Origin: Bradyrhizobium sp. CCBAU 051011
GTDB taxonomy: Bacteria; Pseudomonadota; Alphaproteobacteria; Rhizobiales; Xanthobacteraceae
Direction of reading: 5' to 3'
Length of the DNA stretch: 64,000 nt
NCBI RefSeq assembly: GCF_009930815.1
Contig: NZ_CP022222.1
Location: 8,598,501 to 8,662,500, forward strand
Shown one piece after another: positions 1 through 64,000 of this stretch. The notes under the pieces are model-generated. The model was given only the letters and a program-made list of their open reading frames with translations, ran no database searches and had not been told where the DNA came from. The stretch's first letter is position 1. Each line of letters opens with the position of its first letter. A program made the translations under genes and the position numbers.

Positions 1-2
1 TG

Positions 3-632
3 CTCGGCGCACTGCTGTTCGCCTCGGCCGGGACGCTGGATTGGCCGGCGGCGTGGGCGTTCCTGGCCGTCAGCGCAATCATCGGCCCGGCCTGCGGATT
101 ATGGCTGGCAAAGACCGATCCCGCCCTGCTCGCCGAGCGGATGCGGCCGACGTTTCAGGCCGACCAGCCGGCCGCCGACAAGAAATTCATGCTTGTCTTC
201 GTCCTGGTAGCGCTCATCTGGCTAATCGCCATCGGACTGGACCGGCGTGCGCATGCCTCCGACATTCCACTGGCGCTGCAAATGGTGGGGCTTGCGATGT
301 ACCTGCTCTCGACCGCCTTCATCATGTGGGTGTTCCGCGCAAATTCCTTTGCCGCGCCCGTCGTGAAGGTGCAGGCCGCGCGCCAGCATCACGTCGTCTC
401 GAGCGGCCCCTATGCCTTCGTCCGCCATCCCATGTACAGCGGCATCATGTTGTTCTTCGTAGGCGTCCCGCTATTGCTGGGATCATGGTGGGGCGTGGCG
501 ATCGCGCCGGTATTCGCCGTGCTGTTCGCTATTCGCGCCCGCATCGAGGAGCGCGCCTTGGTCGAGGGGCTGCCCGGCTATGCTGACTATGCCGCGCGCG
601 TGCGCTATCGTCTGGTGCCAGGCGTTTGGTGA
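3..632 (+). CDS. Isoprenylcysteine carboxylmethyltransferase-family membrane protein (5' partial)
   Basis: The reading frame is open from the left edge, so the start lies outside the window; 209 residues are visible. There are several hydrophobic segments, and the C-terminal half carries GPYAFVRHPMYSGI followed by an acidic EER and a GYADYAARVRYRLVPG tail. This is the arrangement of the ICMT/PEMT-like family (S-adenosylmethionine-dependent methyltransferases of the inner membrane). The substrate cannot be told from sequence; many bacterial members act on lipids or are uncharacterised. The next gene starts 37 bp downstream on the same strand, so co-transcription is possible. Confidence 0.75.
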   Translation, partial: LGALLFASAGTLDWPAAWAFLAVSAIIGPACGLWLAKTDPALLAERMRPTFQADQPAADKKFMLVFVLVALIWLIAIGLDRRAHASDIPLALQMVGLAMYLLSTAFIMWVFRANSFAAPVVKVQAARQHHVVSSGPYAFVRHPMYSGIMLFFVGVPLLLGSWWGVAIAPVFAVLFAIRARIEERALVEGLPGYADYAARVRYRLVPGVW

Positions 633-669
633 GAGAAGGCTTTGGTGAGAGACCAGGAGGTGGACTCGG

Positions 670-1029
670 ATGCCCGATAGCAAGACCTACACCGGCGGCT
701 GCCATTGCGGCCAGGTGCGCTTCGAATGCACCAGTGACCTTGCGATGGTCACCGCGTGCAATTGCTCGATCTGCACCAAGAAGGGCCTGCACTTCACCTT
801 CCTCGATCCGAAAAGCTTTCATCTTCGCGCCGGCGAAGAAAATCTGAAGGAATACCTCTTCAACAAGCACGCCATCCACCACCAGCTCTGCGTCGATTGC
901 GGCGTCGACGTCTTCGCGCGTGGCAAGAAGCCCGACGGCAGCGACGTGGTGGCGCTCAATGTGAGCTGCATCGACGGCATCGAACTGTCGAAGCTGGAGA
1001 TGACGCCGGTGGATGGCAGGAGCTTGTGA
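670..1029 (+). CDS. GFA family protein (CENP-V/GFA zinc-binding fold)
   Basis: A 119-aa protein with the family signature: CHC at residues 11-13, C20, then CNCSIC at 30-35 and a CVDC pair near residue 77. These Cys sets bind zinc in the GFA fold (named after a glutathione-dependent formaldehyde-activating enzyme). A strong Shine-Dalgarno AGGAGGT sits just before the ATG. Family members are often annotated as formaldehyde-activating, but activity is rarely shown, so the specific reaction is not claimed here. Confidence 0.85.
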   Translation: MPDSKTYTGGCHCGQVRFECTSDLAMVTACNCSICTKKGLHFTFLDPKSFHLRAGEENLKEYLFNKHAIHHQLCVDCGVDVFARGKKPDGSDVVALNVSCIDGIELSKLEMTPVDGRSL

Positions 1030-1037
1030 CTACTACT

Positions 1038-1182
1038 CGTCATGCCCGGGCTTGACCCGGGCATCCACGTCTTGACGACATCAGCAAGCAAAGCGTGGAT
1101 GGCCGGGTCCCGTCTCCGCCAAGGCCATGAGTGTGATCTGCTCGCTGAAGCCTTAGCGAAGGCGGTAAGCCCGGGCATGACG
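1038..1182. repeat. Dispersed palindromic intergenic repeat (REP-like)
   Basis: Begins CGTCATGCCCGGGCTT and ends with its inverse AAGCCCGGGCATGACG. Between them is a second inverted pair (GGGCATCCACG against CGTGGATGGCC). This long imperfect palindrome fills the space between two convergent genes. Elements of this look are common between rhizobial genes; no coding potential is proposed. Confidence 0.7.
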
Positions 1183-1202
1183 AACGAGAGAGCTAGGACG
1201 CC

Positions 1203-1910
1203 TCACCCATCCAGCGCCTTGTACCTGCGGAAAATCCCCTCCTCGTTGAACGCAATCCGCCGGTCGCTCGCCAGATACGCCTTGATGTTCGGCCGCGCCG
1301 CGACGCGGTCGCGTAGATCGACCAGCCCGGGAATTTTCCGTTCGAACGCCTTCATGCGTTTCGGAAAGGCGTAGCGAAGTCCCTCGACGATCTGGAACAG
1401 CGACAGGTCGACGTAAGTGAGGCGGCGGCCGGTGATGTAGGTGCCGCCATTGGCCGCCAGCAGGTCCTCGAAATAGCCGAGATATTTCGGCACGCGCTCC
1501 TTCCAGAACTCCTCGGTACGTTTCTTCGCCGGCGCTTTCTGGTCCTCGTAGTACAGCGAGGGCCCGAGCGGATGATGCGTGTCGTGCACTTCCAGCACCA
1601 GATCGGCGATCGTGAGCTGCAATTGATGTACCCAGAGTTTGCCGGCCTCCGACTTCGGCGCCAACCCGTGCCGTGATCCCAGATAGAGCAGGATGTTGGC
1701 GGTCTGCCCGATCACGAGCTTTCCGTCTTTGAGGAACGGCGGCGCGAAGGGCGGCGCTCCCTTCCGCGTTTCCATCATTCGCATCATTGCGGCCATGCCG
1801 TTGCCACGGCGCGCGACATCGGCGTAGCGGGCGCCCGCCTCCTCCAACGCGAGGCGAACATATTCGCCGCGGCCTTGAATCATCGGCCAGTAATAGAGCT
1901 CGTAACGCAT
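1203..1910 (-). CDS. Glutathione S-transferase family protein
   Basis: A 235-aa protein. The N-terminal thioredoxin-like domain starts MRYELYYWPMIQGRGEYVRL, with the PPFLKDG cis-proline loop and the GQTANILLYLG segment that ends the GSH-binding domain. An all-helical C-terminal domain follows (TYVDLSLFQIVEGLRYAFP). It resembles sigma/omega-like bacterial GSTs used in glutathione conjugation or thiol redox chemistry. The start was set at the Met preceded by GGAGGTGCC; the frame is open 120 bp further upstream but has no ribosome site there. Substrate unknown. Confidence 0.85.
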   Translation of the reverse strand: MRYELYYWPMIQGRGEYVRLALEEAGARYADVARRGNGMAAMMRMMETRKGAPPFAPPFLKDGKLVIGQTANILLYLGSRHGLAPKSEAGKLWVHQLQLTIADLVLEVHDTHHPLGPSLYYEDQKAPAKKRTEEFWKERVPKYLGYFEDLLAANGGTYITGRRLTYVDLSLFQIVEGLRYAFPKRMKAFERKIPGLVDLRDRVAARPNIKAYLASDRRIAFNEEGIFRRYKALDG

Positions 1911-2117
1911 CGATGGCACCTCCGCTGCCGGCTTTGACCGATATAACAAATCATCCCGCGGTTCGTTCGTCACGCTAAACGGTGTGCCCGTGCAACCGTC
2001 GCAGCATGAACGCGGCGCGTCGATCTCCACAGATCCGAATCTGTCCGAATGCGAGCGGGCGTGTTAGGTTGCTTCGTGTTTCAAGCGTCGATTTTCTCAA
2101 CACGACAGGAGAATGGG

Positions 2118-2525
2118 ATGGCGGACAACAAGAAGAAGCGCGGCGGGACGGATCGTGGGCTGATCGCATTGAGCGAGCCTCACGAGGTCGCTTATTGGTC
2201 GAAGAAGTTCAAGATCACGCCGGCCAAACTGAAGTCCGCCGTCAAGAAAGCGGGACGCTCCGCGAAGAACGTCGAAGCCTACATCAAGCTGCAGAAGCAC
2301 AAGGCCTCCGACAGGGCACGGATCGCGGTGAGCCAGCCCTATGAAGTCAGCTACTGGTCGAAGAAGTTCAAGGTCACGCCCGCCAAACTAAAAGCCGCAG
2401 TCGCCGTTGTCGGGCATTCATCGAAAGCAGTCGGCGCCCATCTCGCCAAGGGTAAGGCTGCGAAGAAGTCGAAGAAGAGCGCCAGTAAAACGACAAGGAA
2501 GCGCGCAAAGAAAAAGGCCGCCTAG
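2118..2525 (+). CDS. DUF3606 tandem-repeat protein with lysine-rich tail
   Basis: A 135-aa basic protein. A ~45-residue unit occurs twice: an R(G/A)-I/L-A-hS-E/QP-EV-YWSKKFK stretch followed by TPAKLK and a helical part. The second copy starts near residue 77. This matches DUF3606, a short predicted DNA-associated or stress-associated domain of alphaproteobacteria. The C-terminus is an Ala/Lys/Ser/Arg tail resembling histone H1 tails, which suggests nucleic-acid binding (inference). The start is the Met after AGGAGAATGGG. The stop codon lies in the loop of the terminator hairpin. Confidence 0.8.
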   Translation: MADNKKKRGGTDRGLIALSEPHEVAYWSKKFKITPAKLKSAVKKAGRSAKNVEAYIKLQKHKASDRARIAVSQPYEVSYWSKKFKVTPAKLKAAVAVVGHSSKAVGAHLAKGKAAKKSKKSASKTTRKRAKKKAA

Positions 2526-2536
2526 AGGCGGCCTTT
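2513..2536 (+). terminator. Rho-independent terminator with the stop codon in its loop
   Basis: AAAGGCCGCC, loop TAGA, GGCGGCCTTT: a perfect 10-bp stem whose left arm encodes the last residues of the DUF3606 protein. The A-rich/T-rich flanks would let it work in both directions for the convergent genes. Confidence 0.75.
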
Positions 2537-2537
2537 A

Positions 2538-2906
2538 TCACGAGACCTTCGCATCGGCATCAGCGCCGATCGCCGGGTACGTCGTCGACCTGGGCGATGC
2601 GTGAGGATCGCTCAGTAGCCGCAGGTCGGCCTTAATCGTCGTCATCGTGCCAGCGGCGCATCGTGCGATGGCCGTGCGTTCGCGGACAATGCTCCGCATG
2701 TATGGTCGTCCGCGATCAGCGTCGATGCGGACGCTGCGCCGCTCGTAAATTGTCCGCCTACGGCCATCGTCGGTCGTGATCGTATCGACGCGGGTGTGAA
2801 CGCCGTTCGACGAGTTGGAGCTGGAATTCGACGACGTGTTGCCGGCCAGCGCCACCGTCGTCGGCGCCAAGACGGTCAAAATTGACGCGACAAGCAGTCG
2901 TTTCAT
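2538..2906 (-). CDS. Small exported protein of unknown function
   Basis: A 122-aa protein with a clear signal peptide (MKRLLVASILTVLAPTTVALA) followed by a Ser/Asn-rich stretch (NTSSNSSSNSSNG) and an Arg-rich region. The start was set at the Met preceded by GGAGGCTTTGCC. No recognised domain. It converges on the DUF3606 gene across the shared terminator. Confidence 0.55.
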   Translation of the reverse strand: MKRLLVASILTVLAPTTVALAGNTSSNSSSNSSNGVHTRVDTITTDDGRRRTIYERRSVRIDADRGRPYMRSIVRERTAIARCAAGTMTTIKADLRLLSDPHASPRSTTYPAIGADADAKVS

Positions 2907-3117
2907 GGCAAAGCCTCCGATTCCGATCAAAACTCGCCAGACAATCAGGAGTTCCGCAATCGATTGCCGGGATTGCCCGAATTAGAAAGTAGCCCGCATG
3001 AGTTCCGCGACCGCCCAAATCCTTGCGCGGCTTATTGGAGGGCAAACCGGCCGTTACCCCATCTATGTCAAATCTCCCTCTCCCGGGGAGAGGTGATCTT
3101 GGCGAACCTGCCGCCTG

Positions 3118-3801
3118 TCAATTCGCCGCGAAGCAATACATCAGCCCGTCGCCGCCGGTGCTCTTCAGGTCGGCCTGTGAGCAGCCGCCATCCGGGCCGC
3201 GCGAGGGGTGCGACGTGTTCCAGGACTTTGACGGCTCATCGTCGCGCAGACCCTTGCGGTCGAAATGGCCGACCATCGCGGCGCCTTGCGTGCTGCTCGT
3301 CCAGTTTTTGCAGGTGCGGTCCTCGCCGGCCGCAAACGCGGTGCCGTCCGCCTGCGATCCCGTCAGCACATCGTGGCGGTTCGGCGAGTCGCCGGCACCG
3401 CTGATGACCTCGCCCTTTTCGGAGAGCGCGGTCTGCTTGGTGAGGTTGTTGCTGGCGCTGTGGAGATCGGCGACGTCCTTGGCGACCACGACGCCCTTGG
3501 CATTCTTCCACGGCCCCTTGCCAATGCGATCGCGCGCATTGACGGCAGGCTGACCGTCGGCGGCCTGCGTCGAGAGATAGGCGCGCCAGGTCTTGCCGCC
3601 CGCGCCAGCTGCCTGCGCTAACGTCTGGCAATGATTGTCGGCGCCGGCGAGCCCGCCGAGATTGCCACCATTGCCGATGCCGTTGCTGGTCAGGAAGAAG
3701 CTGGTATCGGCCGATTGCGCCTGCGCGGGCGCGCTGGCGAGAGCCGATATGGCGGCAAGCGCAAAGCATGCCGGCGAGATGACTCTGACGAAGCTCTTCA
3801 T
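3118..3801 (-). CDS. Exported Cys-containing protein, lectin/endostatin-like fold suspected
   Basis: A 227-aa protein with a signal peptide (residues 1-28, ending APAQAQ). The mature part begins SFFLTSNGIGNGGNLGGL and has a C-terminal CF motif, a pattern seen in secreted proteins annotated lectin-like in Bradyrhizobium. Four Cys (near 58, 164, 207 and 223) could form disulfides. The ribosome site is GGGAGAAACCAG. The fold call is by resemblance only; no ligand is claimed. Confidence 0.6.
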   Translation of the reverse strand: MKSFVRVISPACFALAAISALASAPAQAQSADTSFFLTSNGIGNGGNLGGLAGADNHCQTLAQAAGAGGKTWRAYLSTQAADGQPAVNARDRIGKGPWKNAKGVVVAKDVADLHSASNNLTKQTALSEKGEVISGAGDSPNRHDVLTGSQADGTAFAAGEDRTCKNWTSSTQGAAMVGHFDRKGLRDDEPSKSWNTSHPSRGPDGGCSQADLKSTGGDGLMYCFAAN

Positions 3802-3890
3802 CTGGTTTCTCCCTTTTGTTTTTGGTTCGTTGTCATCAACACGTCGTGGCAGGCATTATTCCGGCCTGAGATCAAGCTGGCATCCCGCAA

Positions 3891-3925
3891 AGAAAAAGGC
3901 GCCGCGGAACGAACCGCAGCGCCTT
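3891..3925 (-). terminator. Terminator of the Tim44-like gene
   Basis: Read on the minus strand, GAAGGCGCTGCGG and CCGCGGCGCCTT pair around a short loop, followed by TTTTCTTT. It lies ~20 bp past the stop codon. Confidence 0.7.
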
Positions 3926-3944
3926 CGTCATGATGTTCGGGCGA

Positions 3945-4934
3945 TTAGCTGGTCTGTTGGATCGCCGAGAGTTCCCAATCGCTGCCGCGACGACGGGCGA
4001 AGGTCCAGACCTCGGTGGCTTCGGTCGGGGTTTCGCTGCCCGCAACCAGACGGCCGGTGGTGCGCTCCAGGGTCTTGTCGACCAGCGAGAACCGCATCGC
4101 CACGCTGGCGTAGTCGGTTTCGCCTTCGCGCCAAGCTTCCGCGAGGTCGCCCTGCAACAGCTTGACGTCGGACACCTTGTTGACGTCGTTGTTGGCCTTG
4201 TTCGCTTCGAGATCCTTGGAGAAGTAGGACACCATCTCCGGCGTCGCCAACGTATGAAGCTTTGCGACGTCCTCGTTCGACCACGCGGCCTGGACTTCGC
4301 CGAGCAGACGCTCGAAGGCCTCATAATCGGCCGGCTGGATTTCCAGCGCCGGCTGGCTCGATCCCAGCCCAAAGCCGCCCAGTCCGGAGCGGAAGCTGCT
4401 CTGAGCACCGGGGCCTTCGGCAGGCCCACCGGGGGCCGGCCCGTTCGCGTAGGCGGACGCCGGCGTATGGCGACGCTGCCACCACGACATTGCCAGCCGC
4501 ACCACGATCACGATCAGGGCGATCTGCAGCAGGAGGCCGATAATCGACGATAGGCCGCCGAGGCCGGAGAACAATCCACCGCCGAACAGCATGCCAAGCA
4601 GGCCGGCGCCAAGGAAGCCCGCGGCGAGACCGCCAAGCATGCCCATGCCGGGCCGGTTGAAGAAGCCGCCCTTATTGGCCGCGCCGGCAGCCGCCGGTGC
4701 GCCCACTCCGGGCGTGCCCGGCTGGGTAAAGGTACGGTTCATGGGTTGCGCCGTGCCCGGAGCGGTGGTCGTGCTCGGTGGCGCAGAATAGGTCTTCGAT
4801 CCCCGCGAACCCGAGCTGCTGCCGCCGCCAACGCGGGCGTCAGCCGCCGAGATCGTGATCGCCAGGGGAACCGCCACCGACAGGACAATGGCGAAAGCCC
4901 TTACAATTCCGCGCGCAGTCTGCGTGAAATTCAT
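3945..4934 (-). CDS. Tim44 domain-containing inner-membrane protein
   Basis: A 329-aa protein. An N-terminal signal or anchor is followed by a low-complexity Ser/Gly/Pro/Thr region, a Gly/Leu/Phe-rich hydrophobic stretch, and a second membrane segment ending RLAMSWWQRR. The C-terminal ~150 residues form the Tim44-like domain (EAFERLLGEVQAAWSNEDVA). The start is the Met after GAGGAAAAAGAT. Bacterial Tim44-like (TimA) proteins are membrane-associated; their role is poorly defined. It lies downstream of, and in the same direction as, cckA, with a 168-bp gap. Confidence 0.85.
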   Translation of the reverse strand: MNFTQTARGIVRAFAIVLSVAVPLAITISAADARVGGGSSSGSRGSKTYSAPPSTTTAPGTAQPMNRTFTQPGTPGVGAPAAAGAANKGGFFNRPGMGMLGGLAAGFLGAGLLGMLFGGGLFSGLGGLSSIIGLLLQIALIVIVVRLAMSWWQRRHTPASAYANGPAPGGPAEGPGAQSSFRSGLGGFGLGSSQPALEIQPADYEAFERLLGEVQAAWSNEDVAKLHTLATPEMVSYFSKDLEANKANNDVNKVSDVKLLQGDLAEAWREGETDYASVAMRFSLVDKTLERTTGRLVAGSETPTEATEVWTFARRRGSDWELSAIQQTS

Positions 4935-5102
4935 ATCTTTTTCCTCATTCCCCTCCATGGGGAAGTGCACCTAAGATGGGCAGAGCCACCCAAAAGTGAA
5001 GCAAATATCAGGAACTACGGCTGCGGCCCTCAGTCGCGGGGATGTGACGATTTGGCCGTGAACTCCGCATTCACCATGCGCAAGCAGGCTTTCGCTAGGC
5101 TT

Positions 5103-7670
5103 TTACGTGGCCGTCATCGTCTCCTTGACCTTTTCCACCAGCGCGCTAAGCGCGAACGGTTTTGGCAGGAAGGCGAACTGCTCGTTTTCCGGCAGGCTCT
5201 TGTCGAAGGCCTCTTCGGCGTAGCCGGAGACGAAGATGATCTTGAGGTTCGGGTTGCGCTTGCGCATTTCGCGCAACAGCGTCGGGCCGTCCATTTCCGG
5301 CATCACGACATCGGAGACAACGAGATCGACGGCGCCGTCCTTTTCGTCGAGCGCCTCCATTGCCTCGATGCCGTTGGAGGCTTCGATCACGCTGTAGCCG
5401 CGCGAACGCAGGCCGCGCGCGTTCAGCGAGCGCAGGCCGTCCTCGTCCTCCACCAGCAGGATGGTGCCCTGCCCGGTCAGATCGGGCCGCGGCTTCGGCG
5501 GCTCGGCCGCGCCTTCCCTGGCCGCGCCATTAGTGGCCGCCGCCTCCGGCTGCGCTTCCAGTTCGGGCCGGTGACGCGGCAGGAAGATGCGGAACGTGGT
5601 GCCTTCGCCGGGCGTGGAGTCGACATAGACGAAGCCGCCGGTCTGCTTGACGATGCCGTAGACCGTCGAGAGACCGAGCCCGGTGCCCTTGCCGACTTCC
5701 TTGGTCGAGAAGAACGGCTCGAAAATCTTGTCGACGATGTCGGGTGGGATTCCGGTGCCGGTGTCGGAGATGTCGATCCGCACGTAATCGGCGTCCGGCA
5801 TGCCCTTGTGCGAGAGCTGCGCGGCTTCGTCCGCCGTCACATTGGCGGTCCGCACCGTCAGCTTGCCGCCATCGGGCATCGCGTCGCGCGCGTTGACCGC
5901 GAGATTGACGACGACCTGCTCGAACTGCGAGACGTCGACCTTGACCGGCCAGAGGTCGCGGCCATGCACGAGGTCGAGCTTGACCTTTTCGCCGATCAGC
6001 CGCCGCAGCAGCATGGTGAGATCGGAAAGCGCGTCGCCGAGGTCGAGCACCTGCGGCCGCAGCGTCTGGCGGCGCGAGAACGCGAGCAGTTGCCGCACCA
6101 GCGTCGCGGCGCGGGTCGCGTTCTGCTTGATCTGCATGATGTCCTGGAACGACGGATCGGTCGGCTTGTGCGCATTCAACAGGAAGTCGTTCGCCATCAT
6201 GATGGCGGAGAGCACGTTGTTGAAATCGTGCGCGATGCCGCCGGCGAGCTGGCCGACCATGTCCATCTTTTGCGACTGGTTGATCTGGTTTTCCAGCGTG
6301 CGCCGCTCGGTGGTCTCCAACAGGTAGACGATCGCGGCCTCGGTGTCGCGCTCGTCCTCCTCGACCGCGGTGACGAAGAACTGCCCCCAGCGCTCCTTGG
6401 CGCCGTCGAGCATGGCCTCGACGGGCGCGATGTCGCCCTGCCCTTCGGCGGCCTGGTTGATCGCCGCGATCAAAAGGCCGCGGTCGCGCGCATTCACGGT
6501 GCGGAAGATCGACTTGTTGGCCGCACCATCAGGGCTGAGATTCTGGGCCAGCTTGGCGAAGCGGGCATTGGCGCGGACGACAGCGCCGCCGCGGTCCACC
6601 GTCGCAATCGCCATCGGCGTATGGTCGAAGAACCGCATGAAGCGGACTTCGGCGGCGCGCTCGGGGTCGGAATGTTCGTCGCGCGCGCGGCTGATCACCA
6701 GCGTGCGCGACGAGCCCGGTGAGCCGTCGGCGCCGAAGGCGAGCTTGTGATAGAGCCGCACCGGCATGGTCTTGCCGCCGCGCATGCGCAGGTCGATGTC
6801 GAACACTTCGGTTTTGACTTCGCCCGGCACCGCCACGATCGAGGTCAGAAGCGACGCGCCGTCGCCGGAGACGATATCGGAGAGCTTCAGCCCGCCGGAC
6901 CCGATCTCGGCGAGATCGTAATCCAGCCAGTTCGCCAGCGTGGCGTTGACATAGATGACGTCGCCGGCCGGATTGACCGAGAAGAAGCCGCATGGCGCGT
7001 GGTCGAGATATTCGATCGCATGCTGCAGCTCCCGGAACACATCCTCCTGGCGCTCGCGGTCCCGCGTGATGTCGGCGATCGACCACACCGCATATTTGGC
7101 TTCGCGCTTGTTCTGGCCGAGCGGCCGCACCCGCATCCGCAGCCAGCGGCCCTGCGCACCGTCGGAGCCGGCGATGCGGACCTCCTCCTGCTGCCGCTTG
7201 CCTTCGCGGGCGGCCTTGAGCAGGCGGAATACGGCCTCCGAGACGTCGGGATTGCCGATGAAGACACGCTCGACCGGCCGCACGTCCTGCCGGCTCGCGG
7301 CCCCGGTCAGCGCCAGATAGGCGGCGTTGGAATAGACCACGTGGCCCTTGGGGTCGGTTACCGCCAGCCCGTCATGGGCGTGATCGGCGATACGGCTCAT
7401 TACGGGGTCGTCGGAGGTGCGGTCCATGAAACGGACGATGCCGGCGGCAAAGGCGAACAGGTTGAACAGGCCGACCATGGCGAGCAACGCCAGCACACCC
7501 AGGATATAGGGCTGGGCCTGGGCTCGGCCGATGGTCATCAGCGCGACCGCCACCGCCACAATGCCGGCGGCCACCAGCAGCACCAGCATGATGCTACCTC
7601 CCCGCCGCGCCGGTTCGTGGGCCGCGAAGGGCTCGGTAGGCGGACGGCGGCTGTCGGTTTCGGCGGTCAT
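5103..7670 (-). CDS. cckA: CckA-type hybrid sensor histidine kinase
   Basis: An 855-aa protein. Two membrane segments lie within the first ~85 residues, then three PAS regions (about 90-160, 215-290, 345-430). The HisKA domain has GGIAHDFNN (His481), and the HATPase domain has N-box [13 protein letters not shown] and G-boxes DTGTGIP and [11 protein letters not shown]-terminal receiver has phosphoacceptor Asp787 ([10 protein letters not shown]). This layout is that of CckA, which in Caulobacter phosphorylates CtrA and CpdR through ChpT. A GTG start at 7718 with AGGAGG only 3 nt away is an alternative. Its place after flhB fits the CtrA sites found in this locus. Confidence 0.9.
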
Positions 7671-7818
7671 CTGAAGAGGCGCTGCCCTTCGGCAAAGAGG
7701 AGACGGGCGGATTCGCACGCCCCTCCTGAGTGCCTGAATCGGACCTGCAAGTGCAAGTCCATCAGGCGGTTATTTGACAGGTTGAAGGCATTTCAAGGCG
7801 TTTTTCCAGCGGTTCCCA

Positions 7819-8892
7819 TCACATTCTCCGGGTGCCAAGCCCGTTCTTGAGGCGCATGACGTAGCCGATGATCTCGGCGACCGCATGATAGTGCTCGACC
7901 GGAATCTCCTCGTCGATGTCGACGGTGGCATGGAGCGCGCGCGCCAGCGGCACGTTCTCCACGATAGGAATGTCGTGTTTCTTGGCGATTTCCCGGATCT
8001 TGAACGCGACGTTGTCGACGCCCTTGGCGACGCAGACCGGCGCCGACATGCCGCGCTCGTAGGACAGCGCCACCGAATAGTGGGTCGGGTTGGTGATGAC
8101 GACGCTGGCGTTGGGAACAGCGGCCATCATGCGCTTCTTCATGCGCTGCTGGCGCAACTGCCGGATCTTGCCCTTGATGTGGGGGTCGCCTTCGGACTGC
8201 TTGAACTCGTCCTTGATCTCCTGCAGGGACATCTTCTGGCGCTCGAACCACTGCCGGTACTGGAAAAAGTAATCGGCGATCGCGACCGCGGCCAGCATCG
8301 CCACCACTGCGCCCATCAACTGCAGCGTCAGGTTGGTCGTGACGCCGAGGATCGCCGAAGGATCGAACCGCAGGAACGATTCGAGCCGAAGACGCTCGGG
8401 CCACAGCACCGCCATCATGACAGCGCCGAGCGCGATCAGCTTGAACAGGCCCTTTAAGAAATTCGCCAGCGCCTGCTTGCCGAAGATGCGCTTCAGACCG
8501 GCGCCTGGAGATACCTTGCTGAACTTCGGCTTGAGCGATTCCGACGACCACACCAGCCGGTGCTGGATCATGTTGCCGGCGATCGCGGCAAGCGCCAGCA
8601 TCAACAGCGGCACGCCGATCGCGCCGAGCACGGCATAGCCCAGCGTATTGCCCAGCGCGAGCAGCGCCGCGCCATCGGTGCGGAGCTGGCCCGCATTGGC
8701 GATCAGGTTGCGCAGTGGCATCAGGATGCCGCCGCCGATCGCCCCCGAGAACGTCGACAATATCAGCGTGGCGCCCGCGATGATGAACCAGGTGTTGACC
8801 TCCTGGCTCTTGGCGACGTCGCCCTTCTCCAGCGCATCGTCGAGACGTTTTTGCGTAGGGTCTTCTGTTTTGTCGTCGGAATCGTCGGCCAT
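7819..8892 (-). CDS. flhB: Flagellar type III export switch protein FlhB
   Basis: A 357-aa protein. The N-terminus DKTEDPTQKRLDDALEKGDV is typical; four membrane segments follow, and the cytoplasmic domain has the autocleavage motif NPTH at residues 268-271. FlhB sets export specificity from rod/hook to filament substrates after self-cleavage. It is the last gene of flgB-flgC-fliE-fliQ-fliR-flhB, separated from fliR by a 98-bp spacer holding a dispersed repeat. Confidence 0.97.
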   Translation of the reverse strand: MADDSDDKTEDPTQKRLDDALEKGDVAKSQEVNTWFIIAGATLILSTFSGAIGGGILMPLRNLIANAGQLRTDGAALLALGNTLGYAVLGAIGVPLLMLALAAIAGNMIQHRLVWSSESLKPKFSKVSPGAGLKRIFGKQALANFLKGLFKLIALGAVMMAVLWPERLRLESFLRFDPSAILGVTTNLTLQLMGAVVAMLAAVAIADYFFQYRQWFERQKMSLQEIKDEFKQSEGDPHIKGKIRQLRQQRMKKRMMAAVPNASVVITNPTHYSVALSYERGMSAPVCVAKGVDNVAFKIREIAKKHDIPIVENVPLARALHATVDIDEEIPVEHYHAVAEIIGYVMRLKNGLGTRRM

Positions 8893-8910
8893 CTCGGCGC
8901 TCTAGCTTCT

Positions 8911-8990
8911 TGTTTGAGCATGGTTTCCGCGCAAACGCGATCCGCGTTTGTCGCGAGGGAAAACCAGTACCCACGTTTTCGGATCAAGCT
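8911..8990. repeat. Dispersed palindromic repeat between fliR and flhB
   Basis: Core hairpin CAAACGCG-ATC-CGCGTTTG (8932-8950), flanked by TTTGAGCATGGTTTCC on one side and GGGAAAACCAG...GGATCAAGC on the other. It resembles a short repeat very common in rhizobial intergenic DNA. It separates two genes that usually abut. Confidence 0.65.
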
Positions 8991-9761
8991 TTACTTCAGC
9001 GGCGTCAGCTCGTGCATCACGCCGATGAAGTAGTTGAGATAGGTTCCCATCATCGCCGACAGGACGAGGCCGAAGATCAGGAATCCGATCATGATCGACA
9101 GCGGAACGCCGACGAAATAGACCTGCATCGCCGGCATCAGCCGCGCCAGCACGCCAAGGCCGATGTTGAAGACGAGACCAAACACCAGGAATGGCGCGGA
9201 GAGCTGCATGCCGATCTTGAAGGCGGTGGCGAAGGCGCGCGTGGCAAGCGCCGCCACATCGCCGCTCGACATCAATTCGCCCGGCGCGAAGATCCGGTAG
9301 CTCTCGTTCAGCGCCGCGATGACGAGGTGATGGGTGTCGGTGGCAAACAGCACCGTCATGCCGAGAATGGAGAGGAAGTTGCCGATCAGAACGCCCTGCT
9401 GTCCCTGCGTCGGATCGACGGCGGTGACGAAGCCGAGGCCGAGCTGCTGGGCGATCACCGAGCCCGCCACCGCAAGCGCAGCCAGCGTCACCCGCGCGGT
9501 GGCGCCGAGCACGATGCCGATGACGATCTCGTGCACCATCAGCACGCCCAGCGAACTCATCGAGGTCAGGTCGACCTGATAGGCGGCGCGGTGCAGCGGC
9601 AGGATGATCAGCGTCAGGAGAAGCGCGATCCCAAGCTTGATGCGCACCGGGATGTTGCTTTCGCCGAACCCCGGCAACAGCATAACCATCGCGCCCACGC
9701 GGGCGAACACCAGCATAAAGGTGGCGGCAAGGGCCGGCAGCAGGGATATGTCGACGCGCAT
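8991..9761 (-). CDS. fliR: Flagellar export gate protein FliR
   Basis: A 256-aa integral membrane protein with about six hydrophobic segments and the family pattern FARVGAMVMLLPGFGESNIP near the N-terminus. FliR joins FliP and FliQ in the export-gate core inside the MS ring. The start is 14 bp after the fliQ stop, so translation is probably coupled. Confidence 0.95.
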   Translation of the reverse strand: MRVDISLLPALAATFMLVFARVGAMVMLLPGFGESNIPVRIKLGIALLLTLIILPLHRAAYQVDLTSMSSLGVLMVHEIVIGIVLGATARVTLAALAVAGSVIAQQLGLGFVTAVDPTQGQQGVLIGNFLSILGMTVLFATDTHHLVIAALNESYRIFAPGELMSSGDVAALATRAFATAFKIGMQLSAPFLVFGLVFNIGLGVLARLMPAMQVYFVGVPLSIMIGFLIFGLVLSAMMGTYLNYFIGVMHELTPLK

Positions 9762-9775
9762 TCATCGACAATGCA

Positions 9776-10039
9776 TCAACCGCCTATGATTCGCGACGAT
9801 ATCCGCATCATGTAGCCGTGCAGCGAATCCGCCATGAACGGCAACGCCAGCAATAGCGTGACGAAGATCGCGAGGATCTTCGGCACGAAGATCAGCGTCT
9901 GTTCCTGGATCTGGGTCAGCGCCTGGAAGAGCGACACCACGACGCCGACCACGAGGCCGATCACCATCAAGGGTGAAGACACCACCACGATGGTCCAGAT
10001 CGCATCGCGCGCCACGTCGAGGGTTTCGGCACCGGTCAT
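9776..10039 (-). CDS. fliQ: Flagellar export gate protein FliQ
   Basis: An 87-aa protein, the normal family length, with two membrane helices (IWTIVVVSSPLMVIGLVVGV and FVPKILAIFVTLLLALPFM). The start MTGAETLDVARDA follows AAGGAAGG at good spacing. The frame stays open upstream to 10156, but that part is translation of a dispersed repeat, so a longer product is rejected. Confidence 0.95.
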   Translation of the reverse strand: MTGAETLDVARDAIWTIVVVSSPLMVIGLVVGVVVSLFQALTQIQEQTLIFVPKILAIFVTLLLALPFMADSLHGYMMRISSRIIGG

Positions 10040-10068
10040 TGCAAACCTTCCTTGTTCGAGCTCCCCAC

Positions 10069-10148
10069 CGTCATTGCGAGGAGCGAAGCGACGAAGCAAT
10101 CCATCTTTCTGCGACACGATGGATTGCTTCGCTTCGCTCGCAATGACG
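10069..10148. repeat. Dispersed palindromic repeat between fliE and fliQ
   Basis: The ends CGTCATTGCGAG and CTCGCAATGACG are inverse copies. Inside are GCGAAGCGACGAAGCAATCC and its near inverse, making an ~80-nt hairpin. This is a well-known type of rhizobial intergenic element, often mis-translated as a SEAKQ-type N-terminus. It lies within the flgB-flhB operon. Confidence 0.8.
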
Positions 10149-10172
10149 AATCTCATGATGTCCCAGCAGAGG

Positions 10173-10484
10173 TCAGATCGGCATCTTCATGATGTCTTCA
10201 TACGACTGGATCACGCGGTCGCGCACCGACACCAGCGTCGAGACCGCGACGTCGGTTTCCGCCACCGCCGTCACCACGTCCATGACATTGGCCTTGCCGG
10301 AGGTCATCGCCATGGCCTGCGAGTCGGATTTCTTGCCGGCTTCCAGCACGCTTCCGACGGCGTCCTTGAGCAGCGCGCTGAAGGACGGGCCGCCGGTGGA
10401 CTGGTTGCCCTTCTCGGCGCCGCCGGTCTCCACGATGCGCGAAAGCGCGGCATAGGCATTTGCTGCAACGGTTGGTGAAGCCAT
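10173..10484 (-). CDS. fliE: Flagellar hook-basal body protein FliE
   Basis: A 103-aa protein of normal FliE length. The C-terminus TDVAVSTLVSVRDRVIQSYEDIMKMPI is the conserved part. FliE links the MS ring to the proximal rod and is exported early. It starts 16 bp after the flgC stop. Confidence 0.95.
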   Translation of the reverse strand: MASPTVAANAYAALSRIVETGGAEKGNQSTGGPSFSALLKDAVGSVLEAGKKSDSQAMAMTSGKANVMDVVTAVAETDVAVSTLVSVRDRVIQSYEDIMKMPI

Positions 10485-10500
10485 TTTCTATGGTTCCTGT

Positions 10501-10926
10501 TCAAGCCTTGAGGATGTCGAGCGTGCGTTGAATCATCCGGCGCGTGGCGCTGATGATGTTTAGGTTGGCCTCGTAGGACCGCTGCGCCTCGCGCATATCG
10601 GTCATTTCGACCAGCGGATTGACGTTCGGATATTTGACGTGACCGGCCGCATCCGCCGCCGGATTGCTTGGCTCGTGCTTGACGCGAAACGCGGACTGGT
10701 CGGTCCTGACCTTGCCGAGCGTCACCACCCTTGCGTCCAGCGTGCGATCGAGCGCGGAGGAAAAGGTCGGCACCTTGCGGCGATAGGGATCGCCGCCGGC
10801 CGTCGGCGACGTCGAGTCCGCATTGGCGATGTTTTCCGAGATCACCCGCATCCGTCCCGCCTGCGCGCGCAGGCCGGAGGTCGCGATACTCATCGAGCGG
10901 GCGAAATCGCTTGCCTCATCTGCCAT
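10501..10926 (-). CDS. flgC: Flagellar proximal rod protein FlgC
   Basis: A 141-aa protein. The N-terminus has the rod/hook pattern SGLRAQAGRMRVISENIANAD, and the C-terminus has the D0 helix EAQRSYEANLNIISATRRMI. Rod protein exported by the flagellar type III system. It lies 26 bp after flgB. Confidence 0.96.
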   Translation of the reverse strand: MADEASDFARSMSIATSGLRAQAGRMRVISENIANADSTSPTAGGDPYRRKVPTFSSALDRTLDARVVTLGKVRTDQSAFRVKHEPSNPAADAAGHVKYPNVNPLVEMTDMREAQRSYEANLNIISATRRMIQRTLDILKA

Positions 10927-10952
10927 GATCCGGTTCTCCTAGTCGGGCTGCG

Positions 10953-11363
10953 TCAGCGTTTACCGATGGCGGTTTTGAGCAGGCCGAGGCTGCGGGTGTA
11001 GAGCGACGTGGCGGCGGCATAGTCCATCTGGTTGGCCGAGACCTTCAGCATCTGGTCTTCGAGGTTGACCGCATTGCCGGCAGGCTTGGTCAGAAAGCCG
11101 CTCTTGCCGCCGTCCCCCCTGAAACTCTGTCCGCCGCCGGAGACGGCCATATGGGTCGCGCTGGTGCGCATCATGGCGAGCGAACCCATCGCGCCGCCGA
11201 GATTCGCGCCCTTGTTGTCGAACTTCGGTTCGACCAGGTCGCTCGGCCTGAAATTCGGGGTGTTGGCGTTGGAGACGTTTTCGGCGAGCACGCGCTGGCG
11301 CTCCTGGTGCCACTGCATCTTGGTTCGCAGCGCCGACAGGATCGGAAGATCGTTGATGGCCAT
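10953..11363 (-). CDS. flgB: Flagellar proximal rod protein FlgB
   Basis: A 136-aa protein. RQRVLAENVSNANTPNFRPSD near the N-terminus is the FlgB signature, and the C-terminus has NQMDYAAATSLYTRSLGLLKTAI. First gene of the flgB-flgC-fliE-fliQ-fliR-flhB operon, with a full CtrA-type box about 65-80 bp upstream. Confidence 0.96.
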   Translation of the reverse strand: MAINDLPILSALRTKMQWHQERQRVLAENVSNANTPNFRPSDLVEPKFDNKGANLGGAMGSLAMMRTSATHMAVSGGGQSFRGDGGKSGFLTKPAGNAVNLEDQMLKVSANQMDYAAATSLYTRSLGLLKTAIGKR

Positions 11364-11799
11364 CGAGCTGTTCCCCGTTAACCTCTGGCCGCCGCCGCGA
11401 GGTAGGCAGAATTTGCCCGGTGTATGGTTAACGGCTGGTTAAAATCGCCCGCGGAGGACCTCGGACAGCAGCGAATGCCGGCTGTGGCGACCAAACGAGC
11501 GCATTTTCGCCACGAAAACTGCGTTAACCAGCAGCTACCAACGCGACTTGGGGCGCTCAGAAGTCGTTTTGGCTCAAGCGATTCTTGGTCTATTAATTAA
11601 CCGGACGGCGGCGCTCGCCGCGGGGAATTAAGGATTAGGGCTGATCTCGGGCGTGATTCGCCGACTGCGGCGGATCGCTTCGGGGCATGGTCAGGATGGC
11701 GGGAATCGTGTTCCCGGGGAACATGCTCGGACGGGAAGACCGAAGACCGCACTCGTCGAAGCCAGCATCAGAGAACGGCTCGTGGCCGGGGACTAAAGA
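11364..11799. other. Divergent flgB/fliO intergenic region
   Basis: 436 bp without a supported gene. It contains the CtrA-type box at 11428-11442, several further TTAA/TTAAC half sites (around 11523 and 11591-11600) and a GC-rich IR (GGCGGCGCTCGCCGC, near 11605). The promoters of both the flgB operon (minus) and fliO-fliP (plus) must lie here. No sigma-54 type TGGCAC element was seen on either strand. Confidence 0.6.
11428..11442 (-). promoter_or_regulatory. Full-consensus CtrA box upstream of flgB
   Basis: On the minus strand the site reads TTAA-CCAGCCG-TTAAC, a full match to the CtrA consensus TTAA-N7-TTAAC (the final C is at 11427). It lies 65-79 bp upstream of the flgB start codon and in the same orientation. 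In Caulobacter CtrA activates early flagellar operons from such sites. Confidence 0.75.
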
Positions 11800-12843
11800 A
11801 TGCAGACACTGACATTCCTCTTCGCATTCATCGCCGTTCTGGCGCTGATCGGCGTGGCCGCATGGCTGGTTCGTCGCTTCGCCAACAACCGCCTCGGCGC
11901 CAACACCCAGCGCGGACGGATGCCGCGGCTTGCCGTGATCGACGCCGCCGCCGTGGACGGCCGCCGGCGCCTTGTGCTGGTTCGGCGCGACAATGTCGAG
12001 CACCTCCTGATGATCGGCGGTCCCAGCGACATCGTGGTCGAGCCCAACATCGTGCGCGCGATGCCCAACCGCGAGCAGATGGCGCCGCGTCCGGCGGTCA
12101 CCGAGCAGCCGCCGCGGATTGCGCCGCTGCCCGATGCGGCCTGGAGCGAAGAGGCGGCAAGGTCCGATGTGCGATCGACCGACGGCTTCGATCATCCCGC
12201 CGAACCGCAGATGCCGGAGCCGCCGCCGCGCCCCGCGCGTCCCTCCTTCGCCGACGAACTCCGCCGCCCCGCCCCGCCGCCGATGCCGGAGCGTCGCGGC
12301 GATCCATTGACGGGCTTTGCGCCGGAATCGATCAGCGGCCGGCCCGAATCCGGTCCGCCGCGCCTGACCCGGTCTGAACCGCTGATGCCCCGGCCGCAGC
12401 GCGAGTTGGCCAAGGCACCGCCGGTCCGCGAGGCACCGCCAGTTCGTGAAGCACCGCCGGCCCGCGACCCAGCGTCAGTCCGCGAGGCACCGATAGCCCG
12501 CGAAGCACCGCCTATTCGTGAGGTGCTGCCCGTCCGCGAGGCACCGGCCCGCGCGCCGGAACGCGCAGCCGCGCAGCCGCCACCGCCACCTCCACCGCCG
12601 GCCCCCCCGCCTTCCAGTGCCGACCAGAATCTCGCCGAGATGGCGCAGCGGCTGGAAGCCGCCCTGCGCCGGCCGGCCGAACCTGTGGCGCCGCCGGTTG
12701 CGCCGGAAACGCCGCCGGCCCGTACCGCCCGGAGCGAGCCTGCCGCTCCCGCTCCGCCCACCCCCGCTCCGCAGAAGAGCGGCTTCGAAAATCTCGAAGA
12801 CGAGATGGCGTCCCTGCTAGGCCGGCCGAAGAACCCTTCGTGA
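11800..12843 (+). CDS. fliO: FliO-like export protein with long proline-rich tail
   Basis: A 347-aa protein. One N-terminal membrane helix (FLFAFIAVLALIGVAAWLV) is followed by a basic segment and the FliO core (RRRLVLVRRDNVEHLLMIGG, residues 55-74). The rest, from ~95 on, is Pro/Ala/Arg/Glu-rich, with irregular tandem repeats of a (V/A/I)REAPP type unit at 206-252 and a run of prolines after 259. FliO helps assemble the FliP ring. It overlaps fliP by 4 bp. The tail is much longer than in enteric FliO. Confidence 0.85.
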   Translation: MQTLTFLFAFIAVLALIGVAAWLVRRFANNRLGANTQRGRMPRLAVIDAAAVDGRRRLVLVRRDNVEHLLMIGGPSDIVVEPNIVRAMPNREQMAPRPAVTEQPPRIAPLPDAAWSEEAARSDVRSTDGFDHPAEPQMPEPPPRPARPSFADELRRPAPPPMPERRGDPLTGFAPESISGRPESGPPRLTRSEPLMPRPQRELAKAPPVREAPPVREAPPARDPASVREAPIAREAPPIREVLPVREAPARAPERAAAQPPPPPPPPAPPPSSADQNLAEMAQRLEAALRRPAEPVAPPVAPETPPARTARSEPAAPAPPTPAPQKSGFENLEDEMASLLGRPKNPS

Positions 12844-13595
12844 GGCCGGCGACTTCTCCGCGTAGAGTTTTATTTTTCTTAATCCTGACCGCCGCCGGAT
12901 CGCTCGCCGATCCGGCGCTGGCGCAGGATATCAGCATCAATCTCGGCCAGGGCGGCGGCGGCGTCACCGAGCGCGCGATCCAGTTGATCGCGCTGTTGAC
13001 GGTGCTGTCGATCGCGCCATCGATCCTGATCATGATGACGTCGTTCACGCGGATCGTCGTCGTGCTGTCGCTGCTGCGCACCGCGCTTGGTACTGCGACG
13101 GCCCCACCCAACTCCGTGATCATTGCGCTCGCAATGTTCCTGACCGCGTTCGTGATGGGCCCCGTCCTGCAGAGGTCCTATGACGACGGCATCAAGCCTC
13201 TGGTCGCCAACCAGATCGGCGTCGAGGAAGCACTGCAAAAGGCTTCGGTGCCGCTGCGCGGCTTCATGCAGAAGAACGTCCGCGAAAAGGATCTGAAGCT
13301 GTTTGTGGACCTCTCGGGTGAGCCGCCGCCGGCCACACCGGAAGATCTCTCGCTGCGGATTCTGGTCCCGGCCTTCATGATCTCCGAACTGAAGCGCGCC
13401 TTCGAGATCGGCTTCCTGCTGTTCCTTCCCTTCCTGATTATCGACCTCGTGGTTGCATCCGTCCTGATGTCAATGGGTATGATGATGCTGCCGCCGGTCG
13501 TCGTGTCTTTGCCGTTTAAGTTAATCTTTTTCGTACTGGTGGACGGCTGGACGCTGGTCGCGGGCAGCTTGGTACAGAGCTACGGCGCTAGTTAG
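12840..13595 (+). CDS. fliP: Flagellar export gate protein FliP
   Basis: A 251-aa protein starting at GTG in a GTGA overlap with the fliO stop. A signal peptide ends ADPALAQD; the conserved core includes SFTRIVVVLSLLRTALG, FLTAFVMGP and MISELKRAFEIGFLLFLPFL. FliP pentamers with FliR and FliQ form the export channel. Confidence 0.96.
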   Translation: MRPATSPRRVLFFLILTAAGSLADPALAQDISINLGQGGGGVTERAIQLIALLTVLSIAPSILIMMTSFTRIVVVLSLLRTALGTATAPPNSVIIALAMFLTAFVMGPVLQRSYDDGIKPLVANQIGVEEALQKASVPLRGFMQKNVREKDLKLFVDLSGEPPPATPEDLSLRILVPAFMISELKRAFEIGFLLFLPFLIIDLVVASVLMSMGMMMLPPVVVSLPFKLIFFVLVDGWTLVAGSLVQSYGAS

Positions 13596-13670
13596 CGGCG
13601 AATTCCGCTGGTTTCACAACCGAATAGGTCAATATTCATTACGTATTTGCAGCGGAGTTTCCGAGCGAAT

Positions 13671-13685
13671 TTAAGCTGAGATTAG
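13671..13685 (+). promoter_or_regulatory. Near-consensus CtrA box upstream of the diguanylate cyclase
   Basis: TTAA-GCTGAGA-TTAG, one mismatch from TTAA-N7-TTAA, 60-75 bp before the ATG at 13746. Chance matches of this quality are possible; the placement is what makes it of interest. Confidence 0.4.
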
Positions 13686-13745
13686 TTCCTTCGTGCACAA
13701 TGGCTGCCAGGGAACAGACATACAAACGCATCACCGGGTCAGACG

Positions 13746-14798
13746 ATGGCAGGCCAGCCGATCGGCGAGATGGACGTCGAATACGCCACGACGATTGCGG
13801 ACCGGGCTATTCGGTTGATGTCGCAGCAGTCCGTTCCTGCCACCCCGTCCAATTTTGCCGTCTGGTTCGAGTATTCGCTCGGCAGCTCGCTGGCGCTGCG
13901 AAAGACCATCGACATCCTGATCGCGGGCAAGCGCAAGTTCGACGCTGCGACCAACCACGAGCTCTATATTACCTATGTGGCGCCGCAGTCCGCAGCCGAC
14001 CCGCTGGGTGACCTGCCCGAGCAGCTGAGCGGCCTGATCGCCACCGCCCAGCAATTCCTCAACACCGCCGTCACCGACAACCAGACCCACATCAAGGCGC
14101 TCGGCGAGGTGTCTTCCGAAGCCGCCACCAGCGATCCCCGGACGATCATTTCAAAGCTGGTTGACGAATTGTCAAAGGCGACGGCGCGGGCCGCGACGCT
14201 GGAGGCGAACTTCGCCGCCACGTCCGAGGAGCTCGACAGCATCCGCGACTCCCTGAAGGCGGCCGAGCAGCGCTCCAACACCGATGCGCTGACCGGACTG
14301 GCCAACCGGCACTCGATGGATGAATTTCTCCGCCTCGCCCAGATCGCTGCGATGGAAAAGGACGAGGCGCTCAGCGTCTTCCTGATCGACATCGATCACT
14401 TCAAGAAATTCAACGACGATTACGGCCATCAGGTCGGCGATCAGGTGCTTCGGCTTGTGGCCAAGGTGCTGCAGGAAGGCGTTCGCGAAGTCGATCTGGC
14501 AGCCCGCTACGGCGGCGAGGAATTGATCGCGGTGCTGCCGGGCGCCGATCTCGAGGCTTGTACGTCGGTCGCCGAGCGCATTCGCCGCCGCATTGCCGAA
14601 GCGAAGCTGACCCGCCGCGCAACCGGCAAGGAAATCGGAAGCATCACGGTTTCGATCGGGGTGTCGCAATTCCGTCTCGCCGAATCGGCCGAGGCCATGA
14701 TCGAGCGTTGCGACCGCGGGCTGTATCAAGCCAAGCGGCTCGGCCGCAACCGCACGGTAACGGAAACCGAACTCGAGCCCGAGGCCGGCGCGGCCTAG
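13746..14798 (+). CDS. GGDEF-domain diguanylate cyclase
   Basis: A 350-aa soluble protein. The N-terminal ~125 residues are helical, followed by a coiled-coil segment (135-178) and a GGDEF domain from DALTGLANRHSMDEF (180) to the end. The active site is GGEEL at 256-260, and the allosteric I-site RxxD is present (R247 to D250), so it should make c-di-GMP with product inhibition. It follows fliP by 150 bp; a role in the swim-to-attach decision is an inference from position. No recognised sensory domain. Confidence 0.9.
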   Translation: MAGQPIGEMDVEYATTIADRAIRLMSQQSVPATPSNFAVWFEYSLGSSLALRKTIDILIAGKRKFDAATNHELYITYVAPQSAADPLGDLPEQLSGLIATAQQFLNTAVTDNQTHIKALGEVSSEAATSDPRTIISKLVDELSKATARAATLEANFAATSEELDSIRDSLKAAEQRSNTDALTGLANRHSMDEFLRLAQIAAMEKDEALSVFLIDIDHFKKFNDDYGHQVGDQVLRLVAKVLQEGVREVDLAARYGGEELIAVLPGADLEACTSVAERIRRRIAEAKLTRRATGKEIGSITVSIGVSQFRLAESAEAMIERCDRGLYQAKRLGRNRTVTETELEPEAGAA

Positions 14799-14901
14799 AG
14801 CTTCAATCGCCAGCGGAAGAAAGGCCGCAATGCCTCTCGGGCGCGGAACTAATGCCGCAATTCCGGCTTATCGTAGACGCCCTACAGCCGGGAGTGTTTC
14901 C

Positions 14902-15225
14902 ATGAAATTCGCAGGGATGATTATGGCCGCCACCGCGGCCCTTAGCATCGCCAGTACGTCGGTTCTTGCCCAGCAAACGCGGACCGGAATGGTGACCCGA
15001 ATAGACCGTATCAGCGGCACGATCACGATCAAGGATATGCCTGATGGCACCACCGGCGCGAATGCCGGCGCCGCGAGCGAAGAATTCAAGATCCAGGATG
15101 GCGCGCGGCTGAATGTGCTGCACGCCGGCGACAGGGTCACTTTCGCTATTAGCGATACGGCGGGCACCAAGACCATCACCAAGATCGATAAGGCGGACGC
15201 CGTCACCAAGATCGACAAGAAGTGA
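14902..15225 (+). CDS. CusF-like exported copper-binding protein family member
   Basis: A 107-aa protein with a signal peptide MKFAGMIMAATAALSIASTS and a small beta domain: GMVTRIDRISGTITIKD, then FKIQDGARLNVLHAGDRVTF. This is the layout of the CusF_Ec family. The Met and Trp copper ligands of E. coli CusF are not evident, so metal binding is uncertain. The start was chosen after GGGAGTGTTTCC. Confidence 0.6.
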   Translation: MKFAGMIMAATAALSIASTSVLAQQTRTGMVTRIDRISGTITIKDMPDGTTGANAGAASEEFKIQDGARLNVLHAGDRVTFAISDTAGTKTITKIDKADAVTKIDKK

Positions 15226-15230
15226 GGCGA

Positions 15231-15256
15231 TCACGAAGCGGCATCCCGCTTCGTGA
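15231..15256 (+). terminator. Hairpin after the CusF-like gene
   Basis: TCACGAAGCGG-CATC-CCGCTTCGTGA, an 11-bp stem 6 bp after the stop codon. A T-tract is lacking, so it may act as an attenuating or RNA-stabilising hairpin rather than a classic terminator. Confidence 0.45.
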
Positions 15257-15280
15257 GTGTCGCTTCGATTGGAGAACAGC

Positions 15281-15351
15281 GAGGCCCGGAGTGCCCTTAG
15301 CAAGCTGCCGTTTCTTCGAAACGTCAATCTTGCTGGGGGAGTCCGGGCCTC
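15281..15351. other. Nested three-stem hairpin, possible structured RNA
   Basis: The outer stem GAGGCCCGGA/TCCGGGCCTC (15281-15290 with 15342-15351) encloses a middle stem AGCAAG/CTTGCT and an inner stem CGTTT-CTTCG-AAACG. All three are concentric across 71 nt between convergent genes. It could be a small RNA, an unusual terminator or a dispersed repeat; nothing in the sequence decides the strand. Confidence 0.4.
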
Positions 15352-15355
15352 GTAA

Positions 15356-15586
15356 CTAGCGCGGCGACGTGCGCTCGAGCGAAGCGCGGATTTCGGCAAC
15401 CGTCTCGTCGCAATATTCGTTCAATTTCTGGAAGCGCTGCTGCAGCGCCCGCAGTTTCCCGGCGCGTTTGGCCGGCCCTTCCCGATCAATATTGAATCTG
15501 TCGGCCGGCGATGGGCGGGAGGCCGCAGCGTCTACGGCGGCAAGCGCCGATCGCATCGATGTGTCGTGACCGTTGCTGGAAGACAT
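15356..15586 (-). CDS. Small protein of unknown function
   Basis: 76 aa, hydrophilic. The C-terminal half is a predicted helix, LRALQQRFQKLNEYCDETVA. No recognised family and no strong ribosome site. It is listed because the frame and composition look coding and it occupies an otherwise empty interval. Confidence 0.45.
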   Translation of the reverse strand: MSSSNGHDTSMRSALAAVDAAASRPSPADRFNIDREGPAKRAGKLRALQQRFQKLNEYCDETVAEIRASLERTSPR

Positions 15587-15847
15587 TGCACGCCTTACAA
15601 ACTGAAGTCCGGCCGGATTGGGTCCGGTCGAATTTTCCGTGTGGTCGCGCGCTGGTGCTCCGACTTTGCACCCTGCAGTGTGTTGTTTGGATGCCCGGTC
15701 GGGGTCGATTTGGTGGCAAAAGATGGACGCCCCGCCGCGAACGTGCCGCCATCCTCGTATTCTTACGGACTCCGATTTCCACGATTAAGATGCAATCAGA
15801 AGCCAGCTTCACCGATGCATTCATTTATTGCTCAGCGATTCGTTCAT

Positions 15848-16063
15848 ATGTCCGTACCGCATTCAGAAACCGGTCTGCCGCCGCGCTGCGAAGCTTGCGG
15901 GATAGGCACGGTCCGGATCGGAAAGCTGCCCAGGATCGGACTGCGCCCGCTCGTGTACGTATACAAGTGCGATGCCTGCAACCAGATCACATCGGTCGAG
16001 CCGGAGCGGAAGGAAGAAGCGCTACGCAGCCGCTCGGGCTCGACGCGGCGGCCTCGGCGCTAG
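15848..16063 (+). CDS. Small zinc-ribbon-like protein
   Basis: 71 aa, with two CxxC pairs (CEAC near residue 14 and CDAC near residue 42) separated by a basic/hydrophobic stretch, and a Ser/Arg-rich tail. It looks like a minimal zinc ribbon. The start is uncertain: an upstream Met at 15815 is in frame, and neither has a clear ribosome site. Function unknown. Confidence 0.5.
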   Translation: MSVPHSETGLPPRCEACGIGTVRIGKLPRIGLRPLVYVYKCDACNQITSVEPERKEEALRSRSGSTRRPRR

Positions 16064-16177
16064 TCAAGATAGATAGCCCGCAAAAACACGGCTTCCCCAC
16101 GCGCCGGACAGGGTTTCTTCCCGGCCATGCCGCATGTAAAGCTTCGGCCAAACTTCGCGTAAAGAAGAGGCAGGGGC

Positions 16178-17572
16178 ATGTCCGAGGGTTTCATTGACGA
16201 ACTGCACAACGCGCTCGGCAAGGGCGCAGTGCTGTCAGGCACCGACATCGACGCGCGCTATCATCACGACATCGCTGGCAATCCGGTTCCGAAACCGCGC
16301 GCGGTGGTGCGCCCGAAAACGACGGAAGATGTCTCCGTGTTGCTGCGGCTCTGTCATCGCGACGGCGTGCCCGTGACGACGCAGGGCGGCATGACCGGGC
16401 TGGTGCGCGGCGCGCTGCCGAATGCGGACGAAATCGTGCTGTCGATGGAGCGCATGAACAGCGTCGAAGAGGTCGATGCTTCTGCCGGCGTCGCCATCGC
16501 GCAAGCCGGCACGCCGCTGCAAAAGCTGCAGGAACGGGTCGAGCAGGACGGGTTGATGTTTCCGCTCGATCTCGGCGCGCGCGGCAGTTGCACCATCGGC
16601 GGCAACATCTCGACCAATGCGGGCGGCAACCGCGTCATACGCTACGGCATGACGCGTGAATTGATCCTCGGCCTCGAAGTCGTCACCGCCGACGGCACCG
16701 TGCTCAAGGGCCTGCGCAAATACATCAAGAACAACACCGGCATCGACTTGAAGCAGCTTTTCATCGGCAGCGAAGGCATCCTCGGCGTCGTGACGCGCGC
16801 CGCGCTGCGCGTCTTTCCCGCGCCGGCGGAGCGGCAGGTTGCGCTGTGTGCCCTGCCCTCGTTCGGACAAGTCACGGCTTTCCTGAGGATGGCGAGGCAA
16901 AGTCTCGGCGGCGAATTGACCGCCTTCGAGGTGATGTGGAATGCCTACTACCGCCTCACCGTCGAGCGCGTGAAGGGCGTGGCCGGGCCGCTGCCAACGC
17001 ATCACCCGTTCTACGTTCTGCTGGAGGCTTCCGGCAGCGACGCGGAACGTATCCATGCCGATCTCGAAAAGCTGCTCGAGATGGCGATGGGTGACAATCT
17101 GATCCTCGACGCCACGCTCTCGACCTCGAATGCATCCGCTGCCGCGATCTGGCGCATCCGCGATTCCAGCGTGGAGCTTGGCCGCAGCTTCCCTTACGCC
17201 GCGAGGATGGGGTTCGATGTCAGTCTCGCCATCGACAGGATGGAAGAATATGCGGATACGCTTGATGCACGAGTCAAAGCGATCGATCCGCTCGCCTTCA
17301 CCGTCGTGATGGGACACGTCGGCGACGGCAATTTGCATCCCAGCGTGTATCACGAACATACGCCTGACAAGCACGATGAGTTCGAGAAGTTGGTCTACGA
17401 CCTCACGGGCGAATTCGGCGGCTCGATCTCGGCCGAACATGGCATCGGCATTCTGAAGCGGCCCTACCTGAAAATGAGCCGCACCGAAGAGGAAATCGAA
17501 ACCATGCGCACGCTCAAGCGCGCGCTCGACCCGAAGAACATCCTGAACCCCGGGCGAATTTTTACGGTGTGA
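16178..17572 (+). CDS. FAD-linked 2-hydroxyacid dehydrogenase (GlcD/D-lactate dehydrogenase type)
   Basis: A 464-aa protein. The FAD_binding_4 domain starts RPKTTEDVSVLLRLCHRDGV and includes VTTQGGMTGLVRG and CTIGGNISTNAGGNRVIRYG. The C-terminal FAD-oxidase domain has VMGHVGDGNLH, SAEHGIGILKRPYL and PKNILNPGRIF. This is the VAO-fold family of glycolate oxidase GlcD, D-lactate and D-2-hydroxyglutarate dehydrogenases. The exact substrate is not assignable. No GlcE/GlcF partners are adjacent, which favours a single-subunit dehydrogenase. Confidence 0.9.
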   Translation: MSEGFIDELHNALGKGAVLSGTDIDARYHHDIAGNPVPKPRAVVRPKTTEDVSVLLRLCHRDGVPVTTQGGMTGLVRGALPNADEIVLSMERMNSVEEVDASAGVAIAQAGTPLQKLQERVEQDGLMFPLDLGARGSCTIGGNISTNAGGNRVIRYGMTRELILGLEVVTADGTVLKGLRKYIKNNTGIDLKQLFIGSEGILGVVTRAALRVFPAPAERQVALCALPSFGQVTAFLRMARQSLGGELTAFEVMWNAYYRLTVERVKGVAGPLPTHHPFYVLLEASGSDAERIHADLEKLLEMAMGDNLILDATLSTSNASAAAIWRIRDSSVELGRSFPYAARMGFDVSLAIDRMEEYADTLDARVKAIDPLAFTVVMGHVGDGNLHPSVYHEHTPDKHDEFEKLVYDLTGEFGGSISAEHGIGILKRPYLKMSRTEEEIETMRTLKRALDPKNILNPGRIFTV

Positions 17573-17607
17573 GGGGCCAGGTTGAACTGGACGTTCGCGA
17601 CCGCCCC

Positions 17608-17844
17608 TCACTCCCTAAAATCGTACTGCTTGCAGAGGTGGTCGCCGATCTGAACCAGCATGGCGACGCATTCGGGATAGCCGGGCTTGGCGATCGTGGC
17701 GTCGTCAGCCTTGGCGCGGAATTCCCAGCTATCGCCGTCGCGGATCACCAATATCTCGATGCCGTCGGGACAATCGACATGGACCTTCAATTCGGCTCGC
17801 GCCATCGCAATGAGTTCGGCTTCGGTTTTGGCGGGCTTGCTCAT
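17608..17844 (-). CDS. Small acidic protein of unknown function
   Basis: 78 aa, MSKPAKTEAELIAMARAELK, then GIEILVIRDGDSWEFRAKAD. It looks like a short alpha/beta protein. It belongs to small uncharacterised proteins frequent in Bradyrhizobium (recollection). The start was chosen at the first Met of the conserved-looking part. Confidence 0.5.
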   Translation of the reverse strand: MSKPAKTEAELIAMARAELKVHVDCPDGIEILVIRDGDSWEFRAKADDATIAKPGYPECVAMLVQIGDHLCKQYDFRE

Positions 17845-17986
17845 CGTGAAGGCGTCCTCCAGCAGATTGTTTGCCCGCAGGGTGCCGCTTTGACGCGCAT
17901 CTGTCGAGGGGTGACACGAGGAGGCGATAGGACACACGGACGCAGTCGCGGCTGTGCGGCCGTCGTCGAGTCCAACGAAGCCCGCG

Positions 17987-18370
17987 TTATTGCGCCGCGC
18001 TAGCCGGCCGAGCTTCGGCGATAACCCGCAGCGAAGCGGCCTGGTCCACGGCCAGCCCCGAGCCGGTCGTGACCGGGTCCATGAGCGGTGGCTGCAATTT
18101 CTGGACGTGCTTGGTGAAGATCCTGACGACCTGTCCCTTCACGCAGGGTCCTTTGTCGAAAATATCGGATGCGATTCCCTCGACAGCATCCCGCAGGGCC
18201 AAAAATTGCGCCTGCCGCGCCATGCTCTCAGTCCCCTTGACACCACCGAGCACGTCCATCGCGGCGTCGCTGATCTGGCACTCGACCGTATCGGCGTCAT
18301 TCAGCATGGTGAACCTGAACGCCAGGCGTTCGTTGTCGTGTCCTATGATTCGGTCCCGGGTCAGTGGCAT
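17987..18370 (-). CDS. DUF1488-like protein
   Basis: 127 aa. The N-terminus MPLTRDRIIGHDNERLAFRF and following VECQISDAAMDVLGG resemble DUF1488 proteins. A Met nine codons upstream (18397) is an alternative start; neither has a clear ribosome site. Function unknown. Confidence 0.55.
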   Translation of the reverse strand: MPLTRDRIIGHDNERLAFRFTMLNDADTVECQISDAAMDVLGGVKGTESMARQAQFLALRDAVEGIASDIFDKGPCVKGQVVRIFTKHVQKLQPPLMDPVTTGSGLAVDQAASLRVIAEARPASAAQ

Positions 18371-18444
18371 CGGACGGCTAGCTAGAGACGATTGCATGGA
18401 GCGCCGGAGCGGCGCTGACGTCTTCCCTAATGCGTCAACTGGTC

Positions 18445-18470
18445 AAAAATTGGCCGAACCTGCGGCCAAA
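18445..18470 (-). terminator. Terminator of the giant TPR gene
   Basis: On the minus strand TTGGCCG-CAGGTT-CGGCCAA is followed by TTTTTG, starting 6 bp after the stop codon. A classic intrinsic terminator. Confidence 0.8.
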
Positions 18471-18475
18471 TCCGC

Positions 18476-21400
18476 CTACTTCGACTGCTTCGTCAGATCG
18501 ATCCGCCTCACGCCGGCGATCGCCGGCAAGGCGCCGGTATGGACCGGCTCATTCCCCGACATACCCGGCGACAGCGGCGCGCGGGCGGTTGCGTCCGGGA
18601 AGCGGTTCTTCATTTCGCGGATGAAGCCGTCGAGCGTATCTACGCTGGCGGCCATCTTGGCGATCAGCGAGAATTCGGCACTGTTGGAGGCGGCCGGCTT
18701 GCTCGCGGTATCGAACGCGAACCGGTCGGCCTCGCCGGTCATCAGGGGCGCGTATTTCTCGCGGAAACGGGCCAGGCCGATCGCGTCCTCGGCCAGCGCA
18801 TAGCCGACCACGGCGCGGACGATGTCGCTCTTCTCGGCGGCGTTCAGCGGTCTGAAATCGCGCCAGCGGTCGGCAAAATACAGTTCGATCTGTTCGGAAG
18901 CTTCCCGCCACTGCCGCGACGCCCAATAGATGTCCGAGCGCAGGCGGATCGCTTCGCGTCCGCTGATGTTGGAGATGATGTCGAGCGCGAGGTCGTGGCG
19001 CCCGACATCGCTTTGCGCGCGGGCCTCGAGGAGCAGGCGCTGCTGCCGCAATTCGCCTGAGAGATCGGAGATCCGCGTCAGGCGCAGCGTCGTGATCGCC
19101 CGGTCGGGCTTGCGGTTCATCAGGTAGACCATGGCCAGGCGCGCCGCCACCTGCGCGCGCGCGGCGCCCTCCAGGCGCTTGTCGACCTGATACTGCAGCA
19201 GTTCCGCGGCCTGGTCGAGCAGATCGATGGAGGCGAGCCGGTCCGCCAGCCGCCGGATCATTTCGTCGCCGCGCCGGCCGATCGGGGTCAATTCGCGATA
19301 CTCATAGAACATCGCGAGCGCATCGACCGGCTTCATGTCGTCGCCCTTCTGGCCGAGATAGATTTCGGTGAACAGCGCGGACGCGGCATCCTGGCCCTGC
19401 CGCGACAATTCGGAGTTGGGCTGCAGCTTGGTTGCGGTCTTGGCGGCGGCGAGCGCCTCGGCATAACGTCCGTTTTCCGAGTAGAGCTGGGTCAGCTTGT
19501 TCAACGCCTTCAACTCGATCGCGTCGCCGCGCCAGGTGACCGACAATATTTCCAGTTCGCGCGTCAGCTCGGCCTGGCCGAGTTCGCCGCGCCGGTGCCG
19601 CAGGAGGGCCTGCAGCAGCCTCGCCTCAGCCGACGCCTGCCGGTCGCTGGACTGCGCCGCAAACCTGTAGGCGTCGAGCGCGTCCTTGTCGTGCCCCAGC
19701 GCCTCCGCCAGACGCCCGCGCAGCACTGCGATCTCGGGCTTCATCTCGGTGGGAATTCCGATCACCTCAAGTTCGCTGCGCCGCCGCGAGGCCCCGCCAT
19801 AATCCTTCACCTCGAGCGAGGCCCGCATCGCATCCGCAGTGACGATGCGCTGCAGTTCCAGCGGCAGCGCGGCAATCGAGAATTCGGCGTTCTTGAACTT
19901 TTCACGCGCGTCGGCCCATTTTTCCTGGCGGGCGAACGCGAACCCTTTCCACAATTGGGAATCGTAGCCGTTGCCGATCGCCGGACTGGCAAGATCCTTG
20001 AGCGCGCGCTCGGGATGGCCGATCAGGATGCTGGCGACCGCATGCACCATTATCACGGCGGCATCTTCATTGCCCTGATTGGTGTCGGAAAGGATGAGGT
20101 TGGTAACCCCTCTCGCTTCCTGATACATGCCGCGCGACATGTAGAAATTGGCAAGCTCGAGCCGGGCTTGGTTCTTTTGCTCAGGCCCCGCTGCGCCCGC
20201 GGCCTTGATCAGCGCATCCAGCCGCGGCAGAAATTTCTCTTCCCGGTTCTTGCGCCATTCATTGGCGTCGAACAGCGGCCTCACCGCCGCGGTGGCGCGT
20301 TCGGCCGCGACGTCGGCGGACGACAGCGTCAATCCGCCGGGCCGGCCGAGCATCACCTTGTCGGCGCCGACCTCGGCGCTGATATCGTCGGAATTCGGAT
20401 GCACCACCACGCCATGCACGGATTCCAGGAGCGACAGCTCGACGAAATCCTGCCGCTTGATCAGGCCGCGGGTCGGCGGCGGCGCGGTCACGACCAGTAG
20501 CGTATCGCCGGCGTCGGGATCGACCAGCCGATGCATCGCGCCGGGATTGGCCAGCGGCACGGTGACGCTGGCGAGCGCTGGATCGGTGATGTTGCGCAGC
20601 ACCGTCAGCGGCAGCGGCGGCGTCTGGCCGCGGTCGGCGAAGATCAGCGTCCACTCGGCGCCGTTGGCGCGGCCTTCGCTTTCAAGCGAAGGAATCTGCG
20701 GCCGGTTGAGGCGGATACGGATCGCCTGCCCCTTGTCCAGCGGCAGCCGAACCACGTCGCCGATGATGGCGCCGCCTTTGGCGCGGATCGGTTCGATATC
20801 GACCGGTTTGGTCTGGTCGAACACCAGCCACACCGTATCGGCACGGCGGAACAGCGCCGCCGGGGTCGGCGCGGCAAAGGAGAACGTCACGCGCAGGCCG
20901 TCGCTGTCACGCCTCGCCTCGACGGTGGGGGTCTTGTCCTTGGCACTGCTTTCCGGCGGAGGACCGGACGCCGGCGTTGTCGCTGCCTTCGGCGGCTCCG
21001 CAAAAGGTGGCGCCTGCCCGGGTGCGACGGGTTTCGGCGCTTCCGCGACGGCGGCCTGGACCTGATCTGGCTGCGCCACTCTCGCAGTTTCCACCGCTGC
21101 CTGCGGCTTTTCCGGTGCGGCCGCCATTTTCTCGGGCGCGGGAATAGCGTTGCCATTGGCCGGCGGCGCCTTTTCGACGGCAGGCATTGCCGCCTCCGTC
21201 GGTGGCGGCGCGTCGCGCACCTGCGCGGGCTTGATCTCGATTTTGGCCTGTTCGGCAATCATCTCCGACGTGGCCGGTGGAATCTCCGCCGGCTGCGGCG
21301 GGGGCAAATCCTTCAGAGCCTTGTCGCGTGACATCCGCGAGGCAGGCCTGGGCTTGGCCGGCGGCGCGACCGGCTTGGCCACAGCCTGCGGCTCGGCCAA

Positions 21401-22294
21401 AGCGGACTTTTCCGGCTGCTGGAAGCCGACATCGATCACATAGTTCTTCTCCTCGCGGAACGAATGCACGTCGACCTCGCCGATCAGCACGATGTCGACT
21501 GCGGAAGAGTCGACATCGGCCCGCTGATTGATCGAGGCGATGTTCGGCGGCGCCGCCACCTTCGCATCCGCCAGATCGAAATTGAGCACGCTGTTGAACT
21601 GCAGCGTCAGCTTCTGCTCGTTCAGCACCGACGAGACGTTGACGCCATCCGGCATCTCGAACACGAAGCGGACGAAGGTCGGCTGCACCGAGGCGCGGAC
21701 ACGCACCGGCGGCCTCTTCTTCGCGGCTGCCACCGCCATCTGCGCGCGCAGCGCCCGCTCGGCAGCCCGCGCCCGCTCCGCCAGTTCGCGCACGACCGCG
21801 GCAGGAAGCGCGGGCGGTGGACCGGTCCAGCTATCGGGCAGGAAGTCGACGAAAATCCGCTCCCCCGCCGTCATCGTATTGACGGTTGCCCGCCGCGCCA
21901 GTGACAGCCGGATCGCCGTACCGTCGGGATCGCGCCGCGCCGAGCCGACAAAATCGGGCACTGCGTCCGACAATTTGTCGACGGGAATGTCCACCGGGCG
22001 CTTGAAGCGGATGATGATGATCGAACCGGCGGTCGAAACGTCGGATTCGACGTCTTCCGCCAGCCTCAACACCAGCCGCGCGAAGCCGCCTGCGGAGGTG
22101 AACGTCGCCTCCCCCCGGACGGGGTCGTCGGCCCGGCAGGCTTGCGAGAACGTCAGACCGGCGAATAACAAAGCAACAGCAAGGGGCTGGCCGAGATAAT
22201 TAAGGCAACGCTGCGCCGCCCGCGCCAATGCGCGGCCCGGCGATCCAGTTTCAGCGGCAGCCCTTCGCCCCATCCAAAAGATCTCATGCCTCAA
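18476..22294 (-). CDS. Giant exported TPR protein, candidate flagellar-motor periplasmic protein
   Basis: A 1272-aa protein. A signal peptide or anchor lies near 37-55 (LAVALLFAGLTFSQACRA). A beta-rich N-terminal domain follows (~60-280). Residues ~290-480 are a Pro/Ala/Lys/Glu linker. A second beta region (~485-690) has VRLPLDKGQAIRIRLNRP. The C-terminal ~550 residues are TPR-like helical repeats (ARLELANFYMSRGMYQEARG; GRYAEALAAAKTATKLQPN). A full CtrA box lies 56-71 bp upstream, and motE-like, pflI-like, fliM and fliL are close by. A role in the flagellar motor is inferred from this context. The architecture loosely recalls Campylobacter PflA, without evidence of homology. Confidence 0.7.
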   Translation of the reverse strand: MRHEIFWMGRRAAAETGSPGRALARAAQRCLNYLGQPLAVALLFAGLTFSQACRADDPVRGEATFTSAGGFARLVLRLAEDVESDVSTAGSIIIIRFKRPVDIPVDKLSDAVPDFVGSARRDPDGTAIRLSLARRATVNTMTAGERIFVDFLPDSWTGPPPALPAAVVRELAERARAAERALRAQMAVAAAKKRPPVRVRASVQPTFVRFVFEMPDGVNVSSVLNEQKLTLQFNSVLNFDLADAKVAAPPNIASINQRADVDSSAVDIVLIGEVDVHSFREEKNYVIDVGFQQPEKSALAEPQAVAKPVAPPAKPRPASRMSRDKALKDLPPPQPAEIPPATSEMIAEQAKIEIKPAQVRDAPPPTEAAMPAVEKAPPANGNAIPAPEKMAAAPEKPQAAVETARVAQPDQVQAAVAEAPKPVAPGQAPPFAEPPKAATTPASGPPPESSAKDKTPTVEARRDSDGLRVTFSFAAPTPAALFRRADTVWLVFDQTKPVDIEPIRAKGGAIIGDVVRLPLDKGQAIRIRLNRPQIPSLESEGRANGAEWTLIFADRGQTPPLPLTVLRNITDPALASVTVPLANPGAMHRLVDPDAGDTLLVVTAPPPTRGLIKRQDFVELSLLESVHGVVVHPNSDDISAEVGADKVMLGRPGGLTLSSADVAAERATAAVRPLFDANEWRKNREEKFLPRLDALIKAAGAAGPEQKNQARLELANFYMSRGMYQEARGVTNLILSDTNQGNEDAAVIMVHAVASILIGHPERALKDLASPAIGNGYDSQLWKGFAFARQEKWADAREKFKNAEFSIAALPLELQRIVTADAMRASLEVKDYGGASRRRSELEVIGIPTEMKPEIAVLRGRLAEALGHDKDALDAYRFAAQSSDRQASAEARLLQALLRHRRGELGQAELTRELEILSVTWRGDAIELKALNKLTQLYSENGRYAEALAAAKTATKLQPNSELSRQGQDAASALFTEIYLGQKGDDMKPVDALAMFYEYRELTPIGRRGDEMIRRLADRLASIDLLDQAAELLQYQVDKRLEGAARAQVAARLAMVYLMNRKPDRAITTLRLTRISDLSGELRQQRLLLEARAQSDVGRHDLALDIISNISGREAIRLRSDIYWASRQWREASEQIELYFADRWRDFRPLNAAEKSDIVRAVVGYALAEDAIGLARFREKYAPLMTGEADRFAFDTASKPAASNSAEFSLIAKMAASVDTLDGFIREMKNRFPDATARAPLSPGMSGNEPVHTGALPAIAGVRRIDLTKQSK

Positions 22295-22634
22295 TGAATT
22301 CAGCGGCGAAGCGCTCTCGCCCGCACGTTTGAATCTTGGATTGGGCGGCTTAAGGCTTTGTTAACGTCAACTTATTGATTTCGTTGAAGGGGCGGTCGGA
22401 CGCTGGGTTGAGCCCTTCTGAGGTACCCAGTAAGCGCCACAGGCCCTAGGCCAACCGGCTATTGCCATGGCGTCGTCCCGCGCCATGATCTGGATCATTA
22501 ATCTTACGACGGATGGAACTAACATCAGCCATCCCGTCTTAGGGAAACAATGGACCCGGGACGCGGGGCCGGCAGTCAACCAACGCCCCCGGGTCGCCAA
22601 ACCTGCCTCAGGCAGTCAATTCGGAGTGCGTGAA
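22295..22634. other. Intergenic region with CtrA box
   Basis: 340 bp between divergent genes. It contains a full CtrA box (22350-22365) serving the giant TPR gene and possibly the plus-strand pair at 22635. Nothing else is recognised; open frames across it lack ribosome sites. Confidence 0.5.
22350..22365 (+). promoter_or_regulatory. Full-consensus CtrA box upstream of the giant TPR gene
   Basis: TTAA-GGCTTTG-TTAAC, a perfect match to TTAA-N7-TTAAC. It is 56-71 bp from the start of the minus-strand TPR gene, about the same distance as the box before flgB. The orientation is opposite to that gene, which CtrA sites tolerate. Confidence 0.7.
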
Positions 22635-22856
22635 ATGGCAACCCAGATCGTGATGGATCGTACTGGCGACACCCGGCATACATTCGACATCCATGATCGT
22701 GCGGAGGTCGAAAAGGCCGAGCGGCGGTTCAGGGATTTGACCGGCGCAGGATTCACGGCAGCGGTACGATCCGGGCCCGGCGAGCCACGGGTGATCCGCT
22801 CCTTCGATCCGACGGCGGAGGAAACGCTGTTTTATCCGCGTCTCGTTGGCGGCTGA
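22635..22856 (+). CDS. Small protein of unknown function
   Basis: 73 aa, starting MATQIVMDRTGDTRHTFDIH after GGAGTGCGTGAA. Acidic/basic mixed with a helix EVEKAERRFRDLTGAGF. It is followed after 5 bp by the next gene, so the two probably form a unit. No recognised domain by eye. Confidence 0.6.
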   Translation: MATQIVMDRTGDTRHTFDIHDRAEVEKAERRFRDLTGAGFTAAVRSGPGEPRVIRSFDPTAEETLFYPRLVGG

Positions 22857-22861
22857 CGGCT

Positions 22862-23305
22862 GTGACCCAGCAGATCGCGCTTGCGATATGCTCGTTCGTC
22901 CTCGCTTTGCTCGGCACGGCGCTGCTTTCGGCGCTTTCGCTGGTGGTGGCGCGATCCGGTTCCGGCAGCAAGACGTTCCGCTTCGAAACCGAGGCGAGAG
23001 CCCTCACGCTCTTGAAGGAGTGGCTCTCGCCGAAGCAGCGCGCCTCTTACGAGCGATTCCGATATTTCGACGTCATCGGCAGCCAAACCGGGACGCGGTA
23101 TCGGATTCATCATGGCACGCAGACGAACATAGAAGAACTCAGCGACACCGGTCACCACGTCTGCAAATGGTGCTTTGTTCCGGATGGCGATCTCGTCGCG
23201 GGCGATGTCATGCTGGCGCAGAAGATCGCCCTTGAAACCAACGAGCGTGGCGCTCTTTCGGTGGCCCACCGCTCATTCGTTTCATCGGGGCCGCGCAGGT
23301 TCTGA
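22862..23305 (+). CDS. Membrane-anchored protein of unknown function
   Basis: 147 aa starting at GTG. An N-terminal membrane helix (IALAICSFVLALLGTALLSA) is followed by a soluble domain with WLSPKQRASYERFRYFDVIG, GTRYRIHHG and GDVMLAQKIALETNE. It looks like a conserved small domain seen in rhizobial hypothetical proteins. Paired with the gene at 22635. Function unknown. Confidence 0.6.
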   Translation: MTQQIALAICSFVLALLGTALLSALSLVVARSGSGSKTFRFETEARALTLLKEWLSPKQRASYERFRYFDVIGSQTGTRYRIHHGTQTNIEELSDTGHHVCKWCFVPDGDLVAGDVMLAQKIALETNERGALSVAHRSFVSSGPRRF

Positions 23306-23350
23306 CCGGGTTAGCGCCGATGCGCTTTGCCGATCTGTCGGCATCCCGCA

Positions 23351-24133
23351 TCAATTGGGCTTTTGCGGCAGGATCTTGCCTTCGATCTTCGGCAGTTCGG
23401 CCGTGGAGGTGGATTTATCGGTGCCGGCGCGGCGGGCCAGTTCGACCGTCAGCCGCTCGGCCGCTTCCGGCTGCATCAAGCCCAGAATGTCCGACATCTT
23501 CCGTGGCGCGATCTGGGAAGCGATTTCGTAGAGTACGGACATCTCCAGCCGGTCGAACACCTTGGCGGCGTCCTTCGGCTTCATGCCCTCATACATGGTG
23601 ATGATGCCCTTGAAGCGGGCGGCGTCCTGTTCGGACTTCTGCCCGCTCGCGGTTGAGATCCGCGCCTCGGTGGCTTTCATTTCATCGACGCGGCCCTCGA
23701 TGCGCTTCTCGGCGGATTTCAACAGGCTCTCGCGAATTTCGATTTCACGCGCCCGCTGCTCCAGTTCCTGGCGCCGCGCCTGCAGCCGTTCAAGGATGGC
23801 GCGCTCCGACGCCGACACCGATTGCGGGTTCTGGTCGGGAAACACAACGACGCCGTCGTGCTTCGGCGCCTCGGTAGCGGGCGCGGCCGGCTTTGGCGCC
23901 TCTTCTTTTTTCTCTTCCTTCTTGACCGAACCAGTGATGTCGGCGGTGTCTGCCCTCGAGCCGCCGGGGAAGCCTAGATTGTCCTGCGCCCAGGAGCGCT
24001 TGGCAGGCTGGCTGATCTGATAATCGAACACGTATCCGCCATCGATCACGAGGCCGGCAACCTTCAGCACTGCAAGGCCGAAGATCGCGACCAGCACGAC
24101 CGGAATGACACGGATATCGCGAAACGACTTCAT
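23351..24133 (-). CDS. MotE-like protein (MgtE N-domain)
   Basis: A 260-aa protein. One N-terminal membrane helix (IPVVLVAIFGLAVLKVAGLV), a Pro/Lys/Glu linker, a coiled coil (~105-165, ERLQARRQELEQRAREIEIR), and a C-terminal MgtE-N-like domain (MKPKDAAKVFDRLEMSVLYE). This is the architecture of rhizobial MotE, described in Sinorhizobium as a periplasmic chaperone of MotC. It overlaps the pflI-like gene by 4 bp at the end of the fliL-fliM unit. No motC lies in the window; the giant TPR protein is the nearest periplasmic candidate partner. Confidence 0.8.
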   Translation of the reverse strand: MKSFRDIRVIPVVLVAIFGLAVLKVAGLVIDGGYVFDYQISQPAKRSWAQDNLGFPGGSRADTADITGSVKKEEKKEEAPKPAAPATEAPKHDGVVVFPDQNPQSVSASERAILERLQARRQELEQRAREIEIRESLLKSAEKRIEGRVDEMKATEARISTASGQKSEQDAARFKGIITMYEGMKPKDAAKVFDRLEMSVLYEIASQIAPRKMSDILGLMQPEAAERLTVELARRAGTDKSTSTAELPKIEGKILPQKPN

Positions 24134-24570
24134 GCGGCGAGGCCACTCGCCCTTCGGCGCTCGGAGAATGCTTCCGCTGCTGCGGCAACCGCCTTGGCGC
24201 TGGAGACCTTGGGCGGCGCTGCGGGTTCGGCCTCCTGCGAGGGCCGCGCCGCGATCGCGATCTTGGACAGCCGGCGAATGACGCCGTCGCCCTCGGCGAG
24301 CATGTTCTTCAGATGCCCCGCCATCTGCGTCGCCGCGGTGAGCTGACTGCCGAGATTTTCGTTGACGTCGCGCACGGTGTGCTTGAGGCCGCCGATCGCC
24401 CGCTCGGCGATTTCGGTCGCGGTGATCAGTTCGGCGATCGTGGCCTTTAGCGAGTGCTCGTCCGCCTTCAGCCGCTTCAACCGCTTGTTGAGCAGCATGC
24501 AGTAACCGATCGTGAGCACCAGCAGCACCGCCACCAGACTCTCGATTACAATGCCAAGGGAATGACTCAT
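24130..24570 (-). CDS. PflI-like flagellar protein (DUF6468)
   Basis: A 146-aa protein. An N-terminal membrane helix (LGIVIESLVAVLLVLTIGYC), a helical region (residues 30-105) and an Ala/Pro-rich tail. A protein of this size and layout follows fliL-fliM in alphaproteobacteria; in Caulobacter the corresponding PflI affects flagellum positioning (recollection). It overlaps fliM and the MotE-like gene by 4 bp on each side, showing translational coupling. Confidence 0.65.
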   Translation of the reverse strand: MSHSLGIVIESLVAVLLVLTIGYCMLLNKRLKRLKADEHSLKATIAELITATEIAERAIGGLKHTVRDVNENLGSQLTAATQMAGHLKNMLAEGDGVIRRLSKIAIAARPSQEAEPAAPPKVSSAKAVAAAAEAFSERRRASGLAA

Positions 24571-25769
24571 TGTGCCTCCATCAACTTGGTTTGCTCGTCG
24601 GCCTTCTCGAACATCGCGAAGGTGGTATTGGGTTTGCGCAATTGCTTGGTGACGCGGATGGCGACGCGGTCGCCGACCCGGCCCATTCGCCCCTCGGTCA
24701 GCGTGACGTTGCCGCAGCGGACCGACACCAGTGCGTCGGGACGCATCTCCAGCGGCAAGGTATCGCCGACCTTCAGCTTCATCAGGTGCTTGAGCGGAAT
24801 GTCGGCTTCATAGAGCACGGCATCGACCGATATCTCGGCCTGCGCCACCTCAGTCGCGAAGTGTCCTTCCCAGATCGGATCACGGCCGAACTTTTCGCCC
24901 ATGAACATCTGCAGCAGAACCGGGCGGATCGGCTCGATGGTCGCATAGGGCAGCAGCAGTTCGATATTGCCGCCGCGGTCTTCCATGTCGATCCGCAACC
25001 GCACCAGGATCGCGGCATTGGCGGGCCTCGAGATCGCGGCGAAGCGCGGATTGGTTTCCAGCCGGTCGATCGAGAACGTCACCGGCGACAGCGGCCGGAA
25101 CGCCTGTTCGGCATCCGCGAGCACCACCTCGACCAGCCGCTTGACCAGATTGGTTTCGATCGTGGTGTAGGGCCGGCCTTCGATGCGCAGCGAGGTCTGG
25201 CCGCGCCGGCCGCCGAGCAGCACGTCGATGATCGAATAGATCAGGCTGGAATCGACCGTCGCCAGGCCGAAATTTTCCCACTCCTCGGCCTTGAACACGC
25301 TGAGCACGGCCGGCAGCGGAATTGAATTCATGTAGTCGCCGAAGCGGACCGAGGTGATGCGGTCGAGCGAGACTTCGACATTGTCGGAGGTGAAGTTGCG
25401 CAAGCTCGTGGTCATCAGCCGCACCAGGCGGTCGAACACGATTTCGAGCATCGGCAGACGCTCGTAGGACACCATCGCGGAATCGATGATGGCGCGAATG
25501 CCGGAATGGTCGTCGAGATTAACGTCGCCGACAGTGAAGCCGAGCAGATTGTCGATTTCTTCCTGCGACAGAACCCGCTCGCCGGAATTCTTGTTGCCGA
25601 ACTCACGGCCGCCATCCTCGACCATGGCCGCCCATTGCAGCGCCATGCTCTCGGAGAGTTCGTTGGCGGCAGCTTCTTCCGCCGCCGCCGCGGGGTCCTC
25701 GGAATCCAGCGACGCTTCCCATTGCGCGGCAATGGCGTCCTGGTCCATCTGGTCTTGATTGACGGCCAT
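24567..25769 (-). CDS. fliM: Flagellar motor switch protein FliM
   Basis: A 400-aa protein. An acidic N-terminus includes LSQEEIDNLLGF, the middle domain has GIRAIIDSAMVSYERLPMLE and FDRLVRLMTTSLRNFTSDNV, and a FliN-like C-terminal domain runs from about 310 (LKVGDTLPLEMRPDALVSVR). FliM is the C-ring switch protein that binds CheY-P. It lies 18 bp downstream of fliL. The Ala/Glu-rich N-terminal extension (about 45 residues) before the switch motif is longer than in enteric FliM. Confidence 0.96.
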   Translation of the reverse strand: MAVNQDQMDQDAIAAQWEASLDSEDPAAAAEEAAANELSESMALQWAAMVEDGGREFGNKNSGERVLSQEEIDNLLGFTVGDVNLDDHSGIRAIIDSAMVSYERLPMLEIVFDRLVRLMTTSLRNFTSDNVEVSLDRITSVRFGDYMNSIPLPAVLSVFKAEEWENFGLATVDSSLIYSIIDVLLGGRRGQTSLRIEGRPYTTIETNLVKRLVEVVLADAEQAFRPLSPVTFSIDRLETNPRFAAISRPANAAILVRLRIDMEDRGGNIELLLPYATIEPIRPVLLQMFMGEKFGRDPIWEGHFATEVAQAEISVDAVLYEADIPLKHLMKLKVGDTLPLEMRPDALVSVRCGNVTLTEGRMGRVGDRVAIRVTKQLRKPNTTFAMFEKADEQTKLMEAQ

Positions 25770-25787
25770 GATGCTAGATCCGCCCCA

Positions 25788-26279
25788 TCACTGCACGACG
25801 ATTTCCTTGAACAGCACGGCGCTCACCTGCTGCGGCGCCACCGCGCTGTTGACCCGCTTGGTCAGTTCTTCCTTGAGGCGGAATAGCCCGGCCGAACCGT
25901 TGATGTCGGAGGGACGCAATTCGCGCAGGTAGGTCTGGAACAGGTCTGTCACCCGGGGCAGGCTCGGCTTGATCGCCTCGACCTGCTTCTCTTCCTTGAT
26001 CTCGAGCACGACCTTGACGCGGAGATATTGCACCCGCTCGCCGGGGGCGCCGACCAGGTTGACCATCATGTCGGGTACTTCGACGAAGGAAGGTGGCTTC
26101 GGCGGCGGCGCTTCGGCGTGCTTCTCCTCGCCATGGCCGCGCATCAGGAAGAACCAGCCCGCGCCGACGCCGAGGATGGCGACGAATCCGGCGACCGCAA
26201 TGATCAGCTTGAGCTTGCCCTTTTTCGCCGATGCGGCTTCTGCGCCGTCTGCGCCTTCCGCCTGCTCGTTGTCAGCCAT
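25788..26279 (-). CDS. fliL: Flagellar basal body-associated protein FliL
   Basis: A 163-aa protein. A short cytoplasmic N-terminus, one membrane helix (LKLIIAVAGFVAILGVGAGWFFLM), a His/Glu/Pro linker and a periplasmic domain ending LFKEIVVQ. FliL supports stator function around the basal body. The start is the Met before ADNEQAEGADG; the frame is open 96 bp upstream but without a ribosome site. First gene of fliL-fliM-pflI-like-motE-like. Confidence 0.92.
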   Translation of the reverse strand: MADNEQAEGADGAEAASAKKGKLKLIIAVAGFVAILGVGAGWFFLMRGHGEEKHAEAPPPKPPSFVEVPDMMVNLVGAPGERVQYLRVKVVLEIKEEKQVEAIKPSLPRVTDLFQTYLRELRPSDINGSAGLFRLKEELTKRVNSAVAPQQVSAVLFKEIVVQ

Positions 26280-26667
26280 TGCCCCGCCCGCTTCGATTCC
26301 GACAAACGAACGCGGTTGCCACCAGCCTGGGTAACGATGCCCCCACAACGCGAAACAAAAGCCGCCAGCGCACACGCGCTCTCCATACCTGCAACGCTAG
26401 GGTAATAATGGTTAACGGAACCTTTCCATTCGCGTCCAAGTAGGAAAAATCTGCCGGGCAAACATGGTCAACAAGACCTTTCTGCCGCCCCCGCCGCGCT
26501 CCGAAAATATCCTAACCCATTAACAATTCAGCACTTCCCGACTTGGCACGGCTTTCGCTGAGTAACTGGCGTGACCTGCCGGCTTGGGAGAGCCCAAAGG
26601 TTACGACGGATCCGGACCACGGGCTTGGGAGAGCCAGTCTTCGGATCAATCAAGGGGAGAACCACCG
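26280..26667. other. Divergent fliL/flgF intergenic region
   Basis: 388 bp. It holds a sigma-54 type element for flgF (26544-26559) and TTAAC half sites near 26412 and 26520. A direct repeat GGCTTGGGAGAGCC (26581-26594 and 26624-26637) lies in the flgF leader. No gene is supported. The fliL promoter was not identified. Confidence 0.5.
26544..26559 (+). promoter_or_regulatory. Sigma-54 type promoter of flgF-flgG-flgA-flgH
   Basis: TGGCACG-GCTT-TCGCT: the -24 element is perfect, the GG-N10-GC spacing is correct, and the -12 element is TCGC instead of TTGC. It lies ~110 bp before the flgF ATG. Confidence 0.65.
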
Positions 26668-27432
26668 ATGGAGAATATGCTTCTCGTCGGACTATCGCGG
26701 AAGATGACGCTGGAACGACAGTTGGACGTCGTTGCCAACAACGTCGCCAATATCAACACGACGGGTTTCAAGGCAGACCGGTCGCTGTTCGAGGAATATC
26801 TGCGCTCACCGGCGCATGAAGATAATTTCATGCGTGCCGACCGCCGCGTTTCGTTCGTCCATGACCGCGCCACCTTCCACGATTTTGCCGCCGGCCCCTC
26901 CGAGCACACCAAGAACCCGCTCGACATTGCGATCGACGGCAAGGCCTTCCTGGTGGTGCAGACGGCCGCCGGCGAGCGCTACACCCGCGACGGCGGCCTG
27001 CACATCAACAACCAGGGCCAGCTTGTGACCGCCAGCGGCGATCCGGTGCTGGGCAATTCCGGCCCGATCGTGTTTCAGCCGACCGACAAGCAGATCAACA
27101 TCGCAGCCGACGGCAACATCACCGTGCTCGAGGGCACCGGCACCACCGACTCGATTCGCGGCAAGCTGCGGCTAGTCTCCTTTGCCGACCCGCAAAAGCT
27201 CGTGAAGGAAGGCGGCAACCTCTATTCCGCGGGCCAGGGCATCGCGCCCCAACCCGACACCACCTCGCGGGTGAACCAGGGCTACATCGAGAAGTCGAAC
27301 GTCAATTCGGTCCACGAAATGAGCCGGCTCATCGAGATCACGCGCACCTACACGCAGATCTCGGCGATGCTGCAACAGCAGCACGACTTGCACCGGACCG
27401 CCGTCGAGAAACTCGCCGACGTTCCGGCATAA
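26668..27432 (+). CDS. flgF: Flagellar rod protein FlgF
   Basis: A 254-aa protein. The N-terminus RQLDVVANNVANINTTGFKA is the rod/hook D0 motif, the middle has DIAIDGKAFLVVQTAAGERY, and the C-terminus has NSVHEMSRLIEITRTYTQIS. Start after GGGGAGAACCACCG. First gene of flgF-flgG-flgA-flgH. FlgF makes the proximal-to-distal rod junction. Confidence 0.95.
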   Translation: MENMLLVGLSRKMTLERQLDVVANNVANINTTGFKADRSLFEEYLRSPAHEDNFMRADRRVSFVHDRATFHDFAAGPSEHTKNPLDIAIDGKAFLVVQTAAGERYTRDGGLHINNQGQLVTASGDPVLGNSGPIVFQPTDKQINIAADGNITVLEGTGTTDSIRGKLRLVSFADPQKLVKEGGNLYSAGQGIAPQPDTTSRVNQGYIEKSNVNSVHEMSRLIEITRTYTQISAMLQQQHDLHRTAVEKLADVPA

Positions 27433-27450
27433 CGCTCAAGGAATAGATCG

Positions 27451-28239
27451 ATGCGCGCACTCTACACAGCAGCGACCGGCATGGCGGCACAGGAACTCAA
27501 CGTTCAGGTGATCTCCAACAACATCGCCAATATGCGCACCACCGGCTACAAGAAGCAGCGGGCTGCGTTTCAGGATTTGATCTACGACCATGTACGCCGC
27601 GTCGGCGCGCAGGCCTCCGACCAGGGCACCATCCTGCCCGTCGGTGTCGACATCGGCGGCGGCGTCAAGACCGTCGGCACGCCGCGCCTGATGGGCCAGG
27701 GCACGCTGTCGCCGACCGGCAACGATCTCGACATTGCGATCCGCGGCGAAGGTTTCTTCAAGATCCAGGTGCCCGACGGCACCTATGCCTATACCCGCGA
27801 CGGCTCGTTCATGATGGATGCGCAAGGCCGCGTCGTCACCGCCCAAGGCAACCCGGTCCAGCCGACAATCAACATCCCGCAGAATTCCTCGGCGATCACC
27901 ATCAACGCGCAGGGTCAGGTCACCGTGATGCTGCCCGGCTCGACCACGCCGACGCTGGTCGGCCAGATCGGCCTGACGCGCTTCATCAACAAAGCCGGTC
28001 TCAACCCGATCGGCGACAATCTGTTCACGGACACCCCGGCCTCCGGCACGCCGCAGGACGGCGTCGCCAACACCGACGGCTTTGGCGACATGCAGCAGGG
28101 CAACCTCGAACAGGCCAACGTCGAGGTAGTGACCGAAATCTCCGACCTGATCGCCGCCCAGCGTGCCTATGAGATGAATGCGAAGGTCGTCAGCGCAGCC
28201 GACCAGATGCTGCAGTCCACCTCCAACATGTTCCGCTAA
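27451..28239 (+). CDS. flgG: Flagellar distal rod protein FlgG
   Basis: A 262-aa protein of normal length. MRALYTAATGMAAQELNVQV at the N-terminus, YTRDGSFMMDAQGRVVTAQG in the middle and AYEMNAKVVSAADQMLQSTS at the C-terminus are typical. It forms the distal rod inside the P and L rings. 18 bp after flgF. Confidence 0.97.
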   Translation: MRALYTAATGMAAQELNVQVISNNIANMRTTGYKKQRAAFQDLIYDHVRRVGAQASDQGTILPVGVDIGGGVKTVGTPRLMGQGTLSPTGNDLDIAIRGEGFFKIQVPDGTYAYTRDGSFMMDAQGRVVTAQGNPVQPTINIPQNSSAITINAQGQVTVMLPGSTTPTLVGQIGLTRFINKAGLNPIGDNLFTDTPASGTPQDGVANTDGFGDMQQGNLEQANVEVVTEISDLIAAQRAYEMNAKVVSAADQMLQSTSNMFR

Positions 28240-28249
28240 AGGACTGGTC

Positions 28250-29329
28250 ATGATCGCTCGCGCCCTCCTCCTGGCCACAGCGCTGATCGCCGCATCGAGC
28301 GCGCCCGCGGTCGCACAGACCCAAGACGCTTTCGCGAACCGCAACGTGATCGTCGCGCCCGTGCTGCGCGCCAATGTGCAGGTGTCGGGAGATCTGGTGC
28401 GGATCGGCGACGTCATCGACAATGCCGGCAGCGCTGCGCAGATCGCGATCTACCGCGCGCCGGATCTGGGCACCACCGGCTCGCTGCCGGTGGCGCAGGT
28501 GCTCAACACCCTTCGCGCCCATCATGTGATCGGCGTCGACACCCGTGATCTCAGGGAAATCTCGGTGACGCGGCTGGCCCGCACGCTCGAACGCAAGGAC
28601 ATCGAGCTGCAGGTCGCGCGCGCGCTGGAGCGCCGCAATGGCCTCGGCGACGCGGCCAACCTGGCGCTGACCTTCGACCGCGATCCCGGCGACGTCCGGC
28701 TGGATTCCGGCTTCAGCGGCAGCCCGCAGGCGACGATCGTGCGTTACGACAACCGCAACGGCCGATTCGACGTCACGCTTGAAATCACCAATGAGAATGG
28801 CACGGCGCCGGTCAAGCTGCGTTTCACCGGCACGGCGATCGAGACCGTCGAAGCCGCGGTGCTGACGCGTAATATCGAGCGCAATGAAATCCTGAAATCA
28901 TCCGACGTGGTGGTCGAGCGCCGCCCGAAGGCGGAAGTCGGCACGGATGCCGCCACGCGCGATCGCGCCGTGGGCATGCAGGCGCGCCGCCAGCTCCGCG
29001 CCGCCCAGGCGATCAAGACCGCCGATCTCGCCAAGCCTGATCTGGTGCAGCGCGACCAGAACGTCACGCTGATCTACGAGACGACCGGAATCTATCTCAC
29101 CATGCGCGGCAAGGCGCTGGACAACGGCACCGAGGGCGACGTCGTCAGCGTCATGAACCTGCAGTCGAAGCGCACGGTGTCCGGCACCGTGATCGGCCGC
29201 GGCCAGGTTTCGATTACGCCGGTGGCGGCCCGTCCGGCGCAAACCAGCGACGCCGCCTCCTCGCTCAGCCCTGCCGCTCCCGTCGCGGTCGCCACCGTCA
29301 GTTCGCCAGTCGCTCCAAAAGCCGAGTAA
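28250..29329 (+). CDS. flgA: Flagellar P-ring assembly chaperone FlgA
   Basis: A 359-aa protein. A signal peptide ends SSAPAVAQ, an N-terminal domain has RIGDVIDNAGSAAQ, and the C-terminal SAF-type domain has LTRNIERNEILKSSDVVVER and LRAAQAIKTADL. FlgA escorts FlgI in the periplasm. Longer than the enteric protein (~220 aa), as is usual in alphaproteobacteria. Start after AAAGGACTGGTC, 10 bp past flgG. Confidence 0.93.
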   Translation: MIARALLLATALIAASSAPAVAQTQDAFANRNVIVAPVLRANVQVSGDLVRIGDVIDNAGSAAQIAIYRAPDLGTTGSLPVAQVLNTLRAHHVIGVDTRDLREISVTRLARTLERKDIELQVARALERRNGLGDAANLALTFDRDPGDVRLDSGFSGSPQATIVRYDNRNGRFDVTLEITNENGTAPVKLRFTGTAIETVEAAVLTRNIERNEILKSSDVVVERRPKAEVGTDAATRDRAVGMQARRQLRAAQAIKTADLAKPDLVQRDQNVTLIYETTGIYLTMRGKALDNGTEGDVVSVMNLQSKRTVSGTVIGRGQVSITPVAARPAQTSDAASSLSPAAPVAVATVSSPVAPKAE

Positions 29330-29334
29330 TGTAA

Positions 29335-30087
29335 ATGTCAGTTCCCCGTCTCAACCGCATCATCCTCACCGGCGCCATGCTGTCGCTGGCCGCCGCCGCG
29401 AGCGGTTGTTCCTCGATCGACCGTCTCTCCCAGATCGGCGAGAAGCCGAAGCTGACGGAGATCGAAAACCCGACCACGCAGCCCGGCTACAAGCCGGTGC
29501 AGATGCCGATGCCCAAGCCGGAGCAGGCCTCCTACAATGCCAACTCGCTGTGGCGGAACGGCTCACGCGCATTCTTCAAGGATCAGCGCGCGGCACGGAT
29601 CGGCGATTTGCTGACGGTGACCGTCAACATCACCGACAAGGCCAACCTGTCCAACGAGACCCAGCGCAGCCGCTCCGCCAAGGAAGACTCCGGTATCACC
29701 GACTTCATCGGATCCCAGACGATCACGCAGGCAAACAAGATCCTGCCCGGCAAGATTCTGACCACGGATTCGACGTCATCGAGCGACGGCAAGGGATCGG
29801 TCAATCGCCAGGAGTCGCTGACCACCAACGTCGCCGCCGTGGTAACGCAGGTGCTGCCGAACGGCAATCTCGTGGTCGAAGGCAAGCAGGAGATCCGCGT
29901 CAACTTCGAAATCCGCGAGCTGATTGTCGCCGGCATCGTCCGCCCCGAAGATATCCAGAGCGACAACACCATCGATTCCACCAAGATCGCGCAGGCCCGC
30001 ATCGCTTATGGCGGCCGCGGCCAGATCACCGACGTGCAGCAACCCCGCTACGGCCAGCAGGTGATGGACGTGCTGCTGCCGTTCTAG
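29335..30087 (+). CDS. flgH: Flagellar L-ring lipoprotein FlgH
   Basis: A 250-aa protein. A lipoprotein signal ends AAASGC (lipobox). Conserved LWRNGSRAFFKDQRAARIGD and the C-terminal VRPEDIQSDNTIDSTKIAQ, with RIAYGGRG and QQVMDVLLPF. It forms the outer-membrane L ring. Last gene of the operon; its final ~50 bp and downstream terminator are repeated at 34296-34446. Confidence 0.97.
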   Translation: MSVPRLNRIILTGAMLSLAAAASGCSSIDRLSQIGEKPKLTEIENPTTQPGYKPVQMPMPKPEQASYNANSLWRNGSRAFFKDQRAARIGDLLTVTVNITDKANLSNETQRSRSAKEDSGITDFIGSQTITQANKILPGKILTTDSTSSSDGKGSVNRQESLTTNVAAVVTQVLPNGNLVVEGKQEIRVNFEIRELIVAGIVRPEDIQSDNTIDSTKIAQARIAYGGRGQITDVQQPRYGQQVMDVLLPF

Positions 30088-30186
30088 TTTTCAATTCCGA
30101 GCTCCCACATCTCGTCGCGAACCTAGGCGCGACGGAGATGTTCAACGCGGCCCTCGCCAGCTCCCCTGGCGAGGGCCGCGGTCGTT
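30039..30186. repeat. Left direct repeat: flgH 3' end plus terminator
   Basis: 148 bp running from inside the flgH coding end (GCAACCCCGCTACGGCCAGC) through its stop codon and terminator. An imperfect copy in the same orientation is at 34296-34446. Together they bracket the 4.1-kb YidB/GlsB/tct segment. Confidence 0.85.
30147..30186 (+). terminator. Terminator of the flgF-flgG-flgA-flgH operon
   Basis: GCGGCCCTCGCCAG-CTCCC-CTGGCGAGGGCCGC, a perfect 14-bp stem, then GGTCGTTT. It lies 60 bp after the flgH stop. Confidence 0.75.
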
Positions 30187-30321
30187 TCGCCGGAGCCATC
30201 AACTCAAGCTCGCCACCGCCGGGCGACACGCGTTCGTCGTCCTCGTGCGACGCCCGCCCGCATAGGAACTGAAGCTTCCGCCCCGCGTTCCTCAGAGCAC
30301 CAACCTCCGAGGGAGCCGACC

Positions 30322-30777
30322 ATGAGCCGCGGAATGCCATCGATGACTGCCCTTCTCGGGCTGCTCGCCATTGCCGGATATCAGAACCGCGACAAACTGG
30401 CAGAACTTCTCAAGGGCGTTGGCAGCGGCCAACCGAATGCAGGCGCCGGACAGCAGCCGCTGGGCGGCTTGCTGGGCAATCTGAGCGGGATATTGGGCGG
30501 CGCCGGGGTTGGCGGCCTCCTCAGCGGCGGGATCGGCGAACTACTCGACAGGTTCCAGCAAAACGGCCAGGGCGACAAAGCTGAATCCTGGATCAATCAG
30601 GGCCCGAACAAGGATGTCTCGCCGCCGGAATTGAAGCAGGCGATCGGCTCCGACGTTCTGGCACAACTCGAACAGCAGACCGGACTGTCGCAGGAGGAGA
30701 TCCTGGCAAGATTGTCGCGCGAGCTTCCGGCAGCCGTCGACAAATACACGCCGGACGGCCGTTTGCCCGCAGCATGA
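30322..30777 (+). CDS. YidB family protein (DUF937)
   Basis: A 151-aa protein. A Gly/Leu-rich centre (GGLLGNLSGILGGAGVGGLL) is followed by the conserved C-terminal part with SWINQGPNKDVSPPELKQAI and LAQLEQQTGLSQEEILARLS. This is the YidB family, cytoplasmic and of unclear function, often near stress-related genes. Start after GAGGGAGCCGACC. First gene inside the repeat-flanked island. Confidence 0.85.
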   Translation: MSRGMPSMTALLGLLAIAGYQNRDKLAELLKGVGSGQPNAGAGQQPLGGLLGNLSGILGGAGVGGLLSGGIGELLDRFQQNGQGDKAESWINQGPNKDVSPPELKQAIGSDVLAQLEQQTGLSQEEILARLSRELPAAVDKYTPDGRLPAA

Positions 30778-30820
30778 ATTGATAACGGGATGTCGGGGCA
30801 ATCAGGAAGGGAGCATCGAG

Positions 30821-31084
30821 ATGGGCATACTTTGGACAATCATCATTGGTTTCATTGCCGGCGTGATTGCCAAGTTCATGATGCCTGGAGACAACGAGCC
30901 CTCAGGCTTCATTCTCACCACCATACTGGGCATCGTCGGCGCCTTCGTGGCGACTTATCTCGGCCAAGCGCTCGGATGGTACAGCCCCGGAGAAGGCGCG
31001 GGTCTGATCGGTGCGGTAGTCGGCGCCATCATTGTGCTCTTTGTCTACGGTCTCTTCGCCGGCCGGCAACGGCGATCGATCTAA
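30821..31084 (+). CDS. GlsB/YeaQ/YmgE family membrane protein
   Basis: An 87-aa protein with three hydrophobic helices: ILWTIIIGFIAGVIAKFMMP, a second with ILTTILGIVGAFVATYLGQA, and GAVVGAIIVLFVYGLFAG. This matches the GlsB/YeaQ/YmgE (transglycosylase-associated) family, linked to envelope and general stress responses. A good ribosome site GGAAGGGAGC precedes it; it lies 43 bp downstream of the YidB gene. Confidence 0.88.
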   Translation: MGILWTIIIGFIAGVIAKFMMPGDNEPSGFILTTILGIVGAFVATYLGQALGWYSPGEGAGLIGAVVGAIIVLFVYGLFAGRQRRSI

Positions 31085-31242
31085 AGAGCTGGACTTATGG
31101 TCTGCGTCGGGCCTGGATCGGTGGCGGCGAGATTCTTCGTCCCCTTGCCAAGCTGGACGCCACGCGATGCTCGGAGCGGAGTTAAGCGCCGCTCGCCACT
31201 ACAGGCGCGCCAACGCAGGTTGCCGAACGGCACATCGCTCGT

Positions 31243-32766
31243 TCAAAAATCCGGCGCTTCCTCAGCGATCCGCTTCTGGTGGCGCCAATGCTGCCATATG
31301 GCCAGCCCGACCGAGGTCGCCGCCGCCAGCAATAGCAGGCCGGAAATCGGCCGCGTCAGGAAGAGCCAGGGATTCGCGTCGGTCATGATCGCACGCACAA
31401 GGTTGATCTCGATCTGGTCGCCGAGAATCAGGCCGAGGATCAGGGGCGCTAGCGGAAAGCCGAGCTTGACCAGCACGTAACCGACGACGCCGAACAGTAG
31501 CAGCACGTAGACGCTCTGCATGGTGTTGTTAAGCGCGTAGGCGCCGACGACGCAGAGTACGAGCACGACCGGCGCCAGCACCGCCATCGGCACCGACGTC
31601 ACGCGCAGCATCAGCGGCATCAGCGCGAGGCAGATCAGCAGCATGCAGGGGTGCGCCAGGATGTAGGCGGCATAGATGCCATAGGCGATATCAGGGTTTT
31701 GCGAGATGAACAGCGGTCCCGACTGAATGCCGTGGATCGTCATCGCGCCCAGCATCACGGCGGTGACGGCGTCACCGGGGATGCCGAACGCCATGATGGT
31801 CATCAGCGAACCGCTGACATTGGCGTTGTTCGAGGCTTCCGAAGCGATGATGCCCTCGGGATGGCCCTTGCCAAAACGATCCGGCGTTTTCGAGAATTTT
31901 TTGGCCTGGTCATAGGCCATGACGCTCGATGCGCTGCCGCCGATGGCAGGCAGGATTCCGATGATCAGTCCGACGATCGTTGCCCACGCGAGCAGGAACG
32001 GTTGCTTGAAGATTTCCAGGTTCACCTTGAGATGCGAGAAGCGTTCGAGCTTGACCCCGACCAGCGATTCCGCCGCTTGGCCGCGGGGCGAATTCAGCTT
32101 CTCCAGATCGGTCATGATCTGCGCGAAAGCGAAAATGCCGATCAGCACGGGGAGGAACGGAAAGCCGCCGCCGATGAACGCCGAGCCGAATGTAAAGCGC
32201 GGCACGCTGCCGATCGGATCGTGGCCGACCACTGTTATCAACAACCCGATGGCAGTCGAGATCAGTCCCTTGAGGAGCGAGGATTCGCTGAGACCCGCTA
32301 CCATCGCCATGGCGAGCACGAACAGCGAGAAGTATTCCCATGGTCCGAATTCCAGCGCGATCGCCGCAAGCGGCCCGGTGAGGAACACCAGGAACAAGGC
32401 GCCGAGCAGGCCGCCCCAGACCGAAGCCCAGACGCCGAGCCAGATGGCGCGGCCCGGCTCGCCGTTGCGCGCCATTGGAAAGCCGTCGAACGTGGTGGCG
32501 ATCGAAGAAGGCGAGCCGGGGATACCAAGCAGACAGCAGGCGATGAGGCCGCCGGTCGATCCGCCGACATAGACGCCGGTCATCGCCGCCAGGCCCGCCA
32601 GCGGATCGAGCCCGTAGGTGAACGGCAGCACCACGATGACCGTCATGGTGATGGTGACGCCCGGCAGAGAGCCGCCGATCACGCCGATGAATGTGCCGGC
32701 AAACAGCGGCAATAGATATTTCCACTGGGCAATGTTGATGAGGCCGTTCCAGAGTAAATCGAGCAT
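31243..32766 (-). CDS. tctA: Tripartite tricarboxylate transporter large subunit TctA
   Basis: A 507-aa polytopic protein of about 12 membrane segments, with the family motifs FAGTFIGVIGGSLPGVTITM and AIGGSASSVMAYDQAKKFSK and the loop GVYVGGSTGGLIACCLLGIP. With TctB and TctC it forms a secondary carboxylate uptake system driven by the ion gradient. Its start shares one base with the tctB stop. Substrate cannot be told; citrate-like acids are typical. Part of the repeat-flanked island. Confidence 0.93.
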   Translation of the reverse strand: MLDLLWNGLINIAQWKYLLPLFAGTFIGVIGGSLPGVTITMTVIVVLPFTYGLDPLAGLAAMTGVYVGGSTGGLIACCLLGIPGSPSSIATTFDGFPMARNGEPGRAIWLGVWASVWGGLLGALFLVFLTGPLAAIALEFGPWEYFSLFVLAMAMVAGLSESSLLKGLISTAIGLLITVVGHDPIGSVPRFTFGSAFIGGGFPFLPVLIGIFAFAQIMTDLEKLNSPRGQAAESLVGVKLERFSHLKVNLEIFKQPFLLAWATIVGLIIGILPAIGGSASSVMAYDQAKKFSKTPDRFGKGHPEGIIASEASNNANVSGSLMTIMAFGIPGDAVTAVMLGAMTIHGIQSGPLFISQNPDIAYGIYAAYILAHPCMLLICLALMPLMLRVTSVPMAVLAPVVLVLCVVGAYALNNTMQSVYVLLLFGVVGYVLVKLGFPLAPLILGLILGDQIEINLVRAIMTDANPWLFLTRPISGLLLLAAATSVGLAIWQHWRHQKRIAEEAPDF

Positions 32767-33239
32767 CAGAAGCCCGTCCAGGCGCCGCGTGGCAGCAGCA
32801 CCAGCAGGTATCGTTCGAAAACGAAGTAGCTCACCATGGCGGTGCCGAGCGCGATCGCGGCGAGTACACCCCATTGCCGCGCCGTTTGCGGCCTGCCCAA
32901 TGCGGCCTGCAGCGCGCCGACGAACAAGACCGTGGCGACGCGAAATCCCACGAGCGGCAGCAGCACCACATAGGCACCGACGATCGCGAATGCGATCACG
33001 ACCAGGCGATAACTTCGTCGCGGCGCGTCGCCCGCGCAGGCCGGCGCGCAGCGCTTCAGGAGGTCCTGCAGGACCAGAAGCGCGCTCGCGGCTGCCAGCA
33101 ACGACAGCACGATGGCGGGGTAAAAGCCCGGTCCGACCGGAACGATAGGAAGGGACGGAAGCTGGAACGACTTGACGAGGAGGAACAGGCTGACCGCGAA
33201 CAGGATCAGACCGGTAATTCCATCGCGGCCGATACTCAT
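32766..33239 (-). CDS. tctB: Tripartite tricarboxylate transporter small subunit TctB
   Basis: A 157-aa protein with four hydrophobic segments, starting SIGRDGITGLILFAVSLFLL and including GPGFYPAIVLSLLAAASALL, which is typical of the DUF1468/TctB family. It sits between tctC (4-bp overlap) and tctA (1-bp overlap), so the three are translationally coupled. Confidence 0.88.
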   Translation of the reverse strand: MSIGRDGITGLILFAVSLFLLVKSFQLPSLPIVPVGPGFYPAIVLSLLAAASALLVLQDLLKRCAPACAGDAPRRSYRLVVIAFAIVGAYVVLLPLVGFRVATVLFVGALQAALGRPQTARQWGVLAAIALGTAMVSYFVFERYLLVLLPRGAWTGF

Positions 33240-34201
33240 TTTTTGATCAGGCCGAGATCGGTCATGATAACCTTGTTCTCATTGTCGATCTTGGCGAGGA
33301 ACTGCGCATAGTCGTTGGCATTGAGGAACGCCACGCGGGTGCCCTGCAGCTTCATCGCCTGGGCGAAGCTCGGCTCCCTGGTCGCCTTGGTGCAGGCGTC
33401 CTCGAGCTTGGCGCGCAACGGCGCCGGCGTTCCCTTAGGGACGAAGATGCCGCGCGCCACTTCGTACACGATGTTCATGCCGAGTTCCTTGAGCGTCGGC
33501 ACGTCGGGCGCTTCCGGGTCGCGCTTCTCGCTTGCGATCGCGATGTAGCGCAGCACGCCGGCTTCGACCTTACCCTTCTGCGTCAGGTTGGAGTCTGTGA
33601 GGTTGACGTGGCCACCGAGCAGCGCGTTCATCCGCGGAGCCAGGCCGTCATATGACACGAACTTGAATTTCACGCCGGCCGCCTTCTCGATCATTGCCGG
33701 GAAGATATGGCTGGTCGAGCCGAGCGTGGCGCCGACCGTGATCTCGCCCGGCCGCCTCTTGGCGTCGTCGGCGAGCTCCTGCCAGTTCTTCCAGGGCGTT
33801 TTGGCGCTCGCGGTCAGCACCGAGGGCGTCGCTGAGACCAAGCAGATCGGCTCGAAGTCGCTGTATTTGACGTCACTGATGCCCGCGTAGAACGTCAGAT
33901 GAATATAGTCGTGCACCGCGTAGACGGTGTAGCCATCGGGCGCCGCAGCCTTGGCCTCGCGCGCGCCGGTGGTGCCGGATACGCCGCTGACATTGGCGAC
34001 GACCACGGGTTGGCCGATGTGCTTCTGAAGTTCGGCGGCGAACGGCCGAAAGATATTGTCGGTATCGCCGCCCGCGGCCCATGGCACGATCATCTTGATG
34101 GGGCGGTCGGGATATTGCGCCATCGCCGGCGCCGCCGATAAAGCAGCCAGCACCCCGGTCAGCGCGGCAGCGCCGGCCATCGTCACCAACGTCCTTGCCA
34201 T
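33236..34201 (-). CDS. tctC: Tripartite tricarboxylate transporter binding protein TctC (Bug family)
   Basis: A 321-aa periplasmic protein. A signal peptide ends SAAPAMAQ; the mature start YPDRPIKMIVPWAAGGDTDN is the Bug family signature, followed by VVVANVSGVSGTTGAREAKA. Bug proteins bind carboxylates (citrate, aspartate, nicotinate and others). First gene of tctC-tctB-tctA. It lies 60 bp from a strong hairpin and the right-hand direct repeat. Confidence 0.93.
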   Translation of the reverse strand: MARTLVTMAGAAALTGVLAALSAAPAMAQYPDRPIKMIVPWAAGGDTDNIFRPFAAELQKHIGQPVVVANVSGVSGTTGAREAKAAAPDGYTVYAVHDYIHLTFYAGISDVKYSDFEPICLVSATPSVLTASAKTPWKNWQELADDAKRRPGEITVGATLGSTSHIFPAMIEKAAGVKFKFVSYDGLAPRMNALLGGHVNLTDSNLTQKGKVEAGVLRYIAIASEKRDPEAPDVPTLKELGMNIVYEVARGIFVPKGTPAPLRAKLEDACTKATREPSFAQAMKLQGTRVAFLNANDYAQFLAKIDNENKVIMTDLGLIKK

Positions 34202-34263
34202 CCGTCGTCTCCCGGTGTCGTCTCTCGTGGGCCTTTCAGGCTCTTTAGAGGATAATAACAGCC

Positions 34264-34295
34264 GAGCCCCGCAGGGGAAAGCCCTGCGGCGGCTC
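34264..34295. other. Strong hairpin abutting the right direct repeat
   Basis: GAGCCCCGCAGGG and CCCTGCGGCGGCTC pair (one bulged base) around GAAAG. It sits exactly between the tctC promoter region and the repeat that starts at 34296, so it may mark the island end or act in the tctC leader. Confidence 0.5.
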
Positions 34296-34446
34296 GCAAC
34301 CCCGCTACGGCCAGCAGGTGAGGACGTGCTGCTGCCGTTCTAGTTTTCAATTCCGAGCTCCCACATCTCGTTACGACCCGACCCTAGGCGCGACGGAGAT
34401 GTTCAACGCAGCCTCCGTCAGCTCCCCGGGCGGAGGCCGCGGTCGT
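34296..34446. repeat. Right direct repeat: remnant of the flgH 3' end plus terminator
   Basis: Matches 30039-30186 with a few changes: one base is missing in the flgH-derived part (so the copy is frameshifted), a ~6-bp insertion lies near 34376, and the terminator stem has changed but still pairs (GCCTCCG against CGGAGGC). Not coding here. Confidence 0.85.
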
Positions 34447-34497
34447 TTTTTGACCGGTCACCGCTAAGCCAACGAATGCCTGTCGCGCCGTCCGACT

Positions 34498-34755
34498 TCA
34501 GCGCGGACGACGACGCAAGCGGTTCTTGTCGATGAGCTCGGCGCTGGCGCCGAAATTGCCGTTTTCTGTACAAGAAGCTGTTCGGCCCGAAGCCGCGGCC
34601 TGGCATTGTGCGTTGGTCGAGTAGATGCACTCGCCAGTCCCGCCGGCGAAATCGTCACCCTGAATGCAATAACGGTAATCCTTCGCCGAGGCCGCGTTTA
34701 TGCCCGCTAGGAAGACAATTGCCGATGTCACGAAGGCAACAAATAAGATACGCAT
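34498..34755 (-). CDS. DUF3551 small exported protein
   Basis: An 85-aa protein with a signal peptide (ILFVAFVTSAIVFLAGINAA) and a short Cys-containing mature part: YRYCIQGDDF, GECIYSTNAQCQAAASGR and SCTENG. This Cys pattern is that of DUF3551, a family greatly expanded in Bradyrhizobium. Secreted or periplasmic; function unknown. Start after AGGAGGGAAAC. Confidence 0.85.
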   Translation of the reverse strand: MRILFVAFVTSAIVFLAGINAASAKDYRYCIQGDDFAGGTGECIYSTNAQCQAAASGRTASCTENGNFGASAELIDKNRLRRRPR

Positions 34756-35056
34756 GTTTCCCTCCTAAAGCTAACGCGACATTCGTTGCGCCCGATCTCG
34801 GAAGCGCCGCGTGAGCTATTTCACACCGACCGTGTCACTGTTGGGTGATGGCGCGATGTAGCTGCGCCTCAGATCTCGTCGCTCCGCGAGCAATTGCCGG
34901 AATACTCGACTGGCAGGTGCGCTTGTTCAAAACGTAACGCAGGAACTCCGCTGCTCGCGAGACTCGCATCGCTCATGCGACGATGCGTAGCCTTCCCGTC
35001 AGGAACGTTTCCACACGCCCTTCGTTTGCCGTCCATCAATCCCCTGGAGGATAACC
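34756..35056. other. Intergenic region, no gene seen
   Basis: 301 bp between the divergent DUF3551 and PRC-barrel genes. It must hold both promoters. No repeat, recognised operator or structured RNA was seen; the frames open across it lack initiation sites. Confidence 0.4.
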
Positions 35057-35416
35057 ATGGCTTTGGAAGCAAACGAAACCGGCAACCTGATCGGCAGCGA
35101 CAAGGTAGAGGGAACTGCGGTCTATGGCGCCGATCGCAACAAGATCGGCTCGATCGAACGTGTCATGATCGACAAGAAGAGCGGCAGAGTTTCCTACGCC
35201 GTGCTGTCTTTCGGCGGCTTTCTCGGCATCGGCGACGATCACTATCCGTTGCCCTGGCAGTCGCTGAAATACGATACCTCGCTCGGCGGCTACGTCACCG
35301 GCGTAACGGAAGCCCAGCTCAAGGGCGCGCCGCATTACGGCAACGACAACACGTGGAACTGGAGCGATCCGGTCAGAACGCGCGCTGTCAACGACTATTA
35401 CGGCGTCGCGATCTGA
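35057..35416 (+). CDS. PRC-barrel domain protein
   Basis: A 119-aa protein. The PRC-barrel occupies ~10-85: GNLIGSDKVEGTAVYGADRN, IGSIERVMIDKKSGRVSYAV and GGFLGIGDDHYPLPW. Such stand-alone PRC-barrel proteins are soluble, stress-associated and of unknown function in rhizobia. A clear ribosome site CTGGAGGATAACC sets the start; a strong terminator follows. Confidence 0.88.
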   Translation: MALEANETGNLIGSDKVEGTAVYGADRNKIGSIERVMIDKKSGRVSYAVLSFGGFLGIGDDHYPLPWQSLKYDTSLGGYVTGVTEAQLKGAPHYGNDNTWNWSDPVRTRAVNDYYGVAI

Positions 35417-35437
35417 TCGCTGTCACCCCTGCCCTTC

Positions 35438-35468
35438 AAAAGGCCCGCCTGGATGGGCGGGCCTTTTT
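35438..35468 (+). terminator. Terminator of the PRC-barrel gene
   Basis: AAGGCCCGCC-TGGAT-GGGCGGGCCTTTTT: GC-rich stem followed by a T-run, 22 bp after the stop codon. Confidence 0.9.
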
Positions 35469-36270
35469 GCTGGCAGGCGTGACAGCGAACGCCGGCTCGC
35501 ATCTTCCTGCGGGTAGAGAACTATTCCGGCTGCTTCGCGTTGGGATCATTCGAAAGGGCAGAACGATGGGAAAATTCTTCTTGATCATTGTCGCTGTAAG
35601 CGTCGCAATTTTGCTGGCGACGAGCGCCTATGTCATCAGCCTGTAACCGCGATGCAGTCTGCCGGCAGGCGATCGGAAAGCAACGGCGCGTTTCCCCACC
35701 ATCGCTCGCGCGCGTCTCGATGGATGCGGCAATCGTCCTCGCCTGGTGGTTCGAGACGGCGCTCACGTCCCCTGACCTCCCCTGACCATGGCAGTTAATG
35801 AATTTCATCTTCACGGTCGTTCCCGTCTGGCGCGCACCCCACCAGTCAACGGCGGCTGCCTGCATTACGTTCCTGCACATGGCCGGCCGATACGATTGGT
35901 TAACGGACGCTGCCGGCGGCGAGACCGCGTGGTCTGATGCATGCCAATGCATCGAGCGCGATCAGGCTTTCGATTAACCATTAGTTCGCGGGCGATGGCG
36001 GCACGACGGGTTTAGTCGCCAAGTGAAGACGACATAAACCGTCAGACCATTGCGTAGAATGCACCGACCGATCCCGGCGGGCCCGTCATGATTACCGTGT
36101 GCTTACCGCCGATACACACGGGCTGCGGGTGCTACGAAAGCCGTGCGCTCCTGTGCCCTCTTTCTTTTTTGAGGGAACCGGTTAGCATGCCGCTCGGGAA
36201 AAGTGAGCGAACACACACCCAGGTTGTCGTTCGCTCGCGAAGGCAGGGCGCTATTCCGGTGACAGCAGTG
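35469..36270. other. Long sparse region with one possible micro-ORF
   Basis: About 800 bp between the PRC-barrel terminator and the SspB-like gene. Apart from the 26-codon frame at 35566-35646 nothing is clearly coding. TTAAC half sites occur near 35899 and 35974, without a full CtrA box. Confidence 0.4.
35566..35646 (+). CDS. Possible 26-aa single-helix membrane peptide
   Basis: MGKFFLIIVAVSVAILLATS plus six residues: a basic start and one hydrophobic helix, like known small membrane proteins. The weak ribosome site AAAGGGCAG lies 5 bp upstream. Length gives little statistical support. Confidence 0.3.
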   Translation: MGKFFLIIVAVSVAILLATSAYVISL

Positions 36271-36675
36271 ATGGAAACGACAGGTCGCGGCGTGCTGGAC
36301 GCACCGCAAGCGGCGATACTGCTTCTCCTCCTGGCGATCCTTATTCACGCCTCGCCTGCGTTCGCCGAGCCGTGCAGCAGGCCGACGGCGCGCTCCAAGA
36401 TCGCCGAGACGCTCAAGCTCGCCTCGGATAAGCGGCCGGTCAATCTCACCTTCCGTACCCATGCTGATGGCGTGAAACTGTCGCCCAGTCTCAAGTCGAA
36501 ATATCCCGACGATATGACCATCATCCTGCAGAATGAATTCGACCAGTTGAACGTCAAGGACGACCGCTTCGAAGTCTTGATGCGGTTCATGGGAAATCCG
36601 GAACGGCTCACCGTCCCCTTCAGTGCGATCAAGGCCTTCTGGGACAAGGCCGAGCTGAAGTGTTCCGACAGCTGA
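36271..36675 (+). CDS. Exported SspB-like domain protein
   Basis: 134 aa. Residues 15-33 are a strong hydrophobic signal ending SPAFAEP. The rest aligns by eye with the SspB fold of alphaproteobacteria: GVKLSPSLKSKYPDDMTIIL, then FEVLMRFMGNPERLTVPFSA and IKAFWD. Cytoplasmic SspB delivers ssrA-tagged proteins to ClpXP through a C-terminal tail, which is missing here. An exported SspB-like protein could not serve ClpXP, so it is probably a re-used fold. The start is uncertain; the frame is open upstream to 36088. Confidence 0.6.
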   Translation: METTGRGVLDAPQAAILLLLLAILIHASPAFAEPCSRPTARSKIAETLKLASDKRPVNLTFRTHADGVKLSPSLKSKYPDDMTIILQNEFDQLNVKDDRFEVLMRFMGNPERLTVPFSAIKAFWDKAELKCSDS

Positions 36676-36679
36676 CGCC

Positions 36680-37492
36680 TCACTGCGGCGTCGCGCGCCG
36701 AATCAGGGCGCAAAGCCCGCTCATCCGCGCGATCGGATGCTCGACAAACAGGCGACAGGATGCGAGCGCGCCCATCAGCGTAGCAGGCGGCGCGGCAGGT
36801 TTCAGTTGTGACGCGAGCGTAGCGCCATGCGCATGCCCAAGCGCGCGAGCCGAAAGCGTGAGCGCGTTCAGTCGCCCATCCTGCTGCAGCGGCACGAGCA
36901 TGGTTCGGACCAGCGCCAGATAAGCTGGCCAGTAGGCGAGATGCCGGTACATGCTCGCAATCAATTGCGGCTTGGTGTCTTCGCCGAATGTATTTAACTC
37001 CTCGACCAGCGCGGCCACTTCGGGATCGAGCGCATCCATCGGCGGCAGTTCCGGGATCTTGGTGCCGGATGGTTTTGGCGCGGTCTCGGCGGCCCTCACC
37101 GTATCGGCCGGGCGCGGCTCGTAACGCGCCAGCAGCGCCGAGAGCACGACGAGCGCGAGCGCATTGGTATATTGATAGCTGTCGAGCACGTCACGAATCA
37201 GCGCGCGTTCGGTCTCGTCGACGCCGGCGGCGAGCAAGGTGTCGGTGGAAAAGCCGGGCCAATCCGGCAGCGCGATCGTTCGCCTGACGGCTTCGGCATG
37301 CAACGGCGCATCGCCGAGATAGAGCGGCCGCACCGTGGACCATGTCCATTCCAGCGCGCCCGGCATGGTCGCGAGGTTGCGCCAGATCAGATTGACCACG
37401 CTGGTGCCAAGCACTTTGCGGATGTCGGCATAGATCTCGGCGATCTCGCCTCTGGCATCTGATTCGAGAACTGACGGAACGCTTTCAGTCAT
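36680..37492 (-). CDS. DehI-like halocarboxylic acid dehalogenase family protein
   Basis: A 270-aa all-helical protein. ARGEIAEIYADIRKVLGTSV followed by VNLIWRNLATMPGALEW resembles the start of each repeat in the DehI family, and a related second half (ASMYRHLAYWPAYLALVRTM) is consistent with the family's internal duplication. DehI enzymes hydrolyse D- and L-2-haloacids, but most genome members are untested. Stop lies 5 bp from the convergent SspB-like gene. The downstream neighbour on the same strand is 7 bp away. Confidence 0.65.
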   Translation of the reverse strand: MTESVPSVLESDARGEIAEIYADIRKVLGTSVVNLIWRNLATMPGALEWTWSTVRPLYLGDAPLHAEAVRRTIALPDWPGFSTDTLLAAGVDETERALIRDVLDSYQYTNALALVVLSALLARYEPRPADTVRAAETAPKPSGTKIPELPPMDALDPEVAALVEELNTFGEDTKPQLIASMYRHLAYWPAYLALVRTMLVPLQQDGRLNALTLSARALGHAHGATLASQLKPAAPPATLMGALASCRLFVEHPIARMSGLCALIRRATPQ

Positions 37493-37499
37493 TACGGAT

Positions 37500-38285
37500 C
37501 TATTTAAACGACGCTTTCACCGTGCCCAAACCGTCGAGTTCCATCTCTACGGTATCACCTGCATTGAGCCACACGGTTTTCACGAGGCTCCCGGTCAGCA
37601 CGATCTGCCCGGCGTGCAATCCCTTGCCCTCCTCGGCGAGATGATTGGCAAGCCAGGCCAGCGCGTTGTGGGGATGGCCGAGCACGTCGGCGCCGCTGCC
37701 GCGCCCGGCCTCCTTGCCGTTGACGACGGCGCGGCCTTCGACCTTGAGCAGATCGGGCGCTTTGATACGCGCCACCGCCTTGCCGAGCACGCAGCCGGCG
37801 GCGAAGAAATCATCGGCAACAAGCGTCGGCGCGCCCATCGTCTCCCATTTGACGTAGCGGTCGTCGACGATTTCGATCGCGGGGAAATAGGCCTCGATCG
37901 CCTCCATCATCCACTCTGCGGTGAACGGAGCTTCCGATGGCGCAAGATTGCGCGCGAGCCGCACTGCGATCTCGCATTCGACACCGACACGGACGTAGTC
38001 GCCGTAGCGCAGCCGGGCGCCGCTGTCGTGAACGCCCTTGGCAAACACGCCGCCGGCGCAGGGATGGAGGATGTCGAGATATTCCTGCATCACCGCGCTG
38101 GTGCAGCCGATCTTGTAGCCGACCAGGTCGCCTGCCTGCGGCAGCAGCAGGTCGTGGACCGCGCGCTGAATGCGATAGCCTTCCGCCTCGTCGCCGGGCG
38201 CAAGCTCAGCGGAAAGCGAGGCCAGCGGCGCGCGGTTGCGACGGGCAGTAGCGATGGTCTGTGCGGCCGCAAGAATGTTGTCCAT
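37500..38285 (-). CDS. 2-keto-4-pentenoate hydratase-family protein
   Basis: A 261-aa protein of the MhpD/HpaH (fumarylacetoacetase-like C-terminal) family: YKIGCTSAVMQEYLDI, the metal-binding GVECEIAVRLARNL with its E-x-E pair, and ALAWLANHLAEEGKGLHAGQ with VLTGSL. These enzymes hydrate 2-hydroxypentadienoates from aromatic meta-cleavage. It likely forms a two-gene unit with the DehI-like gene just downstream. ATG at 38285 was preferred over a TTG at 38309. Confidence 0.85.
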   Translation of the reverse strand: MDNILAAAQTIATARRNRAPLASLSAELAPGDEAEGYRIQRAVHDLLLPQAGDLVGYKIGCTSAVMQEYLDILHPCAGGVFAKGVHDSGARLRYGDYVRVGVECEIAVRLARNLAPSEAPFTAEWMMEAIEAYFPAIEIVDDRYVKWETMGAPTLVADDFFAAGCVLGKAVARIKAPDLLKVEGRAVVNGKEAGRGSGADVLGHPHNALAWLANHLAEEGKGLHAGQIVLTGSLVKTVWLNAGDTVEMELDGLGTVKASFK

Positions 38286-38348
38286 CAGCGGCGGCTTTCT
38301 CTTTTGCAACCCGCAGCGCCAACCGCACCCGGTCAGACGTCAGGTCCC

Positions 38349-38759
38349 CTACTCGTCGCGATAAACCTTCTCGCGCTTCTCGTGACGTTCCTGCGCTTCC
38401 ACCGACAGCGTTGCAATGGGGCGAGCCTCCAGCCGCTTGAGCGAGATCGGCTCGCCGGTCTCCTCGCAATAGCCGTAGGTGTTGTCCTCGATGCGTTGCA
38501 GCGCGGCGTCGATCTTGGAGATCAATTTGCGCTGGCGGTCGCGGGCGCGCAGTTCGATGGCGCGATCGGTTTCGGAAGAGGCGCGATCAGCGAGATCGGG
38601 ATGATTGACGTTCTCTTCCTGAAGGGTCTGCAGAGTGATCTTCGATTCCCTCAGGATCTCGTCCTTCCACGCCAGCAGCTTCGCGCGAAAATAATCGCGC
38701 TGGCGGTCGTTCATGAAAGGCTCTTTTTCGGAGGGTCGATAATTCTTCAACTTTTCCAA
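38349..38759 (-). CDS. dksA: RNA polymerase-binding protein DksA
   Basis: A 136-aa protein. The N-terminal coiled coil includes AWKDEILRES and DRASSETDRAIELRARDRQR (DksA hallmark), with the zinc-finger-like end YGYCEETGEPISLKRLEARP. Only one of the four canonical Cys is kept, as in the zinc-independent DksA type of alphaproteobacteria. The start is set at a TTG so that EKLKNYRPSEKEPF, conserved in relatives by recollection, is included; an ATG at 38714 is the alternative. DksA with ppGpp adjusts rRNA and amino-acid promoters. Confidence 0.9.
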   Translation of the reverse strand: MEKLKNYRPSEKEPFMNDRQRDYFRAKLLAWKDEILRESKITLQTLQEENVNHPDLADRASSETDRAIELRARDRQRKLISKIDAALQRIEDNTYGYCEETGEPISLKRLEARPIATLSVEAQERHEKREKVYRDE

Positions 38760-38914
38760 GGCCAGCCCATCTTCACGTGCAAGGCGGGGCGGAAAATTGT
38801 CCGTCCGCGCGGGCCTTATATAGCGGCGGGTTGTGACAGACAATATCGTACGTCCCCGTGGGAGTACCGCCCCCAAGGCCTTGCACAGGCAAAGCTATCG
38901 GGACGGCCTGCCCT

Positions 38915-39526
38915 TTAGTAGCCGACCGTGAAGCGCTGGCGGATATGGGCCGGGCGCTCGATTTCGTCGGCGAGTGCAACTGCGAAGTCCTCGAAGGAAA
39001 TCGAGCTTTTGCCGTCGGCAGCGGTCAAAAGCTGGTCGGTCCCGAGACGGAACTTGCCGGTTCGCTCGCCTGCCACAAACAGGGCCGAGGGCGACAGGAA
39101 GGTCCAGTTGAGTTCCTTCTCGGCCCGGAGCCGGTCGAGGAAGGCGGCGCCCTTCTCGGCTTCCGCCTTGTATGCCACGGGAAAACCCGGGGTGGTGACC
39201 AGCCGGACGCCCGGGGCCACCTCAAGGCTGCCGGCGCCGCCCACGACGAGGTAGCGACCGACCTTCGATTCCTTCGCGGCGGCGATCAACTTGGCCGGAT
39301 CGCTGGCCAGAAAGTGGACCGAGCTGATCGCCGCGTCGTGGCCTGCCATCAAACGGGCAAGCCCGGCCTGGTCCATGACGTCGCCCCTGGTCGGCGTGAC
39401 GCCGGCCTGGGCAGCGACCTTTTCGGGATGGCGGACGATGGCGGTCACGCTATGGCCGCGGCGGGCGAGTTCGGCGGTGATGCGCGAACCGGCGTTGCCG
39501 GACGCGCCGATGACGGCGATTTTCAT
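38915..39526 (-). CDS. NAD(P)-binding oxidoreductase (NmrA/SDR-like)
   Basis: A 203-aa protein with a Rossmann start MKIAVIGASGNAGSRITAEL, then HSVTAIVRHPEKV and YLVVGGAGSLEVAPG. This matches atypical SDR proteins of the NmrA/YwnB type that bind NAD(P)H; catalytic residues are not apparent. Divergent from the HxlR regulator 114 bp away, a common pairing that suggests control by it. Confidence 0.85.
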   Translation of the reverse strand: MKIAVIGASGNAGSRITAELARRGHSVTAIVRHPEKVAAQAGVTPTRGDVMDQAGLARLMAGHDAAISSVHFLASDPAKLIAAAKESKVGRYLVVGGAGSLEVAPGVRLVTTPGFPVAYKAEAEKGAAFLDRLRAEKELNWTFLSPSALFVAGERTGKFRLGTDQLLTAADGKSSISFEDFAVALADEIERPAHIRQRFTVGY

Positions 39527-39640
39527 GGAGGTCTCCCTTGCGATACGCGAATTTGGTATCCAATGGTGACTAGATAGCGAAAAGAATGTAGGTGTTAAGA
39601 GAGCACTTTTGGGTCACCTGATTACGCCGGAGTAACCGCC

Positions 39641-40030
39641 GTGAAAGCTGCCAATTCGAAAACCCCGAACGCCTATTCGGCCGAGTGCCCGACGCGCCAG
39701 ATTCTCGATCGCGTCGGCGACAAATGGGCGGTGTTAATCCTGCTTCTCGTGCGCGACGAGCCGATGCGTTTCAATGCGTTACGCCGCACCATTGAAGGCA
39801 TCTCGCAGAAGATGCTGAGCCAGGTTCTCAAATCGCTTGAACGCGACGGATTGATCAGACGCCGCGCGATCGCGACCGTGCCGGTGACCGTCGAGTATTC
39901 GATCACGCCGCTCGGCGCGACGCTGGCCGACGCGGTCGATCCGTTGCGGGAGTGGGCAGAGAAGAATCTGAAGGAGGTATTGAACGCGCAGCGCCGTTAC
40001 GACGCGGCGCGCAAGGATATCGCGGCGTAA
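39641..40030 (+). CDS. HxlR-family transcriptional regulator
   Basis: 129 aa starting at GTG after CGGAGTAACC. Winged helix with the family motif CPTRQILDRVGDKWAVLILL (Cys near 21), FNALRRTIEGISQKMLSQVL and LERDGLIRR. HxlR proteins sense electrophiles or redox signals, often through the N-terminal Cys. Likely controls the divergent NAD(P)-binding gene. The stop lies 2 bp from the convergent fliX stop. Confidence 0.9.
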   Translation: MKAANSKTPNAYSAECPTRQILDRVGDKWAVLILLLVRDEPMRFNALRRTIEGISQKMLSQVLKSLERDGLIRRRAIATVPVTVEYSITPLGATLADAVDPLREWAEKNLKEVLNAQRRYDAARKDIAA

Positions 40031-40032
40031 AC

Positions 40033-40446
40033 TTAGGACCGCCCGGCCTTGGCGAGTTCGACTTCAACCCGCAATTCGATCTCGGCCAATACCGCGTCGA
40101 GGCCGGGATCGCCGGAGGAGGACTTCAGATTGGCCGCAGCGTCACGCAACCGGTTCACCGTGGAAGCGTCGAGGTTGCCGGAGAGCAATCCGAGCTTAAG
40201 TTCGTCGAGCACGTCGAGCGCGCCCCTGCCCTTCGCCACCGACCGCTTGCGGCGCTCGGTCGGATCTTCGACGCCCTGCAGCGCGAGCAGCGCATCGATG
40301 TTGCCGGCGGCCTTGGGTGCTGTGGCCGAGCGCGGCTCTTCGGGCGTAGCCGGCGTTTCCGGCAGCGAGAAGCCGGTCGAACTGGTTCGTCGCGTGTGGC
40401 TCGCGGGCGATCCAAGCGTGGTGCCGTTCGGTCCGTAGATGCGCAT
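40033..40446 (-). CDS. fliX: Flagellar assembly regulator FliX
   Basis: A 137-aa protein. The N-terminus MRIYGPNG and the C-terminal half (DVLDELKLGLLSGNLDASTV, then DAVLAEIELRVEVELAK) are typical of FliX. In Caulobacter FliX works with FlbD to couple basal-body assembly to sigma-54 flagellar transcription. It is divergent from flgI, as in Caulobacter, and a near-consensus CtrA box lies 49 bp upstream. Confidence 0.9.
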   Translation of the reverse strand: MRIYGPNGTTLGSPASHTRRTSSTGFSLPETPATPEEPRSATAPKAAGNIDALLALQGVEDPTERRKRSVAKGRGALDVLDELKLGLLSGNLDASTVNRLRDAAANLKSSSGDPGLDAVLAEIELRVEVELAKAGRS

Positions 40447-40494
40447 CGTGGTGATCTCGCCGTGAGAGTCGGAAGGACCTTCGCCTTCCTATGG

Positions 40495-40510
40495 TTAATG
40501 ACGCGTAAAC
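40495..40510 (+). promoter_or_regulatory. Near-consensus CtrA box between fliX and flgI
   Basis: TTAA-TGACGCG-TAAAC, one mismatch from TTAA-N7-TTAAC, 49-64 bp upstream of the fliX start. CtrA control of fliX is known in Caulobacter, which supports the call. Confidence 0.5.
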
Positions 40511-40626
40511 GGCCCGGCAAAATCTGCCGACATGCGGCAGTTTCGCCCATCGTGGTGAAGCCGCCGTGGCCTCGCGCTTCCAGCGAACATTCAGCGATAT
40601 CAAGGCATTGCTTCGAAAACGCGACA

Positions 40627-40642
40627 TGGCACGGCGCTCGCA
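40627..40642 (+). promoter_or_regulatory. Sigma-54 type promoter of flgI
   Basis: TGGCACG-GCGC-TCGCA with GG-N10-GC spacing, ~73 bp before the flgI ATG. As at flgF, the -12 element is TCGC rather than TTGC. Confidence 0.65.
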
Positions 40643-40714
40643 TAGTTAATGGTGGGACCGCCGTCATGGGAGTGGCGCCTGCGGTCCAGTGGAAGTTCTC
40701 GAGGGGAGCACAGG

Positions 40715-41833
40715 ATGCCCGGCATCCGTTCGGCAAGACTGATTTGGATGGCCTGCGCCGCGCTGCTGGCGCTATCGCCCTCGTCCGCGGGCGCGACGTC
40801 GCGGATCAAGGACCTCGCCAACATCGAAGGCGTGCGGCAGAACCAGTTGATCGGCTACGGCCTCGTCGTCGGTCTCAACGGCACCGGCGACACGCTGAAC
40901 AACATTCCCTTCACCAAGCAGTCGCTGCAGGCAATGCTGGAGCGCATGGGCGTCAACATCCGCGGCGCCACCATCCGCACCGGCAACGTCGCCGCCGTCA
41001 TGGTCACCGGCAATTTGCCGGCCTTCGGCACCCAGGGCACGCGGATGGACGTCACCGTCTCCGCCCTCGGCGATGCCAAGAACCTGCAGGGCGGCACCCT
41101 GCTCGTCACTCCCCTGCTCGGCGCCGACGGCAACGTCTATGCGGTCGCCCAGGGCTCGCTGGCAATTTCCGGCTTCCAGGCCGAAGGCGAAGCCGCCAAA
41201 ATCACGCGCGGCGTGCCGACCAACGGCCGGATCCCCAACGGCGCCATCATCGAGCGCGAGATCGAGTTCGCGCTCAATCGCCTGCCCAATGTGCGGCTAG
41301 CGCTGCGCAACGCCGATTTCACCACCGCCAAGCGCATTGCCGCCGCAGTCAACGATTTCCTCGGCGTCAAGACTGCCGAACCGATCGATCCTTCCACCGT
41401 GCAGCTTTCGATCCCCGCCGAGTTCAAGGGCAACGTCGTCGCCTTCCTAACCGAGATCGAGCAATTGCAGGTCGATCCGGATCTCGCCGCCAAGATCGTG
41501 ATCGACGAGCGTTCGGGCATCATCGTGATGGGCCGCGACGTTCGCGTCGCCACCGTCGCAGTGGCGCAGGGCAATCTCACCGTCTCGATTTCGGAGAGCC
41601 CGCAAGTCAGCCAGCCCAATCCGCTGTCGCGCGGCCGAACCGTGGTGACTCCCCGCACCGGCGTCAGCGTTTCCGAAGACGGCAAGAAGTTTGCGGTCGT
41701 GAAAGACGGCGTCTCGCTGCAGCAGTTGGTCGACGGTCTCAACGGCCTCGGCATCGGCCCGCGCGACCTCATCAGCATCCTGCAGGCGATCAAGGCCGCC
41801 GGCGCGATCCAGGCCGACATCGAGGTGATGTGA
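40715..41833 (+). CDS. flgI: Flagellar P-ring protein FlgI
   Basis: A 372-aa protein. A signal peptide ends SPSSAGA; conserved IKDLANIEGVRQNQLIGYGL and VGLNGTGDTLNNIPFTKQSL start the mature protein. FlgI forms the periplasmic P ring around the distal rod, exported by Sec. The start is preceded by GAGGGGAGCACAGG. The stop codon overlaps the flgJ start by one base. Confidence 0.97.
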   Translation: MPGIRSARLIWMACAALLALSPSSAGATSRIKDLANIEGVRQNQLIGYGLVVGLNGTGDTLNNIPFTKQSLQAMLERMGVNIRGATIRTGNVAAVMVTGNLPAFGTQGTRMDVTVSALGDAKNLQGGTLLVTPLLGADGNVYAVAQGSLAISGFQAEGEAAKITRGVPTNGRIPNGAIIEREIEFALNRLPNVRLALRNADFTTAKRIAAAVNDFLGVKTAEPIDPSTVQLSIPAEFKGNVVAFLTEIEQLQVDPDLAAKIVIDERSGIIVMGRDVRVATVAVAQGNLTVSISESPQVSQPNPLSRGRTVVTPRTGVSVSEDGKKFAVVKDGVSLQQLVDGLNGLGIGPRDLISILQAIKAAGAIQADIEVM

Positions 41834-42189
41834 TGGACGCGAGCCTTATCAATGGCATCGGCGCATACTCGAAGAAAAAGACTTCGCTGATCAACGGCCG
41901 CAACGACCCGCAGCTCGCCGACGCGCTCAAGAAAATTTCGCCCGAAGCGCAGAAAAAGACGCGCGCCAAGGCCGAAGAGTTCGAGTCGATGTTCCTCAAT
42001 TCGATGTTTTCCCAGATGACCACCGGCGTCAAAGGCAAAGGGCCGTTCGGTGACACGCCCGGCACCGGCGTCTGGCGTTCGATGCTGACGGACGAATACT
42101 CGAAGTCCTTCGCCAAGTCCGGCGGCATCGGCATTTCCAACGACGTCTTCCGCACCTTGATCCTGCAGCAAGCCAATCGCGCCGGCTGA
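41833..42189 (+). CDS. flgJ: Rod-binding protein FlgJ (N-terminal domain only)
   Basis: A 118-aa protein. KAEEFESMFLNSMFSQMTTG and the tail FAKSGGIGISNDVFRTLI match the rod-cap domain of FlgJ. The muramidase domain of enteric FlgJ is absent, as is normal in alphaproteobacteria, so another enzyme must open the peptidoglycan for the rod. It overlaps flgI (TGATG) and lies 18 bp before the flgN-like gene. Confidence 0.9.
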   Translation: MDASLINGIGAYSKKKTSLINGRNDPQLADALKKISPEAQKKTRAKAEEFESMFLNSMFSQMTTGVKGKGPFGDTPGTGVWRSMLTDEYSKSFAKSGGIGISNDVFRTLILQQANRAG

Positions 42190-42207
42190 TCCAAAAGGAA
42201 ATTCGAC

Positions 42208-42711
42208 ATGAATCAGCGTCCTCAGGCTAGGCCCGCACAGTCACCAGCACCGGCACCGGCACGATCGATCTCGACGCCGGCCGAGGCGCGCAAGCTCGCC
42301 GAAGAACTGATGGAGGTGATGAGCGCTTTGCTCGGCATCATCGAACGTGAGACCGAACTGGTGCGCGCCGGGAACGTGCGCGAGGCGATGCAGTTGGAAG
42401 AGCAGAAAGGCGAGCTGTCGCGCCGCTACATGGTCGCGGTCGAAAACCTGAAGAACGCGCAAAGATATCTGGCGCAGGTATCGCCGGAATTGCTGACCAC
42501 CCTGCGCCGCCATCACGACACTTTCCGCGCGATGCTGCAGATCAATCTCACCGTGCTGGCGACCGCGCACGCGGTGTCCGAAGGCATCGTGCGCGGCGTC
42601 AACACCGAAATCCAGCGCAAGAACATTCCGAGCACCTATACGGCTTCGGGACAACGTGCTGCGCCCGGACCACGCAATATCACGCCGCTCTCGGTCAGCC
42701 GTTCGCTATAA
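42208..42711 (+). CDS. FlgN-like flagellar chaperone
   Basis: A 167-aa helical protein: a Pro/Ala-rich start, then LAEELMEVMSALLGIIERET, QLEEQKGELSRRYMVAVENL and a C-terminal segment RKNIPSTYTASG. Position after flgI-flgJ and helical content fit FlgN, the export chaperone of FlgK and FlgL, both encoded in this window. Sequence similarity judged by eye is modest. Start after AAAAGGAAATTCGAC. Confidence 0.65.
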   Translation: MNQRPQARPAQSPAPAPARSISTPAEARKLAEELMEVMSALLGIIERETELVRAGNVREAMQLEEQKGELSRRYMVAVENLKNAQRYLAQVSPELLTTLRRHHDTFRAMLQINLTVLATAHAVSEGIVRGVNTEIQRKNIPSTYTASGQRAAPGPRNITPLSVSRSL

Positions 42712-42867
42712 GAGAATCCCTTTTGGTTCTCTACAATTTTCATTAAATTTGCGCGGCCGCATCAGAGCGGGATTCAGCGTATTCCCTAACGCCGTGTTGA
42801 GGGGTGCCCGGCTATATTGCAACCGATGAGGGGTTGGATTTGACTCGCAGCAAGCCCGGAGGCTGCC

Positions 42868-43254
42868 ATGAGTACAGATTTCAACATCAAACCGGTGGGG
42901 GCACCGGTTGCCGCGCCGATCGTTCAGCATGTGAGCGAGGCGGCACAACGTGCGGTCGCGACCGAATTGCCGGCGAGCCAGAGCGTCTCGGCAGTCGATT
43001 CAAGCGCGCGCGCCGGCACCGATTCCGCGGCGGTCCGCGTCTCGATTTCGAATGCCAATCCTTCGGTGTCGAACAATGTGGTGATCGATCGCGACGCCCG
43101 CGCTGTCGTCTATCAGGTCATCGACGTCAGGACGAGCCAGGTGGTGAAGCAGTTTCCGGAGGAAGCGGTGCTGCGCCGCCGCGCCTATTTCCACACCCTC
43201 GACCTGACCAAGGATGCGCCGCAGCGCCTTCGCGCCACCGACCGCAAGGCTTAG
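42868..43254 (+). CDS. FlaG-like flagellar protein
   Basis: A 128-aa protein. An Ala/Val/Ser-rich N-terminal half precedes a C-terminal domain, VVYQVIDVRTSQVVKQFPEE, that matches the FlaG core (strand-turn-strand ending in an I/F-P-E-E motif). FlaG affects filament length in other bacteria. Start after GGAGGCTGCC. It converges with the minus-strand gene at 43273. Confidence 0.7.
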   Translation: MSTDFNIKPVGAPVAAPIVQHVSEAAQRAVATELPASQSVSAVDSSARAGTDSAAVRVSISNANPSVSNNVVIDRDARAVVYQVIDVRTSQVVKQFPEEAVLRRRAYFHTLDLTKDAPQRLRATDRKA

Positions 43255-43272
43255 GACGAGTAGCGGCTGAGC

Positions 43273-43638
43273 TTAGCTCGAGCGTGATGCGTAGGCTTGG
43301 TCGAGATAAGTCTGGCCGCTCGATGGATCGGTGACGACGTTCTTGATCTGCGCTTTCCCAAGGGCGGTCAGCGTGAACTTGGTGTCGCCGATCCGAAACG
43401 AATTGTCCTTGATCAGCACTTCCTGGAATTTGTTGGTGCCGCCGCTCTGGTACTGCACCTTGGCGCGGAAGCCCGTGACGTTAGAGACCGAGATCTTGAA
43501 CGTCTTCTGGTCCGCATATTTTCCCGTCCAACTACCTTCATAGAGATTGGGATCGACCGCCACGTACGGAGTCTTGGACGGGACGGTCATTCCCACCGTC
43601 TTGTAATTGGCTGAGATGATATTCCAGAGGTCAGCCAT
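43273..43638 (-). CDS. Uncharacterised protein in the flaF unit
   Basis: A 121-aa protein, no signal peptide. It starts MADLWNIISANYKTVGMTVP, then a beta-rich part (SWTGKYADQKTFKISVSNVT, KVQYQSGGTNKFQEVLIKDN) and an end with TYLDQAYASRSS. It starts 12 bp after flaF and must be co-transcribed. I do not recognise the family. The small beta fold and lack of a Sec signal would suit a type III-exported or cytosolic flagellar factor (inference). Confidence 0.65.
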   Translation of the reverse strand: MADLWNIISANYKTVGMTVPSKTPYVAVDPNLYEGSWTGKYADQKTFKISVSNVTGFRAKVQYQSGGTNKFQEVLIKDNSFRIGDTKFTLTALGKAQIKNVVTDPSSGQTYLDQAYASRSS

Positions 43639-43650
43639 CTTGCGAACCGG

Positions 43651-44016
43651 TTAGCCGCGACCGGCCAGGCCAGCGGCGAGATTGCAGTTGATATCGATCA
43701 GCGACTTCAGCTTGGCTGGGTCCGGATTCAACTGCATGTCTACCGTCTGCTTCATGACGAACACGCCGATGTTGGCGATGTTCTGACGCACCTCGATCGA
43801 CTGCGGGTTTTCGTCGGCCTGCGCCGCGCTCATGAAGATCGACCAGAGCCGGCGATTGAACAGCAGCGCGTTCTCCATGGCCTTGCCTGGACCCGCCCAG
43901 TTGGTCTGGACCTCCTGGAGCTGTCGTGCGGCCTTCAGCAGCGCCTGCGCCTCGATTTCACGGGGGGACGACGTAGTTTGCGACGTGCGAGCGTAGGCTT
44001 GGGCTGCATTAGACAT
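43651..44016 (-). CDS. flaF: Flagellar biosynthesis regulator FlaF
   Basis: A 121-aa protein with the typical AAQAYARTS start, EIEAQALLKAARQLQ and NRRLWSIFMSAAQADENPQ. In Caulobacter FlaF is needed for flagellin synthesis and secretion and works against FlbT, which is encoded 2.6 kb away on the other side of flagellin. First gene of a two-gene unit. Confidence 0.9.
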   Translation of the reverse strand: MSNAAQAYARTSQTTSSPREIEAQALLKAARQLQEVQTNWAGPGKAMENALLFNRRLWSIFMSAAQADENPQSIEVRQNIANIGVFVMKQTVDMQLNPDPAKLKSLIDINCNLAAGLAGRG

Positions 44017-44264
44017 TCACTAACCTCTGTGAGAGCGGTTCGCAGGACGACCGCGGAGAATTCAGGAAAACTGCCCAACTTTCATACAGGTAGCGCGTTT
44101 AAATATGGTTAGCGAAGGTTACCGATTGTGTCAGAAGCCCGACGAAATCCATATTTTCACCACCATGCCCGCCATCGGTTCTGATGGAATTAAGATCGCA
44201 AACCAAATTTTCCTGAAGAAGCTTTTTCTTTGTGCGGCCGATTCTCGCCGCTCGCTCGCGAAAG

Positions 44265-44293
44265 AAAAACGGCGGGGTTTCCCCCGCCGTTTT
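44265..44293 (-). terminator. Flagellin terminator
   Basis: On the minus strand AAAACGGCGGGGG-AAA-CCCCGCCGTTTTT: a perfect stem 24 bp after the flagellin stop, with a T-run. Efficient termination fits a highly expressed gene. Confidence 0.92.
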
Positions 44294-44316
44294 GAAGTTC
44301 TGCGTCGCTGCCGTGA

Positions 44317-46311
44317 TTAGCGCAGGAGCTGCAGCACGCTCTGCTGGCTCTGGTTGGCCAGCGCCAGCGCGGACACCGCGATCGACTGACGGGTCGACAG
44401 CGCCTGGCTGTTCGCCGCTTCCTCGTTGGTGTCGGCCAGCGTCAGGTTCGACGAGCCGGTCTGCAGCACGTTGATCAGGTTCTTCGAGAAGTCCTGACGG
44501 ATCTGCACGATCGACAGGTTCGAACCGAAGGCCGAAGCCTGCGAGCGAAGCGTAGTCGATGCGCCGTTCAGCGCCGTCACGATGTCGTTGATCGCAGCGT
44601 TGTCCTTGAAGGCGCCCGAACTCAGGACGTCGAGGCCGAGGCCGGCCGGGTTGAAGTTCACACCCTGGATGCTCAGCGTGGACTTGCCGGTTTCGTTGAA
44701 CGTCAGCTTGAGAGTGTCACCCCCGAGCAGGTTGATGCCGTTGAAGGACGCATCCTGCGCGGTGGTGGTGATCTGATTGATGATGTTGTTGTACTGGATG
44801 ACCAGGTTGTCACGGGTCAGTTTGGCATCTGGATCAACAACCGGAGCCGGAGCCGTGGTGCCGGCGGCGAACGCCTGGCCGGCGCCAACCGCGGAACCGG
44901 TGATCGCACCGATCGTGGCCGAAGCCGCTTCGTTCGTCGTGGTGATCGTCAGCTTGCCGGACACGAAAGTGGCCTGCAGGTTGTTGGCGGCGAGAGCCTC
45001 GTTCAGCTCGTTTAGCGAGGAGACACGGCCGGGAGCCTCGCCGAACACGATGTCGGTGGCAACACCGCCGCCGGTCGCAGCGATCCTCAGGGTCTTGCCT
45101 TCTAGCACGCCCGGGACTTCCGTGCGAGCCTGCGTCACGCCGCCTGGCAGACCGAGCGCGGTGAGAGCTGCAGCGTTGCTGCTGGTCAGCGTCAGGTCGC
45201 TCAGCGTACCGGTGTTCAGCGTGATCTGGCCGCCGGTGATCGTCGAGGCCGTCGACGAGCCGGTCAGACCGTCGATCTTCGCCAGCAGGCCGGTGACGTC
45301 GCTGTCGATCTTGATTTGGTTCGGATCGTTGCCGATCGTGTTCGCGGCCACGAAGGTCAGCGTCCTGCCGTTGACGGTGATGGTGTCACCGACCGCGAAG
45401 GCGTTCGACAGCGAAGGAGCCGTGCCGTCGCCGACGCTCAGCTTGGTGGTACCGGCCAGAGCACCGGCCGTCAGGGCGCCACCGCCACGAGTGGCGGTGC
45501 TTTGAGCGACAGTGTTGATTTCGAGCGCGACGGCCGCGGTACCGGTCACGACGAGGTCGGCGGCCGTACCGGACCTCAGGGTGATGATGCCGCCCGTTGC
45601 TGTCGAGGCGTTGGCCGGGGTCGTGTTGCCCGACAGGGAGTCGATCGCTGTCATCAAATCGCTCAGCGAGGTATCGACACCCATCGTATAGGCGTTGCCC
45701 GAACCGACGAGGCCATTCGCGCCCGCCTGGAACGTGATCGTCTTGCCGTTGACGACCAGCGTGTCGTTAGCAGCAACCGCAACGGTGAGTTGGGACAGCA
45801 GCGACGAGGGGGTCGCGTTGACCGGGCCGGCCGTCTGGAGCTGGCCGCCCGGGGTAGTTACCGTGGTGCTGGTATACGCACCGCGCTGCGGAGCTGAAGC
45901 ACCGGTGAACGTGGCGTTGGTCGGTGCCTGATCGGCGACCAGATTGTCGGCCGTTGCGCCGTCGATCACGACGGATGTGAACGACGACTTGGTCGAGTAA
46001 CCGACCGTCGTCTGCAGCGCCTGATTGGCGACAGATTTGGCGGAGTCAACGAGCTTCTGCAGCGAGGTGATGCCGGTGTTGGCGGCCTGCAGGACCTGCA
46101 CGCCGTTGCCGATGCCGTCGAGCAGATTGTTGATGTCGCCGGCGCGCGCATCGAGCGAAGCCGCGGTGAAGTAGTTGGTGGGGTTATCGAGGGCCGTGTT
46201 GACCTTCTTGCCGGTGGCAAGGCGATTCTGCGTGGTGGCGAGCAGATCGGCGGTCGACTGCAGCGAGAGGAGGTTCTGGCGAACCGAAGCCGAGAGAACA
46301 ATACCGGACAT
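44317..46311 (-). CDS. fliC: Flagellin (large, thick-filament type)
   Basis: A 664-aa protein. The N-terminal D0/D1 has SVRQNLLSLQSTADLLATTQ and NRLATGKKVNTALDNPTNYF; the C-terminal D1/D0 includes FGSNLSIVQIRQDFSKNLIN and SALALANQSQQSVLQLLR. The middle (~110-490) is a variable surface region with two copies of a beta-rich module (169-270, 298-390) also found in FlgL and FlgE. The size fits the ~65-kDa flagellins of the bradyrhizobial subpolar flagellum. A single copy is present here, between flaF and flbT. Ribosome site AGAAAGGTATGAAAG. Confidence 0.95.
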   Translation of the reverse strand: MSGIVLSASVRQNLLSLQSTADLLATTQNRLATGKKVNTALDNPTNYFTAASLDARAGDINNLLDGIGNGVQVLQAANTGITSLQKLVDSAKSVANQALQTTVGYSTKSSFTSVVIDGATADNLVADQAPTNATFTGASAPQRGAYTSTTVTTPGGQLQTAGPVNATPSSLLSQLTVAVAANDTLVVNGKTITFQAGANGLVGSGNAYTMGVDTSLSDLMTAIDSLSGNTTPANASTATGGIITLRSGTAADLVVTGTAAVALEINTVAQSTATRGGGALTAGALAGTTKLSVGDGTAPSLSNAFAVGDTITVNGRTLTFVAANTIGNDPNQIKIDSDVTGLLAKIDGLTGSSTASTITGGQITLNTGTLSDLTLTSSNAAALTALGLPGGVTQARTEVPGVLEGKTLRIAATGGGVATDIVFGEAPGRVSSLNELNEALAANNLQATFVSGKLTITTTNEAASATIGAITGSAVGAGQAFAAGTTAPAPVVDPDAKLTRDNLVIQYNNIINQITTTAQDASFNGINLLGGDTLKLTFNETGKSTLSIQGVNFNPAGLGLDVLSSGAFKDNAAINDIVTALNGASTTLRSQASAFGSNLSIVQIRQDFSKNLINVLQTGSSNLTLADTNEEAANSQALSTRQSIAVSALALANQSQQSVLQLLR
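45142..45420 (-). repeat. Shared beta module, flagellin copy 2
   Basis: Flagellin residues 298-390: FAVGDTITVNGRTLTFVA, then LLAKIDGLTGSSTASTITGG and SSNAAALTALG. Lines up residue by residue with FlgL 339-435 and FlgE 239-337. Confidence 0.85.
45502..45807 (-). repeat. Shared beta module, flagellin copy 1
   Basis: Flagellin residues 169-270: VAANDTLVVNGKTITFQA, then LMTAIDSLSGNTTPANASTA and TGGIITLRSGTAADLVVTG. The most divergent of the four copies but with the same order of blocks. Confidence 0.7.
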
Positions 46312-46343
46312 CTTTCATACCTTTCTGGTGTGAAATAAAGAAC

Positions 46344-46381
46344 GAGCCATGATTCCCAACCTCTCGATTGGGCGACGGCTC
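46344..46381 (-). promoter_or_regulatory. Two-step hairpin in the flagellin leader
   Basis: The outer stem GAGCC/GGCTC (46344-46348 with 46377-46381) and inner stem CCCAA/TTGGG (46355-46359 with 46368-46372) lie 33-70 nt before the flagellin ATG, so they would be in the 5' UTR. FlbT in Caulobacter binds flagellin mRNA leaders; this is a candidate target for the adjacent flbT product. Confidence 0.45.
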
Positions 46382-46535
46382 ACTCTGAAACCAAGTCTCT
46401 AAGAAAAAATGAATTTGGTCGGATAAGGAGCGCCGGAAGACGTCGAAATTGAAATTAGTTCGGCGCGCGAACGGGCTTCCGTATTCTTACTGGTGAGACG
46501 CGGAAAAGCCCCGTCAAATGGGCACAACTCGCATC

Positions 46536-46551
46536 TTCACCATTGGTTAAC
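46536..46551 (+). promoter_or_regulatory. Near-consensus CtrA box upstream of flbT
   Basis: TTCA-CCATTGG-TTAAC, one mismatch from TTAA-N7-TTAAC, 73-88 bp before the flbT ATG. Could serve flbT or, at ~225 bp, flagellin. Confidence 0.4.
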
Positions 46552-46623
46552 CATCATCGGGAAGGATGCCGAATCAGCCGGCGGGCACGACAACGCGCGA
46601 AAAGCGCCAATGGGAGAACAGGC

Positions 46624-47052
46624 ATGGCCTTGAAAGTCGAGCTCAAACCGCACGAGCGAATCATCATCGGCGCCTGCGTGGTCACCAACACCGATCAGCG
46701 CGCCAGGCTGTTGATCGACGGTGACAGGATTCCAATCCTGCGCGAGAAGGACATTCTCACCCCGGAGACCGCCGATACGCCGGCCAAGCTGGTCTATCTT
46801 GCGGTGCAGCTCATGTACCTGTCGCCGGACCCGATGGCCCACCACCCGACCTATTTCAGCCTGGTCCGCGACATCCTCACGACAATGCCGAGTGCATGGC
46901 CTTTCATCGAGGGCATCAACAACTTCACCCTAAACGGCGATCTCTATCATGCGCTCAAGGAAGCGAAGAAATTGATCGGCCATGAGGAGCAGATCCTGGA
47001 AAACGCCCGGAAAATGCAATCGCTCGACCAGCCCGATCGCAAGTCAGCATAA
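46624..47052 (+). CDS. flbT: Flagellin mRNA regulator FlbT
   Basis: A 142-aa protein. MALKVELKPHERIIIGACVV, FLREKDILTPE-like IPILREKDILTPETADTPAK and YLAVQLMYLSP are the FlbT signature. FlbT binds flagellin mRNA 5' leaders, acting post-transcriptionally; sign of control differs between species. Start after GGGAGAACAGGC. Divergent from flagellin, convergent with flgL across a shared terminator. Confidence 0.93.
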   Translation: MALKVELKPHERIIIGACVVTNTDQRARLLIDGDRIPILREKDILTPETADTPAKLVYLAVQLMYLSPDPMAHHPTYFSLVRDILTTMPSAWPFIEGINNFTLNGDLYHALKEAKKLIGHEEQILENARKMQSLDQPDRKSA

Positions 47053-47073
47053 TCGTCACTCGCATCTCAAAAG

Positions 47074-47099
47074 AAAAAGGCCTCCGTAAGGAGGCTTTT
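47074..47099. terminator. Bidirectional flbT/flgL terminator
   Basis: AAAAAGGCCTCC-GTAA-GGAGGCTTTT, a stem with A-rich and T-rich flanks between convergent flbT and flgL. Confidence 0.85.
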
Positions 47100-47124
47100 G
47101 TCGTTGGAGTGAACCGGCGCGCGA

Positions 47125-49002
47125 TCAGATCGGCAGGAACTTGGTCAACGTGGTCTGGTAGAGCATCGACGTGGTTTGATACGAGGCCTGCAGACTGGTC
47201 TGCAGTGCCAGGATCTTGGTCGCCACCTCGTCCTGGTTGATGCCTTCGATCTGGTCGAGCATGGTCTGCGCCATGCCCTTGAGCTGGGTCTGGCGGTCGG
47301 TCGAAGCCTTGATGGCGTTCTGCGCGCCGGCGAACTCCGCCTGCATGTCCTGAATCGATTGCTGACCGTTCTGCGGCGCCAGGTTCGCCGAAATCCGCTG
47401 CTGCAGCGCGTTCACCTGCGCCTTCGAGTTCGGATTGGCGGCATTGGTCGTGACCGCGGAATACACCGCGATGTTCTGCAACTGATAGCGCAGCGCCTGC
47501 TCGTTGGCGCGCGCGCCATACTGCACCGTGATCGACTGGTCGATGCGCGCGATCGCGGTGCCGCGTGCCGGATCATTACCGACTTCGCCCGTGTACCAAG
47601 AGACGGTGTTGGCGGATGTGCCGCCGATCAGATTGGTGGCCGTGGCAAAAGGAGGGCCGTTGACACGCAGCGGCGCCGGATTTGCGCTCGCAGCGGCGCT
47701 GAAGCCCAGTGCTGCGAACGCGGCCGCGTTCGAACTTGAAACCGTCAGGCTCGCGCCGTCAGCGCCGTGCAGCGCAATCACGCCGCCAGTGACGGTCGAC
47801 GGCGTCGTGGCGCCGGAGATCGAATCGATCTTGGCCAGCAAGGCCTGAACATTGTCGGTGATGTTGAGCTGGTTGCCGGTCGCGCCCGACGCGACGAAGG
47901 TGATGGGTGTACCGTTGACCGTGATGGTGTCGCCGGCCGCAAAGCTCGCAGCCAGCGAATCCGTTCCCGCCGCGCCGGACAGCAGCGTGGCGCCGGTGAT
48001 CGGCGCCGGCACCGCGGCCTGATTGTTGACCGCACTTCCCGTAACCGTCGCGGACGGATTGAAGAAATTGTCTGATGCCGCAATGGCGGACGCGGCAACC
48101 AGCGAGGTGTCGCTCAACGTCTGGATCGAAGACGTCAATGCAGCCTGCAGGTTCGCGGTGGTTGCGACCGTATCAGCGCCGATCAGGAACGAACCCGCAG
48201 GCGGCGGATTGGTGGTCGTCGCGGTCAGCGCGATCGACTCGGTGGTGCCATCGGGCAGATTGAAGCTGAACGTGATCTTGTCGCCATTGTTCGGATTGAC
48301 GGCGCCGAGATCGACGGTGACGGCCGGCGGCACGCCGGTCGGCTGCGTCACGGTCGCTCCCGTCAGCGATGAGCTGATCGGACCAAGCTTCAGCCCGAAT
48401 GACGAACCATCCTCGGCCAGGCTGGTCACCGTGGTCGTCAACGGCGGCGAGGCGACCGTCAGATGCGCCATGTTGCTGACGCCCTGATCGGCCTGGCGGC
48501 GTTCGTTGATCAATTGCTTCAACCCGGCCTGGGTTCCCACGCCGTCGAGCATGACGTCCGCCGGCACCGTCGCTGATGTGTCGGTGGTGCGTCCGGAAAA
48601 CAGATAGCGGTCACCGGTCTGGCTGTTGAGCAGCGACACCGCATTCGAGAACGCCGCCTGCGCCGTGATCTGACCGGAGGTCTGACCGTTGTCGTTGAGC
48701 ACGATGGTCGACGTACTGGCCGCTTTCTTTACCGACGTGCCGATGTCGGTCAATCCCTGCAGCGCAAGGTTGACGACGTTGAGCCTGGTATTGACGTTGG
48801 TCGCGGTATCCTTGAACGCATCGATGCTGCTGACTTGTGCGCGCAAACTAAGCGCAAAGCCGCGATTGGCGCCCTGCCCCGCATAGGTCGTCGAGACCCG
48901 GCCGCTGGCGAGCTGCTGCGTCAGGTCATCGAGTTGCTTGCGGATATTGAGGATCGAGGTCCCGATATAGGATGTTCTGCCGTTAACGCCATCGATCGAC
49001 AT
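47125..49002 (-). CDS. flgL: Hook-filament junction protein FlgL
   Basis: A 625-aa protein, longer than the enteric FlgL (~317 aa). The N-terminus has SYIGTSILNIRKQLDDLTQQ and LASGRVSTTYAG; the C-terminus has EVATKILALQTSLQASYQTT and SMLYQTTLTKFLPI. The extra length is surface insertions, including the module shared with flagellin and FlgE (339-435). It joins filament to hook and is the last gene of flgE-flgK-flgL, 7 bp after flgK. Confidence 0.92.
   Translation of the reverse strand: MSIDGVNGRTSYIGTSILNIRKQLDDLTQQLASGRVSTTYAGQGANRGFALSLRAQVSSIDAFKDTATNVNTRLNVVNLALQGLTDIGTSVKKAASTSTIVLNDNGQTSGQITAQAAFSNAVSLLNSQTGDRYLFSGRTTDTSATVPADVMLDGVGTQAGLKQLINERRQADQGVSNMAHLTVASPPLTTTVTSLAEDGSSFGLKLGPISSSLTGATVTQPTGVPPAVTVDLGAVNPNNGDKITFSFNLPDGTTESIALTATTTNPPPAGSFLIGADTVATTANLQAALTSSIQTLSDTSLVAASAIAASDNFFNPSATVTGSAVNNQAAVPAPITGATLLSGAAGTDSLAASFAAGDTITVNGTPITFVASGATGNQLNITDNVQALLAKIDSISGATTPSTVTGGVIALHGADGASLTVSSSNAAAFAALGFSAAASANPAPLRVNGPPFATATNLIGGTSANTVSWYTGEVGNDPARGTAIARIDQSITVQYGARANEQALRYQLQNIAVYSAVTTNAANPNSKAQVNALQQRISANLAPQNGQQSIQDMQAEFAGAQNAIKASTDRQTQLKGMAQTMLDQIEGINQDEVATKILALQTSLQASYQTTSMLYQTTLTKFLPI
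47698..47988 (-). repeat. Shared beta module in FlgL
   Basis: FlgL residues 339-435: LLSGAAGTDSLAASFAAGDT, then ITVNGTPITFVASG and LLAKIDSISGATTPSTVTGG. A 23-bp stretch at 47912-47934 is identical to 51959-51981 in flgE. Confidence 0.88.
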
Positions 49003-49009
49003 GAAACCC

Positions 49010-50890
49010 TCACATGGCCTGGATCAGCGTGTCGTACATCTGCTTGATGGACGACATGACGCGCGCATTGGCGGAATAGGCGTTCTGCAGCGCGAGCAGA
49101 TGCGCCATCTCGTCGTCGATATTGACGCCCGAGGCATCGGTCACCTTCTTCTGCAGGGTATTCAACACCACGGACTGACCATCGGCGAGTTGCTTGGCGG
49201 CGGTTGCGGCCTCGCCCTGCTGGCTGATGAACTGCTTGGCGAAGTTGGTCAGCGTGCCGGTGAAGGGAGCGCCGGTGGTCCCGATGCCGGTCTGCGGCGA
49301 ATAGCGATAGTTCCCCGACTGCAGTTGCGTGAGAACGAAGTCGGCGCGCGTGGTGTCGCCCGAAGGCGTCAACGGGCTGGTGGAAAACACGACGGTGCGC
49401 GAGGGATCGCCGAGCAGCCCTAGATTGACGCTGATACGGCCGGCGAGACCTGTCTGCTGCGAACCATTGGCGGTGATCGCACCGGAAAAGAGACCACCAT
49501 TATCCGTGAACAGTGGAAGCTGTGGGTTGCCGCTGGTGAGCGACGACATGGTCGTGGTGACCGACGCCGCCAGCACGTCCGAGCGATTTGGCGCGCCATC
49601 ATCGAGCACGCGCAGGGTCGATCCCGACGGGTTTGAGAACTGCAGATCGCTCGCCCCTAGCGCGGCGTTGAGCTGGGAGACTACCGATGCCATGCCGCCG
49701 GAAAAATCGATGCCGAGCACCTCATCGTTCGGATCGAGCGTCGCGGTATTGCTCAGCGGCAGCACGCTCGGATCGTCGACGCGCACGATCGAGAGATTGC
49801 GCGTGACGCCGGTGGTGTTGTCCTTGTAGCTGACGTGGATGACGTTGCCGGATTGCAGGCCCGTGAGGTCGAGATCGTAGCCGGCCTGCGGCAACGCGGA
49901 CGCCGGAGTAGCCGTGCCGGCCGTCGTCTTGTCCGACAGTGCGCTCGCCATCGACGCCGCAAACTGGTCGATCTGCGCCTGCGCCTTCACCAGCGTGTTG
50001 TCGCGCAGTTCGAGATAGGCAGCGATCTTGCCGGAACGGATCGAGTTGGTCGACACCAGATCGTAGCTGCCGCCGTGCGGGAAATTGATCGTGATGGTGC
50101 CGACGTTGTTCTTGGTCGGATCGGAATTGTACAGCGTGTTGGGCGTCATCGTGCCCTGAGGATTGAAGCTTAGCTGCGCAGCCTCGGTCCCCACCAGTTG
50201 CACGCCGGAGTTCGTGAATACCGTCACCTGATTGAGGTCGTTGACGACCGTCCTGATGTCCATCAGGCTCGATAATTGCGTGATGTATTGATCGCGCTGA
50301 TCCAGCAGCGAGGCCGTCGCCGCGTCGGTCTTGCCGTTGTTCTGGAGCTGATTGTTGATGAACGCGATCTGGGCCATCGCGTTGTTTGCCGTAACAATGG
50401 AGTCGTTGATGCCCATCTCGGCATTGGCGCGCAGGCTCTGAATCCCCTGCGTCGCCGCATTGAGCGTCTGCGCCATCGTCTGCGCGGCGCTGACGGCGCC
50501 GATCCGCGCCGACTGCGAGTCCGGGCTGGTCGACAGGCCCTGAAACGCGGTCAGCAGCTTGTTGAACGAGTCCTCGATGGTGCCGGTTTCGGCCGGATTT
50601 CCGTAAACGTTCTGCAAATTTTGGAGAAAGGTCGAACGGATATCGGCGTAGGCCGCGCCCGAAGTTTCCGTGCGCAATTGGGCCTGCAGATATTGATCGA
50701 GCTGCCGGTCGACGCCGTGGAGCAGAACGCTCGAGCCGTAGTCGCCGGTCACGCCGGCGGACTGGATGATCGACTTCCTGACGTAACCAGGCGTTTCCGC
50801 GTTGGCGACGTTCGATCCGACCAGCGAGATCGCGGCTTGCGTCGCGCGCAGGCCGGACATTGCGGTGGAGAGAGCTTGACTCAAACCCAT
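49010..50890 (-). CDS. flgK: Hook-associated protein FlgK
   Basis: A 626-aa protein. MGLSQALSTAMSGLRATQAA and SLVGSNVANAETPGYVRKS at the N-terminus; DDEMAHLLALQNAYSANARV and IKQMYDTLIQAM at the C-terminus. First hook-filament junction protein. The shared module of FlgL and FlgE is not seen here. It lies 47 bp after flgE. Confidence 0.96.
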   Translation of the reverse strand: MGLSQALSTAMSGLRATQAAISLVGSNVANAETPGYVRKSIIQSAGVTGDYGSSVLLHGVDRQLDQYLQAQLRTETSGAAYADIRSTFLQNLQNVYGNPAETGTIEDSFNKLLTAFQGLSTSPDSQSARIGAVSAAQTMAQTLNAATQGIQSLRANAEMGINDSIVTANNAMAQIAFINNQLQNNGKTDAATASLLDQRDQYITQLSSLMDIRTVVNDLNQVTVFTNSGVQLVGTEAAQLSFNPQGTMTPNTLYNSDPTKNNVGTITINFPHGGSYDLVSTNSIRSGKIAAYLELRDNTLVKAQAQIDQFAASMASALSDKTTAGTATPASALPQAGYDLDLTGLQSGNVIHVSYKDNTTGVTRNLSIVRVDDPSVLPLSNTATLDPNDEVLGIDFSGGMASVVSQLNAALGASDLQFSNPSGSTLRVLDDGAPNRSDVLAASVTTTMSSLTSGNPQLPLFTDNGGLFSGAITANGSQQTGLAGRISVNLGLLGDPSRTVVFSTSPLTPSGDTTRADFVLTQLQSGNYRYSPQTGIGTTGAPFTGTLTNFAKQFISQQGEAATAAKQLADGQSVVLNTLQKKVTDASGVNIDDEMAHLLALQNAYSANARVMSSIKQMYDTLIQAM

Positions 50891-50937
50891 GACTAATTGC
50901 CCATCTCAAATCGCATCGCGAACGGCTCGTCGCGCGA

Positions 50938-52749
50938 TCAGCGCAGCACGTTCAGGAGATCCTGCACCATCGTGTTGGAAGTCGTGATCACCTTGGTGTT
51001 GGCCGAGTAAGCCTGCTGGGTGACGATCAGCTTGGTGAACTCGTCGGCGATATCGGTGTTGGATCCCTCTAGCGACGAGCCGACGATGGTTCCGGCCTTG
51101 CCGAACAGCGCCTGTCCGGATCCGTCGGTGACCTCGAACGCACCGCCGTTGACGCGCTTGAGGAAGTTGGTGCCGTTGAAGGTAGCGACCGAGATTTCGG
51201 CGAGGTCGAGGTTGCGGCCGTTGGAATAGTTGCCGACGATTCGGCCGTTGGTGCCGACGCCGACGGACTGCAACTGGCCGGCCGGGAAGCCGTCCTGCTG
51301 GATCTGGTTGACCTGCACGTTGCCATTGGCGTCCGCGAATTGGGTGACGCCGCCGGTGCCGAAGTTGATGACGGGGCTGCCCAGCGAGACGCCGTTGACG
51401 ACGGCATTGGTGAGCTCCACGGAGGGAATCGCCGGCGTCATCTGGCCCGAGGCGGAGAAGGTAAAATTGGTGTTGACGTTTTGCCACGCGACCTGGGTAC
51501 CGGTTGCGTTGGGGTTGACCTGGTAGAACAGGTTCCAGGTATCGGTATGGCCCGCGCCGAGCGTGGCGCTGTCGACCTTGGCCCAGCGGAACTGCAGGTT
51601 CACCGGCGCGCCCGAGACGTCGTAGGTCGTGACCGCACCTCCCGCTATCGACTCGGCGAGGAACGTCGAATTGTCGTTGCCGACGACCTGGCCGGTGCCG
51701 ACGCCGCCGCCGCCGCCGCGCGTCGCCGTCACGGTGCCGGTAAAGCCGAGCGCAGCCCAAGCTGAGGTGTTCGAACTGGAGACCGAGAGATTGGCTGTGG
51801 TGCCGGAATGCAGCGTGATCGAGCCCGAGGCGATCGTGGACGCGACTGACGTTCCCTGGAGCGCGTCGATCTTGCCCAGCAAGGTTCCGATGTTGTCGTC
51901 GACGTTGATCTGGTTGGCGCCGACGGCGGTGCCCGACGCCATGAAGGTGAGGGTTTGGCCGTTGACCGTGATGGTGTCGCCCGCGAGGAAATTGGTGGAG
52001 ATCGAGTTGGTGCCGGCCGCGCCGTTGAGCAGGGTTGCGGCGGTGTTCGCAACCGACGGCGTCGCTTTGTTGTTCTGAGTGGTGCCGCTTCTGGAGGCGT
52101 CGGTAAAGGGCGCCGCAGGCGTGCCGAGCGCCAGCGGATTACGTCCGGCACTGTATGATCCGGGCACGATCAATTCCGATCCGGGAACGGAAACGTCGTG
52201 CTTGGTCGTCAGCGGATAGCTGGCGAGGTTGGCGCGATAGTCGATCCTGGTGGTTTGCTGCGCCGGCAAGAAGTCGTTCTGGAATCGGAGGACCTGTGGC
52301 GAACTGCCTGATGGGTTGCCGGTGGTCGGGTCGATCGGAACGCCCTGCAGATAATAGCCGGCGCCGTTGACGAGATAGCCGCTCTTGTCGAGCTGGAAGT
52401 CGCCGCGGCGGGTGTAGCGGTCGACGCCGTCGAACACCGGCGTGCCGTCGGTGAAGTTGCCCGGCTTTTGCACCGCGAAGAAGCCGTTGCCGTTGATCGC
52501 CATGAAGGTCGCGACCGAAGCCGTCTGCACGTCGCCCTGCACCGAGTTGGTGGAGCGGGATTGCGTGGTGACGCCACCCGCGAGCTGCGCGGTCGCTGAG
52601 GTCTGCGGAATCAGATCGAGGAAGGAGGTGTCGACGCGCTTGAACGCCGTGGTCTGCGAGTTGGCGATGTTACCCGAGACGTTTTCCAGCGCGTAGGAGT
52701 TGGCGCGGAGGCCGCCGACCGCGGTGGTGAGAGCGCCGAAGATACCCAT
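50938..52749 (-). CDS. flgE: Flagellar hook protein FlgE
   Basis: A 603-aa protein. MGIFGALTTAVGGLRANSYA and NVSGNIANSQTTAFKRVDTS at the N-terminus, EGSNTDIADEFTKLIVTQQA and AYSANTKVITTSNTMVQDLL at the C-terminus. It is larger than enteric FlgE (~400 aa) owing to surface inserts, among them the module shared with flagellin and FlgL (239-337). Start after GGAGAAAATGTC; the frame is open upstream but lacks an initiation site. First gene of flgE-flgK-flgL with a consensus sigma-54 element upstream. Confidence 0.95.
   Translation of the reverse strand: MGIFGALTTAVGGLRANSYALENVSGNIANSQTTAFKRVDTSFLDLIPQTSATAQLAGGVTTQSRSTNSVQGDVQTASVATFMAINGNGFFAVQKPGNFTDGTPVFDGVDRYTRRGDFQLDKSGYLVNGAGYYLQGVPIDPTTGNPSGSSPQVLRFQNDFLPAQQTTRIDYRANLASYPLTTKHDVSVPGSELIVPGSYSAGRNPLALGTPAAPFTDASRSGTTQNNKATPSVANTAATLLNGAAGTNSISTNFLAGDTITVNGQTLTFMASGTAVGANQINVDDNIGTLLGKIDALQGTSVASTIASGSITLHSGTTANLSVSSSNTSAWAALGFTGTVTATRGGGGGVGTGQVVGNDNSTFLAESIAGGAVTTYDVSGAPVNLQFRWAKVDSATLGAGHTDTWNLFYQVNPNATGTQVAWQNVNTNFTFSASGQMTPAIPSVELTNAVVNGVSLGSPVINFGTGGVTQFADANGNVQVNQIQQDGFPAGQLQSVGVGTNGRIVGNYSNGRNLDLAEISVATFNGTNFLKRVNGGAFEVTDGSGQALFGKAGTIVGSSLEGSNTDIADEFTKLIVTQQAYSANTKVITTSNTMVQDLLNVLR
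51739..52035 (-). repeat. Shared beta module in FlgE
   Basis: FlgE residues 239-337: LLNGAAGTNSISTNFLAGDT, then ITVNGQTLTFMASG and SITLHSGTTANLSVSSSNTS. Closest to the FlgL copy at both protein and DNA level. Confidence 0.88.
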
Positions 52750-52811
52750 GACATTTTCTCCAAATTCGATCCGGGCGGCTCGCCGGTGCAGGCCGCGTCG
52801 GGAGAAGATGT

Positions 52812-52827
52812 CGCAAGCGTCGTGCCA
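52812..52827 (-). promoter_or_regulatory. Consensus sigma-54 promoter of flgE-flgK-flgL
   Basis: On the minus strand TGGCACG-ACGC-TTGCG, matching TGGCACG-N4-TTGC with GG-N10-GC spacing, 63-78 bp before the flgE ATG. The best sigma-54 match in the window. Confidence 0.85.
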
Positions 52828-52858
52828 AACAGGAAAACTACGATAAATCAACGCCTTA

Positions 52859-52888
52859 AATAAAAAGCCCCGGTCCAGAGACCGGGGC
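52859..52888 (-). terminator. Terminator of msrB, insulating flgE
   Basis: On the minus strand GCCCCGGTC-TCTG-GACCGGGGC followed by TTTTTATTT. It lies between msrB and the flgE promoter, so hook transcription is separate. Confidence 0.92.
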
Positions 52889-52926
52889 ACATTTGCCGGG
52901 CGGGCAACAATTGCCGGGCACAAGCC

Positions 52927-53427
52927 TTACGAGGCCGAGGGCCCCGCCGGGTGAAACACCATGCCAAATCCATCGATGCAATAGCGTAGTCCGGTCGGCT
53001 TCGGCCCGTCGTCGAAGACATGACCGAGGTGGCCGCCGCAGCGGCGGCAATGCACTTCGGTGCGCAGCATGCCGAAGGTGCGGTCCTCGGTCTTGCCCAG
53101 AGCGTTGTCGAGCGGCTGCCAGAAACTCGGCCAGCCGGTGCCGCTGTCGTATTTTGTGTCCGAGGAGAACAGCGGCAGATCGCAGCCGGCGCAGGCAAAA
53201 ATGCCCTTGCGTTTTTCCTTCAGGAGCGGGCTCGAGCCCGGCCGCTCGGTGCCGTGCTTGCGCAGGATTTCATATTGCTGCGGCGTGAGCTGTGCGCGCC
53301 ATTCGGCGTCGGTCTTTTCCACCTCGAATTTCTCCGCGGCTTGCGCCGGCGTGGTACGCAGCCAGCGGAAAGCAGCCAGGCCAAACAGGCCGGCTACGGA
53401 TGCGAGCAGGATACGGCGGTCGAACAT
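52927..53427 (-). CDS. msrB: Exported peptide-methionine (R)-S-oxide reductase MsrB
   Basis: A 166-aa protein. An N-terminal signal/anchor (FDRRILLASVAGLFGLAAF, preceding RWLRTTPAQA) precedes the MsrB domain: zinc Cys C79/C82 and C127/C130 (CAGC, CRRC), SGTGWPSFWQPL, GHLGHVFDDGP, and catalytic Cys150 in RYCIDG. The usual RYCINS is altered to RYCIDG. Export implies repair of oxidised periplasmic or envelope methionines. Unlinked to flagella apart from position. Confidence 0.92.
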   Translation of the reverse strand: MFDRRILLASVAGLFGLAAFRWLRTTPAQAAEKFEVEKTDAEWRAQLTPQQYEILRKHGTERPGSSPLLKEKRKGIFACAGCDLPLFSSDTKYDSGTGWPSFWQPLDNALGKTEDRTFGMLRTEVHCRRCGGHLGHVFDDGPKPTGLRYCIDGFGMVFHPAGPSAS

Positions 53428-53490
53428 GGCAATCTCCGTGCGTAGCGGACGTAACGGTTCGCCATCAAATACGGACCCGGTCCGCCGACG

Positions 53491-54981
53491 TTACATTGAT
53501 CCGTCCCGAATTTTCTCACTTTCCTGCGAGGAGACGACGGGCATCCCGCCGTCCTGCGGGTCCGCCGGCCGCGGCGGCTGCGGCCGCACCGGGCGTGGCG
53601 CGCCTGGCGACGGACGGTGCGGTGGCCTGGTTCCGGCCTGCCGGTTGGCCTCCGCCAGCCGCGCCTCACGTACGCGTTCCCGGACACGGGCGCCCTCGCG
53701 GTAACGGGCCAGCGCGCCCGCCGCGGCGGCTTGGCCCCGCCCCCACAGGCCGATCAGATGGCCGGCGGCACGACCGGTGGCACCGCCCGCCCAGACCAGT
53801 TCGAACGGCGAGAACAATCTCCAGCGGTCCTCACCCCACAGGATGCTGCGCGCGATCACCTGCCCTGCCATCGCCGAAGTGTTCAGTCCCTGCCGACCGA
53901 AGCCGCTGGCGACCCACAGTCCTTTGCGGAGTTGGCCGATCTGCGGCATGCCGTGCACGGTCACTCCGACCGCACCGCCGAACACGTCCGATATCGGGAC
54001 TTTGCCGAGCTTGGGGAAAACAGTCGCAATGCGGCGCTGGATGGCCGGGCCAAAGCGGTGCGGCCGCGCGTCCCACGTGGTTTCCGGGCTGGCCCACATC
54101 AGCCGATCGCCGTCGACGATCCGGAAATGATCGATGCCGTCGCTATCGGTCACCGATCCCCTGAATGCGATCACTTCGCCAAGCCGCTCGCCGAGCGGCT
54201 CCGTCACCGCGGCATAGCGCCAGACCGGCAGCAACGTCTCCGACAAGCGGCGCAAGGGAGCGCCGAGGTGAACGTTGCCGGCCAGCACGATATGCGAGGC
54301 GCGCAGCCGTGCCGAGGGCGTCACGATGCGCTTGCGAATGCCGGACGGATCGATGCTGACCACGGGCGTATCCTCGAAGATGCGCGCGCCCGCCCGCCTC
54401 GCCTGCGCGGCGAGGCCGTGGATGTATTTGCGGCCGTCGATCTGGAACGCGCGCGGATAGTAAATACCGTGGAAATAACGCCTGGTCCCGAGTTGATCGC
54501 GAACGCGATCGACCTGCCACCCCTCGACCTCGGTCTCGAAATCCTCACTCAGCATCTGCAGCCGGCTGATCAGCGTTTCGCCGGCGTCGACATTGGAGAC
54601 CTCCAGCGCACCCTCGCTCAGCGCAATGCCCGGCATCGCCTCTTCAGTCGCGGCAGCGCGAACGTAATCAGCGCCCTCCTTCGACATCGCCCACAATTCG
54701 CGCGCGTCCTCGAGGCCGATGCGCTCGATCAGGTCGCCGATCGGAAGACTGTAGCCCGGCATCACCGTGCCGAGCTGATGACCGGACGCATTCCAGCCGA
54801 CATGCCGTCCCTCGAGCACGGCGACGCTGGCGCCGAGCCGTGCGGCCTCCAGCGCTACGGTGAGACCGGCAAGGCCGGCTCCCACCACGCAAATGTCAAC
54901 ATCGAGGTCGAAGGAGAGGCGCGAGCGAAAAGGCGCGTCGTCGTCGGGGCCGTTGGTCGCACTTGTGAAAGTCTCGGGCAT
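53491..54981 (-). CDS. FAD-dependent oxidoreductase (DAO family)
   Basis: A 496-aa protein. The N-terminal dinucleotide-binding motif is VDICVVGAGLAGLTVALEAA; a DAO-type substrate domain follows with HQLGTVMPGYSLPI, AFQIDGRKYIHGLAAQARRA and, late, GLWVASGFGRQGLNTSAMAG. It resembles the gamma-glutamylputrescine oxidase/amino-acid oxidase group. The last ~60 residues are Arg/Pro/Ala-rich (HRPSPGAPRPVRPQPPRPAD), which is unusual. Substrate unknown. Confidence 0.85.
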   Translation of the reverse strand: MPETFTSATNGPDDDAPFRSRLSFDLDVDICVVGAGLAGLTVALEAARLGASVAVLEGRHVGWNASGHQLGTVMPGYSLPIGDLIERIGLEDARELWAMSKEGADYVRAAATEEAMPGIALSEGALEVSNVDAGETLISRLQMLSEDFETEVEGWQVDRVRDQLGTRRYFHGIYYPRAFQIDGRKYIHGLAAQARRAGARIFEDTPVVSIDPSGIRKRIVTPSARLRASHIVLAGNVHLGAPLRRLSETLLPVWRYAAVTEPLGERLGEVIAFRGSVTDSDGIDHFRIVDGDRLMWASPETTWDARPHRFGPAIQRRIATVFPKLGKVPISDVFGGAVGVTVHGMPQIGQLRKGLWVASGFGRQGLNTSAMAGQVIARSILWGEDRWRLFSPFELVWAGGATGRAAGHLIGLWGRGQAAAAGALARYREGARVRERVREARLAEANRQAGTRPPHRPSPGAPRPVRPQPPRPADPQDGGMPVVSSQESEKIRDGSM

Positions 54982-55076
54982 AGCGTTTCTTAACGGACCG
55001 CTGCGGCGCTTGTCACCTTATCCGAGACATGAGCTTGTAGATTAGTCCAGACTAAGACCGAATCGAGATTGCGCCC

Positions 55077-55631
55077 ATGCGCCGTTTGATGCTGCTGCGT
55101 CACGCCAAGACCGAACATGACGCGCCTTCGGGCCATGACCAGGACCGCCGTCTCGACGAGCGCGGGCGGCTGGATGCCGCCGCCATTGGAACCTGGATCG
55201 GCCAACATCCGCCGCTCCCCGATGCCATTCTGGTTTCCACCGCAGTGCGGGCGCGGCAGACCTGGGAGATCGCACGCGATGCGATCAAGGATGCAGTGCG
55301 GGAACGGCATCGGCAGCCGCAGGTCGAACTGCTCGACGAACTGTACGGCGCCGAGCCGGCACAGCTTCTGCAGATCATCCGCATGGCGGAGGTCACCGAC
55401 CCCGCGCGGCTGATGCTGATCGGTCACAATCCCGGCATGCATGAGCTGGCGCTGATGCTCACCGGCACCGGCGACAAGGCGGCGAAGAAAGCGCTTGAAG
55501 ACAATCTGCCTACCGCCGGCCTTGCCATCCTGGATTTCGCGACCGACGACTGGTGCGAGGTGGCGTTCCGCCGCGGCACGCTCGTTCGCTTCACCAGCCC
55601 GAAACTGCTGAAGCAGGCGCTGGACGATTGA
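55077..55631 (+). CDS. SixA-like histidine phosphatase family protein
   Basis: A 184-aa protein with the RHG-type active site LRHAKTEHD (Arg8, His9) and a second His in LIGHNPGMHELAL. This is the SixA branch of the histidine phosphatase superfamily, known to dephosphorylate phosphohistidine in some phosphorelays. The target here is unknown. Confidence 0.88.
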   Translation: MRRLMLLRHAKTEHDAPSGHDQDRRLDERGRLDAAAIGTWIGQHPPLPDAILVSTAVRARQTWEIARDAIKDAVRERHRQPQVELLDELYGAEPAQLLQIIRMAEVTDPARLMLIGHNPGMHELALMLTGTGDKAAKKALEDNLPTAGLAILDFATDDWCEVAFRRGTLVRFTSPKLLKQALDD

Positions 55632-55788
55632 GCCCCGCGGACATCCAGGCCCGTCCGTGCTAGGCTGGCGATGACCTGTTTTCGAGCGAATTAGCAACAA
55701 GTTCGCGTAAAAGAAAACGCGTCAAAACAATGGGCTGGCGTCGGGCTCTGACAAATCGGAACCGGACCGGCCGCAGCGGGAGGGGCAG

Positions 55789-56214
55789 ATGTTCAAGTCG
55801 ATTCTCGTGCCGATCGATCTGGCCGATACCGATCTGGCCAAGCCCGCGATTGCGACCGCCGCAACGCTGTCACAGACCTGGAACGGCTCGGTGCGCCTGC
55901 TCAATGTGTTGCCGATGACGCCGGTGATGCTGGCGGAATATGTGCCGGCCGATTTCGATGCCCAGCAGCAGGCGACCTCGGAGGAAGCGCTCGCGATCGT
56001 GGCTGCAGAATCCGGCATCGCCGCGCCGCGCATTTCTACTGCGGTGCGAAAAGGCGGCATCTATCATGAAATCCTCGAAGAGGCGGCCGCGATCAAGGCC
56101 GACCTGATCGTGATGACCTCGCACCGGCCGGCGATGCGGACCTATTTCCTCGGCTCCAATGCCGGCCATGTGGTGCGCTATGCCAAATGTTCGGTGCTGG
56201 TGGTCCGGCACTGA
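55789..56214 (+). CDS. Universal stress protein (UspA family)
   Basis: A 141-aa single Usp domain: FKSILVPIDLADTDLAKPAI at the start and DLIVMTSHRPAMRTYFLGSN plus AGHVVRYAKCSVLVVRH at the end. The ATP-binding G-2x-G-9x-G(S/T) pattern is only partly kept (GSNAGHVVRYAKCSVLVV), so ATP binding is uncertain. Start after GAGGGGCAG. Confidence 0.9.
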   Translation: MFKSILVPIDLADTDLAKPAIATAATLSQTWNGSVRLLNVLPMTPVMLAEYVPADFDAQQQATSEEALAIVAAESGIAAPRISTAVRKGGIYHEILEEAAAIKADLIVMTSHRPAMRTYFLGSNAGHVVRYAKCSVLVVRH

Positions 56215-56250
56215 GGGTAGCGCCGCCGCAGCACGGCGGCGCCGTTAATC

Positions 56251-56487
56251 TCACATCGTCCGCCCGAACGTCGGATCAATCAGGCCGCGCACGGCCGTCT
56301 CGATCTGGCTGCGCTCCACCCCGATATCGCGAAGCGCGCGGTCGTCCAACTCGCTCAGCGTTTTGACGGCTTCGCGGTGCGCAAAATGGGTGATGATGCC
56401 GTTCACCCAGCCCTCGAGCAGGCGGAAAAATCCGGTCCGCGCATTTCGGGACGCAGGCTGACCTGCCGTCTGGGATACCGTCGTCAT
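56251..56487 (-). CDS. DUF1127 domain protein
   Basis: A 78-aa protein. The C-terminal part, AVKTLSELDDRALRDIGVER followed by SQIETAVRG, is the DUF1127 (YjiS-like) motif. Small DUF1127 proteins in rhizobia affect phosphate/carbon metabolism and RNA turnover in studied cases. Start after AAGGAGAAG. It is divergent from the MocR-type gene; the operator elements lie between. Confidence 0.9.
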   Translation of the reverse strand: MTTVSQTAGQPASRNARTGFFRLLEGWVNGIITHFAHREAVKTLSELDDRALRDIGVERSQIETAVRGLIDPTFGRTM

Positions 56488-56569
56488 CGTTCTTCTCCTT
56501 GCTTTTGCGCGGCAAACCGCTGCCGCCGACGCAAACGCCCAATGCGCTTGCGCCTATTGATCCGATTGC

Positions 56570-56660
56570 TTGCACCCCTCTCAGTGCAATCTCTGGCTTG
56601 ATGGGTTCAAAATGATCCGATACATTTCTCGGTGCAAGGAAAACATTGCTCTCGGTGCAA
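56570..56660 (+). promoter_or_regulatory. Repeated GTGCAA operator upstream of the MocR-type gene
   Basis: TCTC(A/G)GTGCAA occurs three times in direct orientation (56579-56589, 56627-56637, 56650-56660), and an inverted TTGCAC lies at 56570-56575, giving a palindrome TTGCAC-N8-GTGCAA. The last copy ends 2 bp before the ATG. The pattern suits autoregulation by the GntR/MocR protein encoded downstream. Confidence 0.6.
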
Positions 56661-56662
56661 TT

Positions 56663-58003
56663 ATGTCAAAGTTCGAGTACCTGAAGCTTGCCGATACCGT
56701 CGCTGCCGAGATCGCCAATGGCGCGCTCAAGCCCGGCGACCGCCTGCCGCCGCAGCGCAGCTTCGCCTACGAGCGCAAGATCGCAGTCTCGACCGCGAGC
56801 CGCGTCTACACCGAGCTGTTGCGCCGTGGCCTCGTGGTCGGCGAAGTCGGGCGCGGCACGTTCGTTTCAGGTGAGACGCGCCGTGGTGTCGCGATGCCGG
56901 TCGAACCGCGCGGCGCGCGCATCGACCTGGAAGTGAATTATCCGATACTGCCGACGCAATCGGTGATGATCGCAAGAAGCCTTGCGGGACTGGAACGCCC
57001 CGAAGTGCTCGATCTCGCGTTGCGGCACTCGACCACGACAGGCACGCTGGCGGCGCGGACCATTTCCGCCGAATTTCTCTCCCGCGAGGACTGGACCCCG
57101 GCCCCCGATCAGCTCGTCTTCACCGCAAACGGCAGGCAATGCATCGCCGCCGCCCTTGCGGCGATGGTGCCAAGCGGCGGCCGCTGCGGCGTCGAGGCCT
57201 TGACCTATCCCTTCATCAAGGACATCGCCGTCAGGCTCGGCGTGACGCTGGTGCCGCTCGCGATGGACGAGCACGGCGTTCGCCCGGACGCAGTGCAGAA
57301 GGCTCACCGCGAAGCGCATTTGTCGGCGCTCTACCTTCAGCCGACGATTCAAAACCCGCTCGGCATGACCATGCCGCCGGCGCGCCGGGCCGATTTGCTG
57401 CGCGTGGTCGAGAAACTCGGCCTCACCATCATCGAGGATACGGTCTACGGCTTTCTCGACGAAGAAACGCCGATGGCCGCGCTCGCGCCGGATAGCTGCA
57501 TCACCCTCGACAGCCTGTCGAAGAAGGTGGCGCCCGGCCTTGCGCTCGGCTTCATCGTTTCGCCGCCGCGCCTTCGCGAACGCGTCATGGCCGCGGTTCG
57601 ATCGGGCGGATGGACGGCTTCCGGATTTGCGTTTGCTGCCGGGCAGCGGCTGATGGCTGATGGCACGGTCGCCGAACTGTCACGCCTGAAACGGATCGAC
57701 GCGGCGCGGCGCCAGCAGATGGCGGCCAAATACCTCGCCGGCTTCGAGGTTCAGGCCAACGTCAAATCCTACCATCTTTGGCTGACCTTGCCGCAGCATT
57801 GGCGCTCGCAGACATTCGTCGCGGCCGCGGCCCGCCGCGACATCGCGCTGACGCCCTCGACCACCTTTGCGGTAACTCCCGGTCATGCCCCCAATGCCGT
57901 TCGCTTGGCGCTCGGCGCCCCTACCACCGAACAGCTCGATCTGGCGCTGCGCACCCTGTCGGGGATGCTGACGGCGAAGGAAGACGTCGACACGACCGAA
58001 TAG
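56663..58003 (+). CDS. MocR-type GntR regulator with aminotransferase domain
   Basis: A 446-aa protein. The N-terminal GntR winged helix has VAAEIANGALKPGDRLPPQR, VSTASRVYTELLRRGLVVGE and VGRGTFVSGE. The C-terminal fold-type I PLP domain has TLDSLSKKVAPGLALGF, whose SKK lysine is the expected PLP ligand. MocR proteins sense PLP or amino compounds. No ribosome site precedes the ATG at 56663, because an operator copy sits there; leaderless translation or an upstream start (56612) are alternatives. Confidence 0.9.
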   Translation: MSKFEYLKLADTVAAEIANGALKPGDRLPPQRSFAYERKIAVSTASRVYTELLRRGLVVGEVGRGTFVSGETRRGVAMPVEPRGARIDLEVNYPILPTQSVMIARSLAGLERPEVLDLALRHSTTTGTLAARTISAEFLSREDWTPAPDQLVFTANGRQCIAAALAAMVPSGGRCGVEALTYPFIKDIAVRLGVTLVPLAMDEHGVRPDAVQKAHREAHLSALYLQPTIQNPLGMTMPPARRADLLRVVEKLGLTIIEDTVYGFLDEETPMAALAPDSCITLDSLSKKVAPGLALGFIVSPPRLRERVMAAVRSGGWTASGFAFAAGQRLMADGTVAELSRLKRIDAARRQQMAAKYLAGFEVQANVKSYHLWLTLPQHWRSQTFVAAAARRDIALTPSTTFAVTPGHAPNAVRLALGAPTTEQLDLALRTLSGMLTAKEDVDTTE

Positions 58004-58005
58004 CG

Positions 58006-58620
58006 CTATCGGTCGCAGGTTTCGCCCGCCGGCCACTCCGCGATAAAGCCCCTCGCCTTGTAGGGCTCGATCTTGTCCCATTCACCGAGCATGCGGCGGC
58101 TGAATTCGGCGTCGGTGTGCCAAAGCGCCCGCGGCGTCTTGAAGCTGTCGACCATGACCAGCATCTTCTCCACTTCCGGCCAGTGCCGGTGCAACGTCAT
58201 CGGATAGCGGCGCGCCGTCCAGGTATTGCCGAGGCAGATCACGCTGCGGATGTTGCCGAGCCCCAGCGCGGCGTCGATGATGGGCAGCGAATAGATCACG
58301 TTCTCGCCGGTGTTCATTGCGCGATCCTCTCTCAGGATGATGTTGGCCGGAACGCCGCGCGCCATCATTGCATCGGCAATGATCGCGCATTCCGAGCGGT
58401 CCGATCCCGGCGTCACTCCGCCGCTCACGATGGCCCAGCGGAAATATCCCGCCCGCCACAGCCGGCAGGCTTCGTCGACGCGTCCGTCGACATCCTGGCG
58501 CGTACCGAATACGAACAGCAGGTCGGCCGGCCGCAGCGGCGTCTCGACCAGATGCCGCGCATTGATCGCGGCGATCTCGGCTTCCGTTGGCAATCGCGTC
58601 GTCGGAATTGTCACGGCCAC
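58006..58620 (-). CDS. YdcF family protein (DUF218)
   Basis: A 204-aa protein with the DUF218 pattern: PADLLFVFGTRQDVDGRVDE, FRWAIVSGGVTPGSDRSECA, then AMMARGVPANIILREDRAMN and TGENV. No membrane segment, so like soluble YdcF of E. coli, which binds SAM. Function unknown. The stop is 2 bp from the convergent MocR-type gene. Confidence 0.85.
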   Translation of the reverse strand: MAVTIPTTRLPTEAEIAAINARHLVETPLRPADLLFVFGTRQDVDGRVDEACRLWRAGYFRWAIVSGGVTPGSDRSECAIIADAMMARGVPANIILREDRAMNTGENVIYSLPIIDAALGLGNIRSVICLGNTWTARRYPMTLHRHWPEVEKMLVMVDSFKTPRALWHTDAEFSRRMLGEWDKIEPYKARGFIAEWPAGETCDR

Positions 58621-58709
58621 TCGCTTCGTATCAGGGAATGCCGCACAAAGTGCCGCGCCTTGCGGCGCTTCGCGAAATCACATTTCGTGTCGCTTGATTG
58701 CGAATCAGA

Positions 58710-59315
58710 CTACGGCAGCAGTGTCTCGGGAAGCGCGTCGAACGAATATCTGCGCGGCCGATTGCGCTTGATGAAGCCGCCGACGGTCCAGGCAAACCAG
58801 ATCGCCATGCCGACCAGAAACAACGCGCCGATGAATTCGGAAGTCGCGAGCGCCCGCACAAGAAGTCCGACCATGGCGATGGCCAGCAGTGCCAGCATTG
58901 CAACTGCCACGGCATAGGTCACCGTCCCGATGCCGCCGTTCAGGGAAGCCGTACTGCCCGCCGCCTTCATCCTGCGATGCAGCTCGGTGATGAAGGCGCG
59001 GTAGCCCTGGTCCTGCGGCGTCATCAATGCAACCGTCTGCCAGCTCGTCGAAAGGATGGCGATCCGTCCGCCGCCGGTCCTTGCGATATCGGCGCGAAAG
59101 CGGCGGGATTGCATCGTCATCGGCCGATATGACAGGCGGATCGAAGCAATCTCGGCATAGGGCCATACGCCGGACCGGCTGCCGATCCGCCACGACAATC
59201 CGGCGTCCGTCAGTTCGAATTGCTGCGCCGACGAGATCAGCGACGCCTTGTAGGCGTAGCTGACCGTGCGCGCGCGCTCGCCTTCCGTTGCCTGGTTCGG
59301 TAGTGATGTCGGCAA
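58710..59315 (-). CDS. Membrane protein of unknown function
   Basis: A 201-aa protein. A soluble N-terminal part resembles a PH-like/bacterial membrane-flanked domain (FELTDAGLSWRIGSRSGVWP, IASIRLSYRPMTMQSRRFRA). Two C-terminal membrane helices follow (TYAVAVAMLALLAIAMVGLL, FIGALFLVGMAIWFAWTVGG). No specific family is assigned. Confidence 0.7.
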   Translation of the reverse strand: MPTSLPNQATEGERARTVSYAYKASLISSAQQFELTDAGLSWRIGSRSGVWPYAEIASIRLSYRPMTMQSRRFRADIARTGGGRIAILSTSWQTVALMTPQDQGYRAFITELHRRMKAAGSTASLNGGIGTVTYAVAVAMLALLAIAMVGLLVRALATSEFIGALFLVGMAIWFAWTVGGFIKRNRPRRYSFDALPETLLP

Positions 59316-59384
59316 TTCAAAATATCCGTGACGTTTGAGCCCGCCTGCTTGCGCGGCGCGCCGGCTTTACCTTACAAGCGGGCC

Positions 59385-59819
59385 ATGGCCCAGACGACTT
59401 ATTTTCCGCGCCGCCTGATCCTGGCCGGCGCGATAGTTTCCGGAGTGCTGCTGGCGCTTGCCGTGCACATGCTGGGCGCGCGCTACGGGCTCGATCTCGG
59501 CGGCCTGTGGCGGTCCAATACCGGCGAGTTCATGCCCGCGGGCGCGGCGATCGCGTGGTGGCTGATTGCGACCGTGGGCTTTTCCGGCGGCTATTTCACC
59601 GCCAATTTGATGCATGGCGCGGCCTCGGGCCAGATTCCGCAACGGATGCGGCAGTTCCTGATCGTGGTCGGTGTGCTGATCCTTGCCGGAGCCGGACAGG
59701 CCGCCTCGGCGCCGAGCCCGGTCCCGACCGTATCGGGCGTGCTCGCCGGTCTCGCCGCCCTGTGCCTCGGTGCCGTGATGGCGTTTTGCGGCGCGCATTT
59801 CGCGCTGCGCAAGGCCTGA
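59385..59819 (+). CDS. Small polytopic membrane protein of unknown function
   Basis: 144 aa with four hydrophobic segments (LILAGAIVSGVLLALAVHML, GAAIAWWLIATVGFSGGYFT, FLIVVGVLILAGAGQAA, LAGLAALCLGAVMAFCGAHF). Start at the Met of AQTTYFPRR; the upstream in-frame Met lacks support. No family recognised. Confidence 0.65.
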   Translation: MAQTTYFPRRLILAGAIVSGVLLALAVHMLGARYGLDLGGLWRSNTGEFMPAGAAIAWWLIATVGFSGGYFTANLMHGAASGQIPQRMRQFLIVVGVLILAGAGQAASAPSPVPTVSGVLAGLAALCLGAVMAFCGAHFALRKA

Positions 59820-59839
59820 GGAAAGCAGGCTTAAAACAA

Positions 59840-62242
59840 TCAGGCGACGACCTTCGCGCGGGCCTTCGACAGCATCGTTTCCACCTCGGCCACGGGACGC
59901 GGCGGGCTGAACAAATAGCCTTGCGCCTGTGTGCAACCTTCCTGGCGCAACAGGTCGAACTGCTCGACGGTCTCGACGCCTTCCGCCGTGGTGACGATGC
60001 CCAGACTCTTGCCGAGGCCGGTCACGGCGCGGACGATCGCCATCGAATCATCGCGCGTCGCCAGTTCAGTGATGAACGAGCGGTCGATCTTGATCTTGTC
60101 GAACGGGAAGCTGCGCAGGTAGCTGAGCGAAGAGTATCCGGTTCCGAAGTCATCGAGCGAAATCCGCACCCCGAAGGCGCGAAGCTCGTGCAGAACGGAA
60201 AGCGTGGCCTCACTGTTCTGCAGCAATACCGATTCCGTGATCTCGAGCTCAAGCCGGTCCGCCGGAAGACCGGAGGCTTTCAGCGCCTCCTTCACCGTCA
60301 ACACCAGATTGGGATTCTTGAACTGCACCGGCGAGAGATTGACGGCGACACCGACATCCCGCGACCACCGGGCGGCGTCCATGCAGGCCTGGCACAACAC
60401 CCACTCGCCGATCGGCACGATCAGGCCGGTTTCCTCCGCCAGCGGAATGAAGTTGACCGGAGAGATCATGCCGCGCAGCGAATGATTCCACCGCACCAGG
60501 GCTTCGAAGCCAACGACGACGTCTTTGGCGACGTCGCGGATCGGCTGGTAATAGACTTCGAACTCCTTGCGCTGTAGCGCCGCGCGCAAGTCGAGTTCCA
60601 GGAGCCGCCGCGCCTGCGCGCGGGCGTCCATCCCGGTCTCGAAGAAACGATAGGTGCCGCGGCCGTCTTCCTTGGCGCGATAGAGCGCGAGATCGGCCTT
60701 CTTGAGCAGCTCGTCGGGATTCTTGCCGTCTTCCGGCGCCAGCGAAATGCCGATGCTGACGCCGATGACGAGCTGGTGGCCGGCGATCTCGTAAGGCGCG
60801 GAAACCTGCTCGACGACGTGGCTGGCGAGCAAGGCGACGGCGGACGGATCGCAATCGTTGCAGAACTGCACAATGGCGAATTCGTCTCCGCCGAGCCGCG
60901 CCACTGTGTCGTTCTCACCGATGCATGCGCCGAGACGGCGGGCGACTTCCTTCAATAGCGCGTCGCCAACGGGATGACCGAGCGAATCGTTGATGTCCTT
61001 GAAGTGGTCGAGGTCAAGACAGAGCACCGCGAGCTGATCGCTGCGCTTGGCGAGCCGCAACGCCTTTTCGAGCTGCTCGCGGAATAGTATCCGGTTCGGC
61101 AGATTGGTCAGCGCGTCATGGCGCGCCATGTGGGAAATCTGTTCCTGGGCCTGCTGCCATTCGGTGATGTCTTCGAAGGTAGCGACCCATCCGCCGCCGT
61201 TCTTGGGCTGATCGACCACGCGGATCGACCGTCCATTGCGGGTCAACGTCCTGGTCACGCTGTCGCCGGCCCTGGCGGCGGCAATCACGCTGGCGACGAA
61301 CTGATCGGGATCACCGTCCCAGCGATTGAGCGCCTTCTGCTGCCGAAGCACGTCGAGCAGCAAACGGCCTTGAAGAGCCATGCCGGTGCGCCCCATCATT
61401 TCGGCATAGCGTTGATTGTTGAGCAGGATGCGGCCATCCGCATCGAACATGCAAAGTCCCTGCGACATGTTGTCGAGCGCGGTATCGAGCAGGACTTTCT
61501 GACTATGGAGTTCGCCCTTGGCGCGGCGGTCGATCATCGCCGCCAGCAGCGACAGGCCGAGGATGGCGAATGCCGCGACCGCCGTCAGGAACGATAGCGC
61601 GGTCGGGGAAATCGACATCGTGTCGGAGCCGAGAGTCGGATCCGGAATCAACGTGACCGCGCCCATCGCCGTGAAATGATGCGAGACGATGGCAACCGTC
61701 AGCAGCCCGGTGGCGGCCATGGTATGGACCGGATTGTCACGGCGTATCGCGACAAGAAGCGCGATGGCCGCGAACAGGCTGCCAAACACGATCGAGGCCA
61801 GCACGAGGCCGTGCGACCATACAATGAACGCCGGCAGCTCGAGCGCTGCCATGCCGGTATAGTGCATCGCTGCGACACCGCCGCCGATGACGGCGCCGCC
61901 AAGGCCAACCACCCACCGACGTGAACTGGATAACGCAATGCAAAGACCGGTGGCCACGATGGCTATCGCGAAGACCAGCGACAACAAGGTGACGGGTATG
62001 CTGTATCCGGCACCCGCGCCCGGATCGTAAGCCAGCATCGCGACGAAATGAGTGGCCCAGATTCCGCAGCCTCCGACAGCCGCGTCGAGACCGATCCAGA
62101 CTGCGCGCGTCCGGCCGCGCGATGCCCTGGCGCGATGAAACAGGCTTATGGCGACAGCGCTGGCGAGCCAGCAGATGGTGCCTGCCAATACGACCAGGCG
62201 CCAATCATGTTCAGTGGTGAGGCAAGTTAAGACGCGGTACAT
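59840..62242 (-). CDS. MHYT-sensor GGDEF-EAL c-di-GMP enzyme
   Basis: An 800-aa protein. The N-terminal ~250 residues form a seven-helix MHYT sensor with ATHFVAMLAYD, AAMHYTGMAAL and SHHFTAMGAV. A PAS region (~270-385) is followed by a GGDEF domain with intact GGDEF (ARLGGDEFAIV) and an EAL domain with intact EALVRW and DDFGTGYSSLSYL. Both c-di-GMP synthesis and breakdown are possible. MHYT domains are thought to bind copper and sense gases such as NO, CO or O2. Start after GGGGGAGTCTGTA. Confidence 0.93.
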   Translation of the reverse strand: MYRVLTCLTTEHDWRLVVLAGTICWLASAVAISLFHRARASRGRTRAVWIGLDAAVGGCGIWATHFVAMLAYDPGAGAGYSIPVTLLSLVFAIAIVATGLCIALSSSRRWVVGLGGAVIGGGVAAMHYTGMAALELPAFIVWSHGLVLASIVFGSLFAAIALLVAIRRDNPVHTMAATGLLTVAIVSHHFTAMGAVTLIPDPTLGSDTMSISPTALSFLTAVAAFAILGLSLLAAMIDRRAKGELHSQKVLLDTALDNMSQGLCMFDADGRILLNNQRYAEMMGRTGMALQGRLLLDVLRQQKALNRWDGDPDQFVASVIAAARAGDSVTRTLTRNGRSIRVVDQPKNGGGWVATFEDITEWQQAQEQISHMARHDALTNLPNRILFREQLEKALRLAKRSDQLAVLCLDLDHFKDINDSLGHPVGDALLKEVARRLGACIGENDTVARLGGDEFAIVQFCNDCDPSAVALLASHVVEQVSAPYEIAGHQLVIGVSIGISLAPEDGKNPDELLKKADLALYRAKEDGRGTYRFFETGMDARAQARRLLELDLRAALQRKEFEVYYQPIRDVAKDVVVGFEALVRWNHSLRGMISPVNFIPLAEETGLIVPIGEWVLCQACMDAARWSRDVGVAVNLSPVQFKNPNLVLTVKEALKASGLPADRLELEITESVLLQNSEATLSVLHELRAFGVRISLDDFGTGYSSLSYLRSFPFDKIKIDRSFITELATRDDSMAIVRAVTGLGKSLGIVTTAEGVETVEQFDLLRQEGCTQAQGYLFSPPRPVAEVETMLSKARAKVVA

Positions 62243-62543
62243 TACAGACTCCCCCAGCGGTCTGTAACAACGGTCCCATTCGTATATTTGGAGTAACCAC
62301 CTCAATCCGGAGTGGGCGGATGGTGAACAAACGTTTTGGAACTCAACCGGCCGCAGCCTGCCGATGGTTAACGGGCGTTAGCAAGCACCACTGCTGCAGC
62401 GGGGCCCGAAAAGCGGCCCGGATCTGAGGTGAGCGTTGCGCATGGGTCACCCTTCAGGGCGCCCATGCCGCTCAAACAGGTCCGTTTCGATATAACACTT
62501 CAACGGATATCGAAGTATGGATGCTGTCAGCCGCCTGCGCGAG

Positions 62544-62581
62544 AAAAACGCCGCGCGAGATATTCTTCCCGCGCGGCGATT
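62544..62581 (-). terminator. Terminator of the YciE/YciF gene
   Basis: On the minus strand CGCCGCGCG and CGCGCGGCG pair around a 12-nt loop, then TTTTTC. It lies ~20 bp after the stop codon. Confidence 0.8.
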
Positions 62582-62601
62582 TGCCTCAACCAGGGCGACG
62601 A

Positions 62602-63108
62602 TCAGCTTGCGGCGCGCAGGTTGACCTTGCCTTCCGCCAGCGAGGTCAGCTTCTTGTCGGTCGTCTTTTCCTCGTCGAGCGTCTGCTGCAGGATGCTGGC
62701 GCAATCGTTGCGCCCAAGCTGCCGCGCCCACGCAATCAGGCTGCCGTAGCGGGTAATTTCATAGTGCTCGGCGGCCTGCGCGGCGTTGATCAGCGCTGCA
62801 TCCAGCACAGCCTTGTCTTCGACCTCGGCCGCAACTTCATCGGCTTCCTCGATGATGCCGTCGATGGCCGGGCAATCGACCGCCTTCACCTCGGCGCCGT
62901 GCATGCGGAACACCTCTTCCAGGCGCTGTACATGCGTCCTGGTTTCGTCGAGATGTGTCAAAAAGCCCTGCTTTAGCTGCTTGTCGGTGGCCTTTTCGGC
63001 CATTTTTGGCAGCGCCTTCACGAGTTGTTTCTCGGCGTAATAGATGTCCTGCAATTGGTGGATGAACAGGTCGTTCATGGTCTTGATGTCTTTGGTGAAG
63101 AGTCCCAT
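62602..63108 (-). CDS. YciE/YciF ferritin-like protein (DUF892)
   Basis: A 168-aa four-helix protein: MNDLFIHQLQDIYYAEKQLV, LKQGFLTHLDETRTHVQRLE and INAAQAAEHYEITRYGSLIA carry the Glu/His residues of a ferritin-like di-iron site. YciE/YciF proteins are general-stress proteins. Start after GGAGGACGACGGCA. Not linked to its neighbours. Confidence 0.92.
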   Translation of the reverse strand: MGLFTKDIKTMNDLFIHQLQDIYYAEKQLVKALPKMAEKATDKQLKQGFLTHLDETRTHVQRLEEVFRMHGAEVKAVDCPAIDGIIEEADEVAAEVEDKAVLDAALINAAQAAEHYEITRYGSLIAWARQLGRNDCASILQQTLDEEKTTDKKLTSLAEGKVNLRAAS

Positions 63109-63506
63109 TGCCGTCGTCCTCCGTTTGGAACACGCGGGTGCACGGCCTGGTTTTTGGCCCCGTCGCGCGCTTCGTGTTCGATGCTGATGGAGGCTAACCG
63201 GCTCGCGAATGCGATGTTCCTAATCGCCCCGAAAACGTCGCGATGGAACGCTGGAAACGCTGGAACGCCGCGGACAAAAACAGCACCGCGGAAACGGACC
63301 TCATTGCGACTCAAAATCGTTAACGCGGCGACATATGTAGGGCGTATGACAAAGACGGCGAGCGAAGCCAAAAGGCATGCTTGTCAAGGGCTGCACAACG
63401 GTCCGGTTTTGGCTTATGGGTTGCGCGCACGGTGCCCTCTGCCCGTCGACTGTCACGTGCCGTGACAGGCCCACCTTTACCTATTGCCGCCCCGCCGGGA
63501 GGATGA
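63109..63506. other. Intergenic region, no gene seen
   Basis: 398 bp between divergent genes. A tandem GGAACGCTGGAAACGCTGGA stretch sits near 63245 and a TTAAC half site near 63320. No promoter or RNA gene is recognisable with confidence. Confidence 0.4.
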
Positions 63507-64000
63507 ATGCATCGGCTGCTGACCGCGCTCGGGCGCGGCTTCAAGGAGAAGATCGGCTGGAAACGGCTAGGAATCGCTGCGAGTCTTCTCATCATAGCTC
63601 TTGCGATCACCCATCTGGTTCGCACCCTCAAGGGTGTCGATACCGGGGTGATTCTGACTGCGCTGACCGAAATCGCGCCGCATCGCATCGCGCTGGCGGC
63701 GCTGTGCGTGGTCGGTGCGTTCTGCACGCTCACTTTCTATGATTTCTTCGCATTGCGAACCATTGGCAAGAATCACGTCCCTTACCGCATCGCCGCGCTG
63801 TCGAGCTTCACCAGCTACACCATCGGCCACAATATCGGCGCCACCGTCTTTACCGGCGGCGCGATCAGGTTCCGGATTTATTCCGACTACGGCCTGACGG
63901 CGATCGATGTCGCAAAAATCTGCTTTCTCTCGGGCCTCACCTTCTGGCTCGGCAATCTGTTCGTGCTCGGCTGCGGCATGGCCTGGCATCCCGAAGCGGC
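63507..64000 (+). CDS. MprF-like (LPG synthase TM domain) membrane protein, 3' partial
   Basis: 164 codons are visible before the right edge. The start ATG follows GGGAGGATGA. Several membrane helices are seen: RLGIAASLLIIALAITHLV, HRIALAALCVVGAFCTLTFY, and FTSYTIGHNIGATVFTGGAI with RFRIYSDYGLT. The last motif is typical of the lysylphosphatidylglycerol synthetase/flippase TM domain (MprF, UPF0104). Whether the cytoplasmic aminoacyl-transfer domain follows cannot be seen. Confidence 0.8.
   Translation, partial: MHRLLTALGRGFKEKIGWKRLGIAASLLIIALAITHLVRTLKGVDTGVILTALTEIAPHRIALAALCVVGAFCTLTFYDFFALRTIGKNHVPYRIAALSSFTSYTIGHNIGATVFTGGAIRFRIYSDYGLTAIDVAKICFLSGLTFWLGNLFVLGCGMAWHPEA

Follow-up and report, generated by a model that had tools for sequence, protein, structure and literature searches.

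The hook protein FlgE, the hook-filament junction protein FlgL and the flagellin encoded in a 64,000-nucleotide stretch of the Bradyrhizobium sp. CCBAU 051011 genome (hereafter the window) share a homologous module that is absent from the neighbouring FlgK. We consider it probable that this module folds independently, is an outer domain of the DUF1522 (PF07482) kind and has been inserted in all three proteins, where it acts as a passive structural decoration.

All features described here lie on the minus strand of the window. The flagellin gene (44317..46311) is an open reading frame of 664 aa with Pfam Flagellin_N and Flagellin_C matches and a score above the cut-off of the NCBIfam flagellin model PRK12688. 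Its first module copy, delimited by alignment and HMM, spans residues 169-270 (45502..45807) and has a weak Pfam DUF1522 match in its second half. The second copy, with core residues 298-390 (45142..45456), matches the FlgE copy at 53% in BLASTP and is found at E 2e-41 in an HMM search of the genome with a profile that was built with this copy included. The flgL frame (47125..49002) encodes 625 aa, and its homologues are called FlgL by their sources; NCBIfam matches to FlgL and flagellin families all fall below cut-off. The FlgL module core covers residues 339-435 (47698-47988) and, together with its linker, residues 325-442 (47677..48030), a block defined by AlphaFold2 and by its absence from module-free FlgL. 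Between flgL and flgE lies flgK (49010..50890), which scores above the cut-off of NCBIfam flgK_ends. The open reading frame of flgE (50938..52749) encodes a 603-aa hook protein from an ATG at 52749 (start MGIF) with Pfam Flg_bbr_C and FlgE/F/G D1 matches, and its D2 domain (residues 162-486, 51292..52266) is split by the module (residues 239-337, 51739..52035), as placed by the full-length model and candidate fold matches. The source genome holds six module copies: the four in the window and a further pair in another flagellin gene at 1.946 Mb (G000:C1:1945851-1946513). This second gene, a 665-codon open frame, is located far from the flagellar operon and its modules are the same two. Searching this genome with whole FlgE retrieves, besides the modules, one hook gene and a rod-like gene at 34%.

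The original prediction that a unit of about 95 residues occurs twice in flagellin and once each in FlgL and FlgE is borne out, with the four segments aligning throughout and sharing the points GDT--VNG, TF, L---ID and G-I-L. A chance likeness of low-complexity sequence is ruled out by shuffling, as all six pair scores exceed those of each of 500 shuffles. The FlgE and FlgL modules are 53% identical, and outside the module and linker no similarity is found between these two proteins (best E 3.9). The predicted absence of the module from FlgK is likewise upheld, both by profile comparison with the window FlgK (0.3%) and by the FlgK of related loci (0/152). Two of four shuffle tests on the window FlgK gave P 0.03, a weak signal without support elsewhere. 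Candidate module relatives in FlgK 320-560 and FlgL 165-325 were rejected at profile comparisons of only 0.3% and 3.2%, respectively. FlgL modules also hit GXGXG, DUF1150 and lumazine binding in Pfam at about E 0.001, which we regard as chance. No Pfam match to a Flagellin_IN type motif occurs at E <= 1 in any of the four window proteins. Flagellin residues 392-510 (44782-45138), which follow the second module, have their motifs in a similar order and match by profile at 35%; this segment is also present in flagellins without modules and, from its sequence, may be a far relative of the module. Among the matches listed, the closest FlgL module is that of B. lablabi CCBAU 23086 (97%).

The prediction of a compact domain inserted in three axial proteins is supported by a FlgL copy that folds alone in the model, a FlgE copy that interrupts D2 and module-free relatives that lack the block. 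Modelled alone with AlphaFold2, the FlgL module reaches pLDDT 96.1 and pTM 0.90. The FlgE blocks 221-340 have a mean pLDDT of 86-97 within a full-length model, based on 30 close sequences, that is poor outside about residues 165-490, and FlgE residues 216-345 give candidate matches to outer parts of FliD and flagellins. A Foldseek search of the PDB with the FlgL module gave no match at E <= 0.001, and the best hit in a sequence search of solved structures, 2n93 at E 0.006 over 42 residues, is not credible. The flagellin copies presumably adopt the fold predicted for the FlgL and FlgE copies. Conserved residues form no enzyme-like polar set, and the invariant positions look fold-related. In module-free FlgL, mostly open frames of 500-550 aa, the sequence AASA--A-D-FF runs almost straight into P-RV, and in module-bearing FlgL the block with its linker VNNQAA-PAPI-GAT stands between these two motifs. 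Similarly, the FlgE of two loci from two other families (L144, 497 aa; L145, 493 aa) lack the block in the same D2 loop. The L144 locus also has a flagellin region with masked or unknown bases around 3646-5396. In another family, FlgE of L146 (1408-3231) has a segment at the module's place (E 0.006, 5 bits) that looks like a diverged module copy.

The original prediction noted that bradyrhizobial flagellins are annotated with a DUF1522 region that may correspond to the module. This holds insofar as DUF1522, an outer domain of Bradyrhizobium flagellins, is a homologous variant with longer loops, but window FlgE and FlgL fall below the Pfam cut-off, with no DUF1522 match at E <= 1. Window flagellin scores 16.0 bits, below the gathering cut-off of 25 bits, and reaches 26.1 in a six-frame search only by summing neighbours in frame. 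Among module segments in general, 41/89 match Pfam DUF1522 at E <= 1 (best 1.7e-7); at E <= 0.1 the matches comprise 14 of 38 FlgE modules (best 2.4e-4) and 3 of 36 FlgL modules (best 0.017), and a scan of ten whole proteins of relatives (eight FlgE or FlgL and two flagellins) gave no DUF1522 at that threshold. Profile-profile comparison with DUF1522, represented by 15 copies from 10 loci whose flagellins all have two copies, indicates homology at probabilities of 95.9% for the FlgE module and 95.0% for the FlgL module. Module and DUF1522 have the same motif order (DTITVNG-TITF, LL-AID, AG--TL, ADLSVTG), and DUF1522 occurs in tandem and adjoins the module in some flagellins. These motifs, the profile match and the shared flagellin arrays lead us to regard the two as branches of one family. 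In the flagellins of two loci (L129 and L161), for example, a single module precedes two DUF1522 copies, so that related domains stand in tandem. The window flagellin modules lie between the N (13-112) and C (580-663) domains, as DUF1522 does. Across the genus, Pfam DUF1522 exceeds its cut-off in 21 of 31 genomes at up to 155 bits, weakly in 4 of the 21, with the source genome among these; the ten DUF1522 loci examined all encode flagellins, in open frames of 749-793 aa with two copies each. At 25 bits a profile of the DUF1522 copies detects 18/103 flagellins of related loci, and no FlgE (0/149), FlgL (0/149) or FlgK (0/152). One paper ranks DUF1522 as the fourth commonest domain in flagellin hypervariable regions (PMC5595980), and in another an Acinetobacter phage gene is listed with it at E 1.7e-3 (PMC6401600).

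Counting the source genome at each level, the module is present in 97/98 genomes of the genus at E <= 0.001 (38 of the 98 with exactly two matches), in 52/149 genomes and 11/41 genera of the family, in at least 18/297 genomes of the order and, with a broader profile, in at least 5/387 genomes of the class; the last two are lower bounds because at most 17 (order) and 12 (class) candidates were scored per genome. We further compared 157 loci (78 plus 79, some from the same genomes) that were picked for holding the module. At 25 bits or more it is found in 145/149 FlgE, 119/149 FlgL (leaving 30/149 without it) and 46/103 flagellins, and 53/103 flagellins have neither the module nor its DUF1522 form. 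In the family FlgE nearly always carries the module, and FlgL and flagellin carry it patchily. Two sets of three-gene loci (n=42, and n=29 from named records) were scored with the module profile at 25 bits, flagellins being counted at the locus only. The prediction that the module decorates hook, junction and filament alike is correct for the window but too strong as a rule, as all three proteins have it in only 5/42 and 4/29 of these loci. FlgE and FlgL have it with no module-bearing flagellin at the locus in 11/42 and 23/29, FlgE and flagellin with module-free FlgL in 20/42 and 1/29, FlgE alone in 5/42 and 1/29, and flagellin alone in 1/42 and 0/29.

Copy number also varies. Of 75 named loci, 24 have an FlgE with two modules (of which one is weak in the listed cases), and FlgL of L104 has three. 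Two genus genomes, G015 and G048, combine a three-module FlgE (L266 202-2931; L268 247-2925) with a two-module FlgL (L259 49-2409; L260 70-2409). The best 120 FlgL-type homologues, a ranking that favours many copies, comprise 80 with three copies (median 879 aa) and 40 with two (median 753 aa).

A tree of 105 module copies, thinned from 134, interleaves the three genes with 9 changes where 2 would be the minimum. This speaks against gene-wise monophyly, yet AU tests on the 102-column alignment do not reject a single clade for FlgE (p 0.091, or 0.069 without four odd rows), FlgL (p 0.298, one long row excluded) or flagellin (p 0.058). The FlgL backbone without the insert is more decisive: with 45 rows thinned from 152 and four far outgroup rows excluded, a single clade of module-bearing FlgL is rejected (lnL 127.6 lower, p far below 0.001), and retaining the outgroup rows (63 rows) forces no fewer than three changes. 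Since the module-bearing backbones are not one clade, the FlgL block has a history of more than one gain or loss. Between the two main FlgL groups the linkers are nearly identical, which would also fit one old gain with clean losses. In the FlgL modules of L100, L101 and L103 a first part like the FlgE copy of that lineage is joined to a second part like other FlgL copies, which suggests a possible old recombinant.

The module occupies a D2 loop of FlgE, the middle region of FlgL and the hypervariable region of flagellin. These places are outside the axis-building terminal helical parts, so gain, loss and tandem multiplication could occur with assembly left intact. The module would point outward in the assembled flagellum, and it may thicken the tube, form contacts between neighbouring subunits or present a surface to the medium, hosts or phages. 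Passive structural decoration is the most likely role, and such a role fits because the module lies in outer regions, is missing from some relatives and is variable in number.

Other readings have less in their favour. One is that hook and filament bear a putative outer layer, either a sheath or a screw-like surface, formed by modules that associate with each other. Having the same domain on neighbouring subunits would allow this, and according to PMC8931119 other flagellins, including one from Sinorhizobium meliloti, have outer domains whose dimers build sheaths or a screw-like surface. However, most three-gene loci lack the module in FlgL or in the flagellins at the locus, and no unbroken module layer could run from hook to filament because FlgK, located between FlgE and FlgL, never has it. 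A shared outer layer is therefore unlikely, though by analogy sheath-like packing within filaments is possible. A second reading derives the domain from phage tails, or has it passed to them, with a putative role on the flagellar surface in adhesion or in interplay with phages. Rhodobacter and Rhizobium phages do encode sequence relatives, tail tube proteins among them, mostly of the module's first two thirds. These proteins belong to a different machine, and the tblastn matches, found in 19 of 50,697 phage records, are partial and distant (37-62 residues, 31-53% of the query, 46.8-60.5% identical). The direction of transfer is not readable from them, and the fold appears to occur in several kinds of tube protein, so that we consider this reading improbable. 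Among distant alphaproteobacteria, a hook protein of G620 (L285 94-2235) has three tandem relatives in a phage-like form, apparently a separate expansion; the alphaproteobacterial loci L284 562-1905 (G606) and L286 1-2238 (G668) have module relatives in proteins of phage-derived look. It is equally doubtful that the module is a mobile surface domain moving among hook, junction and filament genes and phage tail proteins. On that view it would have come into FlgL of Bradyrhizobium repeatedly at the same site and multiplied there, much of the outer face being built anew from a single interchangeable part, perhaps in response to flagellotropic phages.

Axial proteins have terminal regions that are common by descent. 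A common ancestor of FlgE, FlgL and flagellin could thus already have had the domain, with nothing transplanted. In line with this, FlgE and FlgK resemble each other at their ends (E 3e-5 to 8e-5), FlgE has the module nearly everywhere in the loci compared, and the L146 segment may be a diverged form at the same FlgE place in another family. Yet the 53% identity of the modules stands against FlgE and FlgL sequences that are otherwise dissimilar, FlgK never has the module, and the block is missing from FlgE of L144 and L145 and from 30 FlgL, which makes such plain paralogy very unlikely. Hardly credible at all is recent gene conversion or copying among flgE, flgL and fliC within the source genome as what keeps the modules alike. 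The predicted 23-bp identity between flgL (47912..47934) and flgE (51959..51981) is exact, with P 0.007 for the window pair under synonymous resampling, and 4 of 42 FlgE/FlgL pairs reach P <= 0.01 (the window, L097, L104 copy 3 and L120). It encodes the conserved GDTITVNG motif, for which both genes use shared codons, and the conversion that it hinted at finds no backing: same-genome FlgE/FlgL pairs are no more alike than re-paired ones, with four-fold sites at 0.511 versus 0.506 under shuffled pairing in one lineage (21 genomes, P 0.32) and 0.583 versus 0.568 in a second (15 genomes, P 0.11). Protein identity and the longest run are slightly lower in same-genome pairs in both lineages.

Flagellin outer domains are known to vary, with folds common to cap and junction proteins. 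The shared outer folds of FliD, FlgK, FlgL and flagellin have sequences that are hardly alike (14-17% identity, PMC5072837), whereas three different genes carry the module at about 50% identity; the outer domain of H. pylori FlgE2 (5npy 204-343), a candidate fold relative, is 9% identical. In giant flagellins of the Oceanospirillales with a duplicated inner region (PMC6248924), tandem duplication of an outer region goes with thick filaments, a possible parallel to the module arrays that is described for flagellin. No description of one domain shared by hook, junction and filament was found in the open-access literature searched, subscription journals lying mostly outside this search. As far as searched, one sequence family in all three parts and its repeated gain or loss are new; DUF1522 and the folds that axial proteins have in common partly anticipate the finding.

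Three axial proteins of one flagellum carry one sequence-recognisable domain with block-like insertion, tandem copies and repeated gain or loss. Within a domain kind known from flagellins, outer decorations are reused across different parts of one machine, and DUF1522 gains a likely fold, a broader range of proteins and, by sequence, a connection to phage tail proteins. The tolerance of hook and junction for losing or gaining the block becomes testable, as does the question of whether the domain acts alike at each place.
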